From Carnobacterium pleistocenium FTR1 (GTDB lineage: Bacteria > Bacillota > Bacilli > Lactobacillales > Carnobacteriaceae): a stretch of DNA of 64,000 nt. The DNA is taken from NCBI RefSeq assembly GCF_000744285.1, contig NZ_JQLQ01000002.1, positions 806,001 through 870,000 on the forward strand. Reading direction: 5' to 3'. Each line of letters starts with the position of its first letter. Position 1 is the first letter of the stretch. The translations under genes and the position numbers were made by a program. Below the pieces are notes generated by a model that was not told the DNA's origin, did not search any database, and was given only the letters and a program-made list of their open reading frames with translations. This document shows, piece after piece, positions 1-64,000 of the stretch.

Positions 1-1382
1 ACATGGATCAAATTGCTAACTCCTTACAGCAAACACTCACGCAATTTATCAACAGTGTAGTGACCTTCTTTGCTGTCTTGTACATGATGATTACCATAAA
101 TGCAATACTGACCTTAGTTACATTGATCACTGTTCCAATAAGTGCTTTAGCAATTGCGTTAATTGCTCCTAAATCGCAAAAATTATTTGCAGCTCAACAA
201 AAAAGGTTAGGGCTATTAAATAATCAAGTTGAAGAGACCTATGCCGGACACATTGTTGTGAAAACTTACAATCAAGAAGAAACGGAAATTTTAAAGTTTG
301 AGGAGAAAAACGATCAACTCTATCAAGCTTCACGAAAAGCTCAATTCCTATCGGGGATTATTATGCCATTGATGATTTTTATTCGGAACTTAGGCTATCT
401 AGGTGTCGCTACAGTTGGTGGGATTTTTGTCGCCAATGGCATAGTGACATTGGGAAATGTTCAAGCTATGCTGCAATACACAAATCAATTTAATCAGCCG
501 ATTCGCGAGATGGCAAATCTGATCAATATGATTCAAGCAACGATTGCTTCAGCCGAACGCGTTTTTGAAGTGTTAGACGAAGTGGAAATGACTAATGAAC
601 CCTCTACTATTCAACCTGTGAAACAGTCACCTTACAAAATCCAATTTGAACATGTTCAATTTGGCTATGAGGGGAAAGATGGGTCGCTGGTAATTAAAGA
701 CCTTAATTTAAACGTTGAAGAAGGTCAAATAGTTGCTATTGTTGGCCCGACTGGGGCTGGGAAATCTACTTTGATCAATTTGTTGGAACGCTTCTATGAT
801 GTGAGCGGAGGAAGTATTAAAATTGATGGAGTTGATATACGAGATTTTACGAGAGAAGAAGTGCGGTCCCATTTTGCGATGGTTCTGCAAGATACATGGT
901 TATTTAATGGCACCATTCTTGATAATATTCGTTACGGCAGTGCTGAATATGGTCAAAATGAGGAACGTATTTATAATTCAGCTAAGGCAGCTCATGTGGA
1001 TGATTTTGTGCATAAACTGCCAGATGGATATGAAACCATTCTTAATGAAGAAGCAAGCAATATCTCATCTGGTCAAAGGCAATTGATTACGATTGCTCGG
1101 GCTTTTTTGGCTGATCCAGAAATTCTGATCTTAGATGAAGCAACATCGAATGTTGATACGAGAACTGAAGTATTGATCCAAAAAGCCATGGGGAAACTGC
1201 TGAAAAATAGAACTAGTTTTGTCGTGGCTCACCGACTCTCCACTATCCGTGAAGCAGATAATATTGTTGTGATGGATCATGGAGACGTAATTGAAATGGG
1301 AACTCATGACGAGTTAATGGCTCTACATGGTTTCTATGCAGATCTTTACTCTAGCCAATTTATCCAACAAGAAGTTAGTTGA
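1..1382 (+). CDS. ABC exporter, membrane plus ATPase half-transporter (5' partial)
   Basis: C-terminal 459 residues of a type IV ABC exporter subunit. The reading frame is open at the window edge, and the first Met (base 3) is internal, because most of the six-helix membrane domain (usual full length about 580-620 residues) is missing. Residues 1-165 are the last membrane helices and coupling region. The nucleotide-binding domain follows: Walker A GPTGAGKST near residue 248, Q-loop VLQDTWLF, a signature of ISSGQRQ type near 355, Walker B ILILDEATS and the switch His in VAHRLS. The catalytic Glu after Walker B is present. Non-LSGGQ signatures of this kind occur in subunits of heterodimeric LmrCD/EfrAB-type multidrug exporters, so a partner gene may lie just upstream. 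The substrate cannot be read from the sequence. Confidence 0.93.
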   Translation, partial: MDQIANSLQQTLTQFINSVVTFFAVLYMMITINAILTLVTLITVPISALAIALIAPKSQKLFAAQQKRLGLLNNQVEETYAGHIVVKTYNQEETEILKFEEKNDQLYQASRKAQFLSGIIMPLMIFIRNLGYLGVATVGGIFVANGIVTLGNVQAMLQYTNQFNQPIREMANLINMIQATIASAERVFEVLDEVEMTNEPSTIQPVKQSPYKIQFEHVQFGYEGKDGSLVIKDLNLNVEEGQIVAIVGPTGAGKSTLINLLERFYDVSGGSIKIDGVDIRDFTREEVRSHFAMVLQDTWLFNGTILDNIRYGSAEYGQNEERIYNSAKAAHVDDFVHKLPDGYETILNEEASNISSGQRQLITIARAFLADPEILILDEATSNVDTRTEVLIQKAMGKLLKNRTSFVVAHRLSTIREADNIVVMDHGDVIEMGTHDELMALHGFYADLYSSQFIQQEVS

Positions 1383-1491
1383 GCAAGACTTTTTTCTAGA
1401 GTAGCTAAAAACAACTAACATGCGTTCCTTTCAATTTTTTTAAAATCTGCTAAACTTACAACATAAGTTTTATAAAAAAGGGGATCAATAT

Positions 1492-2109
1492 ATGACACAA
1501 ATCAAAAGAATTGTAACTGGAAGAATTGAAGAGAATTGTTATGTTATCCATCAAGAAGCAAAAGCATTGATTGTTGATCCTGGAGATGATTTTTCAGCGA
1601 TAAAAGAAGAATTAGAAGAGTTGAATGTGACACCAACTGCCATATTATTAACGCATACGCATTATGATCATATTGGGGCACTAGAAGAAGTCAGAAAAAG
1701 ATACTCTGTTCCAGTATACGTTAGTGATTTAGAACAAGCTTGGCTTGGAAACCCTATTTTGAATCTTTCAATCCATTCAGGGCATCCAATTACAGCTGAA
1801 CCTGCTGAATATGAATTTGAATTAGGTAAAACCTATGCCATTGAAGGATTTCAATTTAAAGTCGTCCCAACTCCAGGGCATTCACCTGGTGGAGTTAGTT
1901 TTGTATTTGACGATTTTGTTGTTTCTGGGGATGCACTATTCAAAGGAAGTGTTGGAAGAACTGATTTAACCGGTAGTGATCCAGCAGCATTATTAAAAGG
2001 AATCGAAGAACAGCTTTTTAACTTACCCGATAATATGCGAGTTTACCCTGGGCATGGAGATGAAACAACTATTGGATATGAGAAAAGGACTAACCCTTTT
2101 TTTAGGTAA
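1492..2109 (+). CDS. MBL-fold metallo-hydrolase (YqgX/glyoxalase II-like)
   Basis: 205-residue metallo-beta-lactamase-fold hydrolase, probably cytoplasmic. The metal-binding motif THTHYDH lies at residues 54-60, with further ligands at H130 (PTPGHSPGG), D147 (SGDALF) and H188 (YPGHGD). That is the full binuclear zinc set of the glyoxalase II/YqgX subfamily, about 205-210 residues long. Family knowledge suggests thioester hydrolysis, possibly of a glutathione or bacillithiol adduct, but the physiological substrate is not established from sequence. The start has a good AAAAGGGGATC-type ribosome site. The gene is monocistronic, with a terminator straight after the stop codon. Confidence 0.88.
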   Translation: MTQIKRIVTGRIEENCYVIHQEAKALIVDPGDDFSAIKEELEELNVTPTAILLTHTHYDHIGALEEVRKRYSVPVYVSDLEQAWLGNPILNLSIHSGHPITAEPAEYEFELGKTYAIEGFQFKVVPTPGHSPGGVSFVFDDFVVSGDALFKGSVGRTDLTGSDPAALLKGIEEQLFNLPDNMRVYPGHGDETTIGYEKRTNPFFR

Positions 2110-2120
2110 AGATAATTTCA

Positions 2121-2158
2121 AAAAAGACTGAGATGATTTAATTTTTCTCAGTCTTTTT
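2121..2158 (+). terminator. Rho-independent terminator after MBL hydrolase
   Basis: A perfect 13-bp stem AAAAAGACTGAGA / TCTCAGTCTTTTT with a 12-nt loop, ending in a T run, 11 bases after the stop codon. The A/T symmetry could let it work in both directions. Confidence 0.85.
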
Positions 2159-2192
2159 ATCTATTTAAATGACTTTAGATGACTGTTTCCAT

Positions 2193-2238
2193 AAAAAAAC
2201 CACTTTAGCGGGGAACGCTAAAGTGGAAAGGTTTTTTT
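2193..2238 (-). terminator. Second terminator-like hairpin, best oriented on the minus strand
   Basis: The stem CCACTTTAGCG / CGCTAAAGTGG (2200-2226) is followed immediately by seven T residues when read on the minus strand. On the plus strand five bases (aaagg) separate it from the T run. The plus-strand gene upstream already has its own terminator, and no minus-strand gene lies to the right, so this may end an unannotated short minus-strand transcript. The 2240-2470 stretch holds no convincing ORF. Its minus strand reads ACTCCTCC, complementary to a Shine-Dalgarno site, and has a TATACT box at 2294-2299 without a good -35. Confidence 0.6.
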
Positions 2239-2469
2239 ACTTTGGAGGAGTAAAAAAAATAAAAAAGTTGGTTTGTTGTTTTGGTATATTTATAGTATAG
2301 AAGCCAATTATGAAAGAAGTGTGACGAAAAAGCATATTTTAAATGAAACTTATGTATTTAGTAGAGCCAAATAGAAAAAAGAGACACAAAACCGTTTATG
2401 TTAGAAAAAGTTCTTGAGAATGGTCATTACTAGTTGTTAAACAACTTTTAGGTAGAATAATTTAAAAGC

Positions 2470-2498
2470 TTGCAAACAAATAATGTTCCATGTATACT
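2470..2498 (+). promoter_or_regulatory. Promoter of the double-VOC gene
   Basis: TTGCAA (2470-2475), a 17-bp spacer and TATACT (2493-2498), 58 bases before the start codon at 2556. Close to the sigma-A consensus with ideal spacing. Confidence 0.75.
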
Positions 2499-2555
2499 TA
2501 TTAAAAGTAAGCAAATAATTTGAACACTTAGTAAAATGAAAAGAGGAATGAATAG

Positions 2556-3413
2556 ATGACCTTATCAGCGAAAACAATCATTGGAAAAGTAGTATTAAAT
2601 GTTGAAAATATGGAGAATATGAAACAATTCTATACAACTATTATTGGATTAGAAATTAAAAATGAAACCGATCAAGTGCTTCAACTGGGAGCATTTGATG
2701 AAGAAGAGGTCTTATTAGAATTACAATCAGTTGCACCAATTGGAGAAAAACCAACTGCAACAGGCATGTATCATATGGCCTTTTTATTGCCAACACGAAA
2801 AGATTTAGGTGAAATTTTGTATCATATTTTAACATCAAAATATCCTTTGACCGGTGCAAGTGATCATGGATACAGTGAAGCCTTGTATCTAGATGATCCA
2901 GAAGGAAATGGAATTGAAATCTATGCGGATAAACCAAAATCAATGTGGGACATTAGAGAAGACGGTCAGATTGCTGGAGTTACAGAAGAAATGGATGCAG
3001 AAGGCGTGATTGGAGAAGCTAAGCAAGCGTTCCTTGGCATGCCTAAAGGAACTTACATGGGGCACATTCATTTATTTGTTGCTGAATTAGATAAAACAGA
3101 AATTTTTTACAAAGATGTTCTAGGATTTGATTTAAAATTTAGATTTGGTCCTCAAGCAAAATTTTTCGCAGCAGGAGAGTATCATCATCAAATTGGAACC
3201 AATGTATGGGCTGGAAAAAATATTCCAGCAGCTCAAAAAGGCTTACGAGGGTTAGATTACTTTACAATCGTTGTTTCATCAGCTGATGAATTAACACAAG
3301 TGAAAGAAAAGCTTGATGCAAAAAATTATAGTTATCAATTGGATGAGGCAACGCAAACCCTCTCTTTAAAAGATACAAATGGAATAGCCATTAAAATTAC
3401 AACAACCCACTAA
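2556..3413 (+). CDS. VOC-family protein, CatE-like (two glyoxalase/dioxygenase domains)
   Basis: 285 residues with two vicinal-oxygen-chelate modules. The first starts at about residue 10 (KVVLNVENMENMKQFYTTII). The second starts at about residue 168 (HIHLFVAELDKTEIFYKDVLG). Metal-ligand positions are plausible at the His near the start of the second module and the Glu in GNGIEIYAD. The tandem layout and length match the Bacillus CatE/YfiE type, annotated as catechol-2,3-dioxygenase or simply VOC protein. No other aromatic catabolism genes are nearby, so the substrate is open and a detoxification role is equally possible. The start follows an AAAAGAGGAATG-type ribosome site. Confidence 0.85.
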   Translation: MTLSAKTIIGKVVLNVENMENMKQFYTTIIGLEIKNETDQVLQLGAFDEEEVLLELQSVAPIGEKPTATGMYHMAFLLPTRKDLGEILYHILTSKYPLTGASDHGYSEALYLDDPEGNGIEIYADKPKSMWDIREDGQIAGVTEEMDAEGVIGEAKQAFLGMPKGTYMGHIHLFVAELDKTEIFYKDVLGFDLKFRFGPQAKFFAAGEYHHQIGTNVWAGKNIPAAQKGLRGLDYFTIVVSSADELTQVKEKLDAKNYSYQLDEATQTLSLKDTNGIAIKITTTH

Positions 3414-3424
3414 TAAATAGTCTA

Positions 3425-3457
3425 ACCGGTAAGCTAAGCTGCTTGCCGGTTTTTTTG
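3425..3457 (+). terminator. Terminator after VOC gene
   Basis: ACCGGTAAGC / GCTTGCCGGT stem with a 6-nt loop and a run of T, 11 bases after the stop codon. Confidence 0.88.
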
Positions 3458-3576
3458 TGTCTTACTATAAAATAAGCAATTAAAATCAGTGTAGAAGTAA
3501 GGGACTTCGATTATAATGAACTAGAAAGAAAAAAATTAGCACCACTAAAAGAGAAAATAGTAGAAAGGATAAAAAA

Positions 3577-4602
3577 ATGTATCCAAAAACAAAAGCTTTT
3601 ATTCATCAATTAATCGAAGATCAGATCATTCCTGGAGCAAGTTTTGGCTTTATCACAGCTAATGAACGCATGGAATACCGTGAAGGTTTAGCTGCAATTT
3701 CTCCGGAAAGAGAAACTATCAAAGAAAATCAAATCTATGATATTGCCTCATTAACTAAAGTGTTTGTAACGACCACCATCATCTTGCAATTATGGCAGGA
3801 AGGGAAATTAGCTCCAGATGATAAGGTCAGCCTTTATTTGACAAGTTTCACAGACCAAAAGGTAACGCTAAGGCACTTATTGACCCATACATCAGGTATA
3901 GAAGGTTATATTCCCAATCGAAATGCTTTGTCCGCCAATGAGTTGCATGAAGCCATTCTCCATTTGCCAATAGGAGAGTCATTTGAAAAAGAAGTGCACT
4001 ACACGGATATAGGTTTCATTCTATTAGGATTTATCATTGAAGCAATTGAAAATAAGAGCCTAGCCAATGTGTTCGCTGAGCGTATCAGCGGACCGCTGAA
4101 TTTAGGGGATACCTCTTATTATCATCGAGATAAACAAGCATGTGCCCCAACGGAGATAGATCCTAAAAGAGGATTGATCAGAGGAGAAGTCCATGATCCT
4201 AAGGCTTATATACTTGGAGACCATTGTGGGAGTGCGGGGTTGTTTTCAACGTTAGCTGAATGCTTGACCTTTTGTCAAATGATGTTAAATACCGGTTACC
4301 TCAAGGGAAAACGTATTCTTAATGAAAAAACTGTGCTATCATTATTAGAAGACTGGACGCCAAAAGGCAAATTGAACCGTTCTTTAGGATGGGATATAAT
4401 AACCAGAGGCAGAAAAAACTATTTGTTTCATACTGGATTTACAGGAACATTTATTGTATTAGATATTTTGGAAAAGGAAGCTTTTGTATTTTTATCTAAT
4501 CGCGTTCATCCAACGAATGATAATAGATTGGATTACCTTAACCAGCGCGATCATTTAATAGAATGTTATTTAACTGAAAAAGAAGCAATGACTAATGAAT
4601 GA
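3577..4602 (+). CDS. Beta-lactamase-family serine hydrolase (class C/esterase fold)
   Basis: 341 residues of the penicillin-binding-protein-like serine hydrolase superfamily. The nucleophile motif SLTK is at S58-K61. A Tyr motif (HYTDIG) lies near residue 142, and an HTGFTG motif near 288 replaces KTG. There is no signal peptide or membrane segment, so it should be cytoplasmic, unlike true beta-lactamases or D,D-peptidases. Family members include esterases and D-aminopeptidases; the substrate is unknown. It is followed 22 bases later by manA and is probably co-transcribed with it. The start has an AGAAAGGAT ribosome site. Confidence 0.88.
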   Translation: MYPKTKAFIHQLIEDQIIPGASFGFITANERMEYREGLAAISPERETIKENQIYDIASLTKVFVTTTIILQLWQEGKLAPDDKVSLYLTSFTDQKVTLRHLLTHTSGIEGYIPNRNALSANELHEAILHLPIGESFEKEVHYTDIGFILLGFIIEAIENKSLANVFAERISGPLNLGDTSYYHRDKQACAPTEIDPKRGLIRGEVHDPKAYILGDHCGSAGLFSTLAECLTFCQMMLNTGYLKGKRILNEKTVLSLLEDWTPKGKLNRSLGWDIITRGRKNYLFHTGFTGTFIVLDILEKEAFVFLSNRVHPTNDNRLDYLNQRDHLIECYLTEKEAMTNE

Positions 4603-4624
4603 GATTTTAGGAGGAATAAAAGTA

Positions 4625-5569
4625 ATGAATGAACCTTTAATAGTAAAACCTGTTCTACAAGAAAAAATCTGGGGTGGCAAAAAATTACGTGAAGTTTTCG
4701 GGTATGATTTGCCAAGTGATAAAACGGGAGAAGCTTGGGCCATAAGCGCTCATCCGAATGGGCCAAGTCTAGTCGGAAATGGACCTTACAAAGGATTGAA
4801 TCTAGCCGAAGTATGGGACCAACATCGTGAAGTATTTGGAAACGCGGAAGGTGACGTTTTTCCTTTATTGACCAAAATTTTAGATGCTGCCGACGATTTA
4901 TCTGTTCAAGTTCATCCGGATGATCAATACGGTATGGAGCATGAAGGCGAATTAGGTAAAACAGAATGCTGGTATGTCATCGATGCTGATAAAGGTGCGG
5001 AAATTGTTTATGGTCACCACGCTCAGACAAAAGAAGAGTTAGAACAGATGATTCTTGACGGCAAATGGGATGACTTATTGAATCGCATCAAAGTAAAAAA
5101 AGGCGATTTTTTCTATGTCCCAAGCGGAACGATCCATGCGATTGGTGGTGGGATCACGATTCTTGAAACCCAACAATCTAGCGATACGACTTACCGTGTA
5201 TACGATTATGACCGTAAAGATGATCAAGGAAACTTAAGAGAATTACACGTTAAACAATCCGTCGATGTGACAACTATCCCTCATGTAGATGCGACTCCTG
5301 AAATGAAAATAAAAAAACAGCAAGACGCAACGATCACAACTTTTGTAGAGACTGCATTTTTTGATGTTTATAAATGGGAAATAAAAGGCAAAGCCGATTT
5401 CAACGCAACAGCTCCTTACACCCTTGTTAGTGTGTTAGACGGAGAGGGTAAATTGATTGTCGAAGCAGGAGAATATCCATTGACCAAAGGAACTCACCTT
5501 ATCCTACCCAACGACATCAAAAAATGGACAATAGAAGGCAACTTAGAAATCATCGCATCAAACAACTAG
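4625..5569 (+). CDS. manA: Mannose-6-phosphate isomerase, class I
   Basis: 314-residue zinc isomerase interconverting mannose-6-phosphate and fructose-6-phosphate, linking mannose use to glycolysis and GDP-mannose supply. Zinc ligands are visible: Q and H in VQVHPDD, E in GKTECW and H in SGTIHAIGGG. It has the short Firmicutes form (about 315 residues). The start is set at 4625, with AGGAGG at 4609-4614 ten bases upstream; an earlier in-frame ATG at 4595 overlaps the preceding gene and lacks a ribosome site. The stop codon overlaps the first base of the repeat island, so the transcript runs directly into those hairpins. Confidence 0.95.
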   Translation: MNEPLIVKPVLQEKIWGGKKLREVFGYDLPSDKTGEAWAISAHPNGPSLVGNGPYKGLNLAEVWDQHREVFGNAEGDVFPLLTKILDAADDLSVQVHPDDQYGMEHEGELGKTECWYVIDADKGAEIVYGHHAQTKEELEQMILDGKWDDLLNRIKVKKGDFFYVPSGTIHAIGGGITILETQQSSDTTYRVYDYDRKDDQGNLRELHVKQSVDVTTIPHVDATPEMKIKKQQDATITTFVETAFFDVYKWEIKGKADFNATAPYTLVSVLDGEGKLIVEAGEYPLTKGTHLILPNDIKKWTIEGNLEIIASNN

Positions 5570-5976
5570 GATGCTGAACTTCCCGTTTAGGCACGCAGCA
5601 ATTTTCAAGAATTGAAAGCAAGAGCATCCCGCGCATTGCGTCAAATCTTGAAAATAGCCCAGTGACTGGGAAGTGAAGCTCAACTAAAGGATGCGAAGAG
5701 ACCCTGAAAGACATGCAGTAAAAACAGGAAATCCCAGAGAAGATGTCTCATCTTCGGCGGGATTTATCTTTTTCACAAAATGTCTGGGTCTCGTAGCTCA
5801 ACTAAAGGATGCGAAGTTCGACGATTAGGCTCGACAGAAAAACAAAGAATCTCGCAGAGGATGTTCCATCCTTGAAGAGATTCTGTTTTTTCCGAGAGTC
5901 TGTCGAACGAAGCTCAACTAAGACTAGGATGCGAAGTTCGACGATTAGTCTCGATAGAAAAACAAAAGCGACGCTT
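5568..5976 (+). repeat. 118-bp structured repeat family, four units (three complete)
   Basis: Units start at 5568, 5688, 5806 and 5926 (period 118-120). Each complete unit begins AGGATGC(G)AA and ends AGCTCAACTAA. Inside, the first stem differs while pairing is kept: ACTTCCC/GGGAAGT (unit 1), GAGACCC/GGGTCTC (unit 2), TTCGAC/GTCGAA (unit 3). Second stems also pair, for example AAATCCC/GGGATTT in unit 2 and AGAATCTC/GAGATTCT in unit 3. Unit 4 keeps only its left part and then passes into an unrelated hairpin. The same family returns at 47442-47945. Open frames through these units are incidental. Confidence 0.88.
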
Positions 5977-5977
5977 T

Positions 5978-6020
5978 AGGAAATCCCGGCTAAGATGGTA
6001 TATCTTAGCCGGGATTTCCT
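5978..6020. repeat. Perfect 19-bp stem-loop at repeat junction
   Basis: The arms 5978-5996 and 6002-6020 are exactly complementary with a 5-nt loop; the core is AATCCCGGC/GCCGGGATT. It is very stable but has no T tract, so it is not a standard terminator. It sits between the 118-bp family and the 51-bp tandem array, in place of the right half of repeat unit 4. Confidence 0.8.
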
Positions 6021-6025
6021 TGTTA

Positions 6026-6229
6026 GTTGACAAAGAAGACAAGAAATAGCAGTTGCTTGTCCCAATTACCTGATAAGTGGACAAAGAAGACAAGAAATAG
6101 CAGTTGCTTGTCCCAATTACCTGATAAGTGGACAAAGAAGACAAGAAATAGCAGTTGCTTGTCCCGTTTACCTGATAAGTGGACAAAGAAGCCAGAAAAC
6201 AGAAAAAGTTTGTCCTATTTGCCTACCAC
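6026..6229. repeat. 51-bp tandem hairpin array, four units
   Basis: Units start at 6026, 6077, 6128 and 6179 with an exact 51-bp period; the last is diverged. Each unit contains GGACAA ... TTGTCC arms separated by about 23 bases, then a linker ending CCTGATAAGT. Because 51 is a multiple of three, long ORFs run through on both strands as 17-residue repeats, but they have no ribosome site or known family. The layout resembles the 52-bp arrays at 42.1 and 48.0 kb. Confidence 0.87.
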
Positions 6230-6271
6230 AAGAAATTTTTTTGAAGAATAAACACTATTTGTCATATAACT
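6229..6271. repeat. Right-end fragment of the long inverted-repeat element
   Basis: This stretch (CACAAGAAATTTTTTTGAAG, then an ATAAACAxTATTTGTC block) closely matches bases 32454-32496, which directly follow the right arm of the long inverted-repeat element at 32.3 kb. It appears to be a remnant of that family. Confidence 0.6.
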
Positions 6272-6318
6272 AAAAAAGAGTTCAAAAAATGATAAAATCA
6301 TTTTTTGAACTCTTTTTT
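6272..6318 (-). terminator. Terminator of murT-gatD operon
   Basis: A long A/T-flanked stem: AAAAAAGAGTTCAAAAAATGAT pairs with its complement around a 3-nt loop, with T runs on both strands. It lies one base beyond the gatD stop codon and can serve both strands. Confidence 0.85.
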
Positions 6319-6319
6319 G

Positions 6320-6997
6320 TTAACCGAATAATTCTTCGGCTTCTTTAGGGAATCGTTTTTTTACTGCTTCTTTTAGGATGCGATCCGTCAATGTAGTGTT
6401 ACGAACCAACAGTGGTCCATGGAAGTATGAACAATACGTTTGTTTGTAATGAGCGCCTTCTGTTTTATCTTCGCCATTATTGCCGTAACCCATTTCAACG
6501 ACGCCTAAAGGTTTTACCCCTTCTCCAAGAAAAGTACGTCCATTATGATTTTCAAAACCTTTATACGTTTCGCCAAATTCATCATTTTTAATGACAATAT
6601 CACCAATAAAACGACTGTTGTCTTGATTTAACGTGTAGTGGTTTAGAGCACCGATTCCATTGATGCGATTTCCAGCAGCATCAACATAGTAGTGACCCAG
6701 TAATTGGAATCCGCCACAAATACCGACTGTCACACCATCATTTTCAATATAATCAATAATAGCCTCTTTTTTAAATTGGATATCTCTTGAAACAACTCGT
6801 TGTTCAAAATCTTGTCCGCCGCCGAAGAAAACTAAATCATATTTAGCAGCATCAAAATCGTCATTCAAACTGACGATGTCAATATTAAATTGAATGCCTC
6901 TTTTTTTAGCACGATGTTTTAACATCAATAAGTTGCCATTATCTCCGTAAGTATTTAATAGATCACCATAAAGATGACAAATCGTTAATTCAACCAT
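6320..6997 (-). CDS. gatD: Lipid II isoglutaminyl synthase, glutaminase subunit GatD
   Basis: 225-residue class I (triad-type) glutamine amidotransferase that supplies ammonia to MurT for amidation of D-glutamate in the lipid II stem peptide. The nucleophile C94 sits in [10 protein letters not shown], and the catalytic His is in the SYFHGP segment near residue 190. The length and the partner gene one base upstream (MurT stop and GatD start are adjacent) are characteristic of the pair known from Staphylococcus and Streptococcus. It is cytoplasmic and acts at the membrane-bound lipid II. The start ATG follows a GGAGG site inside the end of murT. Confidence 0.95.
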
Positions 6998-6998
6998 C

Positions 6999-8363
6999 TT
7001 ACATACCTCCTTGAATATACCCTTGATTTGCTAACTCTTTACGCAATTGTAAGACAGCAGTATAAGTAGCTAGAACGTATATTTTTTTCGTTGGAGCATT
7101 TTTAAAATTTTTGATTATTTCAGGAATACTTGGAATGACTTGGAGTTCTTCTTCAGGAATGCCAGCTACTTCTAAGCGAGCCGAGATATCTTCCACTCGT
7201 TCGCCACCAACAGTAACTGCTTTTATATTCATATCCGTAACGATTTCATAATTGGCATCCCAAATCCAGCTGACATCTGTTCCATCAGCATAATTAGCAT
7301 TTAAAATAGAAACAAGCGAAAACGGTTCTGGATCAAGTTTCATCATTTCTAAGACTTGATTTAACCCAACTGGATTTTTCACCAAATTGATGGTAACTTC
7401 TTTGTCTTCGATCTGAATGACTTCTTGACGACCAAAAACACGTTTTGATGCGGCAAATCCGGCACGAATTTGATCCGTAGAGACATCTAAAATACGGCCA
7501 ACACTATAGGCAGCTAAAGCATTGTAGATATTGTATTGTCCACCGATTTTAATTTCAAAATCTTCTCCTTCAATTTTAAAGCTAGAAGATTCGTGATCCA
7601 TATGAGTCAATTCCGTTAAACGATATGTTAAATCTGGACGCTTGAAATCGCAATTCGGGCAATAGTATTTTCCAAGATTGCTGTAAGTTAAAAATTTATA
7701 ATGTAAAATGTTGTTGCAGATCGGGCATAATACGCCATCTGTGTTGTAATGAGCTTTCGATTCCCCATCTGGAAGATGGTCAAAACCAAAGTAAACGCGT
7801 TTATTAACGGTCTCTTTAGAATTAAAAATGGGCGCGTCGCCATTGCTGACGATCAAAGCATCAGGTGCTAAAGCTGCACCATTCAGCATCATTTGATAAG
7901 TCGTGTAAATTTCCCCATAACGGTCCATTTGATCACGAAAAACATTTGTAAAAATGATTGCTTTCGGTTTAATATATTTCGTCACATGGATCAAACTAGC
8001 TTCATCAACTTCAAGAACAGCCGCTTTTTTCTCACCATTTTTTGTGTAAGAGTGATGCTCAAGAAAAGTTGAGATGATCCCTTGTAGCATATTTGCTCCA
8101 GTGGGATTTGTGATGATTTCAGGGTATTTTTGTTTCAACACTTGATAGGTTAAAGCGGTCGTCAACGTTTTACCATTTGTTCCCGTAACGATAACCACAT
8201 CATAATTTCTTGATAAAGTACCTAATACGGTAGGATCTATTTTTTGTGTTAGCTGACCAGGGTAACTACTTCCACCTTTAAGAAAAGTATGAAGTCCCCA
8301 TCTCGTTGTTCTTCCTACTGCGATGGCAAATGCACTACGTATACTCAATTGAGTTTCCTCCAA
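6999..8363 (-). CDS. murT: Lipid II isoglutaminyl synthase, Mur-ligase subunit MurT
   Basis: 454-residue Mur-ligase-family protein. The ATP-binding motif GTNGKT is at residues 61-66. The family-specific Cys4 zinc ribbon is C213/C216 and C235/C238. A C-terminal DUF1727 domain contacts GatD. With GatD it converts the D-Glu of lipid II to D-isoglutamine, which is needed for efficient cross-linking and affects beta-lactam and lysozyme sensitivity. It starts the operon and is divergent from tdk across 223 bases. The start has AGGAAACTC-type weak complementarity, so a slightly different start cannot be excluded. Confidence 0.95.
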
Positions 8364-8586
8364 TTACTTAAAATACTTTTTTTGCTACTTTAGATATTCT
8401 AGCATATATTTCTTGTGAAATTGTTAAATATTCTCTAACTTGTCCTTTAAAGGCAAAATTCAGCTCTTTTTTTCTATTTGGTGTAAGAATCTTCTATTAT
8501 AAAGGTAGGATAGAGGGCTTCACTTTTGGTTGGTTTTAACGTATAATTCATAATGGATTCCTACGAGAGAAAAGAGGAAAAACGAT

Positions 8587-9168
8587 ATGGCACAACTTTT
8601 TTTTAAATACGGAGCAATGAACAGTGGAAAGACGATTGAAATTTTAAAAGTAGCCTATAACTATGAAGAACAAAATAAGCCGGTAGCAATCATGACTAGC
8701 GGTTTAGATGATCGAGATGAGATTGGGCTAGTATCAAGTCGGATCGGTTTAAGACGTGAAGGTATTGCTATATTTGAAGAAACCAATATTTTTGAAACGA
8801 TCAAAGCATTAAAAGATGTCCCTGCATGTGTATTGATCGATGAATCGCAATTTTTGACAAAAGAGCATGTGCTCCAATTGGCTCATATTGTAGATGAATT
8901 AGAAATTCCAGTTATGGCATTTGGATTGAAAAATGATTTTAAAAATGAATTGTTTGAAGGCTCAAAATACCTATTGCTATACGCAGATAAGATTGAAGAA
9001 ATGAAAACAATTTGCTGGTACTGCCATAAAAAAGCAACGATGAACATGCGTATGATCGATGGAAAGCCCGTTTATTCAGGAGAACAAATCCAAATAGGGG
9101 GCAATGAAAGTTACTTTCCGGTATGTCGCAAACATTACTTCAATCCCCTATTGAAGGACGATTTGTAA
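8587..9168 (+). CDS. tdk: Thymidine kinase (type II)
   Basis: 193 residues. Phosphorylates thymidine with ATP in the dTTP salvage pathway. The P-loop GAMNSGKT is at residues 9-16, and the Walker B-like segment VLIDESQFL follows near 78-88. The lasso/zinc domain has Cys pairs in TICWYC and in PVCRKH. Length is normal for the tetrameric type II enzymes. It stands 75 bases before prfA, the usual order in Lactobacillales, and is likely read with it. A TATAAT box lies at 8542-8547, with GAGGAAAAACG before the ATG. Confidence 0.96.
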
Positions 9169-9243
9169 CGTTAGTGGTGTTGCGAAAGAAGCACCGCTAA
9201 AGACACAACGATACAATAGGCTTAGAAGAAGAGGAGAATAACT

Positions 9244-10320
9244 ATGTTTGATAGATTAGAAAGCGTTGAAGGACGTTACGAAGAATTAAATGAATTGCTC
9301 AGTGACCCAGAGGTTGTTACTGATACAAAACGATTGATGAAACTGACGAAAGAAGAAGCAGCAATTCGCGAGACTGTTGCAACTTATCGCCGTTACAAAG
9401 AAGTTGGTCAAGCTATTTCTGACACTGAAGAAATGCTTGGTGAAAAATTAGACAATGAAATGGCTGAAATGGCTAAAGAAGAATTAAGTGATTTAAAAAA
9501 AGAAAAAACAGAGATCGAAGAAGCGATGAAAGTTTTGATGTTGCCTAAAGATGAAAATGACGATCGTAATATCATCATGGAAATTCGTGGAGCCGCTGGT
9601 GGAGATGAAGCCCAATTGTTTGCTGGGGATTTGTTTAATATGTATCAAAAATATGCTGATGCACAAGGTTGGAGAACTGAAGTTTTAGCTGCTAATATTA
9701 CGGATATCGGTGGATACAAAGAGATCACTTTAATGATCACGGGAGAAAATGTTTATTCTAAATTAAAATATGAAAACGGCGCTCACCGTGTTCAACGGAT
9801 CCCTTCAACTGAATCGCAAGGCCGTATCCATACCTCAACTGCGACAGTAGTGGTCATGCCGGAAGCTGAAGAAGTGGAATTGAATCTGCCAGATAAAGAC
9901 ATCCGGACAGATATCTACCACGCAAGTGGAGCTGGTGGACAGCACGTTAATAAAACCGCTTCTGCCGTTCGGTTGACGCATTTACCTACAGGAATCGCTG
10001 TGGCAATGCAAGACGAACGTTCGCAAATTAAAAACCGTGAGAAGGCAATGAAAGTATTGCGTGCCAGAGTGTTTGATCATATCCGACAAGCAGCTCAAAG
10101 TGAGTATGATGCAGAACGGAAATCAGCTATTGGAACGGGAGATCGTTCGGAACGCATCCGTACCTATAATTTCCCACAAAGTCGAGTGACCGATCACCGT
10201 ATCGGATTAACGATTCAAAAATTGGATCAAATTCTATCGGGTAAATTAGATGAAATTGTTGATGCGTTGATTTTGAATGATCAAACAGCCAAAATGGAGC
10301 AATTGCAACATGAAGAGTAA
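9244..10320 (+). CDS. prfA: Peptide chain release factor 1
   Basis: 358 residues. Recognises UAA and UAG in the ribosomal A site and triggers peptide release. The codon-recognition segment [12 protein letters not shown] carries the RF1-type PxT tripeptide, and the catalytic GGQ is in [15 protein letters not shown]. The N-terminal coiled-coil domain spans roughly residues 1-110. The Gln of GGQ is the substrate of PrmC, encoded immediately downstream with overlapping frames. Strong GAAGAGGAG ribosome site. Confidence 0.98.
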
Positions 10321-11158
10321 AGCAACCTATAGAGAAGTCCTGAAATGGGCTTCTTCTTTTTTAGAAATGTGTAAAAGAGAACCCAATGCTGCTGAACTTT
10401 TATTAAAAGAACGGCTAAACTGGACTAAAACAGACGTTATGATGCAGTTAAATGAAGTGATGCCCTCGGATGTGAAACACCAGCTGTTACAAGATGTTTC
10501 CAACCATGGTTCAGGGATGCCTGTTCAACAAATACTAGGATATGGCTGGTTTTATGAACGTAAATTTAAAGTAACTAAAGATACATTGATTCCGCGACCG
10601 GAAACAGAAGAAATTGTGGATAAATTTTTGAAGGAAACGTTTTCGGATCAAAAATTATCAGTTTTAGATATTGGAACGGGTTCAGGAATCATTGGGATCA
10701 CCATCAAAAAAGAGCGACCTCTTTTTGAAGTAACGGCGACTGACTTATCCTCTAGAGCTCTAAAGGTGGCCCAAGAAAATGCTGCCTTATTACAGGCAGA
10801 AGTTCGTTTTCTAGCAGGTGATTTGACCCAACCGGTAAAAGGAGAAACGTTCGATGTTATTCTCTCGAACCCGCCATATATTTCAAATGATGAGATCAGC
10901 CTTATGGATGAGAGTGTTTTACATTATGAACCGCATGTAGCCTTATTTGCTGAAAATGATGGATTAGCCATTTATCAAAGATTAGCTGAAGAAACGCCAG
11001 CTATTTTAAATCCAGGTGGTGAAATTTTATTAGAGATTGGATTTAAACAAGGGGAGAGAGTTCAAAAAATTTTTCAACAGGCTTTCCCTAATGCTAAAGT
11101 GACCATTGAAAAAGATATGAGTCGAAATGACCGCTTGATCCGAGTTAAAACGAGCTAA
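10310..11158 (+). CDS. prmC: Release factor glutamine methyltransferase
   Basis: 282 residues. Uses S-adenosylmethionine to methylate the GGQ glutamine of release factors. An N-terminal helical RF-binding domain (1-85) precedes the Rossmann methyltransferase with motif I DIGTGSG (120-126) and catalytic NPPY (187-190). The start is placed at 10310 (MKSKATY), overlapping the last 11 bases of prfA. A longer in-frame frame from 10277 would overlap prfA by 44 bases and has no ribosome site. The overlap suggests translational coupling to its substrate protein. Confidence 0.96.
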
Positions 11159-11217
11159 AAAATTCAACATAGTTATAGAACCAGAATGATTTTTTTGAAA
11201 TGAACGGAGGACTAATT

Positions 11218-12243
11218 GTGGAAACTATTATCTATCGACCTTCAGAAGTATTTAAAGCGGCTCTAAAACTGCAACAAGGTGAACTGATTTCTTTTCCTAC
11301 AGAAACCGTTTATGGATTAGGAGCAGATGCCACAAATGAAGCAGCAGTAAAAAAAGTTTATTCAGCAAAGGGAAGACCGACTGATAATCCTTTGATCGTG
11401 CATGTTTGGGCAATCGAAGAAGTTGAGCAGTATGTCCAAGAAGTACCTGAAGTAGCTAAGAAATTGATGAAGGCTTTCTGGCCGGGACCATTGACGTTGA
11501 TTTTTAAAGTTAGAGAACATGTTTTTGCACCAACCGTTACGGCAGGTTTGGATAGTGTAGCCATACGGATGCCGGATAACGCGTTAACGTTGCAGTTGAT
11601 CCGAGAGTCGGGAAAACCACTTGTCGGACCTAGCGCCAACACTTCTGGTAAACCCAGTCCAACATCGGCAGAACATGTTTTCCATGATTTGAAAGGAAAA
11701 ATAGCTGGTGTGCTAGATGATGGGGAAACAGGGGTAGGATTAGAATCAACGGTTCTAGACATCACAGATCCGGATAGCCCTATGATTTTGCGGCCAGGTG
11801 CAACGACGAAAGAAGCTTTGGAGCAGGTTATTGGGACGGTTTATGTCGATCGACACCTGTTGTCAAGCGATGAGGCACCTAAAGCTCCAGGGATGAAATA
11901 CACCCATTATAGTCCAAATGAACCGGTAGTGATCGTCACTGGGGATAAGAGCGTATGGGAGAAAGCAATTGAAACGTATCAAAGGCAAGGGGAGAAAATT
12001 GGACTATTAGCAGATCAAGAGATTTTGCACCAATTTCAAGCAAATGTAAGTGCTATCTATTCATTAGGCGAAAATAAAAATATCAATGAGGCTTCAAGAT
12101 TGTTATACTCAGGACTAAGGTCTTTTGAAACAACAGAGGCCACAATAATTTTAGCCCAAGCGTATACTCAAAATGGTTTGGGAGAAGCGTATATGAATCG
12201 GCTCCAAAAGGCAGCAGGCAATCATTTTTTTGAACAAGAGTAG
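11218..12243 (+). CDS. sua5: L-threonylcarbamoyladenylate synthase (Sua5 type)
   Basis: 341 residues. Makes threonylcarbamoyl-AMP from threonine, bicarbonate and ATP, the first step of t6A37 modification of ANN-decoding tRNAs. The YrdC domain (about 15-200) has the KxRxxxxPL-type segment SAKGRPTDNPLIVHV and the SANTSG motif. A C-terminal Sua5 domain follows the PGMKYTHYSP linker, so this is the long Sua5 form rather than TsaC. The GTG at 11218 is chosen because CGGAGG lies at 11205-11210; the ATG at 11200 has no ribosome site. Probably read together with prmC. Confidence 0.95.
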   Translation: METIIYRPSEVFKAALKLQQGELISFPTETVYGLGADATNEAAVKKVYSAKGRPTDNPLIVHVWAIEEVEQYVQEVPEVAKKLMKAFWPGPLTLIFKVREHVFAPTVTAGLDSVAIRMPDNALTLQLIRESGKPLVGPSANTSGKPSPTSAEHVFHDLKGKIAGVLDDGETGVGLESTVLDITDPDSPMILRPGATTKEALEQVIGTVYVDRHLLSSDEAPKAPGMKYTHYSPNEPVVIVTGDKSVWEKAIETYQRQGEKIGLLADQEILHQFQANVSAIYSLGENKNINEASRLLYSGLRSFETTEATIILAQAYTQNGLGEAYMNRLQKAAGNHFFEQE

Positions 12244-12264
12244 ATCAAAAAAGTTAAGCAAGCT

Positions 12265-12296
<32 letters not shown>

Positions 12297-12329
12297 GCAA
12301 TTAAAACTATTGAGGGATGTGGTTGGTTT

Positions 12330-13577
12330 ATGAAGAACAACATGAATTTTGATAATGAAGTATTTGAAGCTATTGAAAAAGAAAACAATCGTCAAGAGCA
12401 GAATATTGAATTAATTGCCTCAGAAAACTTTGTATCTGAAGCAGTACTAGCCGCACAAGGAAGCATTTTAACTAATAAGTATGCAGAAGGCTATCCTGGA
12501 AAAAGATATTATGGTGGCTGTGAGTTTGTCGACGTTATTGAAAATCTAGCTATTGAGCGGGCACAAAAACTTTTCGGAGCTGAATATGTAAATGTTCAAC
12601 CCCATTCAGGTTCTGGTGCAAATATGGCAGCTTTCAATGCTTTATTGACTCCTGGAGATACTGTATTGGGAATGGATCTAACACATGGCGGACATTTAAC
12701 ACATGGTTCTCCTGTAAATTTCAGCGGAAAAACTTATCATTTTATTTCTTATGGTGTAGATAAAGAAACAGAAGAACTAGATTACGAAGTGATTCAGGGT
12801 CTTGCCAAGCAACATCAGCCGAAATTGATCATCGCTGGAGCGAGTGCCTACTCTAGAAAAATAGATTTTGCACGCTTTAGAGCAATAGCAGATGAAGTTG
12901 GAGCATACTTGATGGTCGATATGGCTCATATAGCCGGATTAGTTGCCGCCGGATTACATCAAAATCCAATTCCCTTTGCAGATGTCGTCACAACGACAAC
13001 CCATAAAACGTTAAGAGGACCACGCGGTGGAATGATTTTAGCTAAAGAAAAATACCGTAAAGCTTTAAATAGTGCCATTTTTCCTGGCATTCAAGGTGGA
13101 CCATTGGAACACGTTATCGCAGCTAAAGCCGTTGCATTAAAAGAAGCGTCTGCTCCAGAATTCAAAGTTTATGCAGCTCAAGTCATTAAAAATGCAAAAG
13201 CAATGGAAGCCGTTTTTACCGCATCTAAAGGTCATTTGATAAGTGGCGGAACTGACAACCACTTGTTGTTATTCGATGTCACAAACTTTGGTCTAAATGG
13301 CAAACAAGCGGAAGTTCTTTTAGATAACGTAGGCATTACGGTCAATAAAAATACGATTCCATTTGAAACGTTGAGTCCTTTTAAAACAAGCGGCATTCGA
13401 ATTGGAACGCCTGCTATTACAACAAGAGGCTTTGATGAAGAAGCTTCTAAAAAAGTGGCAGAATTGATTATTGAAACATTGACAGCTAATGGAGATGCTG
13501 AAAAAATGGAAGCTATCCAAACGCAAGTTCATCAATTAACTGCTAAACACCCTTTATATGATTCAAAAAGTAAATAG
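12330..13577 (+). CDS. glyA: Serine hydroxymethyltransferase
   Basis: 415 residues. PLP enzyme converting serine and tetrahydrofolate to glycine and 5,10-methylene-THF, the main one-carbon source. The PLP-binding Lys is in [14 protein letters not shown] (near residue 229). Also present are the N-terminal [12 protein letters not shown] and the cofactor segment HSGSGANMA. Length is normal. The ribosome site (GAGGG, about 12 bases before the ATG) is weak, and a second in-frame ATG lies at 12342. Gene order sua5-glyA-upp is common in Lactobacillales. Confidence 0.97.
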
Positions 13578-13691
13578 CCTTAAATTAGTAGAACAAATAG
13601 AATGAAAAAACCGTTAAAAAGGTAGCACTGAAAGCTGATATCCTTTACAATGGAAATGTTTAAAAATACTGAAAAATGAGGGCTGAATACA

Positions 13692-14321
13692 ATGTCGAAA
13701 GTTCAAGTTATGGATCATCCATTAATCCAACACAAATTAACCATTCTTCGCGATAAGAATACCGGAACGAAAGATTTTAGAGAAGCAGTTAATGAAATTG
13801 CACGTTTAATGGCATTTGAAGTCTCTAGAGATATGCCTTTACAAGATGTAGAAATCGAAACTCCTTTAGTAAAATCTGTTCAAAAGAAATTGGCTGGTAA
13901 AAAAGTTGCGATCATTCCGATTCTAAGAGCTGGATTGGGTATGGTCGATGGAATGTTAGATTTAATTCCTGCGGCAAAAGTTGGACACGTTGGAATGTAC
14001 CGTGACCATGAAACTTTGGAACCGGTAGAGTATTTCGTTAAATTGCCATCAGATATCAATGAACGTTTATTACTAGTTGTTGATCCAATGCTTGCTACAG
14101 GTGGATCAGCTATTGCAGCAATCGATTCATTGAAAAAACGTGGAGCTACAACGATAAAATTTGTCTGCCTAGTTGCAGCTCCAGAAGGTGTAGCAGCTTT
14201 AGAAAAAGCTCATCCTGATGTAGATATTTTTACAGCAGCTTTAGATGAACGGTTAGATGAAAATGGCTATATTTTACCTGGACTAGGAGATGCCGGCGAT
14301 CGATTATTCGGCACAATGTAA
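13692..14321 (+). CDS. upp: Uracil phosphoribosyltransferase
   Basis: 209 residues. Uracil plus PRPP gives UMP (pyrimidine salvage). The PRPP-binding loop [14 protein letters not shown] is near residues 125-140 and the uracil-binding C-terminal segment [13 protein letters not shown] is intact. Length matches the family exactly. It lies 114 bases after glyA and ends at a strong terminator, so it closes this housekeeping block. Confidence 0.98.
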
Positions 14322-14373
14322 TAGCAACAAAGAAAATATATCACCTTTAACCGATAAATAAACAACCAACCAT

Positions 14374-14418
14374 AAAAAGAGTTACAAACTAAATTATAGT
14401 TTGTAGCTCTTTTTTTTG
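14374..14418 (+). terminator. Terminator after upp
   Basis: AAAAAGAGTTACAAACTA pairs with TAGTTTGTAGCTCTTTTT (one mismatch) followed by a T run. Confidence 0.9.
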
Positions 14419-15853
<1,435 letters not shown>

Positions 15854-15933
15854 GGTAATCAAATTGAAATAGTATCAATATCAATAATAAACAAGCAGAA
15901 ATAGTAAAGATAAGTATTAGGAGGAAATAGATT

Positions 15934-16146
15934 ATGGGTTTAATAGGAGCAGCAATAGCAGTAGCAGGAGCAGCCATTGGGGCAGCACTAGGTTCAAGTA
16001 AGGTTGTAGCAAAAACAATTGAATCAATCGCACGTCAACCAGAAATGAAAGGTCAATTACAAACATTAATGTATATCGGTGTTGGATTAGTAGAAGCTAT
16101 TCCAATCATGGCAGTTGTTATCGCCTTTATTTTAGTTTTCCAATAA
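15934..16146 (+). CDS. atpE: F1Fo ATP synthase subunit c
   Basis: 70-residue proteolipid of the rotor ring: two hydrophobic hairpin helices, the polar loop RQPEMKG (34-40) and the proton-carrying E54 in GLVEAIP. A very strong TAGGAGGAAAT ribosome site matches the high stoichiometry of subunit c. Confidence 0.97.
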
Positions 16147-16241
16147 AAATATTTTTTTAAAAATTGACAGGTAGAGAATAAACAGTCTCTTTACCTGTTC
16201 TTTTAAAGCACCATTGAAGTATAGGTGAAGGAGTGTGGAAA

Positions 16242-16743
16242 ATGCTTAGTCCGTTGGTTGTAGGGCAAATAACAGTTGGAGATTCAATCGTTACTTTGGT
16301 CTCATTTCTACTATTAATGTTGGCATTGAAGAAGGTTGCTTGGAAACCTCTGATGGCAATGATGGAAAAACGAGAACAGTTGATTGCAAGAAATATTGAT
16401 GATGCTGAATCAAAAAAATTAGACGCAGAACGATTGCTTAAAGAGCAACAACAACAATTAGAAGACACACGTAATAAAGCAAGTGCGGTTATTGAACAAG
16501 CTAGAGACACGGCTGATAAATTGGAAAAAGAACAATTGGCAGCTGCTAAAGTAGAAATTGCTCGATTAAAAGAAGAAGCAAGAAAATCAATAGAATTAGA
16601 AAGAAAACAAGCATTAGCAAGTGCACAAAATGATATCAGTCGTCTTTCTCTTGATATTGCTGAGAAATTGATTGGCAAAGAATTATCTAATGAAGGGCAT
16701 GCTGAATTAATAGAAGAGTATATCGAAAGGTTGGCGAATAATA

Positions 16744-16757
<14 letters not shown>
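16242..16757 (+). CDS. atpF: F1Fo ATP synthase subunit b
   Basis: 171 residues. One N-terminal membrane helix (about 13-30) is followed by a long charged coiled coil forming the peripheral stalk. The ATG at 16242 follows AAGGAG with 8-base spacing; the upstream GTG at 16233 overlaps that site. It overlaps atpH by 14 bases. A large minus-strand frame across this gene is a shadow of the coiled-coil codons. Confidence 0.94.
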
Positions 16758-18859
<2,102 letters not shown>

Positions 18860-18874
18860 AGGCGGTGAATAAGA

Positions 18875-19789
18875 ATGGCAGCCTCTTTAAATGAAATCAC
18901 AAAGAAAATAACGTCAACAAAAAAGACAAGTCAAATCACGAATGCCATGCAAATGGTTTCAGGCGCAAAACTATCTAAAGCTGAAGATACAGCTGCTGGA
19001 TTTCAAATTTATTCGCAAAAAGTAAGAGAAATCGTTACTCATTTAGCTCACAATCAGCTCTCTTTGATTGAAAATGAAATGTATGGAACGAACTCACCTT
19101 CTAATATCGACTTTCATGATATGTTGGTCGAACGTCCAATCAAAAAAACCGGATACATCGTTATTAGTTCCGATAAAGGATTGGCTGGTGGGTATAACAG
19201 TTCAGTAATCAAATCAACGGTCGACATGATTACTAGAGATCATGCTTCTCCAGATGAATATGTCTTTATGGCTGTTGGTTCAACAGCTGCTGACTTTTTT
19301 AAATCCAGAGGGATGAATGTTGCTTATGAGTTGAATGATATCAGTGATCAACCTTCTTTTGAAGAAGTACGGACAATCGCTAGAACAGCAACCGAGATGT
19401 ATAAAAATGAAGTTTTTGATGCGTTGTATGTTTGTTACAATCATCATGTAAATACAATCATGTTCCAATATCGCGCTGAGAAAATGTTGCCGCTCTCCGA
19501 TTTAGATGCAATGGAAGTAAAAAATTATGAACAAGATTACATTTATGAACCTTCTAAAGAGGAAATTTTAGATATTATATTGCCGCAATATGCTGAAAGC
19601 TTAATATACGGAGCTATTTTAGATGCTAAGGCTGCTGAACATGCAGCACGTATGACAGCTATGAAGGGTGCAACAGATAACGCTAAAAACATTATTGATG
19701 ATTTAACGATTGTATATAATCGGGCTCGTCAAGCTGCTATAACAGAAGAAATCACAGAAATTATTAGTGGTTCTTCAGCGGCTAAGTAA
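18875..19789 (+). CDS. atpG: F1Fo ATP synthase subunit gamma
   Basis: 304-residue central rotor shaft. The N-terminal coiled coil ([20 protein letters not shown]) and the C-terminal helix ([20 protein letters not shown] ... [12 protein letters not shown]) wrap to form the shaft. Ribosome site AAAGGCGGTG. Confidence 0.96.
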
Positions 19790-19807
19790 GTGAATGGAGG
19801 AAAATGA

Positions 19808-21214
<1,407 letters not shown>

Positions 21215-21227
21215 GAGGTGAAAATAG

Positions 21228-21650
21228 ATGAGTGAAATGCAAGTGAATATCGTTACGCCTGCTGGAATCGTCTACAATCACCAAGCGAAAAGAGTGATTG
21301 CTAAAGCAGTAGATGGAGAAATAGGTATTTTACCAAATCATATCCCTATCATTGTTCCCTTAACGATCCATTCCGTTCGAGTAGAACGTGTTTCAATTGA
21401 TGCAGAAGATTGGATCGCTGTCAACGGTGGGGTTATGGAAGTTAGAGATAATATTTGTTCCATCATTGCAGATAGTGCCGAACGAGCAAGAGACATTGAT
21501 GTCGAACGAGCTATGGTTGCTAAACAACTAGCAGAAGAAGAATTGCGAAAAACTGAAGCAATTGAAAACAAGAACCATTCGAAACGGGCAGAAATTTCTT
21601 TGAGAAAAGCTGTCAATCGAATTTCAGTATCTAAACATCAAAGAAGGTAG
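21228..21650 (+). CDS. atpC: F1Fo ATP synthase subunit epsilon
   Basis: 140 residues. N-terminal beta-sandwich (VNIVTPAGIVYNHQAKRV ... GEIGILPNHIPI) and C-terminal two-helix regulatory domain. Last gene of the operon, ending at a strong terminator. An AGGAGGTGAAAATAG ribosome site overlaps the atpD stop region. Confidence 0.96.
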   Translation: MSEMQVNIVTPAGIVYNHQAKRVIAKAVDGEIGILPNHIPIIVPLTIHSVRVERVSIDAEDWIAVNGGVMEVRDNICSIIADSAERARDIDVERAMVAKQLAEEELRKTEAIENKNHSKRAEISLRKAVNRISVSKHQRR

Positions 21651-21658
21651 TCTAAAAT

Positions 21659-21706
21659 GGTTGGAATAAATACAGTTGGTCTGTATTTATTCCAACCTTT
21701 TTTTTT
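21659..21706 (+). terminator. Terminator of the ATP synthase operon
   Basis: Perfect 17-bp stem (GGTTGGAATAAATACAG and its complement), 5-nt loop and nine T residues. Confidence 0.95.
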
Positions 21707-21825
21707 GCAGTATAAAAATCTGTAATAGGAATTATGTTATATTACAAATTGAAGACAAAATAAAGGCTATCTATTTATTTTTATGTTAAAATCATAGTAG
21801 ATTAGTAAGGAAGAGAGAGAAAAAA

Positions 21826-22059
21826 ATGAACTTTTTAGGTATGCAATCTTTAATTACAATCATCTCTCATATGTTTTTTATTTTGCTTTCTTTTTGGGCA
21901 TTAAAAGGAATAAGAATAGAAAAATTTATTAAAAAAAATAATGTTGGGCAAGCTCGGGTTCTTTACTTATTTTTAGCTATCACTATAGGGTATCCGGTAA
22001 GTACTTTCTTTATCGATTTGATCTTAAATTCGCAAAATCTTATTTTTTTGTTTTATTAA
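21826..22059 (+). CDS. DUF1146 family small membrane protein
   Basis: 77 residues with two hydrophobic segments (about 5-26 and 45-70) and a short basic loop. Its position between atpC and murA and its size match the DUF1146/YwzB family. Function unknown. GGAAGAGAGAG ribosome site. Confidence 0.82.
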   Translation: MNFLGMQSLITIISHMFFILLSFWALKGIRIEKFIKKNNVGQARVLYLFLAITIGYPVSTFFIDLILNSQNLIFLFY

Positions 22060-22095
22060 GATTTGAATAAGATTATTACAAAATACGTGTTAAAT

Positions 22096-22125
22096 TTGTA
22101 CGTTTACCTTGCTTCGTGCTATACT
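22096..22125 (+). promoter_or_regulatory. Promoter of murA
   Basis: TTGTAC (22096-22101), an 18-bp spacer and TATACT (22120-22125), 77 bases before the murA start. Confidence 0.7.
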
Positions 22126-22201
22126 ATTCAATGTTGTCTAGTACCATTTACCTCACACCGTTGTGATAAAGACAATGAAAAATTTTGGAGGGATACACCA
22201 T

Positions 22202-23512
22202 ATGGAAAAAATTATTGTTAAAGGTGGAAAACGCCTAACCGGAACAGTAAAAGTAGAAGGGGCAAAGAATGCCGTATTGCCTATTTTAGCTGCTTCAATA
22301 CTAGCAAGTAAGGGACAAACTAAATTAACTAATGTTCCAATCTTGTCCGACGTATTCTCTATCAATGAAGTTTTAAGCCACTTGAATTTAACTGTTGACT
22401 TTGATCAATCTAAAAAAGAAATTAACCTAAATGCTACTAAAGGCCTGCATTTTGAAGCTCCTTTTGAGTATGTGAGTAAAATGCGCGCATCTATCGTCGT
22501 ATTGGGACCTCTACTAGCTCGTTTGGGACATGCAAAAGTTGCTCTTCCAGGAGGTTGTGCAATTGGAACACGTCCGATAGATTTACATTTAAAAGGTTTT
22601 GAAGCGATGGGTGCGGAAATACATATCGAAAATGGATATATTGAAGCATTCGCCGATCAACTAAAAGGAGCTCACATCTACTTAGATTTTCCAAGTGTTG
22701 GAGCGACACAAAATATTATGATGGCTGCTACACTGGCTAAAGGAACAACCACAATTGAAAATGTTGCTCGAGAACCTGAAATCGTTGATTTAGCAAACTT
22801 TTTAAATCGTATGGGAGCTAAAGTCATTGGTGCAGGTACAGAAAGTATCCGTATTGAAGGTGTAACCGAGTTGAAAGGTGTAGAACATAGCATTATACCG
22901 GATCGTATTGAAGCTGGTACATTTATGGTCGCAGCAGCAGTTACTCAAGGAGACATTTATATTGAGGATGCTGTTTCTGAACACAACAAGCCTTTAATTT
23001 CTAAATTGAAAGAAATGGGTGTTCAGTTTGAAGATAAAGGAAATGGATTACGTGTAATCGGTCCTAAAAAATTAAAAGCAACAGATGTAAAAACAATGCC
23101 GCATCCTGGTTTTCCAACAGATATGCAAGCTCAAATGACAATAGCGCAACTATTTGCTGAGGGAACAAGTACAATGAAAGAAACTGTATTTGAAAATCGC
23201 TTTATGCATATGGAAGAGTTGCGTCGCATGAATGCTGATTTTAAAATTGAAGGACAAACGTTAGTTATCTATGGACCAACTGAATTACAAGGAGCTGAGG
23301 TTGCAGCAACAGATCTTAGAGCAGCAGCAGCTTTGATCATAGCTGGTTTATTTTCAAAAGGGTATACAAGAGTGACACATTTAGAATACCTAGATCGTGG
23401 ATACTTTGAGTTTCATAAAAAACTACAAGCGTTAGGCGCAGATGTAGAACGAATTGAAGAATCAGTAGAAAGCAAATTGGAAGAAGCAGAACTTGAAGGT
23501 TTGTTCTCTTAA
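22202..23512 (+). CDS. murA: UDP-N-acetylglucosamine 1-carboxyvinyltransferase
   Basis: 436 residues. First committed step of peptidoglycan synthesis: transfers enolpyruvate from PEP to UDP-GlcNAc. The catalytic and fosfomycin-reactive C119 is in [11 protein letters not shown], and K22/N23 are in GAKNAVLP. The ATG at 22202 follows TGGAGGG with 9-base spacing; an in-frame GTG further upstream has no such site. Low-GC Gram-positives often have two copies; position after the atp operon fits MurA1. Confidence 0.96.
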
Positions 23513-23545
23513 AAGCGCATGTTTAATAATGTATTTTAACTAAGT

Positions 23546-23586
23546 CTTATAAAGTTGACACTTGTCACTTTATAAGGCTTTTTTTT
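23546..23586 (+). terminator. Terminator after murA
   Basis: CTTATAAAGTTGACA pairs with TGTCACTTTATAAG (one bulged base) followed by eight T residues. Confidence 0.88.
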
Positions 23587-23945
23587 GAGTATCCGTCCTT
23601 AGTCCTTAAAAGAATATTTTTTTTGGAAATGTGCTTCTATATCAAATAGTGTGGATGCTTCAAAAATAAATTTATTCTGGAATAGGCGAAGTTACTTATA
23701 AAGAGCTAAGGTTGTATAATTTCCATCGAACCTTAAACATCGAAGCCTCCTGATTCCTTTAGAAATTGAATTAATTTATCAACACTAAAAATTATAGACC
23801 TGAAAATATTAAGTTTAGTTAAATGTCTAAATTCTGCATTTGAGATTGAAACGAATTATGCTATAATTGTACATTAGATGGCCGCTTTAGTTAAAAGAGA
23901 GCAGTCAATGTTAAATGAACAAGAGCTTGAGAGGAGAAACAAGTA
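23587..23945 (+). promoter_or_regulatory. murA-mbl intergenic region with mbl promoter
   Basis: The only definable element is a promoter TTGAGA-16-TATAAT (23840-23867), 79 bases before mbl. The rest is AT-rich with no ORF that has a ribosome site. Confidence 0.65.
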
Positions 23946-24938
23946 ATGGCTAGAGATATAGGGATAGATTTAGGTACTGCCAATGTATTGATTCACGTAA
24001 AAGGAAAAGGCATCGTTTTAAATGAGCCATCAGTCGTTGCAATCGATACAACAACAAAACGTGTTTTAGCAGTTGGAGAAGAAGCATACTTAATGGTTGG
24101 ACGTACACCCGGAAACATCCGTGCAATTCGTCCATTACAAGGAGGAGTTATTGCTGATTTTGATATAACAGAAGCAATGCTGACTCACTTCATCAATAAA
24201 TTAAATGTAAAAGGCTTCCTTTCAAAACCAAATATTTTGATTTGCTGTCCTACAAATATAACAACAATTGAACAAAAAGCGATTATTGAAGCTGCTGAAA
24301 AAAGTGGTGGTAAAAATATCTATCTTGAAGAAGAACCTAAAGTAGCTGCAATTGGTGCGGGAATGGATATCTTCCAACCAAGTGGAAATATGGTCATCGA
24401 TATTGGTGGCGGTACTAGTGACATTGCTGTTCTTTCAATGGGAGGAATCGTAACAAGCCGTTCATTAAAAGTTGCTGGAGACCAATTAGATAACGAAATT
24501 ACACAGTATGTGAAAAAAACGCACAAACTGTTAATTGGTGAACGTACAGCTGAAACAATTAAAAAAGAAGTAGGAACTGTTTTTCCAGGCAGACGAGATG
24601 ATTCAATGGAAGTAAGAGGACGTGATATGATTACGGGTTTACCAAGAACAATCACGATTACTTCTGATGAAGTTCAAAAAGCTACAGCTGAATCAATGAT
24701 GATGATCGTTCAACAAGCTAAAGATGTTTTAGAACAAACGCCTCCTGAATTGTCTGCAGATATTATTGATCGTGGAATCATTCTAACAGGTGGTGGTGCA
24801 TTATTAGACGGTATTGACCAACTATTTTCTGAACAATTGAAGGTACCTGTATTTGCTGCTGAACAACCATTAGATTCTGTTGCTCTAGGAACAGGGATCT
24901 TATTAGAAAATATGACTAAGAAAAAGCGTAAATTTTAA
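23946..24938 (+). CDS. mbl: Rod-shape protein, MreB-like (Mbl)
   Basis: 330-residue bacterial actin that forms membrane-associated filaments guiding lateral wall synthesis. Actin-fold nucleotide motifs: phosphate-1 DLGTANVLIHVKGKGIVLNEP, phosphate-2 VIDIGGGTSDIAVLS and adenosine TGGGALLDGI. The text matches Mbl better than MreB, and the location near ssbB and murA agrees with Bacillus gene order. A rod-shaped cell is implied. Confidence 0.93.
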   Translation: MARDIGIDLGTANVLIHVKGKGIVLNEPSVVAIDTTTKRVLAVGEEAYLMVGRTPGNIRAIRPLQGGVIADFDITEAMLTHFINKLNVKGFLSKPNILICCPTNITTIEQKAIIEAAEKSGGKNIYLEEEPKVAAIGAGMDIFQPSGNMVIDIGGGTSDIAVLSMGGIVTSRSLKVAGDQLDNEITQYVKKTHKLLIGERTAETIKKEVGTVFPGRRDDSMEVRGRDMITGLPRTITITSDEVQKATAESMMMIVQQAKDVLEQTPPELSADIIDRGIILTGGGALLDGIDQLFSEQLKVPVFAAEQPLDSVALGTGILLENMTKKKRKF

Positions 24939-24967
24939 AAATCGATTAATCAAAGTGAGGTGGGCCC

Positions 24968-25171
24968 ATGGCTAAGGAAAAAACAGGACTTCAAATTGTT
25001 ACATTCATATTAAAAATTATACTTGTGATCGTCTTAATTGTTCTGGCTTTTATTGTTGGAGCGATGATTGGTTATGGAGTGTTGGGTGATGGTGACCCAT
25101 TTGCTGTTTTTGAAAAAGACACATGGGTCCACATTTTCAGTTACTTTACAAAACCAACTATAGTCAACTGA
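24968..25171 (+). CDS. EpuA-like small membrane protein
   Basis: 67 residues. One strong N-terminal membrane helix (about 12-38), then a short conserved extracellular tail (DGDPFAVFEKDTWVHIFSYFTKP). Size, sequence pattern and position in a murA/mbl neighbourhood fit the EpuA family (often labelled DNA-directed RNA polymerase subunit beta in databases, a misleading name). Function unknown. Strong GTGAGGTGGG ribosome site; probably read with mbl. Confidence 0.78.
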   Translation: MAKEKTGLQIVTFILKIILVIVLIVLAFIVGAMIGYGVLGDGDPFAVFEKDTWVHIFSYFTKPTIVN

Positions 25172-25198
25172 TTTAAATTTATACAGCCTATAAAATAA

Positions 25199-25252
25199 AA
25201 AGCTAAAGAATCAAAACAAAGATCTTTGTTTTGGTTATTTGGCTTTTTTTGT
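25199..25252 (+). terminator. Terminator after EpuA-like gene
   Basis: The core CAAAACAAAGATCTTTGTTTTG is extended by further imperfect pairing to AAAAGC/GGCTTTT and followed by seven T residues. Confidence 0.85.
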
Positions 25253-25587
25253 ATTTGCCTTCTAGCATGCTTAGAGTCGACAGATCTATTTAAATGATTC
25301 CCCAACTATCGATGGAAAATAATATTAGTCAAGATGTCTTTTGTATAAAGTCTATATCTGCCGCTACAGGAACGATAAAATAGATGTTAGTGTAATTGAT
25401 AGCACGTCCCAAAATAGTCCCTAGGCGGTCTCACGATTCGTTATAGGCATACACCTTAATTTAAAGAGAGATTTAGTTTACTGCGCTGATTCTATGTAAC
25501 AACAAACCGTATTTGTTATAACAGAAAAAACAAAAAGCATTGAAATTGCGGATAGTCAATAAGAGTCAAATAAAAGGAGGAATAAAA
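25253..25587. other. 335-bp intergenic stretch before ssbB, no gene seen
   Basis: No ORF with a ribosome site. There is a small inverted repeat TAACAA...TTGTTA at about 25497-25519 near the likely ssbB promoter zone, and a 33-codon minus-strand open stretch (about 25335-25435) without a start that I could not assign. No ComX/ComK-type box was recognised. Confidence 0.5.
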
Positions 25588-25926
25588 ATGAATCAAATTG
25601 GATTAGTTGGACGTTTGGTCAGAGAAATAGAATTAAAAGAGATTGGAGAAGACAAGGTTGTAATAAATAATACTTTAGCAGTGACAAAACGAATTAAAAA
25701 AGAAAATGGGCCACAAGCCGACTTTATCCCAATCGTTGCATGGGGCCAAGTGGCTAAGTTGATGCACCTTTATTGTGAAAAAGGACATATGGTTGGTCTT
25801 ACAGGAAGAATTCAATCAAGATCGTATATCAATAAAGAAGAAGAAACTGTTTTTATTGTTGAAATGGTTGTAGAAGAAGTTCATTTTTTACAAAATAAAA
25901 AGATAGAAGCAGCAGCAGCAGGATAA
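25588..25926 (+). CDS. ssbB: Small single-stranded DNA-binding protein, SsbB type
   Basis: 112 residues: a single OB fold (MNQIGLVGRLVREIEL ... FIPIVAWGQVAKLMH ... GLTGRIQSRSY) that ends QNKKIEAAAAG. The acidic C-terminal tip (DDDIPF-like) and its Gly/Gln-rich linker, which recruit partner proteins in SsbA, are absent. This size and truncation match Bacillus SsbB (YwpH), the competence-associated SSB, whose gene also lies near mbl. Start at 25588 with AAGGAGG at 25574-25580; an upstream in-frame start lacks a site. Confidence 0.88.
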   Translation: MNQIGLVGRLVREIELKEIGEDKVVINNTLAVTKRIKKENGPQADFIPIVAWGQVAKLMHLYCEKGHMVGLTGRIQSRSYINKEEETVFIVEMVVEEVHFLQNKKIEAAAAG

Positions 25927-26319
25927 AAACGACAAAAATGTTACGAGTTTGTAACAAACCTCAATTTAAAGATAAATAAAAACAAAAAGCTGATAAAATA
26001 GCTCATTGAATAATTTTTTTTGTAATACTAGCTTAACAAAAAAAAGATAATTAAAATTAAATAACAAGTAAAATGAATTTGAGATTAGAAAAAATAAAAG
26101 AATGAAAGCTTCAGTTTTAAGTATTTAAGTTAAAATAATTACAGATTATGAGAAAAAAATTCCAAAAATTAAAAAGTTGAATATTCAGAATCATTACAAT
26201 CGTTTCAATGGAAACGGTGATAAAAAAAGTTGTGTTACACATGCGTAATTTCCAAGTAACCAAAGCCTATATCGTGCATGATATGATATTCCTCGTACTG
26301 AATAGGAGGATAAAATTTA
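25927..26319. promoter_or_regulatory. 393-bp regulatory region before the LysM-3D gene
   Basis: No supported gene; a 60-codon frame at 26208-26390 runs into the 3D gene without a ribosome site. Visible elements: an inverted repeat TGTTAC-N6-GTAACA at 25939-25956; TGTTAC-N5-CGTAAT at 26233-26249, one mismatch from the WalR consensus TGTWAH-N5-TGTWAH; and CGTTTC-N4-GAAACG at 26201-26216. A WalR link would fit a wall-acting 3D protein but is only suggestive. Confidence 0.45.
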
Positions 26320-27162
26320 ATGAACAAAATAGGTATGCCCATCATGGCTTTATTAATTTTAGCATTGGGGACATTAGGAATCAAAAATAGTTTAGCTACT
26401 CAAAATGTTAAAATTGGAGATACATCAGAGAATATAAAAAGCAGCAAATCAGAAGAACTCCTTGCACAAAGCAGTTTAGATCCTCTAATAGAAAATAGGA
26501 GATTAGCTGTACAAGCGGTAATGACCAATCTCTCATTTGAGGAGAACCGGTTAGAATCAGTCAGTTTTAAAGATCAAGCTCAGGAAGATGTAGATGAAGT
26601 AACGAACACCGCTAAGTATATAGTAGAATCTGGCGATACACTTGTAAATATTGCAACAGCCTTTGAGGTTGAAGCAAGCGAATTAGCGGAGTGGAATGAA
26701 TCGGTAACACTGAATTCTCAGTTACAAATAAATGAAGCTATTGAAATAGAAACAGCGTTAGATCCTGAAACTATTCAGCCTGAAAAGCTGACATGGGAAA
26801 AGAAAGAAAAGGTAGAAAATGAAGTTGATCTTTCAAACTCTATAATGGAAACAAACGATACTGTATCTGACGATGCAGCAGAAACGTTAACGGTTGTTGC
26901 CACTGCTTATAGTCGCAATCAACCAGCATTAACCAATATCACTGCAATGGGAATAGACCTAAGAGATAATCCTCAAGTTATTGCTGTTGATCCTGATTTT
27001 ATTCCTTTAGGGACTAGAGTATTCGTGGAAGGATATGGCGAAGCTATTGCAGGTGATACCGGGAGCGCAATCAATGGAAACCGTGTGGATCTGCATATGG
27101 AAAGTATGGATGAATCATTTACTTGGGGTATCCAAGAAGTTGAATTAACATTATTAGATTAA
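26320..27162 (+). CDS. LysM and 3D domain cell-wall protein (YocH-like)
   Basis: 280 residues. An N-terminal signal/anchor helix (about 5-25) is followed by one LysM module (YIVESGDTLVNIATAFEVEASELAEWN, near 104-150) that should bind peptidoglycan. A C-terminal 3D domain follows (TVVATAYSRN ... AVDPDFIPLGTRVFVEGYGEAIAGDTGSAINGNRVDLHM, near 190-265) with its three conserved Asp residues. 3D domains share the MltA/RlpA double-psi barrel and are linked to muralytic activity (YocH, Rpf-like). Exported; monocistronic, ending at a strong terminator. AATAGGAGGATAAA ribosome site. Confidence 0.88.
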   Translation: MNKIGMPIMALLILALGTLGIKNSLATQNVKIGDTSENIKSSKSEELLAQSSLDPLIENRRLAVQAVMTNLSFEENRLESVSFKDQAQEDVDEVTNTAKYIVESGDTLVNIATAFEVEASELAEWNESVTLNSQLQINEAIEIETALDPETIQPEKLTWEKKEKVENEVDLSNSIMETNDTVSDDAAETLTVVATAYSRNQPALTNITAMGIDLRDNPQVIAVDPDFIPLGTRVFVEGYGEAIAGDTGSAINGNRVDLHMESMDESFTWGIQEVELTLLD

Positions 27163-27167
27163 TAGAG

Positions 27168-27207
27168 AGAAGTCGATGGAGGTAATTAACTCCATCGACT
27201 TCTTTTT
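27168..27207 (+). terminator. Terminator after LysM-3D gene
   Basis: Perfect 14-bp stem AGAAGTCGATGGAG / CTCCATCGACTTCT, 8-nt loop, T run. Confidence 0.93.
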
Positions 27208-27313
27208 GACTAAATAAAGAAGTTTATAAGATGATTTTGGAAGATGCTTTAGTTGCAAGTTTAAAAAGAGTATAATAAACTAGAGAAATTTTTTTAAAGA
27301 AAGAGGTCATTCC

Positions 27314-28030
27314 ATGAATATATTAATGATTGAAGATAATCAATCCGTGTGTGAAATGATGGAAATGTTTTTCATGAAAGAGGAATGGAAAGCAACTTTT
27401 ATCCAAGATGGCAAATTAGGATTAGATACTTTTTTAAATGATTCCGAAAAATGGGATTTAGTTACGTTGGATTTAAATTTACCAAGTATGGATGGTATGC
27501 AAATTTGTCGTGAGATACGTAAAGTTTCAAAAACAATTCCTATTATTATGCTGACAGCCAAAGACTCTGAAAGTGATCAGGTTATTGGATTGGAAATAGG
27601 GGCTGATGATTATGTCACAAAACCGTTTAGTCCACTAACGTTGATTGCGCGTATAAAAGCATTATACCGACGTGTAGATTTAATTAATGATGAAGCCGAT
27701 AAATTAGAAGGTAAAGCTTATGAAGTCGAAACAAAACACCTTAAAATGGATAAAAGAACGCGTGAGGCAATCCTGTATGAGAAACCAATTGAAAGTTTAA
27801 CGCCTAAAGAATTTGAATTGCTCTACACATTAGCTAAAAGCCCAAGACAGGTTTTTTCTAGAGAACAACTTTTAACGATTATTTGGGACTATGAATATTT
27901 TGGAGACGAACGGACAGTTGATGCACATATCAAGAAATTGCGTCAAAAGATAGATAAAACAGGTCCACAAGTGATTCAAACGGTTTGGGGAGTGGGCTAT
28001 AAATACGATGATTCCGGAGTTACTTCATGA
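27314..28030 (+). CDS. OmpR/PhoB-family response regulator
   Basis: 238 residues. Receiver domain with acidic pair E7/D8, phospho-acceptor D53 (VTLDLNLPSMDG) and Lys in DDYVTKPFSP, then a winged-helix DNA-binding domain (about 135-235). It overlaps the downstream kinase by 4 bases (ATGA), so the two are translationally coupled. A TATAAT box at 27271-27276 may be its promoter, with a weak -35. The inducing signal is unknown; resemblance to CesR/LisR envelope-stress regulators is only general. Confidence 0.92.
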   Translation: MNILMIEDNQSVCEMMEMFFMKEEWKATFIQDGKLGLDTFLNDSEKWDLVTLDLNLPSMDGMQICREIRKVSKTIPIIMLTAKDSESDQVIGLEIGADDYVTKPFSPLTLIARIKALYRRVDLINDEADKLEGKAYEVETKHLKMDKRTREAILYEKPIESLTPKEFELLYTLAKSPRQVFSREQLLTIIWDYEYFGDERTVDAHIKKLRQKIDKTGPQVIQTVWGVGYKYDDSGVTS

Positions 28031-29433
28031 GAATAAATTACTTTTACCAACAAATGTTGGCCTTTTTTGCGGTAGTGATGACAGTCTTAGTTATTCTAGG
28101 ATTTTCTTTTTTACAATTTGCACGAAACACAGCTTATCAAAGTACGGAAGCGCAATTATTTGGCTACGCTGAAGCATTAATAGATGAAAATCTGCAGACC
28201 GATAAGATAGAAAGTGGGCAAATTATTTTAAAGAATCAAGGTGTATCGATTTTTGTGTTTGATGATACAGATAGTATGACCTATCCTATTACAACAGATG
28301 ATTATGTAAGTGGCATTTCAGACAGTGATTTAGCTAAGTTGAAGAACGGAAAACCCTTAACATTAACGCAAAGAAATACGGATTTTTTTGGTAACGAAGT
28401 GAATACTGCTATTGTTTATCAGCCTTTTTTCACTCAGAGTACGGGTGATTTCTATGGTTTTATCGCCGTTAGTGCACCTGTAAGTATGATTGAATCTAGT
28501 TTGAAGGATATAAGAAATAATTTATTTAGTGCTTTTATCTTTTCTCTTATTGGAGCTACAGTGGCTAGTTATCTTTTTGCTAAGTTTCAAGTGAAACGGA
28601 TCAACCGTATTAGGAGCGCAACGCATAAAGTCGCTAAAGGCGATTTCACCATCCAATTAGAAAATAAAGAAATGGATGAGTTTGATGATTTAGCAGCTGA
28701 TTTTAACAGTATGGTTGATTCTTTAAAATATTCTCAAGAAGAAATCGAACGGCAAGAAAATCGAAGAAGACAATTTATGGCAGATGCTGCTCATGAAATG
28801 CGTACGCCTTTAACAACGATTAATGGCTTGTTAGAAGGCATTGAACATGACATGATTCCGGAGAACCAGAAACAGCGAAGCATTCAATTGATGCAAAATG
28901 AAACACGTCGGTTGATTCGCTTAGTAAATGAAAATTTAGATTATGAAAAAATTCGTTCTAATCAAATCATGTTACAAAAGCAACGGTTCAATGCGTATGA
29001 AGCACTAGAAATGATTGTAGAACAGTTAAAAGGAAAAGCGAATGATTCGGGTAATGAATTGGTACTAGATTGTCCAACAGAGCTAATCTTATTTGCCGAT
29101 TATGATCGCTTTTCTCAAATCATCGTAAATATTATTCAAAATGCGATCCAGTTTACAGATAATGGTAAAATTAATATCATAGGTTATGCTAATGAAAATG
29201 AAACCATCATTAAAATCAAAGATTCTGGAATCGGTATGTCCGCTGAAGAAGTTGAAAGTATATGGGAACGTTACTATAAAGCCGATATTTCAAGAAAAAA
29301 TACCAAATATGGCGAATCAGGGCTAGGGTTAGCAATCGTCCAACAGTTGGTAAATCTTCACAATGCAAAAGTTACAGTAGAAAGCTCACCAGATGAAGGA
29401 ACAACCTTTACCTTATCTTTTCCAATTGAATGA
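28027..29433 (+). CDS. Sensor histidine kinase of two-component system
   Basis: 468 residues. Membrane helix at about 10-32, an extracellular sensor loop of about 130 residues, a second helix near 164-184, HAMP linker (185-238), HisKA with phosphorylated H256 (ADAAHEMRTPLT) and HATPase_c with N box (NIIQNAIQF), G1 (KDSGIGM) and G2 (GESGLGLAI). Partner of the preceding regulator. It is not WalK, which would carry a cytoplasmic PAS domain. Confidence 0.92.
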   Translation: MRINYFYQQMLAFFAVVMTVLVILGFSFLQFARNTAYQSTEAQLFGYAEALIDENLQTDKIESGQIILKNQGVSIFVFDDTDSMTYPITTDDYVSGISDSDLAKLKNGKPLTLTQRNTDFFGNEVNTAIVYQPFFTQSTGDFYGFIAVSAPVSMIESSLKDIRNNLFSAFIFSLIGATVASYLFAKFQVKRINRIRSATHKVAKGDFTIQLENKEMDEFDDLAADFNSMVDSLKYSQEEIERQENRRRQFMADAAHEMRTPLTTINGLLEGIEHDMIPENQKQRSIQLMQNETRRLIRLVNENLDYEKIRSNQIMLQKQRFNAYEALEMIVEQLKGKANDSGNELVLDCPTELILFADYDRFSQIIVNIIQNAIQFTDNGKINIIGYANENETIIKIKDSGIGMSAEEVESIWERYYKADISRKNTKYGESGLGLAIVQQLVNLHNAKVTVESSPDEGTTFTLSFPIE

Positions 29434-29436
29434 AAT

Positions 29437-29474
29437 AAAAAAAGCTAGAAGCTGCGGCTCCTAGCTTTTTTAAC
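29437..29474. terminator. Bidirectional terminator between kinase and pseudo-ABC gene
   Basis: AAAAAAAGCTAGAAGC pairs with GCTCCTAGCTTTTTT with one mismatch; T runs on both strands serve the convergent genes. The right arm overlaps the end of the minus-strand gene. Confidence 0.82.
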
Positions 29475-30039
29475 TGATTTTTTTTGAGAGGTAAGAGGTC
29501 GAAGTCATCTTAAGTTGATTTTTAATAGGTAAGAGCTGTTCATTAGGAGTGAAAAGAATAAACGAGCAGCCTGTTTTTCTTGTAAATTCACGAAACAAAA
29601 GTAGCCAGTCTTGTTTAGCGGTAGGAGACTCATAGCTAAGCCAATCATCTACTAAAATGATTTTTTTATTGCATAAAGCAGTTAACCGCAATTGCAGTCT
29701 AAGAGAAAGATTTACCGGCAAGACATCAAAATGTTGGTCAGCTAAAGAATCGGGTATCTGTAATTCCTCTAAAACTTCATCTACTATCAGATCAAGGTCC
29801 CTTTTAGAGTTATTAGGTGCTAAAGATAGAGCAACGAGTAGGTTTTCTCTAATCGTCAGATAGTCAATAAAAGTCGTATCTTTAGTAATCAAACCTGGAA
29901 AGGAACCAGATTGCCTGTTTAATTGTTTCATTAAGGAAGATAGGTCCATTTGCATAGATAGAAAAGTATAAATTGTTTTAGGCTCTACCAAAAATAGGTT
30001 ATGATCGATGTTTTTTTTATAAATGTGGTTAAACATCAT
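29470..30039 (-). CDS. Degenerate ABC ATPase-like protein lacking Walker A
   Basis: 189 residues that look like an ABC nucleotide-binding domain stripped of catalytic parts. The Q-loop-like block (FPGLITKDTTFIDYLTIRENLLVALSL) aligns with FVFQ..NLTIRENV in normal ATPases. A signature-like region reads LPVNLSLRLQLRLTAL instead of LSGGQxQRxxIARAL. Walker B is IILVDDWL, with Asp where the catalytic Glu should be. No GxxGxGKS/T occurs anywhere, so ATP hydrolysis is unlikely. The start at 30039 has GGGAGG just upstream. It lies 27 bases after an FtsX-like permease gene, so the pair probably forms a complex. It could be a decaying gene, but the frame is intact. Confidence 0.7.
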   Translation of the reverse strand: MMFNHIYKKNIDHNLFLVEPKTIYTFLSMQMDLSSLMKQLNRQSGSFPGLITKDTTFIDYLTIRENLLVALSLAPNNSKRDLDLIVDEVLEELQIPDSLADQHFDVLPVNLSLRLQLRLTALCNKKIILVDDWLSYESPTAKQDWLLLFREFTRKTGCSFILFTPNEQLLPIKNQLKMTSTSYLSKKIS

Positions 30040-30066
30040 GTAGCCTCCCAAATAGTGAAAGATTGG

Positions 30067-30822
30067 TCAAAAAAGTTTGTTTCTTCTTAGAGATAGAATA
30101 ATAGCGTTTGGCATTCCAATAACAACGCTGCTATATAAGTTTATAGCAACGATGATAAAAAAAATTTGTAAGGTATTATTTTGAGAAAATCGGTTGTTAA
30201 CAAAATCACCTTTTAAAAATGGATCAATAGTGAAGCGTGTGAAATTCCTCTTTTCTAGGTCCGATGAAGAAATAGTTGTTTGAGAATCGTTCAAAGATAG
30301 ATCAACATCTAATTTTGATTGTAAAGAAGCAGCTTCTACTTGAGAAACCTGATTCATTATGGGAGTCGTAAAAATACTGAAAGAGGTAAAAATAAGCAAA
30401 AGGACACAATTTATTAGAAGCAATTGTTCAATGATTAGTTGGGCTGTCAATTTATGAACGCGTTCTCCCAACAAAAGGTAGGTCTGATATTCGTGTTTTC
30501 TAACTTGGCTTAACCATAGCTGAATCATCAATAAACTAAGCGTACCTACAATACCTATTATTAAAAGGGTATAATTGTATTCCGAAACATATTTTGACGT
30601 AATTGTTTCTAAAATTTTAAAGGATTGACTATTAGATGAGATTTGTTGAGAGTCTAAAGAGTCAATGATGCTGTTTAACTGGACAGAAGAATCAGAAAAT
30701 TGCTTTGCTAATAAAACAAATAAAAACGTAATAGCAAAATATACTAGATAAAAGCTAAACATAAAAAACAAGAAATAAGGATGATTCTGTAAATGACGAT
30801 AAGCACGTTTAACAATTGACAA
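30067..30822 (-). CDS. FtsX-like four-helix membrane protein
   Basis: 251 residues. Membrane segments at roughly 17-40, 86-105, 130-152 and 222-244, with soluble loops between 1-2 and 3-4, the topology of the FtsX/MacB permease superfamily. The segment LLLGERVHKLTAQLIIEQLLL matches the usual LGxxxxxixxlfxxExxll motif. The TTG at 30822 is preferred because AAAGGAGAG lies at the right distance; the frame also opens at another TTG (30840). It is co-directional with the Walker-A-less ABC protein, suggesting a non-transporting, signalling or regulatory complex. No known substrate. Confidence 0.68.
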   Translation of the reverse strand: MSIVKRAYRHLQNHPYFLFFMFSFYLVYFAITFLFVLLAKQFSDSSVQLNSIIDSLDSQQISSNSQSFKILETITSKYVSEYNYTLLIIGIVGTLSLLMIQLWLSQVRKHEYQTYLLLGERVHKLTAQLIIEQLLLINCVLLLIFTSFSIFTTPIMNQVSQVEAASLQSKLDVDLSLNDSQTTISSSDLEKRNFTRFTIDPFLKGDFVNNRFSQNNTLQIFFIIVAINLYSSVVIGMPNAIILSLRRNKLF

Positions 30823-30914
30823 AAATAACTCTCCTTTCAATGCAAGGATTGATTATCTTTCTATTGTAATAAAGAAATATGAAAAAACTGTGAAGCAAAT
30901 AATAAGAGCGTATG

Positions 30915-30938
30915 TTAGTTTGAAAATATTCAAACTAA
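30915..30938. promoter_or_regulatory. 24-bp perfect palindrome in divergent intergenic region
   Basis: TTAGTTTGAA-N4-TTCAAACTAA. It lies between the minus-strand FtsX-like gene and the plus-strand diguanylate cyclase gene, in the 285-bp promoter region they share. Symmetry and position suggest a repressor operator. The half-site AGTTTGA recalls FabT boxes, but the spacing is longer than I know for FabT. Confidence 0.55.
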
Positions 30939-31107
30939 GTTTAGATATAACTAGCTGACGATAAGAAAAAGGTTGTAGTTATTAAGAAACTAATGAATAA
31001 AATGATTTTTATTAAATTAGTTATTGTATTTAATTAACTATAGTATAATTAGTTTATACATATAGTTTAATTTGCAGAAAATAAAAAATGGAAGGAAGAT
31101 AATCAGT

Positions 31108-32217
31108 ATGTTGTCATTTTATGATGGATTTTTTCTAAATTTATGTGTGTTGATTACAGCACTATTTGTGTATAAAGAACTCGTAAAAAAAAGTAATTTC
31201 GAAATACAAACTGTAAGTACAGCTATTTTAAATGGCTTATTAGGTGGCCTTTTAGCTGCTGTTTTAATGTACTTTAGTATTGAAACCGGCACGAATTCTA
31301 TGATTGATCTTCGAATTATCCCATTCATGTTAGTCATTCTGTATGGAAATTGGTTAGCAACTTCTATAACGGCTACTTTAATTATTTTTATTAGATTTAT
31401 GATAGGTGTAAACATTTATTCATTTTACAATATTATTTTTATCCTTGCATCATGGATGGTCTTTCGTTATTTTTTCAAAAAAATTAAAAATCGGTGGGTT
31501 TCCATTATAGTTATGCTCACTTTGAGTAATATTGTTTATACAGTATTGATCATTATTATTTCAGCAGGTGAAGGTCTTAATCTACTTTTAATATCAACAT
31601 ACTGGATCATTTGTATTTTAGGGGGGCTCGTCTCTGTTTATATAATGGATTACTTGAATGAAACTGAGATGATCTTTAAAAGAAACAGTAAATATGCTTT
31701 TAAAGATCCTTTGACAGGTCTAAACAATGTTCGTAGTTTTGACTTGGCTTTTAATGAAGCAAAAAGGAGACATGAAAAATCGAATGAGAATATTTCTATT
31801 ATGATCTTAGATGTTGATTATTTTAAACAAATAAATGATACATATGGTCATCTAGAAGGCGATTTAGTATTGGGAAAATTAGCGACAATCTTAGAAATGA
31901 GTCAAAATCCTAACGATACTATTTCTAGAAATGGTGGAGAAGAATTTTCGGTGTTACTCAATGACTGTAACCATAAAGAAGCATATGAGAAAGCAGATGC
32001 ATTAAGAAAAATAGTAGAAAATTCTTTTTTTGCTGTAAATAACGGAACTATAATTATTCATGTTACAATTTCTGTAGGTATTACAACCTATAATGATACG
32101 ACAATCGTATTTGACAAACTTTATGACCATGCTGATCAAGCACTCTATGCAGCTAAAAGAAGCGGTAGAAATAAAGTTTGCTCTTATTCGCAAGTTACTG
32201 ATCCGATCTCTAATTAA
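31108..32217 (+). CDS. Membrane diguanylate cyclase (5TM receptor plus GGDEF)
   Basis: 369 residues. Six or so N-terminal membrane helices (about 5-195), of the 5TMR-LYT sensor type, are followed by a GGDEF domain (about 205-365). The active-site loop is GGEEF at 276-280 and the metal/substrate residues are in MILDVDYFKQINDTYGHLEGD, so it is probably active in making c-di-GMP. No RxxD inhibitory site is seen upstream of the loop. The ATG at 31108 follows GGAAGGAAG; earlier in-frame TTG starts lack a site. A TATAAT at 31044-31049 with TTATTG 17 bp upstream is the likely promoter. It could feed the exopolysaccharide operon at 56-63 kb. Confidence 0.88.
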   Translation: MLSFYDGFFLNLCVLITALFVYKELVKKSNFEIQTVSTAILNGLLGGLLAAVLMYFSIETGTNSMIDLRIIPFMLVILYGNWLATSITATLIIFIRFMIGVNIYSFYNIIFILASWMVFRYFFKKIKNRWVSIIVMLTLSNIVYTVLIIIISAGEGLNLLLISTYWIICILGGLVSVYIMDYLNETEMIFKRNSKYAFKDPLTGLNNVRSFDLAFNEAKRRHEKSNENISIMILDVDYFKQINDTYGHLEGDLVLGKLATILEMSQNPNDTISRNGGEEFSVLLNDCNHKEAYEKADALRKIVENSFFAVNNGTIIIHVTISVGITTYNDTTIVFDKLYDHADQALYAAKRSGRNKVCSYSQVTDPISN

Positions 32218-32305
32218 AAGAATCTGGGAAAAGCTTAGCTAAAAAGCATGGATCTGCAATGTTTATGTTGATAGATTTATTCCACTTACTCATCTGGAAA
32301 TTCTG

Positions 32306-32496
32306 GAAGAATAGGATTTGCTTGCAGCCGTGCGTTGGATCCAATGCGACTATCAGAGTGTTAACGCTCCGTTGAGGCTTGAAAACCTTAAGGACTATGT
32401 TTTTCAAGCTTCAGATGGTTTCAATGGCTTCACAAGCAAACCCGTTTATTCCGCAAGAAATTTTTTTGAAGTATAAACATTATTTGTTCAATAACC
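32306..32496. repeat. Long inverted-repeat element (complete copy)
   Basis: Left arm at 32307-32330 (GGAAGAATAGGATTTGCTTG...) pairs with the right arm at 32426-32452 (...CACAAGCAAACCCGTTTATT), leaving about 95 bp between. The left arm is followed by a conserved block including GTGTTAACGCT. A tail ATTTTTTTGAAG... follows the right arm. Related sequences: 37533-37613, 48468-48830, tail at 6229-6271. No ORF of substance, so a non-autonomous or structured element. The rest of the 32218-32582 gap holds only this and the ltaS terminator. Confidence 0.75.
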
Positions 32497-32542
32497 AAAA
32501 AAACGTTAATTGCAAAATGCAATTAACGTTTTTTTGGTTATT
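32490..32542 (-). terminator. Terminator of ltaS
   Basis: A perfect 24-bp stem (AATAACCAAAAAAACGTTAA... and complement) with a 5-nt loop. The embedded A/T runs let it act on either strand; it lies 40 bases beyond the ltaS stop codon. Confidence 0.9.
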
Positions 32543-32582
32543 GGGAAGCGTCAGTCTAACACTTTTGGTGTTAGAACTATTT

Positions 32583-34730
32583 TTATTCTGTAATCTTGAT
32601 ATCTGGATTCTCTGTCTCAACAACTGTTTGTGTTTCTTCAGGAGTATCTAATAGCTCTGGGGCATTAGTTTTGTACAAATCAACCGTAGATTGATTGGCG
32701 TTTTGACTATAGATACTTGTAGCGCTTGTACCTAGGCCCTCATTTAGAGCTTTCATACGGTCCAATTGGTTACGGTAATCGTAATCAGCTGCATCAGTAG
32801 AAACAAGTCCTTCAGGAGTATAGAAGCGCAATAAATCACTTGTTAGAATACTGTCAGACAAACTTAGTTGTGTGCTAACGTCTTCTCTTAGTTGTTCAAC
32901 TTCCGCAAGAACTTCTTCAGAAGGGTCTACAAGTAATTCACCAGTTTCTGTATCGTAAATACTTGAACCGCTAACGGTGTATTTAGGACTCACAAAATTT
33001 CCATCACGGAAAGCAACAGTTTCATCATGATCTTCAGAGAATAAATCTGTTCCAAGTAAAATGTTACCTTTTGTTTCAATACCTAGTAAATGGAGAAGAG
33101 TGGGAAGGCTGTCTACTTGTGCTCCATACTGCGTGTTGATTTTCCCATTACCAGATCCAGGAATGTGAACCATATAAGGAACTTTTTGTAACATAGCATT
33201 ATCATAACTTGACCAAGTTTCAGGATCTTTGCCTAGTAAAGGCGCCAACGATTCATTTCTTGAATTGGAAATACCATAGTGATCGCCGTAAAGAACGATA
33301 ACCGAATTATCATATAAACCGGAATCTTTTAGATAATTAAAGAATTCTTCAATAGCTTGATCTAAATAATGAGCTGTCACAAAATAATTGTTGACTGTAT
33401 CGTCGTTAGTTGTAGCAGCTGGAAAGTCCGCATTCGCTTCATCCAATGGATAAGGGAAGTGATTAGATACAGTAATAAATTTAGAATAAAACGGTTGTGG
33501 CAGTTGTTCTAAATATTGAATTGATTCTTTGAAGAATATTTTATCCTTCATTCCGTACTCTAACATATTTTCTTCGGTGAAAGAATAAGATTCATCATCA
33601 AAGAAGTAATCAATTCCCATCGATTTGTACGTGTTATCTCTGTTCCAGAAAGAGCCAACGTTACCATGGAACATGGCACTCGTATAATCTTTTTCTGAAC
33701 TTAAGATTTGTGAAGCAGATTGGAAAGTATTGCTTTCTCCAACTTGTGTAAAGGCACCACCTTGAGGCAAGCCAAATAGTGAATTTTCAAGCAACATTTC
33801 AGAATCAGCTGTTTTTCCTTGACCAGTTTGGTGGAAGAAATTGCTGAAACTTTGTGTATCCTCATCATGGTAGATACTGTTGATAAATGGCGCAACTTCA
33901 AGAGATTCACCAGTTTCAGTTTCTAACTCATAGTCAATCAGAAATTGTTGGAAACTTTCTAAATGTAAAAAGATAACATTACGATCTTCAGCAATACCAT
34001 ACATTTCAGCATCAGCTTCAGCAAAGTGTTCATCAACGTAGGTTAAGACACCTTCAATGTCTGACTCATCAGCACTAGCTTTAACTTGATTTGCTTGAGC
34101 AGTTTGATAACCATCGTAAACGGTGAAGAAGTTTATACCAAGATACTTAACAATGTAATTACGGTCAAATGTACGAGCTAGCAATTGTGGACGATCACTT
34201 TCGGCTAATGCTAAGTTGCCTGCAAAAAGTGTGAACCCAACAATTGTGGCTGCCAAAGCATAACGCTTTTTGAACGGACGTGGATCCATTGTTACTTTCT
34301 TAAAGGCTAATAAAGCGATTAAGAAAACAATATCAATAAAGTAGAGGAAGTCAGTTGCATTCAATAAAGCAAACGTACTTGCTCCTAAGCCACCTGCAAC
34401 ATTTCCAACGCCCAAAATCGTACTGACCGATAGGAAATCTGAAAACTCTCTGTAATAGAGAATATTTGAAAAAAATAAAACTGACATGACAACATAAACA
34501 GCTAGTAAAGCAATATATGCTTTTTTAGAATTCTTAAAGTAAAGCGCAATCGAAAATAAAATAATCGTTGCGGCAATTGGATTGATCAATAAAATAAATT
34601 GCTGCATGATTCCCTCAACACCAAGAGAAAAATCTGCTCGATACCCTATATATGTTTTGATCCAAAATAGAATCACGGCAAGGGAAAAAAATCCCAGCCT
34701 GGTTTGTAGCAATCTTTTTATATTGTTCAC
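32583..34730 (-). CDS. ltaS: Lipoteichoic acid synthase (LtaS family)
   Basis: 715 residues. Polymerises glycerol-phosphate from phosphatidylglycerol onto the glycolipid anchor outside the membrane. Five N-terminal membrane helices (to about residue 190), then an extracellular sulfatase-like domain. The nucleophile Thr is in GQGKTADSEML, with metal ligands in FLHLESFQ and LYGDHYG. The acidic C-terminal tail (ETQTVVETENPDIKITE) is long. Starts at GTG with AAGGAGG upstream. Monocistronic with its own terminator. Related LTA primase LtaP cannot be excluded, but length and residues fit LtaS. Confidence 0.93.
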   Translation of the reverse strand: MNNIKRLLQTRLGFFSLAVILFWIKTYIGYRADFSLGVEGIMQQFILLINPIAATIILFSIALYFKNSKKAYIALLAVYVVMSVLFFSNILYYREFSDFLSVSTILGVGNVAGGLGASTFALLNATDFLYFIDIVFLIALLAFKKVTMDPRPFKKRYALAATIVGFTLFAGNLALAESDRPQLLARTFDRNYIVKYLGINFFTVYDGYQTAQANQVKASADESDIEGVLTYVDEHFAEADAEMYGIAEDRNVIFLHLESFQQFLIDYELETETGESLEVAPFINSIYHDEDTQSFSNFFHQTGQGKTADSEMLLENSLFGLPQGGAFTQVGESNTFQSASQILSSEKDYTSAMFHGNVGSFWNRDNTYKSMGIDYFFDDESYSFTEENMLEYGMKDKIFFKESIQYLEQLPQPFYSKFITVSNHFPYPLDEANADFPAATTNDDTVNNYFVTAHYLDQAIEEFFNYLKDSGLYDNSVIVLYGDHYGISNSRNESLAPLLGKDPETWSSYDNAMLQKVPYMVHIPGSGNGKINTQYGAQVDSLPTLLHLLGIETKGNILLGTDLFSEDHDETVAFRDGNFVSPKYTVSGSSIYDTETGELLVDPSEEVLAEVEQLREDVSTQLSLSDSILTSDLLRFYTPEGLVSTDAADYDYRNQLDRMKALNEGLGTSATSIYSQNANQSTVDLYKTNAPELLDTPEETQTVVETENPDIKITE

Positions 34731-35017
34731 AGTTAAATCCTCCTTAAATAATAATCGCAGTTTGTATAGTTTAATTAAAAAATTTCAAGTTAAATGAAAG
34801 TTCACCTTAATTCTACATCGCTACCCATTTTACAATTAATTTACATTATAGTCAATTTTACTCACTTAAAACCGTTGCTATCTTTAATCCGAAAAGCTGT
34901 TATGTTGGGGTTGAATTATAAAAAGTAAAGTTTAGGTAAAATTTAGCGACTTCGAACAAACTATTTATTAAGAATAAGGTATAATAAATTGCAAGGATAA
35001 ATGAGGAGGATTAATTA

Positions 35018-35656
35018 ATGATATTTATGCAACCCTTCTTTGAATGGATTGAATCAAGGTTTGGGGAATCAATCAATCACTTTCCGCTAGTAGAATTAGT
35101 TATTTACAGTATTGATCATGCTCTTTTTTACTTTATGTTTTGGATTATTGGACGTGGCAGTATTCTTGCTATTAAAATGAAAAATAAAAAACCAATAAAA
35201 TGGCGAAGAGAACTAATTTTAAGTGCATTCATTTTTTATATTCTACTCTTAATTCATTTAACGGTCTTTCGCGGGGAAAACTCCATTAATAATGTGACAA
35301 TTATTTTGCGTCCTTTAAGTGAAATCAATTGGGTTCCTTTTGTAGAGACGGCTAAATTAACTGAGGGAACATCCTTGTTTGATTACTACTATAATTTATA
35401 CGGGAATATTCTTTGGTTTATTCCAATGGGATTCGGCGCAGCTTATTTAATGAAGAAAAGGTATTATTTCCTTCGTTCACTATTAATTGGAATAGCAATT
35501 TCATTTTTAATTGAAACGATGCAATTTCTTTTCTATACAGGTGTCTCGGATATTGATGACTTGATCTTTAATACAATTGGAACAATAATTGGTATTGGCT
35601 TATTTGAAATTAGTCAATGGCTGTACAAAAAAGGGCAAAAGAAAAAAAACACTTGA
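35018..35656 (+). CDS. VanZ-family membrane protein
   Basis: 212 residues with about five hydrophobic segments. The VanZ-like core is visible: LLIHLTVFRG, INWVPFVET, YNLYGNILWFIPMGFGAAYL and ETMQFLFYTGVSDIDDLIFNTIGTIIG. VanZ proteins give low-level teicoplanin resistance in the van cluster; chromosomal homologues are mostly uncharacterised. GAGGAGGATTAA ribosome site; a TATAAT box lies at 34980-34985. Confidence 0.85.
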   Translation: MIFMQPFFEWIESRFGESINHFPLVELVIYSIDHALFYFMFWIIGRGSILAIKMKNKKPIKWRRELILSAFIFYILLLIHLTVFRGENSINNVTIILRPLSEINWVPFVETAKLTEGTSLFDYYYNLYGNILWFIPMGFGAAYLMKKRYYFLRSLLIGIAISFLIETMQFLFYTGVSDIDDLIFNTIGTIIGIGLFEISQWLYKKGQKKKNT

Positions 35657-35761
35657 TTTTATGATGTTTTAAGTAGTTTTCTTAGTAGCCTCACAGCTTA
35701 ATTAGGCTGTATTTATGGTATACTGTATAAGATAAAGATGAAAAAAGGGGTTTATAAACTA

Positions 35762-36943
35762 GTGGAAAAATACAAATTAAAAAGACGAGCAACGCAAATG
35801 GTTAGAGATGGTTACCCAGTATTGTTAAAAGAAGATTTTGTAAAAGAACCTATCGAATCTGAAGGAACGATTGTTGAACTTTTGGATGACAACAAAAAGT
35901 TTGTTGCACGCGGTTATCTGGCTAAGCAAAATAAAGGTGATGGTTGGATTTTAACGTTAAATGAAAATGAAAAAATTGATCAATCTTTTTTTGAACATGT
36001 ATTTAGTCAAGCATTAGCTGAACGCGCTGAACTTAAATCTAATGAGCAAACGAATGCTTACCGTTTCTTTAACGGTGAAGGAGACGGACTTGGAGGATTG
36101 ACGATCGATGTTTACGCTGATTACTATGTTTTCTCATGGTACAGTGCAGGAATCTATAAACACCAAGAAATGATTCTGAAAGCTTTTCTTTCAACTGTTC
36201 CAGACGTTAAAGGTGTTTATGAAAAAATGAGATACCAAACAAAAACGAAACCAGAAACGGATCATGTTTTTGGTGAAGAAGCACCGGAACCTTTGTTGAT
36301 CAAAGAAAATGGGATAACTTATGCCACTTATCTAAACGATGGATTAATGACTGGGATATTCTTGGATCAACGCAATGTTCGCAATAGTATTCTTGAAAAT
36401 TATTCAATGGATAAAACCGTATTAAATACTTTTAGCTATACTGGAGCGTTCTCAGTGGCTGCAGCAAAAGGTGGAGCTAGTCATACAACAAGTGTAGATT
36501 TAGCAAACCGTAGTCTAGAAAAAACAAAAGAACAATTTGCAGTAAACGGATTAGATCCAGAATTGCAAACGATTCGAGTAATGGATGTATTTGATTACTT
36601 CAGATATGCTATCCGGAAACAATTAAAATTTGATACGGTAATTGTTGATCCGCCAAGTTTTGCTCGTTCGAAAAAAAGAACGTTCAGCGTTGCTAAAGAT
36701 TATACAGCACTACTAGAAGATATTATCGACATTACGAATGAAGATGGCGTGATTATTGCTTCGACCAATGCTGCAAATATCTCAACTGAAAGATTTGAGC
36801 AATTCATTGAAACGGCGTTTGATCACAAAGGACTATCTTATCAAATTTTAGAAAAATTTACTCTTCCTGAAGATTTCAAGAACAATCCTCACTATCCACA
36901 AAGCGATTATTTGAAAGTATATGTGATTCGCAAAGAGAACTGA
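35762..36943 (+). CDS. Class I SAM-dependent rRNA methyltransferase (RlmI/RlmCD-like)
   Basis: 393 residues. N-terminal PUA-like RNA-binding domain (about 1-75), an EEHEB-type linker and a Rossmann methyltransferase with motif I TFSYTGAFSVAAAKGGA and motif IV VDPPSFARSKK. This is the layout of RlmI, the 23S rRNA m5C1962 methyltransferase. The GTG at 35762 is preferred. An ATG at 35738 is in frame, but a TATACT box at 35719-35724 would leave it almost no leader, and AAAAGGGG sits between the two. Confidence 0.87.
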   Translation: MEKYKLKRRATQMVRDGYPVLLKEDFVKEPIESEGTIVELLDDNKKFVARGYLAKQNKGDGWILTLNENEKIDQSFFEHVFSQALAERAELKSNEQTNAYRFFNGEGDGLGGLTIDVYADYYVFSWYSAGIYKHQEMILKAFLSTVPDVKGVYEKMRYQTKTKPETDHVFGEEAPEPLLIKENGITYATYLNDGLMTGIFLDQRNVRNSILENYSMDKTVLNTFSYTGAFSVAAAKGGASHTTSVDLANRSLEKTKEQFAVNGLDPELQTIRVMDVFDYFRYAIRKQLKFDTVIVDPPSFARSKKRTFSVAKDYTALLEDIIDITNEDGVIIASTNAANISTERFEQFIETAFDHKGLSYQILEKFTLPEDFKNNPHYPQSDYLKVYVIRKEN

Positions 36944-36980
36944 TCTGAAATATACTACTTTGGAAAGAAAGTAGGTATAA

Positions 36981-37469
36981 ATGAAAAAGAACAAAATACA
37001 AAAGACAAATGCTATTAGACAATTAGAAAGCAATACTATTTCATATCAAACGTATGAATTTCCGTGGAGTGATGACCACTTAGGCGCTGAAGCAGTCTTT
37101 GAACAACTAAAGGTACCTAAAGAACGGATATACAAAACCTTGGTGATTATTGGTGATAAATCAGGTGTGATAGTAGCTTGTATACCAGGTACTAGCGAAC
37201 TAGATTTAAAAGCTTTGGCTAAAGTCAGTGGCAATAAAAAGGTTGAATTGTTGCCTTTAACAGATTTAGAAAAAACAACTGGGTACATCCGTGGAGGTTG
37301 TTCACCTATTGGAATGAAAAAGAAATTTCCAACTTTTATTTCTGACCGAGCTGAATCAATGGAGAAAGTCATTGTCTCAGCAGGAAAAAGAGGAATGCAA
37401 ATTGAAATGAATCCAATAGAATTGAAAAATTTGATTAAAGCTGAATTTGTGTCCATTGAAGCAGAATAA
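36981..37469 (+). CDS. YbaK-type aminoacyl-tRNA deacylase
   Basis: 162 residues of the YbaK/EbsC/ProX editing family: IYKTLVIIGDKSGVIVACIPG, the conserved Lys near residue 50 and GYIRGGCSPIGMKKKFPT. YbaK removes Cys from Cys-tRNA(Pro). Length matches single-domain YbaK. GGAAAGAAAGTAGG ribosome site. Confidence 0.9.
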   Translation: MKKNKIQKTNAIRQLESNTISYQTYEFPWSDDHLGAEAVFEQLKVPKERIYKTLVIIGDKSGVIVACIPGTSELDLKALAKVSGNKKVELLPLTDLEKTTGYIRGGCSPIGMKKKFPTFISDRAESMEKVIVSAGKRGMQIEMNPIELKNLIKAEFVSIEAE

Positions 37470-37482
37470 AAGTAGACTAGTC

Positions 37483-37536
37483 AAAAAGAACGCTAGATCA
37501 AGATGAGAATCTTGGTTTAGCGTTCTTTTGTTTTTG
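37483..37536. terminator. Bidirectional terminator between convergent genes
   Basis: AAAAAGAACGCTAGATCAAG pairs with its near-complement around TGAGA-type loop bases, followed by TTTTGTTTTT. It serves the plus-strand ybaK-like gene and can serve the minus-strand nucleotidase. Confidence 0.8.
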
Positions 37537-37613
37537 GAGGAATAGGTTTGCTTGTAGCTATGCATAGGATTCAATGAGAATTATAAATCGTTAGCGCTTA
37601 ATAACCTTAATCG
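37533..37613. repeat. Left-arm fragment of the long inverted-repeat element
   Basis: GGAGGAATAGGTTTGCTTGT and the following block through CGTTAGCGCTTAA match the left part of the elements at 32.3 and 48.5 kb. No right arm is found here, so this copy is truncated. Confidence 0.65.
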
Positions 37614-38153
37614 TTACTCTTTGATCGATAAGAAATAGTCGCGGATTTCTTTCCAGTTATTCGCACGAATGTAGCGATCTTCGGTTTCATTCAATGAATT
37701 CACAAAAAGAATACCGGTCCCAGAAAAGCGTTCTAATTGACGAATAGAATCATCAATCAGATAGTCCGTATGAATAATACTTTTATCCCCGCAAAAAATA
37801 TAATGCTGAGAATCAATGAAATCAAAATGCTCTTGCAGCCATTCATATTTTGCCGTAAATGTTTTAGGCACATCCATAGCTGCAGTTGCAATGTACAAAT
37901 CATAGTCTTCTGCTAATTCACGCAAGACAGTCTGGCTATCTTTCATCACCGGGATGTTCCTGAAAAAGGCATGAGTGTTGATCAAAGGATAAAGTTCCTT
38001 AATAGTCGATACCAGATCAAAATTCGGATTTTCTTTTAGATAGTCTTCAATACTATCAAAAGAGATGTTGTACTCTTTTTTGAATAATTCGATAAAACTA
38101 ATTTCCATATCTGCAATAACTTGATCCATATCGATTGCAATTTTCTTTTTCAC
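37614..38153 (-). CDS. 5'-nucleotidase, NT5C (deoxyribonucleotidase) type
   Basis: 179-residue HAD-superfamily phosphatase. The nucleophile motif is IDMDQV (residues 7-12), a Thr in TAAMDV is motif II-like, and the late acidic motif is in DYLIDDS. It fits the NT5C/YorS small nucleotidase group acting on (deoxy)nucleoside monophosphates. It starts 19 bases after the flavoprotein gene and is probably co-transcribed with it. Confidence 0.85.
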   Translation of the reverse strand: MKKKIAIDMDQVIADMEISFIELFKKEYNISFDSIEDYLKENPNFDLVSTIKELYPLINTHAFFRNIPVMKDSQTVLRELAEDYDLYIATAAMDVPKTFTAKYEWLQEHFDFIDSQHYIFCGDKSIIHTDYLIDDSIRQLERFSGTGILFVNSLNETEDRYIRANNWKEIRDYFLSIKE

Positions 38154-38172
38154 AAAAACACCCTTTCGTTTT

Positions 38173-39459
38173 TCAAGATAGTCCGTTGCTTAGAGCCAGA
38201 GCCGCCTCAGCAGCGTGCATACCTGCAATACGGCCAGTAATAAAGGCGCCCGTAATATTGTATCCGCCTGTGTAGCCATTGTAATCTAAAATTTCACCAG
38301 TAAAGAAGAGACCACTAGTGAATTTACTTTCCATCGTTTTTGGATTCACTTCTTTTGTATTGATTCCGCCACCAGTAACAAAGGCTTTTTCAATCGGTAA
38401 AGTACCATTGGCTGTAAAACGAAAGTCCTTGATGAATTCAATCAATTGCGTTACTTTTTCTGGCGTAGCTTGTTTTAAAGGAGTATTTTCATCCAAATCA
38501 GCTTTTTCCAATGCAAATAGTAAATAGCGTTCAGGAACAAGGCCCTTCAATGCGTTTTTTGTGCTTTTATCGCCATCATTTTTTATCAATTGTTGCAGCT
38601 GTTGAGTCAATTCGCCTTTAGAAATATCAGGAAGAGCATCTAAACTCATCACAACTTCTTGCGTTTTATCGCGTTTCATCGTTTGATGAACAAACATAGA
38701 GCAACGCAAGACGGCTGGTCCAGAAATACCAAAGTGAGTAAAGATCATATCCATTTGGTGAGTGATGACTTTTTTACTTTTTTTATTCAACACACTTAAA
38801 GCAATGTCCCTTAAAGAAAGTCCTTGTAACGTTTTTTCTTGGATAAAAGATTCATCGGAAGTAACAGGAGCTTCTGTAGGGTAAAGGGGTTCAATCGTGT
38901 GGCCCGCTTTCTTTGCCCATTTGTACCCATCACCAGTTGACCCGGTTCTAGGCATAGCTCTTCCGCCAGTTGAAACGATCACACAACTTGCGTGTATACT
39001 GCGACCATCTTCTAACAGTACTCCAATTGCTTTACCCTCATCAAATAATAACGTCTCAACTGGAGCTTCTGCATAAATAGCAATTTCTAAACGATCCATG
39101 ATCCCAATCAAGGCTTCTAAAATTGTTCGCGATTTATCGGTTATAGGGAACATTCTGCCATGATCTTCTTCTTTTAGTACCACACCATTTGATTTGAAAA
39201 ATTCCATGATGTCGTAGTTATCATATTGATAAAATGCGCTGTATAAAAAGCGACCATTTCCAGGAATATGTGAAATAATCTCTTCTTTATCACGATTATT
39301 GGTAACATTACATCTACCGCCACCAGTTACGAGTAATTTACGTCCAAGTGTTTTATTTTTTTCAACGACGGCTACTTTTGCGCCATGTTCTGCTGCTGAA
39401 ATAGCAGCCATCATACCGCTGGTTCCTCCGCCAACTACTAATACATCATACTTTGTCAT
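38173..39459 (-). CDS. BaiN/HI0933-like FAD-dependent oxidoreductase
   Basis: 428-residue flavoprotein with an N-terminal dinucleotide-binding motif (VLVVGGGTSGMMAAISAAEHGAKVAVVEK) and the family segment KLLVTGGGRCNVTNN. The C-terminal FAD-contacting motif is FFTGEILDYNGYTGGYNI...ITGRIAG. BaiN in gut Clostridia reduces bile-acid intermediates, but this family is widespread and its general substrate is unknown. Start at the second Met (39459), with ATGAGGTC upstream; the first Met (39477) lacks a ribosome site. Confidence 0.88.
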   Translation of the reverse strand: MTKYDVLVVGGGTSGMMAAISAAEHGAKVAVVEKNKTLGRKLLVTGGGRCNVTNNRDKEEIISHIPGNGRFLYSAFYQYDNYDIMEFFKSNGVVLKEEDHGRMFPITDKSRTILEALIGIMDRLEIAIYAEAPVETLLFDEGKAIGVLLEDGRSIHASCVIVSTGGRAMPRTGSTGDGYKWAKKAGHTIEPLYPTEAPVTSDESFIQEKTLQGLSLRDIALSVLNKKSKKVITHQMDMIFTHFGISGPAVLRCSMFVHQTMKRDKTQEVVMSLDALPDISKGELTQQLQQLIKNDGDKSTKNALKGLVPERYLLFALEKADLDENTPLKQATPEKVTQLIEFIKDFRFTANGTLPIEKAFVTGGGINTKEVNPKTMESKFTSGLFFTGEILDYNGYTGGYNITGAFITGRIAGMHAAEAALALSNGLS

Positions 39460-39580
39460 TTCTTTTATTGACCTCATTTCTACTGATCACGTGCGTCCAA
39501 TTTTTCTTCTCTTACTTTATCATATTTTAACAGTTTGTACCATTAACCTGTAGACTAGATTTATGGTACACTAATTTTTA

Positions 39581-39610
39581 TTGTTAAGAATGTGTTTGAA
39601 CTGTTATGAT
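39581..39610 (+). promoter_or_regulatory. Promoter of sugar transporter gene
   Basis: TTGTTA (39581-39586), an 18-bp spacer and TATGAT (39605-39610), 42 bases before the start codon. Confidence 0.6.
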
Positions 39611-39651
39611 GTACAAGGTAATAAAATAAACCGAAAAGGAAGATGAACTTC

Positions 39652-40509
39652 ATGGAACTTTTGATTGCACTTATACCGGCCTTGGCTTGGGGCAGTATTG
39701 GCTTAGTAAGTAATAAACTAGGAGGGAACTCTTACCAACAAACAGTAGGGATGGCAGCTGGAGCAGCTTTTTTTGCAATCGGCGTTTATTTTGTCTATCA
39801 ACCAACCATCGATCTAAAAATTATTTTAGTTGGATTATTGTCTGGAACGTTTTGGTCATTAGGCCAAATGCAACAGTTCCAAAGTATGAGATTCATCGGC
39901 GTATCGAATACATTGCCGATTTCAACAGGCTTACAATTGATTGTCAACACGCTTGCAGGAGTTCTTCTATTTAGAGAATGGACAAGTTCTAGAGATATTA
40001 TTTTAGGAGTTATTGCTATTATCATTTTAATTTTTGGAGTGACATTTACAACAGTAACAGATACGAAAGAAAAAACGGATAGTTCTAAAGAGCAAAATAA
40101 AGCTGGAGCAAAAGCTTTGCTTTATTCTACAATAGGGTACGGTTTGTATACGATCACGATAAATGCATCTGGAGTAGATGCGTTGGCCGTTATTTTACCA
40201 CAATCTGTAGGAATGTTGATTGGTTCACTACTCTTTTCAGCTAAGCAAGAAATCAAGAGCAAATACACACTGCGTAACTTGGTGACTGGTTTATTATGGG
40301 CTACAGGGAATATCTTTATGCTGATTTCAATGGCAAAAATTGGATTAGCAATTAGTTTTTCACTATCACAAACTGGGATCATCATTTCAACATTGGGTAG
40401 TATTTGGTTCTTAGGCGAAACAAAAACCAAACGAGAATTTCGTTATATCTTGATGGGGTGTATTTTAGTTATTGTCGGCGGTGTTTTATTAGGGTATATT
40501 AAAGCGTAG
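39652..40509 (+). CDS. GRP-family sugar uptake protein (GlcU/RbsU-like)
   Basis: 285 residues with ten hydrophobic helices in two repeated halves, of the glucose/ribose porter (DMT) family. Diagnostic pieces are LIPALAWGSIGLVSNKLGG, FWSLGQMQQFQSMRFIGVSNTLPISTGLQL and LLWATGNIFMLISM. Non-PTS, probably proton-linked glucose or ribose uptake; the sugar is not determined by sequence. The ATG at 39652 is chosen because AAGGAAG lies nine bases upstream; the ATG at 39643 is too close to it. 32 bases before the APC permease, likely one transcript. Confidence 0.88.
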   Translation: MELLIALIPALAWGSIGLVSNKLGGNSYQQTVGMAAGAAFFAIGVYFVYQPTIDLKIILVGLLSGTFWSLGQMQQFQSMRFIGVSNTLPISTGLQLIVNTLAGVLLFREWTSSRDIILGVIAIIILIFGVTFTTVTDTKEKTDSSKEQNKAGAKALLYSTIGYGLYTITINASGVDALAVILPQSVGMLIGSLLFSAKQEIKSKYTLRNLVTGLLWATGNIFMLISMAKIGLAISFSLSQTGIIISTLGSIWFLGETKTKREFRYILMGCILVIVGGVLLGYIKA

Positions 40510-40541
40510 TTAAATTATTGAATGGATGGGGTTAGCAAGAA

Positions 40542-41921
40542 ATGAGTTATTTTAGAAAGAAACCATTAGAAGCAGTTGAAAGGCCATCTAATTTAAAAAG
40601 AGATTTAAAAACGATGGATCTGATTCTACTAGGTTTAGGTGCAATCGTTGGAACAGGTATTTTTGTGATCACAGGAACAGCTGCTGCATTAACAGCTGGA
40701 CCAGCATTGATCGTTTCATTTATTATAGCGGCTTTTTCATGCGTTTTGTCGGCCCTTTGTTATGCAGAATTTGCTTCCCGGATTCCCGTGGCAGGTGGAG
40801 CTTATTCATATGGCTACGCTGTTTTTGGAGAATTGATTGGCTGGTTAGTCGGTTGGTTGATGATTTGTGAGTATTTACTGGCAAATGCTTCAGTAGCCTC
40901 AGGTTGGTCAGGTTATATGAATGGATTTCTAGATGGGATTGGTCTTGGATTGCCTATTGCGTTACGTTCTTCTTATGATATGGATGCTGGATCTTATGTG
41001 GATGTAATTGCGGTATTGATTACCTTCTTAGTAACTTATGTCGTGATCCAAGGTGCTAAAAAAGCCTTACGTTTAAACAATATCATGGTGTTTATAAAAT
41101 TTGGTTTGATTGCATTATTTATTGTTGTCGGCGTATTCTATGTAAAACCAGAAAATTGGACACCTTTTGCTCCTTTTGGCTTTGAAGGAATAGCATCAGG
41201 AGCAGCAATCGTTTTCTTTGCTTTCTTAGGATTTGATGCTGTTAGTACTGCTGCAGAAGAAACGAAGAATCCACGCAGAGATATTCCAAGAGGAATCATT
41301 GGTTCGCTTGGTATTGCAACGATTTTATATATCGTAGTGACTTTGGTGCTGACAGGGATCGTTCCTTACGCACAGCTAGATATTAAAGATCCAGTTGCCT
41401 TTGCCATCCGCTTTATTGGACAAGATTTCATTGCCGGCGTTATTTCTGTCGGAGCTATATTGACCCTTTTGACAGTACTGATTTCAATGACCTATGGATT
41501 GGGCCGTTTGATTTATGCTATTGGAAGAGATGGGTTGCTTCCAAAGAAACTCAGCGAAGTGGATGTAAAAACGAGAAGTCCAAAATACGCAACACAATTG
41601 GCTGGTTCAGTTTCAGCTATACTTGCGGGTATCGTGCCTCTAGGTAAGTTAGCAGAACTAACGAATATCGTAACATTAATGATATTTGTAATTCTTGCGA
41701 TAGGAATTATTAAATTGCGCAAAGATCACGGCGAACCAAACGAAGGAGAATTTAAAGTACCTTTTGTACCAGTTTTCCCAATCGTTTCAATTGTTGTGTG
41801 TATTTACCTTATGATCCAACTGTCTTTATCGGTTTGGATCGCATTCGTTATTTGGCTGGTCTTAGGCGTGATTTTCTATCTCGCTTATGGATATAAACAC
41901 AGTGAACTAAATGGTAAGTAA
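40542..41921 (+). CDS. APC-family amino acid permease
   Basis: 459 residues, twelve membrane helices, with the APC core motif near the start (LILLGLGAIVGTGIFVITGTAAA) and the helix 6/8 segments FFAFLGFDAVSTAAEETKNPRRDIPRGI. Closest in pattern to the YfnA/CAT-like group of bacterial APC transporters. The amino acid is not identifiable. Ends at a strong terminator. Confidence 0.9.
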   Translation: MSYFRKKPLEAVERPSNLKRDLKTMDLILLGLGAIVGTGIFVITGTAAALTAGPALIVSFIIAAFSCVLSALCYAEFASRIPVAGGAYSYGYAVFGELIGWLVGWLMICEYLLANASVASGWSGYMNGFLDGIGLGLPIALRSSYDMDAGSYVDVIAVLITFLVTYVVIQGAKKALRLNNIMVFIKFGLIALFIVVGVFYVKPENWTPFAPFGFEGIASGAAIVFFAFLGFDAVSTAAEETKNPRRDIPRGIIGSLGIATILYIVVTLVLTGIVPYAQLDIKDPVAFAIRFIGQDFIAGVISVGAILTLLTVLISMTYGLGRLIYAIGRDGLLPKKLSEVDVKTRSPKYATQLAGSVSAILAGIVPLGKLAELTNIVTLMIFVILAIGIIKLRKDHGEPNEGEFKVPFVPVFPIVSIVVCIYLMIQLSLSVWIAFVIWLVLGVIFYLAYGYKHSELNGK

Positions 41922-41994
41922 CAAGTCTTGATTCTAATTGAAAAAAATCCTTTTAGTTTTGACGATCTTCTAAATACTAAATGGCATTAAACTT

Positions 41995-42032
41995 AAAAAA
42001 GAAACATTTCATTCGTGAAATGTTTCTTTTTT
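41995..42032 (+). terminator. Terminator after APC permease
   Basis: AAAAAAGAAACATTTCA / TGAAATGTTTCTTTTTT, a perfect 17-bp stem with a TTCG tetraloop. Confidence 0.95.
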
Positions 42033-42066
42033 GATAGAATTCTTTAAGAAATGGTAACTGAGGTTT

Positions 42067-42300
42067 AGTTCGAGCAACTCAAAGCCACTTTCTGTTTTGA
42101 GTTACCGCTACTAGCCTTAATTCGAACAACTCAAAGCGACTTTCTATTTTGAGTTACCGCTACTAGCCTTAGTTCGAGCAACTCAAAGTAGTTTTCCATT
42201 TGAGTTCGTGTAATGTGCCACAGTTCGAACAACTCAAAATAATTTTTCATTTGAGAAGGAGTAACTAGCCCCTAGTTCGAGCAATTCAGCACAAATGGTT
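42067..42300. repeat. 52-bp tandem hairpin array, five units
   Basis: Units begin (A/C)AGTTCGA(G/A)CAACTC at 42067, 42119, 42171, 42222 and 42274. Within each unit AACTCAAA pairs with TTTGAGTT about 14 bases on; the last unit is partial. Related in reverse complement to the array at 48014: both share the core TAGTTCGAG(C/T)AACT, but the stem changes from CTC/GAG to CTG/CAG. The remaining 42300-42399 bases downstream of merR contain nothing I could name. Non-coding. Confidence 0.88.
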
Positions 42301-42399
42301 AATTGGATTAGCTGGATTCAAGCGATAAGCTGAAAATGATTCTATTAAAAAGAAAATAACGTCATCTTCAGCTTGTTCGATTCATTTAGTTGAAAACCA

Positions 42400-43158
42400 T
42401 TATCCCAAGTAATTTAAAATCGCATCGCGCAGAAATTCAGCAGCTCCACTTCCGGCAGGCTCATCGTAGTAGTTGGTGAATCTTGGATCATCTACATACA
42501 TTTGCGCCAGTTCTCGGTGAGCTTCTTTTGAATAACTTGGCCATGTATAAGCTAGCCAGTCTTTGTGAAGTTGAGCTAGCTGCAAGGCTTTCTGACTAGC
42601 AGAATCATTTGTCTGTATAGCTGTTTTTAAATCAACCAAAATTTTAGCAGCTAAGTCTTGCATTTTTTTGTAGTCATCTTGGCTTAACCTAGCAAACTTT
42701 TGATTAGCTTTTTCAATCGTCTCATTGCCATATTTCTCGCGAATCTCTGATCCATGATAGACTTCATTGTTATCCAGTAGTTCTTTTTTAAATCCTACAA
42801 ATTTTTCTCTATCTGAAAATTGAATCTCTCCTTTCTTACTTGCCAATGTTTGATCAATGGTTTCTAACAGTTGATCAATTTGGGCTTTTTTAGCCAATAA
42901 GCGTTGACGGTGCTCCAACAAGGCTTTTTCACTATCGAAATCAACATCATTCAGTAGTTGCTTGATCGTGTCTAAGGGCATATCTAAATTGCGGTAAAAT
43001 AAAATTAATTGCAATCGGTCTATCTCGTATTCGCCATAAATGCGGTAGCCATTAGAACTTTTCCGTTTTGGAGTCAAGAGCTCAATTTCATCATAGTACC
43101 AAAGTGTCCTTTTACTCACGCCAGCGAGGCGACTTAAAGCATCTACCGTATATTCCAA
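42400..43158 (-). CDS. MerR-family regulator with TipAS antibiotic-binding domain
   Basis: 252 residues. N-terminal MerR winged helix (YTVDALSRLAGVSKRTLWYYDEIELLTPKR, 3-70), a dimerisation coiled coil (about 75-120), then a TipAS domain (about 130-250) that in TipA binds thiopeptides and in relatives other hydrophobic ligands. It has its own promoter with a 19-bp spacer containing a dyad, so it probably activates itself. It is divergent from an ABC transporter pair 250 bases away, whose regulation by it is plausible but not shown. Confidence 0.9.
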   Translation of the reverse strand: MEYTVDALSRLAGVSKRTLWYYDEIELLTPKRKSSNGYRIYGEYEIDRLQLILFYRNLDMPLDTIKQLLNDVDFDSEKALLEHRQRLLAKKAQIDQLLETIDQTLASKKGEIQFSDREKFVGFKKELLDNNEVYHGSEIREKYGNETIEKANQKFARLSQDDYKKMQDLAAKILVDLKTAIQTNDSASQKALQLAQLHKDWLAYTWPSYSKEAHRELAQMYVDDPRFTNYYDEPAGSGAAEFLRDAILNYLG

Positions 43159-43196
43159 CGAAATCCCTTCTTTCTTAATAGCTTTGCTCTACGTCA

Positions 43197-43227
43197 ATTG
43201 TAAACCTTGACGCAACGTAAAGGTCAA
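43197..43227 (-). promoter_or_regulatory. MerR-type 19-bp-spacer promoter/operator of merR gene
   Basis: On the minus strand: -35 TTGACC (43227-43222), a spacer of exactly 19 bp, -10 TACAAT (43202-43197). The spacer contains the dyad ACCTTTACG-N3-CGTCAAGGT (one mismatch), overlapping the -35. An over-long spacer with a centred dyad is the hallmark of MerR-activated promoters. Confidence 0.85.
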
Positions 43228-43411
43228 GTCTTTTGAAAGTAAAATGAATAAAATTACTCGCTCTTTTTTATTGTTTGGTCGAACACTTTTTCTAGTAATG
43301 TCTAATCGAATGCTGTAAAATTAGTTAGGTTAAGTCTGAAATTAAAGGTTCTTCAAATTTGATTTTTGGTACAATTGTAAATAATTATTTTAGGGAAATG
43401 AAGGTGTAGAA

Positions 43412-44113
43412 ATGTCTTTTGTAGAGATAAAAGATGAGTTTAAACGATATAAAATGGGTGATTCAATCATCGCCGCAAATGATGGGATATCATTTGAAAT
43501 TGAAAAAGGTGAGTTCGCAGTGATCGTTGGGCCAAGTGGTGCTGGAAAATCAACCGTACTGAATATCTTAGGTGGAATGGATGCTGCAGATGAAGGGGAG
43601 ATCCTTGTTGATGGAATAGACATCGCCAATTTTAATACTAGACGACTTACTCAATACCGTCGAAATGATGTTGGGTTTGTTTTTCAATTTTATAATTTAG
43701 TGCCTAATTTGACCGCTATTGAAAATGTGGAATTGGCATCAGAAATTTCTATCAAAGCATTGGATGCAAAAAAAGTTTTAGAAGATGTTGGACTAGGGGA
43801 ACGCTTGAACAATTTTCCAGCGCAACTATCTGGTGGAGAACAGCAACGGGTGGCTATTGCTAGAGCTTTAGCTAAGCAACCAAAATTACTGTTATGTGAT
43901 GAACCAACTGGAGCCTTAGACTATGAAACTGGGAAACAAGTTTTAAAACTATTGCAAGACACCTGTAAAAATACAGGAACAACCGTTATTGTTATTACAC
44001 ATAACAAGGCGATCGCTCCAATGGCTGATCGAGTAATTGAAATAAACAATGCAAAAGTACGTAATGTAACAATGAATGACAACCCTATGTCCGTAGACGA
44101 TATCGAATGGTAG
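43412..44113 (+). CDS. ABC transporter ATP-binding protein (MacB/LolD type)
   Basis: 233 residues: Walker [10 protein letters not shown] (40-48), Q-loop VFQFYNL, signature LSGGEQQR, Walker [13 protein letters not shown] and switch His ITHNK. The EPTGALD motif is typical of ATPases partnered with FtsX/MacB-type permeases, and such a permease starts 14 bases downstream. Mechanotransmission rather than classical transport is likely for this class. Confidence 0.93.
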
Positions 44114-44126
44114 AGGGGGAGAAAAA

Positions 44127-47100
44127 GTGAAAAAGAAAGCACTATGGAAAGATATTTTCAAAGAGATGGGGAAATCAAAAACACGATTTCTATCTATTTT
44201 TATCATTATCACATTAGGAGTAGCTTTTTTTGCCGGCATCAAAGCGACTGGGCCAGATATGATTGATACAGCAAATCAGTATTACGAAAAGACAAACCTA
44301 ATGGATACGAAAGTCGTATCTACTTACGGGCTGAATGAGGACGATAAGACAACATTAGAAAGTATTGAAGGCGCAAATGTAACGATGAGTTACAGTCAAG
44401 ATGTTATCTTTGAGAATAGCAGTTTAGTTGCTAAACTAATGAGTTATTCTTTAGATGAGGAGAATCCACAAAATAAATACATTGTGGACTCCGGACGTTT
44501 GCCAGAAAAGACCGGTGAAATTGCTTTAGATAACAACAATAGTATGACCGAGGCTTACAAAATTGGAGATACTGTCACTCTTACTTCGGAAGACGATGAA
44601 ACAACAGTGGAAGATTCATTTGCCACATCAACTTTTAAAGTGGTCGGTTTTGTGACCAGTCCGCAATACATTGAAAATTCTGCAAGAGGAACAAGTACGG
44701 TCGGAAAAGGAACTGTAGATGGATTTGCCGTTATTCCTGAAGAAGATTTCACCTCAGAATTTTATACAGAAGCGTACTTAACTTTTGCACAAAATGAGTC
44801 ATTGGTATCTTATTCGTCAGAGTACGAGGACAATGTTGAAAAACAAATAACTGATATTGAAGAAGCAGTTGAACAAAGACCAGAAGAACGGTTAGCTGAA
44901 ATTCGTTCTGAAGCTCAAATAGAAATCGACGATGGGCAAGCTGAAATTGATGATGCTAAACAACAATTAGCAGATGGTCAAGAACAGTTAGATGAGGCTA
45001 AAGCTACACTGGATCAAGGTAGAGCAGACTACAATGAAGGATTAGCGGCCTTAGAAACTCAAACAGCTAATGCTCAAGCAACTATCGATCAAAAACGTCA
45101 AGAATTAGAGGATGGGAGAGCTGAGTTAGCTGCAAATGAAGCTGATTTGCAGGCATCTCAAGCTCAACTTATTGACGCTCGTGCTAATTTTGAAGCCCAA
45201 AAAGTCACAGCAGAGCAATCGTTGGCCAATGGCGAAACATTTGTTGAAAACGCTAGAGCTATCTTAACCACGCCAATTGAGAGTGTGCCAGTTGACACGC
45301 AAACGAGCATCACTCAAACAGCTACTTCTCTTGACCCAACACTTGGCGAAGCTTTTACAGGTTATTTTGCCGGGGTTGTTCCATCTAGCACAGTATCAAC
45401 GGCATTAGATGGCGTGGTTGCTAATTTAGAAGAAACACGTGCCCAAATAAATGCAACAGAAGCAGAATTGTCAGCTAATGAACAACGCGTTACTCAAGGG
45501 TTAGCTGCTATCGAAGCTGCAAAAACAACTCTTGCTGACGGTGAAGCTCAATTAGCGGATGCTCAAGCACAATTAGATCAAGAAAAAGCAAACGGTGAAG
45601 CTGAACTAGCTGCAGCCTCTGAAAAACTAGCAAATGGACAAGCAGATTATGAAGAAGCATTGGCTGAGTTTGAAGAACAGTCAGCAGATGCTGAAACAGA
45701 GATTGTAGATGGCGAGGCAGATCTTGCTGAAGCTAAAGAAGATTTAGAAGCGTTAGAAATGCCTGAATATTATGTGCTCGATCGTTCGTCGAATCCAGGA
45801 TATGGTGAATTCAATGATAATGCAGATAGAATTTCGGCTATTGCGCAAGTATTTCCCGTATTCTTTTTCTTAATTGCTGCATTGGTTTGTTTAACCACTA
45901 TGACCCGGATGGTAGAAGAAGAACGATTGCAAATGGGTACTTTGAAAGCATTAGGGTATTCTAATTGGGATATTTCTAAAAAATTCTTAGTATATGCTTC
46001 AGTAGCGAGTGTCTTAGGAACCGTTATCGGGCTAGCAATTGGTTACCAAGTATTCCCTAACGTTATCTTTGACGCATATGGGTCTATGTACAATTTACCA
46101 CCTATTTTGATAAATTATTACATTAGTTATGGTGTTATTTCCTTTATAGTAGCTCTACTAGGTACGGTTATGGCCGCTTATCTTGCTACCCGAGTAGCAT
46201 TAAAAAGTTCACCAGCTACATTGATGCGTCCTAAAGCACCTAAAATAGGGAAACGTATATTATTAGAACGTATTCCATTTATTTGGAATAAGCTTGGGTT
46301 CATCCAAAAAGTAACCGCACGAAATCTCTTCCGTTATAAACAACGCATGTTGATGACGGTTCTAGGTGTCGCAGGTTGTACCGCTTTGATTTTAACAGGA
46401 TTTGGTATATCAGATTCTATTTCAGATGTGGCAGATTTACAATATGGCAAAATTATGAAATACGATGCTATTGTGGCGCTGAACACAGATGCAAGTGAAA
46501 CTGAAAAAGCAGATTATGATGAAGCAGCGGAAGAACAAACGGTTATTGATGAATCTTTAAAAGTTAGCCAAGAAAGTTATACAGTAGATGTTGAAGGAGT
46601 CAATACCCAAACCGTAACCGTTTTTATTCCTGAAACAACGGAAAACTTTGACCATTATGTTCTTTTAAATGATCGTTCTTCTGGTCAAACGTATTCATTA
46701 CCTGAAGAAGGTACAATCATCAGTGAAAAACTAGCGGAATTAATTGATGTGGAAAAAGGCGATACCTTGACCTTGACTGATACGGATAATAAAGAAGTAG
46801 AAGTAGTCATAAATGAAATCGTTGAAAACTATACAGGTCATTATGTGTATATGAATAAAGATTATTTTGAAACTGTATTTGAAAAAGCTCCAGAATATAC
46901 AACAGAATTATTGAACTATAGTGAAGCCAACGTAGATGAAGAAGCGCTAGGTTCTACATTGTTGGAACAACCAAGTGTTTTATCAATCAACTTTGTAAGT
47001 GATGTTAGCGGAGCATTTGAAGAAACAATGGGAAGTTTAGGAATTGTTACATTAGTATTGATTATTTCGGCTGGTCTATTAGCCTTTGTGGTGTTATACA

Positions 47101-47438
47101 ATTTAACAAATATAAATGTTTCTGAACGTGAACGCGAATTATCTACTATTAAAGTATTAGGATTTTTTGATAAAGAAGTAACGATGTATATTTATCGTGA
47201 AAATATTATCCTTACTGTAATGGGAATCGTCGTGGGTTCATTATTAGGAATCCTGCTGCACAGTTTCGTACTAGATACATCAGAGATCGATTTACTCATG
47301 TTTAGCCCAACTATCCAACCAGTGAGTTATCTTTACTCAGCAGTCATAACTCTCGTATTCTCCGGAATCGTTATGATTGCCATGCATTACAAACTCAAAA
47401 AAGTTGACATGATCGAAGCCCTAAAATCAGTAGACTAA
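44127..47438 (+). CDS. Giant FtsX-type ABC permease with extracellular coiled coil
   Basis: 1103 residues. Membrane helix at about 20-42. Extracytoplasmic head (about 50-240). A long helical coiled coil (about 245-555) rich in Ala, Glu, Gln and Asp, with heptad-like ADGxxQLxxAxxxL repeats. Then an FtsX block of three helices (about 570-690), a second periplasmic-type domain (about 740-960) and a final FtsX block (about 970-1095). Two FtsX_MacB domains in one chain is the usual layout for 10-helix Gram-positive permeases; the coiled coil could reach through the wall. It starts at GTG after GAGGGGGAG. The substrate is unknown; export or wall-remodelling control are both possible. Confidence 0.88.
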   Translation: MKKKALWKDIFKEMGKSKTRFLSIFIIITLGVAFFAGIKATGPDMIDTANQYYEKTNLMDTKVVSTYGLNEDDKTTLESIEGANVTMSYSQDVIFENSSLVAKLMSYSLDEENPQNKYIVDSGRLPEKTGEIALDNNNSMTEAYKIGDTVTLTSEDDETTVEDSFATSTFKVVGFVTSPQYIENSARGTSTVGKGTVDGFAVIPEEDFTSEFYTEAYLTFAQNESLVSYSSEYEDNVEKQITDIEEAVEQRPEERLAEIRSEAQIEIDDGQAEIDDAKQQLADGQEQLDEAKATLDQGRADYNEGLAALETQTANAQATIDQKRQELEDGRAELAANEADLQASQAQLIDARANFEAQKVTAEQSLANGETFVENARAILTTPIESVPVDTQTSITQTATSLDPTLGEAFTGYFAGVVPSSTVSTALDGVVANLEETRAQINATEAELSANEQRVTQGLAAIEAAKTTLADGEAQLADAQAQLDQEKANGEAELAAASEKLANGQADYEEALAEFEEQSADAETEIVDGEADLAEAKEDLEALEMPEYYVLDRSSNPGYGEFNDNADRISAIAQVFPVFFFLIAALVCLTTMTRMVEEERLQMGTLKALGYSNWDISKKFLVYASVASVLGTVIGLAIGYQVFPNVIFDAYGSMYNLPPILINYYISYGVISFIVALLGTVMAAYLATRVALKSSPATLMRPKAPKIGKRILLERIPFIWNKLGFIQKVTARNLFRYKQRMLMTVLGVAGCTALILTGFGISDSISDVADLQYGKIMKYDAIVALNTDASETEKADYDEAAEEQTVIDESLKVSQESYTVDVEGVNTQTVTVFIPETTENFDHYVLLNDRSSGQTYSLPEEGTIISEKLAELIDVEKGDTLTLTDTDNKEVEVVINEIVENYTGHYVYMNKDYFETVFEKAPEYTTELLNYSEANVDEEALGSTLLEQPSVLSINFVSDVSGAFEETMGSLGIVTLVLIISAGLLAFVVLYNLTNINVSERERELSTIKVLGFFDKEVTMYIYRENIILTVMGIVVGSLLGILLHSFVLDTSEIDLLMFSPTIQPVSYLYSAVITLVFSGIVMIAMHYKLKKVDMIEALKSVD

Positions 47439-47441
47439 AAC

Positions 47442-47915
47442 AGGATGCGGAGTTCGACATCAAGGCTCGACAGAAAACAAAGAATCGCGCAGAGGATGTT
47501 CCATCCTTGGAGAGATACTGTTTTTTCCGAGAGCCTGTCGAACGCAGCTCAACTAAAATAGGATGCGGAGTTCGACATCAAGGCTCGACAGAAAACAAAG
47601 AATCGCGCAGAGGATGTTCCATCCTTGGAGAGATACTGTTTTTTCCGAGAGCCTGTCGAACGCAGCTCAACTAAAATAGGATGCGGAGTTCGACGTCAAA
47701 GCTCGACAGAAAAACAAAGAATCGCGCAGAGGATGTTCCATCCTTGGAGAGATACTGTTTTTTCCGAGAGCCTGTCGAACACAGCTCAACTAAAATAGGA
47801 TGCGGAGAGACCCTGAAAGGCACGCAGTAAAAACAGAAAATCCCAAAGAAGATGTTCCATCTTCGGCGGGATTTATCTTTTTTACAAAGTGACTGGGTCT
47901 CATAGCTCAACTAAC
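47442..47915 (+). repeat. 118-bp structured repeat family, four tandem units
   Basis: Units begin AGGATGCGGAG at 47442, 47560, 47678 and 47797. The first three are nearly identical (stem GAGTTCGAC / GTCGAAC..GCTC, apical AGGATG/CATCCT). The fourth has stem GAGACCC/GGGTCTC and inner AAATCCC/GGGATTT, the same type as unit 2 at 5688. All end AGCTCAACTAA. The near-identity of the first three suggests recent tandem duplication. Frames through them are not genes. Confidence 0.9.
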
Positions 47916-47948
47916 AGGATGCGAAGTTCTAATGCGCATCCTTTTTTT
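47916..47948 (+). terminator. Terminator made from a repeat head
   Basis: AGGATGCG-aagttctaatg-CGCATCCT followed by seven T residues. The left arm is the conserved head of the 118-bp repeat, so the array ends in a working Rho-independent terminator, probably that of the ABC permease operon. Confidence 0.8.
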
Positions 47949-48013
47949 GTTAGTAAAGTAAGAAACCAGTAAGTTTTAATCTAATTTCACACTTCATTCT
48001 GAAAATTGACTTT

Positions 48014-48425
48014 CAGTTACTCGAACTAACGCTTGTTGCAACAACTGAAACGGAAAACTAGCTTTCAGTTACTCGAACTAACGCTTGTTGCAACAACTGA
48101 AACGGAAAACCAGTTCTCAGTTACTCGAACTAATGCTCGTTGCAGCAACTGAAACGGAAAACCAGTTCTCAGTTACTCGAACTAACGCCCGTTGCAGCAA
48201 CTGAAACGGAAAAGCAGTTCTCAGTTACTCGAACTAACGCTCGTTGCAGCAACAGAAACGGAAAACCAGTTCTCAGTTACTTGAACTAACGCTTGTTGCA
48301 ACTACTCAATTGAAAATCGACTTTCAGTTACTCGAACTAATGCTCGTTGCAACTACTCAAATGAAAATCAATTTTCAGTTACTCGAACTAATGCTCATTT
48401 CAGCTACTCAACTCTTGACAAGATA
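48014..48425. repeat. 52-bp tandem hairpin array, eight units
   Basis: Units begin CAGTTACTCGAACTAA at 48014, 48066, 48118, 48170, 48222, 48274 (with TTGAACT), 48325 and 48376. Period 52, then 51. In the central units AACTGAG(A) / (T)CAGTT pairing forms the stem across unit junctions. In the last units the partner changes to ACTCAA. The core is the reverse complement of that in the 42.1-kb array. No spacers, so not CRISPR. Confidence 0.9.
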
Positions 48426-48467
48426 GCTTTAAAACACACACTAATTAAATTACTCAAAATTTCTGAA

Positions 48468-48830
48468 GGAATAGGGGTTGCTTGTAGCCATGTAGAGTAG
48501 TCAATGTGAATTACAGAGCGTTAGCGCTTCAGCGATTAGGCTTTATTTGAGGGGAGTGTGGTTAAAAGCGTTTAGACCCGAATCACTGGAGCGAAAGCAC
48601 TGTAGGCTACGCCTAAGTGTATCATGCCTGTACGTAGCTGAAGCAACTACAGTCATGACAAAGTGGATGTCGGGTCTGCTTTTTGGAACACGTTCTAGAA
48701 CAGGGCTTCTGGTGTTACCATGGCTTTCCACAAGCAAACCCGTTATTCCAGAAGGAATTTCTTTTAGATTATCAACATGAATAGTTAAGTAACTTTATGG
48801 CTTTCCACAAGCAAACCCGTTATTCCAAAA
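48468..48830. repeat. Long inverted-repeat element with internal insertion
   Basis: Left arm GGAATAGGGGTTGCTTGTAG at 48471 and following block (GCGTTAGCGCTT), as in the 32.3-kb copy. The right arm GGCTTTCCACAAGCAAACCC is at about 48721, with a second right-arm copy at about 48797. Between them lies a 120-bp structured insert (48566-48690), bounded by AGACCCGA / TCGGGTCT. Small ORFs on both strands over this interval have no family and reflect the repeat. Confidence 0.75.
48566..48690. other. Highly structured insert, candidate non-coding RNA or mobile hairpin
   Basis: Outer arms AAAAGC..AGACCCGA and TCGGGTCTGCTTTT close the segment. Inside, CACTG-N2-GGC-N3-GCC-N2-AGTG and GTAGCTGAAGCAACTAC give two further hairpins. 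The sequence is less AT-rich than its surroundings. I do not recognise a known RNA family. Confidence 0.45.
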
Positions 48831-48872
48831 GAAATTTTTTAGAACAGCTATACTTTTTATTACTACACAACT

Positions 48873-48913
48873 AAAAAAGCCTTCAACTCTTTAATTTAAG
48901 AGCTGAAGGCTTA
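48873..48913 (-). terminator. Terminator of the short ArAE gene
   Basis: AAGCCTTCAACTCTT pairs with AAGAGCTGAAGGCTT (one mismatch), with AAAAAA before it giving the T run on the minus strand, just after the stop codon at 48937. Confidence 0.8.
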
Positions 48914-48936
48914 TATTATTGACCAACAATTTGCCA

Positions 48937-49440
48937 TCAAGTTTCAAATTTATCGGTTGGTTTCGGACCACCAGGAATCAAACGATTAACGGCAATAGCA
49001 ATAAAAGTTCCTATAAAAGTATCTACAATTCTGGCAAAAGCATAAAGAACCGTTTCATCAGTTGGAATACTAAAATAGATGATTAAAAAAGCAGCAGTTG
49101 CTCCAATAATACCGTTATTATAATTAGTTATATCACAAAAGACTATGAGCAGAATGACACCAAGAGGAACACCAATCATTTCGACTAAGAAAAATTGACC
49201 CGAAAATTGTTGCAATAATACTAGGAAAGCAGCAAAAATAGCCCCAATAGAATTTCCGAAGATTCTTGTTTTCCCAAATTTTAAACTTTTTTGCCAATCT
49301 TCCCGTAAACCAAAAACAGCTGACAGTGCAGCAATCATAGGAGGTTCTCTATCGAGAAAATGAAATAAAAGAAGACACAACATAACAGATAATCCTGTTT
49401 TGAAGGTACGCATACCGATACGATAATTGCCAATTTTCAT
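48937..49440 (-). CDS. Aromatic acid exporter family protein (ArAE/FUSC), short form
   Basis: 167 residues with four to five hydrophobic helices and no soluble C-terminal part. Family pieces: RIGMRTFKTGLSVMLCLLLFHFLDREPPMIAALSAVFGLREDWQKSLKFGKTRIFGNSIGA and the late GRIVDTFIG-like segment. Same family as the gene transcribed divergently at 49600, but lacking its cytoplasmic domain. Substrate unknown. Confidence 0.82.
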   Translation of the reverse strand: MKIGNYRIGMRTFKTGLSVMLCLLLFHFLDREPPMIAALSAVFGLREDWQKSLKFGKTRIFGNSIGAIFAAFLVLLQQFSGQFFLVEMIGVPLGVILLIVFCDITNYNNGIIGATAAFLIIYFSIPTDETVLYAFARIVDTFIGTFIAIAVNRLIPGGPKPTDKFET

Positions 49441-49599
49441 TTATATCCATCACTTTCTATTAAGAAGCATTATAGCATTCTGTTTTTGATGCATTTAGTA
49501 TTAATAATAGGGGAAAATAAATGTAATGCAAATATTAATTTTTAGTTTTGCTGAAAATAAGGTAATATTGAAGTAGATTCAGATTAAAGGAGTGTAAGC

Positions 49600-50562
49600 A
49601 TGACCGTATCTTTAAGAGCAATAAAAATAGCTTTAGCAACAACTATTGCAATCTTAATAGCCCAAGCATTTCAATTAGAATACAGCGTATCAGCAGGAGT
49701 GGTGGCCATCTTAAGCGTATTAGATACCAAAAAGTCATCGGTGACCACTGCTCTCCAACGAATAGGTTCAACGATTTTGGCGTTAGGTATTGCAACGATC
49801 CTATTTCAATTAGTTGGATTTAATACAATTGTATTCGGGCTTTATCTTTTAATTTATATCCCCATAGCTTATAAATTAAATGTAGAAGCAGGAATAGCTC
49901 CCTGTTCCGTACTGGTTTCACATTTGCTATTAGAACAAAGTACTTCCATTACTTGGCTTGTAAATGAATTATCATTGATGGTAATAGGTGTAGGAATTGC
50001 TATTTTATTTAATTTATATATGCCTTCAAAAGAGAATCAATTGATACAGCTAAAAGATGAAATTGAAGAAAAAATGAAACACGTTCTAATGAACTTTGCT
50101 GTAGTATTAGAAAAAGGGTATTCAAACGATCAAGTAGAACTATTTATAAAAGAGCTTTCAGCAGAATTAAAAACTGCAGAAAAAATGGCTTATTTAGAAT
50201 CTAATAATCAATTACTAAGCCCAAATGATGATTATATGATTCAATATATTGATATGCGGCAACAACAAGCGAAAATATTGACAGAAATGTCGGTCGATAT
50301 AAGCGTGTGCTCAATACCTACGAAGCAAAATAATACACTAGCACGATTGTTTCAGCAAACGGCAAATCAATTGCACGAAAGCAACCCTGCAATAGACTTA
50401 ATGAAAGATCTTGAAACCATGTTAAATGACTTCAGAAATAGTGATCTACCTAAAACACGAAGCGAGTTTGAAAATCGTGCGGCATTATTTGTGCTTTTAA
50501 ACGATTTTTCACGGTTCATTCAAATAAAAAAAGATTTTTATGAACAGAAAAAAAATGAATAA
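49600..50562 (+). CDS. Aromatic acid exporter family protein (YqjA/ArAE), full length
   Basis: 320 residues. N-terminal membrane half (about 1-145, RAIKIALATTIAILIAQAFQLEYSVSAGVVAILSVLDTKKSS) and helical cytoplasmic C-terminal half (about 150-318). This matches the DUF939/YqjA-like group of the FUSC clan. Transported compound unknown. AAAGGAGTGTAAGC ribosome site; ends at a terminator. Confidence 0.85.
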   Translation: MTVSLRAIKIALATTIAILIAQAFQLEYSVSAGVVAILSVLDTKKSSVTTALQRIGSTILALGIATILFQLVGFNTIVFGLYLLIYIPIAYKLNVEAGIAPCSVLVSHLLLEQSTSITWLVNELSLMVIGVGIAILFNLYMPSKENQLIQLKDEIEEKMKHVLMNFAVVLEKGYSNDQVELFIKELSAELKTAEKMAYLESNNQLLSPNDDYMIQYIDMRQQQAKILTEMSVDISVCSIPTKQNNTLARLFQQTANQLHESNPAIDLMKDLETMLNDFRNSDLPKTRSEFENRAALFVLLNDFSRFIQIKKDFYEQKKNE

Positions 50563-50580
50563 GGAAACAATTAATTAACG

Positions 50581-50611
50581 AAAAAGGTGAGGATTTTCCT
50601 CACCTTTTTTT
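50581..50611 (+). terminator. Terminator after ArAE gene
   Basis: AAAAAGGTGAGGA / TCCTCACCTTTTT with a 3-4 nt loop and T run. Confidence 0.93.
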
Positions 50612-50661
50612 GTTCTCTTTAAACTATAAAATCTTTATTTCGAAAATAGTTCAAATTGTTA

Positions 50662-50690
50662 TTGATTAAATATTCAGAATATTCTATACT
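50662..50690 (+). promoter_or_regulatory. livJ promoter with embedded CodY box
   Basis: TTGATT (50662-50667), 17-bp spacer, TATACT (50685-50690). The spacer contains AATATTCAGAATATT (50669-50683), matching the CodY consensus AATTTTCWGAAAATT at 13 of 15 positions and itself a perfect palindrome. Binding there would block RNA polymerase, consistent with repression when branched-chain amino acids and GTP are high. Confidence 0.85.
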
Positions 50691-50788
50691 AATCTTCAAC
50701 AAAGCATTTTATTATCTTATTTTAATAATTAGGTAAGCAGCATTAATTTGATTAACTAACGCAAAGGCGTAAACTGGGGGAAAAGGAA

Positions 50789-51934
50789 ATGAAAAAAAGA
50801 TTACTAATGGGACTTGCAACTCTTTCTTTATTGGCTACCGCATGTGGTGCTGAAAGTGGGAGCAATGAAGATGAAATTAAAATAGGATCCATGTTTGAAA
50901 AAACAGGTGAGGTTTCAGCTTACGGTACAGCCGAAGCAAATGCAGTAAAATTAGCTGTTAAAGAAATCAATGAAAATGGCGGAATCTTAGATAAAGAAAT
51001 TAATTTAGTTGAATACGATACAAAATCAGACAATACTGAAGCAGCTAGTATTGCAACGAAATTAGCAACCCAAGATGAAGTAGCTGTTATCGTAGGACCG
51101 GCAACAACTGGAGCAGTTAAAGCTTCTACGCCAGCCGTTACAAGAGCAGGTGTCACATTGGTCACTCCATCTGGTACAGATGATAGTTTAACAGTTGATG
51201 AAAGTGGCAAAGTTCAACCGAACATTTTCCGTACATCATTCCAAGATTCATTTCAAGGAATCGCTTTAGCCGAATTTGCTACAAATGAATTAGAAGCTGA
51301 AAAGGCCGTGATCATTGGCGATAGTTCAAGTGATTATGCATTAGGTTTAACAGATGCATTTGAAGGAACGTTTGATGGAGAAATAGTAGCTGAAGAAAAC
51401 TTCACTGCAGATGATACAGATTTTAGTGCTATCTTAACGCGTATAAAAGATCTTGATTTTGATTTCATTTTCCTACCAGGTTACTACAATCAAGCAGGAT
51501 TGATCATCAAACAAGCTCGCGAAATGGGAATCACTCAGCCAATACTAGGTGCAGATGGTTTTGGAAACGAGGCATTACTTGAATTGGCTGGAGTAGAAAA
51601 TGTTGATGATGTTTATTATTCAGCTCATTACTCACCAAATAGCGAAGATGCTCAAGTACAAGATTTTATTTCAGCGTATCAAGCAGAGTATGATGCAGAA
51701 CCAGATATGTTTGCTGCTCTTGCATACGACACAGTATACCTCGTAGCACAAGCAATCGAAGAATCTGGAGAAACAACTCCAGAAGCAATAACGGCAGCTC
51801 TTGAAGAGGTCACTGAATTTGATGGTATAACAGGGACATTCTCATTTGATGAAGATCACAATCCCGTGAAATCAACTCTAGTTATTGAATTACAAGACGG
51901 TGTTGAGGCAGGTAATACTGAAGTTACCCCTTAA
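50789..51934 (+). CDS. livJ: Branched-chain amino acid ABC transporter, substrate-binding lipoprotein
   Basis: 381 residues. Lipoprotein signal with lipobox LATAC and lipidated C19. Then a type I periplasmic-binding fold (IKIGSMFEKTGEVSAYG ... VIVGPATTGAVKA ... YNQAGLIIKQAREMGITQPILGADG). It captures Leu/Ile/Val (or related amino acids) outside the membrane for LivHMGF. A hairpin after the gene may let it be made in excess of the permease. Confidence 0.93.
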   Translation: MKKRLLMGLATLSLLATACGAESGSNEDEIKIGSMFEKTGEVSAYGTAEANAVKLAVKEINENGGILDKEINLVEYDTKSDNTEAASIATKLATQDEVAVIVGPATTGAVKASTPAVTRAGVTLVTPSGTDDSLTVDESGKVQPNIFRTSFQDSFQGIALAEFATNELEAEKAVIIGDSSSDYALGLTDAFEGTFDGEIVAEENFTADDTDFSAILTRIKDLDFDFIFLPGYYNQAGLIIKQAREMGITQPILGADGFGNEALLELAGVENVDDVYYSAHYSPNSEDAQVQDFISAYQAEYDAEPDMFAALAYDTVYLVAQAIEESGETTPEAITAALEEVTEFDGITGTFSFDEDHNPVKSTLVIELQDGVEAGNTEVTP

Positions 51935-51947
51935 TAAAGAAGCAAAC

Positions 51948-51988
51948 AAAAGGGTGCAAAGCGAGTTTTTGCTTAGCACCTTTTGTAT
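51948..51988 (+). terminator. Intercistronic hairpin between livJ and livH
   Basis: AAAAGGGTGC pairs with GCACCTTTT (one bulge), with further weak inner pairs. The T tract is only four, so it is probably a partial terminator or 3' stabiliser rather than an operon end. It lies 14 bases after livJ. Confidence 0.6.
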
Positions 51989-52015
51989 TTAAAAATGAAA
52001 AGAGGTGCCATATTA

Positions 52016-52894
52016 ATGGAAGCATTTTTACAACAATTGATCAACGGACTTTCTTTAGGAAGTATATACGCTCTGATAGCGTTAGGATACACCATGGTAT
52101 ATGGCATTATTAAATTGATCAACTTTGCTCATGGAGACATCTACATGGTAGGTGCATTTGTCGGATACACAGCAATCAATACCTTGAACCTTAGTTTTTT
52201 TCCAGCACTTATTCTCTCAATGGTTTTTTGTGCTGTTTTGGGAGTAGCAATTGAACGAATTGCGTATAAACCTTTGCGTAACGCTACTCGTGTGGCAGCG
52301 TTGATCACTGCTATTGGAATGTCGTATTTATTGCAAAATGGTATGATTTATCTAGTAGGTTCAGAAACAAGAGCTTTTCCGCAAGTTATTGAAAATAGAG
52401 TGTATGAATTTATGGGGTTACAAGTTAGTCAGACACAAATTATGATTTTTGCTACAACCATCATTTTGATGTTAGCATTGCAGGTTATTGTTCAAAAAAC
52501 AAAAATGGGAAAAGCTATGCGTGCGGTTAGTACCGATGCAGATGCAGCTCGTTTGATGGGGATCAATGTTGATAATGTGATTTCATTTACGTTTGCACTT
52601 GGCTCTTCATTAGCAGGCGCAGCAGGCGTTTTAGTCGGATTGTATTACAACTCGATTGAACCAATGATGGGTTACGCTCCAGGATTGAAAGCCTTTATTG
52701 CTGCTGTATTAGGTGGAATTGGAATTATACCAGGAGCAATGTTTGGCGGGTTCGCCATTGGGATCATTGAAACATTGGTCAGTGGATATGGGGGCTCTTT
52801 GATCAAAGATGCGGTCGTTTACTTGATTTTGATTATTATCCTGATCTTTAAACCATCTGGATTGCTTGGCAAAAATGTAAAAGAGAAAGTGTAG
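52016..52894 (+). CDS. livH: Branched-chain amino acid ABC transporter permease LivH
   Basis: 292 residues, about eight membrane helices. Conserved LivH pieces are LQQLINGLSLGSIYALIALGYTMVYGIIKLINFAHGD and AVLGGIGIIPGAMFGGFAIGIIETL. The ATG at 52016 is chosen with AGAGGTG 8 bases upstream; earlier in-frame start codons fall in the intercistronic hairpin. Confidence 0.94.
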   Translation: MEAFLQQLINGLSLGSIYALIALGYTMVYGIIKLINFAHGDIYMVGAFVGYTAINTLNLSFFPALILSMVFCAVLGVAIERIAYKPLRNATRVAALITAIGMSYLLQNGMIYLVGSETRAFPQVIENRVYEFMGLQVSQTQIMIFATTIILMLALQVIVQKTKMGKAMRAVSTDADAARLMGINVDNVISFTFALGSSLAGAAGVLVGLYYNSIEPMMGYAPGLKAFIAAVLGGIGIIPGAMFGGFAIGIIETLVSGYGGSLIKDAVVYLILIIILIFKPSGLLGKNVKEKV

Positions 52895-52903
52895 GTGATA
52901 AAA

Positions 52904-53878
52904 ATGAAACAATTCAATAAAAACAATCTCGGTTGGCTCATTTTTATTGCAGCCGTCTATATACTCATTCAAATAGGCACAACGACAGGTATAATCAATG
53001 CTTTTTATGAAATCACGTTGATGACTATCTTGATCAATGTAATTTTAGCAACTGGATTAAATTTGATTATAGGCTTTTCAGGTCAGTTTTCTTTAGGACA
53101 TGCAGGGTTTATGGCGATTGGTGCGTATAGTACCGGAATTATCAGCATCAAATACCCGACCATATCAGGTCTTATTGGAGGAATGCTCCTAGGTATTGTT
53201 ATAGCTAGTTTGGTGGCTTTATTAGTAGGGATTCCTACTTTACGATTAAAAGGAGATTATTTAGCAATTGCCACTTTAGGGGTAGCTGAGATTATTCGGA
53301 TCGTGATTTTGAATATGAATGATATTACAAATGGAGCTGCTGGTTTAAGCGGGATCCCTTTTATTGCTAATTGGCAGATCACATTCGCCTTTATCGTGAT
53401 TTCTTTGATTATTACGATGAATTACATTAAAAGTAGTCCAGGACGAGCAACGATCTCCATTCGTGAAGATGAGATCGCAGCTGAATCAATGGGAATCAAT
53501 ACGACAAAATATAAAATTATTGCATTTGTTTTAGGAGCAGCTTCTGCAGCAACAGCAGGGGGACTGCACGCGTCTTACTTCAGTGTTATCCGCCCAGCCG
53601 ACTTCACTTTCATGAAATCTGTTGATATTTTGATCATCGTGGTGTTTGGTGGATTAGGAAGTATGACAGGAAGCGTCGTTGCAGCTATCGTACTAGGTAT
53701 TTTAAATGTTTATTTACAACCTTTTGGACAGTTAAGAATGATCATCTATTCAGTTGCCCTAGTCGCAATCATGGTGTTTAGACCTTCAGGCTTATTGGGA
53801 ACAAAAGAATTTACTATTTCCGGTTTATTGGACCGTAAAAACAAAAAAACCGCTACGAAAGAGGGGGGAGCAGAATGA
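52904..53878 (+). CDS. livM: Branched-chain amino acid ABC transporter permease LivM
   Basis: 324 residues, nine to ten membrane helices. It contains TGLNLIIGFSGQFSLGHAGFMAIGAYSTG, the EAA-like loop (SIREDEIAAESMGINTTKYK) and VVFGGLGSMTGSVVAAIVLGILN. It forms the membrane channel with LivH. Start at 52904 with TAGGTGA upstream; overlaps livG by 4 bases. Confidence 0.94.
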   Translation: MKQFNKNNLGWLIFIAAVYILIQIGTTTGIINAFYEITLMTILINVILATGLNLIIGFSGQFSLGHAGFMAIGAYSTGIISIKYPTISGLIGGMLLGIVIASLVALLVGIPTLRLKGDYLAIATLGVAEIIRIVILNMNDITNGAAGLSGIPFIANWQITFAFIVISLIITMNYIKSSPGRATISIREDEIAAESMGINTTKYKIIAFVLGAASAATAGGLHASYFSVIRPADFTFMKSVDILIIVVFGGLGSMTGSVVAAIVLGILNVYLQPFGQLRMIIYSVALVAIMVFRPSGLLGTKEFTISGLLDRKNKKTATKEGGAE

Positions 53879-54648
53879 GTTTATTAGAAGTGAAACAATT
53901 AACTAAAAACTTCGGCGGACTTTCGGCTGTCTCCATGGTAAATATGGAATTAGAAAACAACGAACTAGTTGGATTGATCGGCCCAAATGGAGCAGGGAAA
54001 ACGACACTATTTAATTTGTTGACTGGTGTTTATGAGCCTACTGAAGGAGAAATCAACTTAGAAGTAGACGGTAAAAAAACTTCTTTGATCAAACAAAAAA
54101 CGTATACTATTACCGCTATGGGCCTAGGAAGAACTTTTCAGAATATTCGCTTGTTTAAAGATTTAACCGTACTAGAAAACGTTTTGATCGGCATGCATGA
54201 AAAAAATAAAGTTGGTACATTGGCCAGCATCTTTCGAACACCTGCATACTATGCAGCAGAAGAGAAAATGCATCATGAAGCACTTGACCTTTTAAAGCTC
54301 TTTAAGTTAGAAACCAAGGTCGAAGAGTTAGCAAAAAATTTACCTTACGGAGAACAAAGACGCCTAGAAATCGTTCGCGCATTGGCGACAAAACCTAAAA
54401 TCTTATTTTTAGATGAACCAGCGGCAGGGATGAATCCGCAAGAAACAGCTAATCTGACCTCTTTGATCCGCCAGATCCAAAGAGAGTTCAAAATCACCAT
54501 TTTATTGATTGAACACGATATGTCTCTAGTCATGGACGTGTGCGAACGCATTTATGTATTAGAATACGGCAGAATGATCGCTCATGGAACACCAATGGAA
54601 ATTAAAAATAACGAAGCGGTTATCAAAGCATATTTGGGTGGTGAATAG
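53875..54648 (+). CDS. livG: Branched-chain amino acid ABC transporter ATPase LivG
   Basis: 257 residues: Walker A GPNGAGKTT, Q-loop RTFQNIRLF, signature YGEQRR, Walker B ILFLDEPAAGMN and switch His IEHDM. The AAGMNPQE motif and length are diagnostic of LivG. ATGA overlap with livM. Confidence 0.95.
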   Translation: MSLLEVKQLTKNFGGLSAVSMVNMELENNELVGLIGPNGAGKTTLFNLLTGVYEPTEGEINLEVDGKKTSLIKQKTYTITAMGLGRTFQNIRLFKDLTVLENVLIGMHEKNKVGTLASIFRTPAYYAAEEKMHHEALDLLKLFKLETKVEELAKNLPYGEQRRLEIVRALATKPKILFLDEPAAGMNPQETANLTSLIRQIQREFKITILLIEHDMSLVMDVCERIYVLEYGRMIAHGTPMEIKNNEAVIKAYLGGE

Positions 54649-54650
54649 AC

Positions 54651-55355
54651 ATGTTAAAAGTAAAAGATTTATCCGTTTATTATGGTGTTATTCAAGCGAC
54701 TAAAGAAATCAACTTTGAAGTTAACGAAGGAGAAATCGTTTCGCTGATTGGGGCTAATGGTGCTGGAAAATCAACTGTTTTAAAAGCTATTTCTGGTTTG
54801 CATCGTCCAAAATCTGGGGAGATCATTTTTAAAAATCAGCCGATACAAAGAGAATCGACACGTAAAATCGTTCAGTTAGGTATTTCTCAGGTTCCAGAAG
54901 GACGTCACGTCTTTAAAGGAATGACCGTCATGGAGAATTTAGAAATGGGCGCTTTTTTAAGAAAAGATAAAAATGATATCCAAAAAGATTTAAAGATGGT
55001 ATTTGATCGTTTCCCAGTCTTAGGGGAACGAAAAAAACAAGATACAGCTACTCTTTCTGGTGGGGAACAACAAATGGTCGCTATGGGACGAGCCTTGATG
55101 TCTAGACCAAAATTGTTGTTGCTAGATGAGCCTTCAATGGGACTCGCACCGCTATTTATTAAAGAGATTTTTAATATCATCCAAATGATCAATAAACAAG
55201 GAACAACCGTATTATTGATCGAACAAAATGCAAAAGTAGCGCTAGAAATTGCCAATCGTGGCTATGTTCTGGAAACCGGAAATGTCGTTCAAACCGGTAC
55301 GGGTAAAGAATTACTCGCAAGTGACGAAGTACAAAAAGCTTATTTGGGAGGTTAA
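54651..55355 (+). CDS. livF: Branched-chain amino acid ABC transporter ATPase LivF
   Basis: 234 residues: Walker A GANGAGKST, Q-loop GISQVPEGRHVFKGMTVMENL (LivF-specific), signature LSGGEQQM and Walker B LLLLDEPSMGLAP. Starts two bases after livG ends. Confidence 0.95.
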   Translation: MLKVKDLSVYYGVIQATKEINFEVNEGEIVSLIGANGAGKSTVLKAISGLHRPKSGEIIFKNQPIQRESTRKIVQLGISQVPEGRHVFKGMTVMENLEMGAFLRKDKNDIQKDLKMVFDRFPVLGERKKQDTATLSGGEQQMVAMGRALMSRPKLLLLDEPSMGLAPLFIKEIFNIIQMINKQGTTVLLIEQNAKVALEIANRGYVLETGNVVQTGTGKELLASDEVQKAYLGG

Positions 55356-55358
55356 TTG

Positions 55359-56012
55359 ATGGATGTAAAAAGTTATATGACACCAAATGTTGTGACTATT
55401 TCAGAGGACACAAAAATTTTAGAAGCACTTGATATTATGAAAGAAAATGATTTTCACCGTCTGCCTGTAGTAAGAGATGGAAAGATGGTGGGATTAGTTA
55501 CACAAGAGATCATACAAGAAAATTCGCCTTCCACTGCAACAAGTTTGAGTATTCATGAAATGAATTATTTGCTGACTAAAACGCAAGTTGGCGATATTAT
55601 GCATAAAAAAGTTGTTACCATTCAAGCAGATGATTTGCTAGAAGAGGCTGCATCTCGAATGCGCGATCAAGAAGTAGGCGTTTTACTAGTAGTAGAGGAC
55701 CAAGATAAAATTGTAGGGATCATTACTGATAAAGATATTTTTAGCGCCTTTATCGATGTCATGGGGTATAACAATAAGGGAAGTCGCGTTGTTATAGACA
55801 TTCCAGAAGATCAATTAGGAATCCTTGAAGATATTACCACTATTTTGGCCGAAGCTCAGATCAGTATCAATCAAATCGCAGTTTACCGAAAAGATCATTT
55901 TACGCAAGTGATTATTCAAATGGATAATCCAGATACAAAGGAAATCAAAGAAATTTTAACCACAAGTGGCTATACGGTTAGTTCAGCAATTTATAAAGCG
56001 GGAAAAAAATAA
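55359..56012 (+). CDS. CBS-CBS-ACT domain protein (AcuB-like), last gene of liv operon
   Basis: 217 residues. CBS domain 1 (about 1-60, MDVKSYMTPNVVTISEDTKILEALDIM), CBS domain 2 (about 70-135) and an ACT domain (about 145-212, RVVIDIPEDQLGILEDITTILAEAQISINQIAVYR). CBS pairs bind adenine nucleotides and ACT domains bind amino acids, so it is a plausible sensor of energy and amino acid state for the importer; this role is inferred. The ribosome site GGGAGG lies inside the last codons of livF, giving tight coupling. Confidence 0.88.
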   Translation: MDVKSYMTPNVVTISEDTKILEALDIMKENDFHRLPVVRDGKMVGLVTQEIIQENSPSTATSLSIHEMNYLLTKTQVGDIMHKKVVTIQADDLLEEAASRMRDQEVGVLLVVEDQDKIVGIITDKDIFSAFIDVMGYNNKGSRVVIDIPEDQLGILEDITTILAEAQISINQIAVYRKDHFTQVIIQMDNPDTKEIKEILTTSGYTVSSAIYKAGKK

Positions 56013-56026
56013 AACATAGCTAGAGA

Positions 56027-56082
56027 AAATTAGCCTGCACCTAAGAAAATCAGTCTTGACTTTCTTAGGTGCAGGCTAATTT
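56027..56082 (+). terminator. Long stem-loop ending the liv operon
   Basis: Arms 56027-56048 and 56061-56082 are perfectly complementary over 22 bp (core GCCTGCACC/GGTGCAGGC), 12-nt loop. The T tract is short (TTT), so terminator strength is uncertain. The rest of the gap to 56284 shows nothing definite. Confidence 0.7.
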
Positions 56083-56284
56083 ATTGTTGTCAAAAAAAGA
56101 ATCAACTACTGATTAAGGATCAAGATTCAAACAAATTTAAAATCTGCTATCCTTAAAGACTAGGTTCGGTTATAGTAATTAATATAGTCGGATTTTAATA
56201 CATAGAAAGATAATCGGAACCGGTAAATTGAAATAAAAAATCATTATTAAGGTAGCTGTTACATTGACTAAAGGGGATGAAAAG

Positions 56285-58432
56285 GTGAGAAAAAAAGGGA
56301 TAATCATTGGAATAGCAATTAGTTTATTAGTTATCGGAGGGGGCCTTTTTTTTATGGATCAAACTGAAGAAACAGTTTACGAATCTGAAAATAATCTTTC
56401 TTATGTAGCAAAAGTTGAAGGAAAAGAATTCTATATTTATAAAGATGGTGAATGGACCACTACATTTTTAGCAGGTGTGAATATGGGGGCTGCAAAGCCA
56501 GGAACTTTTCCAGGAGAACTAGCTATTACAAAAGATGAATATTTGCGTTGGTTTAAACAAATCAAAGAGATGAATGCAGATGTTATACGGGTTTATACTA
56601 TTTTAAAACCGGATTTTTATGATGCACTGTATGAATTTAACTTGCAAAACGACGATCCGCTATACTTAATGCACGGTGTATATTTGAATGAAGAGGGAAT
56701 TGCTGAATTGAGCGACGCCTATGCGGAAGATGAAAAAATAAAAACAGACTTCATAAAAGATGCTACAGATTTAGTAGATGTACTGCACGGTCAAGCAAAC
56801 TTACCCGAAAAAGCCGGCTTCGCGTACGGGAAATATACAAAGGATATTTCTAAGTACGTTATAGGCTGGATATTAGGTGTTGAGTGGGATCCTCATTTTG
56901 TCAACCAAACAAATGAAGCGAACCCAGAAATGACTGCATTTGAAGGGGACTACTTGTATACAGATGGAGCTTCGCCGTTTGAGGTATTCTTAGCGGAAGT
57001 AGGGGACGCTACTTTATCCTATGAAGCTCAAGAGTATCAAACTATGCGCCCACTGAGCTATACCAACTGGTTAACGACAGATATGCTAGATCATCCAAAT
57101 GAACCGGATGCCACTGAGGATATGGCAGTCGTAAACACAGAACATATAAAAGGCACAGATCAATTAGAAACGGGATTGTTTGCTTCTTATCACGTTTATC
57201 CTTATTATCCAGAATTTTTGAACCATCAGCAGGAGTATGCTGAAGTGAAAAATGAAGACGGCAGTGTCAATACTTACAAAGCTTATTTAAGAGATTTGAT
57301 CAAAGAACATACTGTGCCAGTTATGGTGGCTGAATTTGGAATACCGGCTTCTAGGGGGAAAGCTCATGAAAGTTTGTACTCGGGGTTTAACCAAGGGGGC
57401 ATTGAGGAGACCGAACAAGGCGAAATGTTGATCGATATGATGCAGGATATACACGACGAAGGTTATTTAGGAGGACTCGTGTTCACGTGGCAAGATGAAT
57501 GGTTTAAACGAACTTGGAACACATTAGATTTTGATTTGTCTGATCGTCGACCATATTGGTCTAATCCTCAGACCAATGAGCAACATTTCGGGTTGCTGGC
57601 TTTTGATCCTGGGGAAGAAAAAAGCATAGTCTACGTTGATGGAAATGATTCTGAGTGGAGTGAAAAAGATCAGTTGTCAAAAAACGAAGAAAATACCCTT
57701 TCAGTAAAATCAGATGAAAAATACCTTTATGTGAAATTAGAAGCGAAAGATTTTGATTTTGAAAAAGATCAATTAGTTATTGCTATTGATGTAAAAGATG
57801 AGCAAGGAAATAGTCAAACGGCTGATGGTTCATTGATTTTTTCTCGACCAACTGATTTTCTAGTAAAAATAAACGGAGCGACGGGATCCTCCATAATGGT
57901 AGATGCTTATTACGACTCTTATTATTACCAGTATGCAGAAAAATTAGAAGCAATCGAGAAGCAATCAGTTTACACGAAAAAAAATTCAGGGTTGTTTAAC
58001 CCAATGAATCATGCTTTGTCAGCAGAATTGACATTGCCTCAAACAAATGAAGTTATCCCTTTTTCAAAGTATGAAACAGGAGCTTTAGTATTAGGAGATG
58101 GGAATCCGGAACATGAAGAGTACAATTCATTGACTGATTTTGCAGTGAAAGATGGTATTGTTGAAATTGCTTTACCATGGCAGTTATTGAATGTCATGGA
58201 TCCTTCAACGAAACAAATCATGGGGGATCTGTATCAAAATAAAGGTATTGAAGCAGTTAGTGTAGAAAATATTTATCTAGGGGCAGCTTTAGTGAAAAAG
58301 GAATCCACTGAGCCCAATAAAATAATGTTAGAACCTTATTCATGGGAACCGTGGGAATTGCCCACCTACCATGAACGATTGAAACCATCCTATTACTTAT
58401 TAAAAGAAGCTTTTTTAGAATATGATAAATAA
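56285..58432 (+). CDS. Membrane-anchored glycosidase-like protein with CBM9-like tail
   Basis: 715 residues. N-terminal signal anchor (about 5-25). A large domain (about 40-430) has the look of a TIM-barrel glycoside hydrolase: candidate acid/base E200 in GVEWDP, candidate nucleophile E350 in VAEFGIPAS and the aromatic strand GGLVFTWQDEWFKRTW. The C-terminal part (about 445-700) starts IVYVDGNDSEWSE and has DEKYLYVKLEAKDFDF, as in CBM9/DOMON carbohydrate-binding domains. GTG start at 56285 with AAAGGGG upstream. First gene of the operon with a c-di-GMP enzyme and a processive glycosyltransferase, so it may trim or process the exported polysaccharide. Family not assigned. Confidence 0.72.
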   Translation: MRKKGIIIGIAISLLVIGGGLFFMDQTEETVYESENNLSYVAKVEGKEFYIYKDGEWTTTFLAGVNMGAAKPGTFPGELAITKDEYLRWFKQIKEMNADVIRVYTILKPDFYDALYEFNLQNDDPLYLMHGVYLNEEGIAELSDAYAEDEKIKTDFIKDATDLVDVLHGQANLPEKAGFAYGKYTKDISKYVIGWILGVEWDPHFVNQTNEANPEMTAFEGDYLYTDGASPFEVFLAEVGDATLSYEAQEYQTMRPLSYTNWLTTDMLDHPNEPDATEDMAVVNTEHIKGTDQLETGLFASYHVYPYYPEFLNHQQEYAEVKNEDGSVNTYKAYLRDLIKEHTVPVMVAEFGIPASRGKAHESLYSGFNQGGIEETEQGEMLIDMMQDIHDEGYLGGLVFTWQDEWFKRTWNTLDFDLSDRRPYWSNPQTNEQHFGLLAFDPGEEKSIVYVDGNDSEWSEKDQLSKNEENTLSVKSDEKYLYVKLEAKDFDFEKDQLVIAIDVKDEQGNSQTADGSLIFSRPTDFLVKINGATGSSIMVDAYYDSYYYQYAEKLEAIEKQSVYTKKNSGLFNPMNHALSAELTLPQTNEVIPFSKYETGALVLGDGNPEHEEYNSLTDFAVKDGIVEIALPWQLLNVMDPSTKQIMGDLYQNKGIEAVSVENIYLGAALVKKESTEPNKIMLEPYSWEPWELPTYHERLKPSYYLLKEAFLEYDK

Positions 58433-58502
58433 AGCATTAAAGAACAAGGAAATAGTATACGAAACTTCACAAAAGAGGCGAGTGAAGTATAAGGAGGGAA
58501 GA

Positions 58503-60323
58503 ATGATGGAACCATCTTTTTATGCAGAAATAATTCAGGCAAGTCTAAATCCCTTTGTTTATTTTGAACTAGTTAAGGATAACAATAACAAGGTTATAGA
58601 TGGAATCTATAACGATTTAAATCCTGCTTACGAATGTTTGATAGGAATGAACAAAGATGCATTGATCGGAAAGAAAGTAACAGAAATTTCCGAGTCAATA
58701 AATTTAAAAACAATACAGTTGTTAAAAGCAAGTGAAAAAGCAAAAAAAAATGATAAAGCAGACTACTGTTTTGAATTAAAGAAACAGTTTTACCGTATCC
58801 AAATATTTTCGTTTGATAAGGAATATACTGCTATAACCTATACAGAATCAACAACTGAACTATTACAGAAATACGTTGCACAAGAAGATTTAAAACAAAC
58901 CGAAAGTCAATTGAGTTTGATATTAGATTCAACAGAAGAAGCAATTTGCGGGATCGATTTGAATGGGAGATGTACTTTTTTGAATCTCAATTGCAAGAAA
59001 TTATTGGGGATAAAAGAAGAGTCAGAAATGGTAGGACAACCAATTTTTAATCATTTAATTAAGGATTCGTTGTCATCAGAAGAAACGACCGTTAAGCAGG
59101 ACATCCTCAATAAATTGATTGGAAAACAGTCGTGTCAGTCAAGTGAAATTTATTTTATACGAATGGACGGAACCCTCTATCCAGTGGAATATTTTATTAA
59201 ACCAAAAACGAGTAACGGAACTTTACTTGGAGGAATATTAACTTTTGCTGATATGACAAAAAGAAAAGCAAAACAAGCGGAAATCAATCGCTTGATGTTT
59301 CATGATCCTTTAACAGGGTTGTTGAACCGCATAAAGTTTGAAAAGGTAAAAGTTGCGTTTGATAGTGAAAAAAATCTGCCATTGTCTATTATTATGGGAG
59401 ACATAAATGGATTGAAAAACATCAATCAACACTATGGATACCAAGAAGGTGATCAGCTTTTGAAAGTAACAACCAAAATTCTAAGTGAAAACATTCCAAA
59501 AAATGCATATATTGCTCGTTATGGTGAAGATGAATTTAGTATTTTATTGCCAAATACTGATAACCAGCGGGCACTTTGGCACATTCAAAGGATTCAAGAT
59601 GCGATTATGGAGCACAATGAAAAACTAGATAAAGACCAAGTATCAATTAGTATCGCATTAGGGTATGAAACAAAGTGCAATATGAATTGTGATATTCAAA
59701 AAGTGATCAATAATGCTCAAGATTACATGAATAAACATAAGATGCTCAACCACGATAGTATGCGAAATACCCTTTTAGCTTTTATTAAGACAACATTATT
59801 AGTACGAAGTAAGTTTACCGAGGAACATGCAGAAAGACTGGTGACTTTGTCAAAAAATGTTGGAAGAAAGATGAAATTATCACCTTATCAAATGGATGAG
59901 TTAGTTTTATTGGCGGAATTGCATGATATAGGTAAGATTGGGATCGATGATGCCATTTTGAATAAACCAGGCAAGTTGACGGTTGCAGAAATGGCTGAAA
60001 TGAAAAAACACTCTTTTATTGGCTATCAAATCATTAAGTCTATTCAAGGTTTAGCTGATGTTGCGTTGCCTATTTTGCACCATCATGAGCGCTCAGACGG
60101 AAAGGGATACCCAGATGGATTAACGAGATATGATATCCCTTTATTATCTCGTATTATTTCAGTAGTAGATGCTTATGACGCGATGACACAAGATCGACCA
60201 TATCGTAAAGCTATGACTCAAGAAGAAGCTATTGTTGAAATTAAAAAAAATTCAGGGACCCAATTTGATCCTGAAGTTGTTGGGTTTTTTTTAGAAAGTA
60301 TAGAAGAACGTTTAAAAGAATAA
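58503..60323 (+). CDS. PAS-GGDEF-HD-GYP c-di-GMP turnover enzyme
   Basis: 606 residues. N-terminal PAS-like region (1-100), a PAS domain (about 135-245, ILDSTEEAICGIDLNGRCTFLN), GGDEF (about 255-420) with active loop GEDEF at 341-345 instead of GGDEF, and HD-GYP (about 425-606) with HD at 474-475 (LHDIGKIG), HHERSDGKG and GYP at 535-537. HD-GYP looks fully active as a c-di-GMP phosphodiesterase; the cyclase loop has Glu at its second Gly, so activity is uncertain. No RxxD inhibitory site. No membrane segment. Start at 58503 or 58506 after AAGGAGG (58491-58497); the frame also runs upstream, overlapping the previous gene. Confidence 0.88.
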   Translation: MMEPSFYAEIIQASLNPFVYFELVKDNNNKVIDGIYNDLNPAYECLIGMNKDALIGKKVTEISESINLKTIQLLKASEKAKKNDKADYCFELKKQFYRIQIFSFDKEYTAITYTESTTELLQKYVAQEDLKQTESQLSLILDSTEEAICGIDLNGRCTFLNLNCKKLLGIKEESEMVGQPIFNHLIKDSLSSEETTVKQDILNKLIGKQSCQSSEIYFIRMDGTLYPVEYFIKPKTSNGTLLGGILTFADMTKRKAKQAEINRLMFHDPLTGLLNRIKFEKVKVAFDSEKNLPLSIIMGDINGLKNINQHYGYQEGDQLLKVTTKILSENIPKNAYIARYGEDEFSILLPNTDNQRALWHIQRIQDAIMEHNEKLDKDQVSISIALGYETKCNMNCDIQKVINNAQDYMNKHKMLNHDSMRNTLLAFIKTTLLVRSKFTEEHAERLVTLSKNVGRKMKLSPYQMDELVLLAELHDIGKIGIDDAILNKPGKLTVAEMAEMKKHSFIGYQIIKSIQGLADVALPILHHHERSDGKGYPDGLTRYDIPLLSRIISVVDAYDAMTQDRPYRKAMTQEEAIVEIKKNSGTQFDPEVVGFFLESIEERLKE

Positions 60324-60369
60324 GGTTTTATGACAGTTGTACCAAACCTCAGAAGACAGGAGAGATACA

Positions 60370-61410
60370 ATGAACTATTTATTGCTTGATGTTGCTTTGT
60401 TAGGGGTTATCAGTTTATTTATTACGAATCTATGCATTGTTATTTTTACAGTCATTATTAATCAGAAGTATCGATTAAATGAAAAAAGCTATCAAGAGTC
60501 ATGCAAACAAATACAACCGATCATGGAAGAAAAAATCAATGATCCGAGTCAGCTTGTCGAAAAATTAAATTTTTTTGAAACTAAAAAAGAACGAAAAGTT
60601 GTCTTTGATGTACTTATTAAATATGCTCAAATGCCTGGGACAGCTGGAAATAGTTTGTGGGTACTAGAGCAGCTAGGGTTTTATGATGAATTGATTGTAG
60701 ATGCTTCGAAAAAGTTAACTTTACAGCATATTCAATTTTTTAGTCAACTACGCTTCCATAAAGCGTTCCCTCTATTAATTAAGGGAACAAAAAGTAAAAA
60801 TTTCGAAATCAAGTACAATTCTTTTTATGCTATTTCATCCTTACCTTTATCAGAAAAAGAATTACCAATTTATATCGAAGCTTTGTTAGAGTCAGCTATT
60901 ATGAGTGATCGCATTATTGATATGTTGAATCATCTCCAAATGGATGTTGAAAAAACCCTTCATTTTTTACGTGAAGCTACACTAGATAAAAATAAAATCA
61001 TCTTATTATTAGTTTTAAGAAACCGTTTAAAAAAAGAAGACCCCTTATTGGTAAAGCAACTTTTACCTTACTTAGAAGAATCAAGAGAAGTTCGGATAGC
61101 TACTATTCGTGCACTGGCTACAAGTGAAAATGACTTTTACTTTTCTTTTTTTCAAGAACTATATAAAAAAGAAAGCGATTGGCAAGTGCGGGCAGTACTA
61201 GCAAAAGACCTTCCGTTGTTAAACGCACCTAGTGAACAGGAATTACTAATGGACATGCTAAAAGATGAAAATTGGTGGGTACGCCATAATGCTACAAATA
61301 ATATGAAAAAACGTTATCCAGATAATGTCATGCTTGATCAGAAATATGAGACGTTTGAAACTGCTGATCAATTGACACAATTAAAAATGAAAGGAAGTGG
61401 GACTGAATGA
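60370..61410 (+). CDS. Membrane-anchored HEAT-repeat protein
   Basis: 346 residues. N-terminal membrane helix (about 8-32), then an alpha-solenoid with HEAT-like repeats, clearest at the end (SREVRIATIRALATSEN, SDWQVRAVLAKDLPLL, ENWWVRHNATNNMKKRYP). No enzymatic motif. Co-transcribed between the c-di-GMP enzyme and the glycosyltransferase, whose start it overlaps by 4 bases. Inference: a scaffold or regulatory partner of the glycosyltransferase. CAGGAGAGATAC ribosome site at the chosen ATG. Confidence 0.82.
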   Translation: MNYLLLDVALLGVISLFITNLCIVIFTVIINQKYRLNEKSYQESCKQIQPIMEEKINDPSQLVEKLNFFETKKERKVVFDVLIKYAQMPGTAGNSLWVLEQLGFYDELIVDASKKLTLQHIQFFSQLRFHKAFPLLIKGTKSKNFEIKYNSFYAISSLPLSEKELPIYIEALLESAIMSDRIIDMLNHLQMDVEKTLHFLREATLDKNKIILLLVLRNRLKKEDPLLVKQLLPYLEESREVRIATIRALATSENDFYFSFFQELYKKESDWQVRAVLAKDLPLLNAPSEQELLMDMLKDENWWVRHNATNNMKKRYPDNVMLDQKYETFETADQLTQLKMKGSGTE

Positions 61411-62816
61411 TGCTGATAGAAAATTTCATTTACTACTTTAGTTTGTTTATTTTAGGGTATTCTATTATAGTCACAACCTTGTATCTTATTCTTATCCTTG
61501 TTTCTTGGAAACGATTAAGAGAATTTATTGAAATCATTCAAACAAATATTACAAGTGTCAGTCATTATACTAAACCAATTTCTATTGTTGTACCGGCTTA
61601 TAATGAAGAACAAACAATTGTGGAAAGTGTCCGCTCTTTTTTACAGTTAGACTACCCAGAATTTGAAGTGATCGTCGTTAACGATGGATCAACAGATGAG
61701 ACAATGGCTAAACTGATTCATTTTTTTGATTTATATCCTGTAGAACTAGATAGTGATATAAAGATCGAAACAAACCTTATCAAACAAGCTTATAAATCTC
61801 ATCAAAATTCAGGTTTGATTTTATTAGATAAAGAAAATGGCGGCAAAGCAGATGCATTGAATGCCGGCATAAATGTCTCTTTGTACCCATTGTTTTGTGC
61901 GATCGATGCTGATTGTATCATTGAAAAAGATGCTTTGTTACGGATTGTTTCACCATTTCTTAAATATGAAGAAACGATTGCAGTAGGCGGGATGGTTCGA
62001 ATCGCAAATGGCAGTACTATAAAAAATGGGGAAATCATTCAAACCAAAGTTCCTAAGAAAATGATTGAACGGTTTCAAGTTATTGAATATTTTCGAGCTT
62101 TCTTAACGAGTCGTGTCGGTTGGCAACGATTCAATGCACTAATGATCATTTCAGGAGCATTTGGCCTATTTAAAAAATCTGCTGTATTAGAAGTTGGGGG
62201 ATTTGAACGAACGATTGGGGAAGATATGGAACTTGTTTTAAGATTACATGAAAAGTTCCATCAAAACAGTGAACCTTACCGCATTGATTTTGCTTCAGAT
62301 GCCGTTTGCTGGACACAAGCACCTGACAGTTATAAAGATTTGAAAAGTCAACGGGTGAGGTGGCATAGAGGTCTATTTGATTCTTTGAATAGACATCAAA
62401 AAATGTTGGGTAATCCTAAATACGGGTCTGTTGGTCTAGCTTCAATGCCCTACTTCTTTTTAGTAGAGCTGTTTGGACCGATGATTGAAATGATAGGATA
62501 CATTGTAATGGGACTAGCTATTTATTTAGACATCCTCTCTTCTTATGTCGGTATTATCTTTTTGCTAACCTGTTTGATGGGGATTTTATTTTCTTATTCG
62601 GCTATTCTGTTTGAAGAAATTTCTTATAAACGTTACAGCAATTTGAAAGATATTTTATTGCTATTCATGGTTAGTATTTTAGAGCAGTTCTATTATCGTC
62701 CATTGACGGTATGGTGGAGAGTGACAGCATTTTTTAATTATCGTAAAGGTAGTAAAAAATGGGGAACAATTGAACGGAAAAATTTCGATACAAAAACCGA
62801 AAATAATGAAATATAA
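61407..62816 (+). CDS. Processive family-2 glycosyltransferase (PgaC/HAS-like)
   Basis: 469 residues. N-terminal membrane helix (about 10-33). GT-A domain: VPAYNEE, VVNDGSTDE, metal motif D167-A-D169, catalytic E272-D273 (TIGEDMEL) and Q315-R-V-R-W319. Three or four C-terminal membrane helices (about 345-460) follow. D,D,D,QxxRW is the signature of processive synthases that polymerise and extrude polysaccharide (PgaC, hyaluronan and cellulose synthases). It has no PilZ domain, unlike BcsA, so any c-di-GMP control must act through a partner. Polymer identity unknown. Confidence 0.9.
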   Translation: MMLIENFIYYFSLFILGYSIIVTTLYLILILVSWKRLREFIEIIQTNITSVSHYTKPISIVVPAYNEEQTIVESVRSFLQLDYPEFEVIVVNDGSTDETMAKLIHFFDLYPVELDSDIKIETNLIKQAYKSHQNSGLILLDKENGGKADALNAGINVSLYPLFCAIDADCIIEKDALLRIVSPFLKYEETIAVGGMVRIANGSTIKNGEIIQTKVPKKMIERFQVIEYFRAFLTSRVGWQRFNALMIISGAFGLFKKSAVLEVGGFERTIGEDMELVLRLHEKFHQNSEPYRIDFASDAVCWTQAPDSYKDLKSQRVRWHRGLFDSLNRHQKMLGNPKYGSVGLASMPYFFLVELFGPMIEMIGYIVMGLAIYLDILSSYVGIIFLLTCLMGILFSYSAILFEEISYKRYSNLKDILLLFMVSILEQFYYRPLTVWWRVTAFFNYRKGSKKWGTIERKNFDTKTENNEI

Positions 62817-63468
62817 AATTAAAAAAACGATTATTATTTTAATAGAAATTCAAGAAAAATAGATTTTATTAGTCAGCATAGAAGAGAAAAAGGTATAGCG
62901 GATATGAAATTAAATCAAGCTAAAAAAGAAAATGAAAATCAGATTATTATTTAACTAGTTTTCAAAAAAAACAAACGTTTCATAATCCGCTTACTTTGAA
63001 ATAAATTCTGAAAAGTGACAAAATTTTGACTAAATAAATGATGAATAAAAATAAGCTTAGAAATGCTATCAATCCGCTATTTTTTTTATGTGTTTAGTTA
63101 AAAGTAAAGACGTTATTAAAACTAGTTTGATCATTTTTTAATGATTCTTTAAGAAAACCTTAAATTTTCCTTGGACAACTTTAGAAGAGTTTGTTATTCT
63201 AAAGGTACATAGTAATTATATTAAGCGAATAACCCTACAATTTTTTTAAAATAGCAATTATCATTATAGCTTATTTAAATCATTTCATAAAAAATTGCTT
63301 TGGAGAGGTAATGCTTGCACATAGTTTGTTGTGAATGATTCAGGATAATTATATCCTGAGTCATTTTTTGTACAAATACTTATTAGAAAGCTTAGTTATT
63401 TCTTAATAAGAATTGAGTATACTAAAGATAGAACAAGTAATAAAAAACGTATGATGGAGGATCCTAAA
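62817..63468 (+). promoter_or_regulatory. 650-bp intergenic region with a short terminated transcript
   Basis: 62817-63170 shows nothing definable. A promoter TTGGAC-18-TATTCT with extended -10 TG (63171-63200) is followed by a possible seven-codon ORF at 63311-63334 (MLAHSLL) behind GGAGAGG. Directly after it is a hairpin, AATGATTCAGGATA / TATCCTGAGTCATT, with a T run ending near 63369. A TATACT box at 63418-63423 could be the promoter of the DUF1002 gene. Confidence 0.55.
63333..63369 (+). terminator. Terminator/attenuator upstream of DUF1002 gene
   Basis: A 14-bp stem (one mismatch) with a 3-4 nt loop and TTTTTT. It begins at the stop codon of the seven-codon ORF, 100 bases before the DUF1002 start codon. 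Confidence 0.75.
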
Positions 63469-64000
63469 ATGAATCGATTTAAAAAACTGAGTTTAACAAC
63501 TTTAACTGCAATGAGCTTAATGGGAGCAACTTTAGTTGTCTTGCCACAATCTGCCGGTGCCACAACGGATGGGATCGATACAACGGTTGTTGATGAAAAA
63601 TGGGGAAAACCTACTTTTATCTACGGTGGTGGATTATCAGAAAGTCAAATAACTGAGACAGAAGCGCTATTAGGGATTGAAAATTCTGAGAATGTAGCTG
63701 TCAGTAGCGTTTCAGGACAGGATTTGATTGATTACTTAGGCGAGGGATCTGGAAATACAGCCAGCATGATTTCATCCGTAATGGTACAGAAACAAGATAC
63801 TGGTGAAGGTGTCGATGTCGAAATCGTTAATCCAGAAAATATCAGCCAAATCACACAAGACCAATACGCAAATGCAGCGATTACTGCAGGAGTCAGTGAT
63901 GTAAAAATCGAAGTAGCAAGTGTTAGCAAGGTAACGGGAGAAAGTGCTTTAACTGGAATTTATAAAGCTTTCGACGTTAACGGAGAAGAATTAGACCAAG
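63469..64000 (+). CDS. Secreted DUF1002 protein (YpuA-like), 3' partial
   Basis: The first 177 codons are in the window and run off the right edge. Signal peptide at about 1-31 (basic MNRFKK, hydrophobic core, cleavage after SAGA). The mature part begins TTDGIDTTVVDEKWGKPTFIYGGGLSESQITETEALLG and continues VAVSSVSGQDLIDYLGEGS, the DUF1002/YpuA pattern. Function unknown. Strong GATGGAGGATCC ribosome site. Confidence 0.85.
   Translation, partial: MNRFKKLSLTTLTAMSLMGATLVVLPQSAGATTDGIDTTVVDEKWGKPTFIYGGGLSESQITETEALLGIENSENVAVSSVSGQDLIDYLGEGSGNTASMISSVMVQKQDTGEGVDVEIVNPENISQITQDQYANAAITAGVSDVKIEVASVSKVTGESALTGIYKAFDVNGEELDQ

Follow-up and report, generated by a model that had tools for sequence, protein, structure and literature searches.

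Among Gram-positive polysaccharide synthase operons tied to c-di-GMP are pssA-E in Listeria (PMC4125290) and ydaJKLMN in Bacillus (PMC13274460). The receptor is PssE, an I-site GGDEF protein, in Listeria (PMC4125290) and YdaK in Bacillus (PMC13274460); ydaJ encodes a putative glycosyl hydrolase (PMC13274460). Clostridial ccsZABHI and BcsA systems combine a processive GT2 with an associated glycosidase; the synthases themselves, CcsA and BcsA, include a PilZ domain, and their partners are CcsB and BcsB (PMC7710045). A further cassette, CP4_0460-CP4_0468 of Clostridium perfringens NELoc-2, was listed in 2010 without a function (PMC2879425). It encodes VTC, a tubulin/FtsZ-like protein, CotH, a 685-aa hypothetical protein, a 377-aa heat repeat protein and a 466-aa GT2 annotated as 'chitin synthase' (PMC2879425). 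NELoc-2 genes are present in all necrotic-enteritis-causing strains of one study (PMC5964661).

The locus described here lies at 56285-62816 of a 64,000-nucleotide stretch of Carnobacterium pleistocenium FTR1 (the window). Like the pss and yda operons it appears to be a Gram-positive synthase operon tied to c-di-GMP, and its first gene may be compared with ydaJ. It differs in having a HEAT-repeat subunit and a phosphodiesterase-type protein; no HEAT subunit is seen in the consulted portions of the accounts of pssA-E and ydaJKLMN (PMC4125290, PMC13274460). With ccsZABHI and BcsA it shares a predicted processive GT2 and an associated glycosidase-like protein, but here the synthase is without PilZ and the partner is HEAT.

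The four-gene operon

Four same-strand genes were found by open reading frame and domain searches, with the domains described earlier. A strong intrinsic-terminator-like hairpin of 20 pairs (56031..56078; sequence scan) divides them from upstream CBS/branched-chain amino-acid transporter genes. Gene 1 (56285..58432, + strand) encodes a predicted membrane-anchored extracellular glycosidase-like protein of 715 aa. Gene 2 (58503..60323, +; 606 aa) encodes a PAS-GGDEF-HD-GYP protein, as the earlier note had read it; a visible ribosome-binding site favours its start over the open frame from 58422. Gene 3 (60370..61410, +; 346 aa) encodes the membrane-anchored HEAT-repeat subunit, and its start is favoured over the frame from 60337 on the same grounds. 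Gene 4 (61407..62816, +; 469 aa) encodes a processive-type GT2 synthase. Of the "short gaps or overlaps" first reported, an overlap stands only between HEAT stop and GT start, as ATGA; with the supported starts the other junctions are gaps of 70 nt (genes 1-2) and 46 nt (genes 2-3). All four genes recur, in this order, in two of five congeners examined (G001 and G003, loci L013 and L014), so the arrangement is more than chance. The reading as a single operon is supported. A promoter scan of the locus gave no excess over shuffled sequences, and an Rfam search of the window gave no riboswitch matches. The c-di-GMP-I riboswitch model matched nowhere in the source genome or the five congeners, but as its control matched nowhere either, this negative carries no weight.

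Searches of gene 1 against Pfam and PDB sequences found nothing, and NCBIfam gave nothing over cut-off. Its predicted structure has a clan GH-A glycosidase-like barrel, with E200 and E350 as the candidate catalytic pair, and a beta-rich C-terminal part; this model agrees with the anchored glycosidase-like protein proposed earlier, while for the CBM9-like tail proposed with it the analysis speaks neither for nor against. The best structural match is GH157 (VIA, Z 32.1, 2.4 A over 312 residues, 16% identity); GH2 scores lower (Z 27.6), and no family HMM exceeds its cut-off. GH157 enzymes are beta-1,3-glucanases. The modelled fold suggests a beta-1,3-glucan, and the neighbours of the pair in Halosolutus (glmS, nucleotidyltransferase) suggest a polymer with an amino sugar. 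The polymer is left unassigned because these point to different sugars.

The HD-GYP motifs of gene 2 are intact (HDIGK and HHERSDGKGYP, matching HD..GK and HHExxDGxGYP), and a c-di-GMP phosphodiesterase is predicted. Its GGDEF domain is degenerate: GEDEF departs from the GG(D/E)EF motif of diguanylate cyclases, and PKNA stands in place of the RxxD I-site. The operon thus has no I-site GGDEF receptor of the Listeria Pss type. Both features, GEDEF and I-site loss, are kept in L013 and L014. Genome domain searches found a single HD-GYP protein and no EAL protein in the source genome (G000), G001 and G003, so in the source genome no phosphodiesterase other than the operon's HD-GYP protein is recognised. 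PilZ, whose control matched in 5/14 genomes, was found in none of the three, which extends its reported absence from the locus to the whole source genome. The source genome has two further GGDEF proteins. One, a candidate diguanylate cyclase with GGEEF and an N-terminal membrane part, lies elsewhere in the window (31072..32217, +). Given this sole phosphodiesterase in the operon and the failure to find PilZ, a c-di-GMP link of the operon in this genome, as proposed before, is likely.

Gene 3 has HEAT repeats (PF13646) behind an N-terminal hydrophobic segment, judged by eye, and lies directly 5' of the GT. Domain search and alignment of gene 4 gave D93, D167/D169, E272-D273 and Q315-R-V-R-W. 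D93, D167, D169, E272-D273, Q315, R316, R318 and W319 are invariant in 15 aligned sequences. These motifs correspond to the D, D, D, Q(Q/R)xRW pattern of processive GT2 enzymes and are accompanied by membrane helices; polymerase activity is predicted. No PilZ match was found in the protein, and so no C-terminal PilZ of the BcsA type. The best curated family match is TIGR03937 (PgaC/IcaA), at 137.8 bits against a cut-off of 422.3. The model of a natural HEAT-GT fusion, L086, reached pLDDT 87.7 and pTM 0.84, and its GT part scores Z of about 19-26 against synthases of hyaluronan, cellulose and chitin. Motifs and model together uphold the assignment of gene 4 as a putative processive synthase.

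Distribution of the HEAT-GT pair

Profile searches of a 398-genome phylum sample placed HEAT directly 5' of the GT, or fused to it, in 32/33 synthase loci, some from genomes of a common genus, so that neither these counts nor those for the upstream gene are independent. The exception is G531, a GT without HEAT. In a second collection (L055-L096, n=42), HEAT is adjacent or fused in 39 of the 40 loci with upstream sequence (all but L061 and L074), and the profile was built partly from these same loci; in L060 HEAT lies 6 kb off. The HMM also finds HEAT beside the GT in 14/14 plasmid records, three of them haloarchaeal and three from Mesorhizobium ciceri, and annotators had independently named the gene 'HEAT repeat' in 12 of 13 annotated records. 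More distant GT2 loci had no HEAT (0/37), though in three of them (L101, L119, L129) fewer than 600 bases precede the match, too little for HEAT to have readily shown; the 37 are L097-L134 (n=38) less L133, a truncated GT of the pair's clade which does have HEAT. HEAT and GT are naturally fused in L073, L084, L086, L090 and L093 and in G213 and G318. Searching 148 relatives with one HEAT sequence recovered just eight, because the sequence diverges fast, and profiles were needed. An alignment mixing HEAT-only and GT-only rows (A4) was dropped, as the HEAT rows fell on the GT part.

Adjacency, the ATGA overlap and repeated fusion bear out the tie between HEAT and synthase suspected from the single locus. 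As judged from sequence, the conserved unit is a membrane-anchored HEAT protein with one clade of processive-type GT2, HEAT lying directly upstream or fused. The pair spans bacteria of several phyla and haloarchaea.

The earlier note had offered HEAT as a receptor or scaffold for c-di-GMP control. The scaffold half held up. As a general rule the receptor half did not, because the pair occurs in genomes without GGDEF: all seven Bacteroidota genomes with the pair, and G021, which has no GGDEF, EAL, PilZ or HD-GYP. Three haloarchaea have the pair with a response regulator upstream. HEAT might still bind c-di-GMP and gate the synthase in the source lineage, with gene 2 as a local sink. The lack of PilZ in G000, G001 and G003, the sole recognised phosphodiesterase within the operon and the intact GGDEF protein just upstream of HEAT in G219 and G258, the nearest synthase relatives outside the genus, would fit, as would the GGDEF or HD-GYP genes near many other pairs. 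This local role is nevertheless very improbable given the same family in genomes without GGDEF and in haloarchaea. Inspection of HEAT by eye showed no known c-di-GMP motif, and in an alignment of 44 HEAT proteins, conservation of at least 60% falls mainly on hydrophobic residues or VR-type repeat positions, besides two Trp and a single Asp close to the C-terminus.

The gene upstream of HEAT and its proposed role

In the phylum sample, the gene just 5' of HEAT encodes a receiver domain in 19/33 loci and GGDEF and/or HD-GYP in 7/33 (8/33 if a Pfam match in G357 is included), four of the seven also with a receiver. A GGDEF or HD-GYP gene lies anywhere within the fetched 8-13 kb in 16/33 stretches. 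The earlier note expected these genes to stay with HEAT-GT in relatives, and the picture is mixed. The slot holds a glycosidase in 6/33 and nothing recognised in 4/33. Two of these counts sit awkwardly with the two-subunit model below: a cytosolic regulator is not always there, and the 16/33 stretches leave room for a wider c-di-GMP link. At least 10 slot changes are needed on the GT tree, which leaves out L043, L046, L051, L053, L229, L230 and the second GT of L089; slot labels were assigned by hand, with L069, L078 and L079, where the receiver is one gene further up, unlabelled. Some Gram-negative loci have an outer-membrane or TPR gene between receiver and HEAT. YaiO-type outer-membrane or TPR genes lie near the pair in several Gram-negative relatives, which would fit polymer export. 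The c-di-GMP enzyme found here is only one among several interchangeable slot regulators, which corrects the reading of the operon as simply a new c-di-GMP synthase system.

Sequence and structural models make it fairly probable that the operon's product is a membrane-bound polysaccharide synthase of two subunits, with HEAT as obligate structural subunit and the upstream regulator probably acting on it. The likely task of the gene 4 enzyme is to polymerise a sugar chain and export it by extrusion. HEAT would have a single N-terminal helix as membrane anchor and a cytosolic solenoid, and is possibly the docking site for the regulator encoded just upstream; both this site and the direction of regulation are presumed. 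That regulator has a receiver domain in most relatives, and here would be the PAS-(degenerate GGDEF)-HD-GYP phosphodiesterase. The surface-anchored glycosidase-like protein may trim or remodel the emerging polymer.

Gene 2 could instead act by contact, its degenerate GGDEF being an allosteric nucleotide sensor that touches HEAT-GT while phosphodiesterase activity is secondary. The conservation of GEDEF and I-site loss in L013 and L014 speaks for this, as do the degenerate slot GGDEF domains of five fused loci, the degenerate appearance of those in G213, G318 and G268, and the prevalence in the slot of the receiver, a protein-protein signalling domain. It is somewhat unlikely, however, as intact HD-GYP residues in the genome's only recognised phosphodiesterase make enzymatic loss unlikely, and slot GGDEF domains are intact elsewhere (L015-L019, L065, G219, G258).

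Regulator and synthase may also be merely co-transcribed, HEAT serving only in assembly or stability and control being transcriptional. Variable slot content, including glycosidases or nothing recognised, is consistent with this. Receivers without evident output domain directly beside HEAT (frames of 127-137 aa, e.g. G339, G254, G168) argue for a protein target, and gene overlaps and fusions also point away from this reading, which is unlikely. The two-subunit synthase is preferred, and the pair allows one to test directly whether two-component signals can act on a polymer synthase by a route other than transcription. A broader and more tentative version makes HEAT a universal input adaptor, whose solenoid would gate a class of bacterial and archaeal synthases and serve as dock for regulators that can be exchanged: phospho-receivers, GGDEF proteins, whether active or degenerate, and, here, the PAS-GGDEF-HD-GYP phosphodiesterase.

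Comparison with known synthase systems

No description of the HEAT-GT2 pair as a system was recognised in the open-access literature searched, and HEAT is apparently an undescribed synthase subunit within that literature, widespread in several bacterial phyla and haloarchaea. PgaC/IcaA and the hyaluronan and chitin synthases are the nearest by curated family and by structural match to the L086 model. PgaC/IcaA differs in its partner, which is PgaD rather than HEAT, and the match scores under the curated cut-off. Gram-positive Pel loci share a CotH/DUF4956/polyphosphate-polymerase (VTC-like) module with one branch of relatives but otherwise have Pel genes, the c-di-GMP receptor PelD and another synthase (PMC7112168). 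The NELoc-2 cassette resembles loci L044, L047, L085 and L096; by size and annotation alone, its core order matches glycosidase-HEAT-GT, and as listed it has a CotH/VTC module instead of a c-di-GMP enzyme (PMC2879425). The NELoc-2 genes thereby gain a function hypothesis. If true, the HEAT adaptor would be a control principle unlike PilZ, PgaD, PelD or I-site receptors.

The operon and its HEAT-GT core

The operon (56285-62816) follows a strong hairpin in the window sequence (56031-56078) and consists of four genes on one strand. In order, these encode a membrane-anchored glycosidase-like protein, a PAS-GGDEF-HD-GYP protein, a membrane HEAT-repeat protein and a GT2 synthase. Ribosome-binding sites favour starts at 58503 for gene 2 and 60370 for gene 3; the HEAT and GT genes overlap by ATGA. 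The genome is 2.66 Mb in size. Two congeners, G001 and G003 (loci L013 and L014), carry the identical layout, and neither HEAT nor GT was found in G002 or G004 at the thresholds applied. G005 keeps a truncated GT (L043) next to a gene that is transposase-like by eye. Decayed-looking copies, in which the GT and HEAT genes are cut short or broken up, are present at L043 (9450-11586), L046 and L053 (G005, G020 and G022). Downstream of the operon, 63451-64000 (open at the window end) encodes a secreted-looking protein which begins MMEDPKMNRFKKLSL; counterparts of about 330-347 aa occupy the same position in G001, G003 and G005 (L013, L014 and L043).

The HEAT-GT pair, a membrane HEAT-repeat protein directly upstream of or fused to a synthase of this GT2 clade, is the conserved unit. 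Among the best 80 of 425 relatives in the genome collection, there are 42 loci (L055-L096) whose GT match reaches E 4e-72 or better; with two of them lacking upstream sequence, 40 could be scored. HEAT is fused or directly upstream in 39 of these, by a profile iterated partly on the same loci; the exception is L060, where HEAT lies about 6 kb from the GT. Ten Lactobacillales-type seeds had given 35 proteins in the first round of this profile. The phylum and plasmid sets lie outside its training, except for the window's own locus, and species may overlap between collections. The GT was found at E 1e-60 in 31 of 398 genomes from the window's phylum (33 loci counting second copies), and HEAT is fused or adjacent in all of these loci except that of G531. 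By profile, HEAT is also adjacent in 14/14 plasmid records found by tblastn (weakest E 1.7e-8), three of which are Mesorhizobium ciceri. NCBI annotation names HEAT in 12 of the 13 annotated records and calls the remaining one, from Emticicia, hypothetical. No HEAT match was found in 37 control loci of more distant GT2 genes, three of which (L101, L119 and L129) have fewer than 600 bases upstream of the GT2 match. HEAT and GT form a single polypeptide in L073, L084, L086, L090, L093, G213 and G318.

Variable neighbours of the pair

The content of the slot directly 5' of HEAT varies. Among the 33 phylum loci, some of which come from genomes of the same genus, it is a receiver protein without GGDEF by the profiles used in 15 (one, G357, has a Pfam GGDEF match), receiver plus GGDEF in four, GGDEF in two, and GGDEF plus HD-GYP only in the window's locus. 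The glycosidase fills it in six, one with VTC-DUF4956-CotH and one fused to HEAT (G186); nothing was recognised in four, and HEAT is absent in one. Counting both strands, 16 of the 33 fetched stretches have GGDEF or HD-GYP genes at some position. A quick-method tree of 87 GT domains (65 rows labelled; SH-aLRT only) has at least 10 slot changes, with receiver presence changing at least four times and GGDEF presence at least six. The closest relatives of the window outside the genus, G219 and G258, have an intact GGDEF protein in the slot.

Three haloarchaea have a response regulator 5' of HEAT-GT; it is immediately adjacent in two, and in Halosolutus a single small gene intervenes. The Halosolutus pair is followed directly by a sugar-phosphate nucleotidyltransferase and glmS (L233, 6453-9427), which suggests that the substrate may be an amino sugar. 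In several Gram-negative relatives the locus also has YaiO-type outer-membrane or TPR genes. On a Deinococcus radiophilus plasmid, the gene just 5' of HEAT-GT (L239, 1-1673) is annotated as a tetratricopeptide repeat protein; it matches the operon glycosidase profile instead (E 1e-103).

In L050, L051 and L052 the GT has a short HEAT-like partner (195-204 aa), and the next gene product contains a CDP-glycerol glycerophosphotransferase domain (domain tested in L050); this may be a teichoic-acid-like branch. In Bacteroidota (L068, 9974-13402; L082, 11447-13870; L242, 5529-7257) an LTA-synthase/sulfatase-like domain, recognised by eye, is fused to or follows the GT and perhaps decorates the polymer; NCBI names the Emticicia protein LTA synthase family. 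In G186, one open frame of 1089 aa comprises glycosidase and HEAT (L208, 4348-7614), and would join an extracellular glycosidase to a cytosolic HEAT solenoid through the membrane.

Possible connection to c-di-GMP

The earlier note had proposed a c-di-GMP-linked system. Judged by gene content, HEAT-GT does not require c-di-GMP in general. Neither GGDEF nor PilZ was found in the seven Bacteroidota genomes with the pair (four of them MAGs), and no GGDEF, EAL, PilZ or HD-GYP was found in G021.

Within the window's genus the picture is clearer. In the window's own genome, the GGDEF domain of gene 2 reads GEDEF and lacks an I-site; the HD-GYP domain of the protein keeps all its motifs. It is therefore read as a predicted phosphodiesterase, opposing two other GGDEF proteins (motif GGEEF). 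The window's genome (G000), G001 and G003 each have a single HD-GYP, located in the operon, and no EAL or PilZ was found in them. G002, G004 and G005 have EAL, and HD-GYP was not found. The phosphodiesterase models were HD_5 (PF13487) and EAL only, which other types could escape. In G004 and G005 PilZ was found within an open frame of 739 aa that is probably cellulose-synthase-like. Across these six genomes operon and EAL are mutually exclusive, and two of the three EAL genomes also have the PilZ frame; the pattern would fit two c-di-GMP/EPS systems that substitute for one another within the genus.

Structure models and known systems

The glycosidase model (pLDDT 86.2, pTM 0.87) best matches GH157 (Z 32.1, 2.4 A, 312 residues), followed by GH2 (Z about 27). 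Going by clan GH-A, the candidates for acid/base and nucleophile are E200 and E350. In two CotH-type relatives (L083, 6673-8814; L096, 4666-6843) the operon glycosidase has G at the predicted nucleophile position, and may be a non-catalytic, polymer-binding version. In the model of the L086 fusion (pLDDT 87.7, pTM 0.84), the GT part matches a mannosyltransferase at Z 27.2; its Z scores are about 23-26 against hyaluronan synthases and about 21-25 against BcsA. HEAT would lie in the cytosol, judging by the positive charges after the helix.

No account of the HEAT-GT pair as a system was found in the open-access literature searched. The NELoc-2 cassette of C. perfringens comprises VTC, FtsZ-like, CotH, a 685-aa hypothetical, HEAT and GT2, with no function given (PMC2879425); by the sizes and annotation listed there, its order matches that of the glycosidase-HEAT-GT relatives. 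Dedicated c-di-GMP receptors are features of Listeria Pss and Bacillus Yda. Among synthase-dependent exopolysaccharide systems, the HEAT-GT operon is rated a variant, and apparently a new one.
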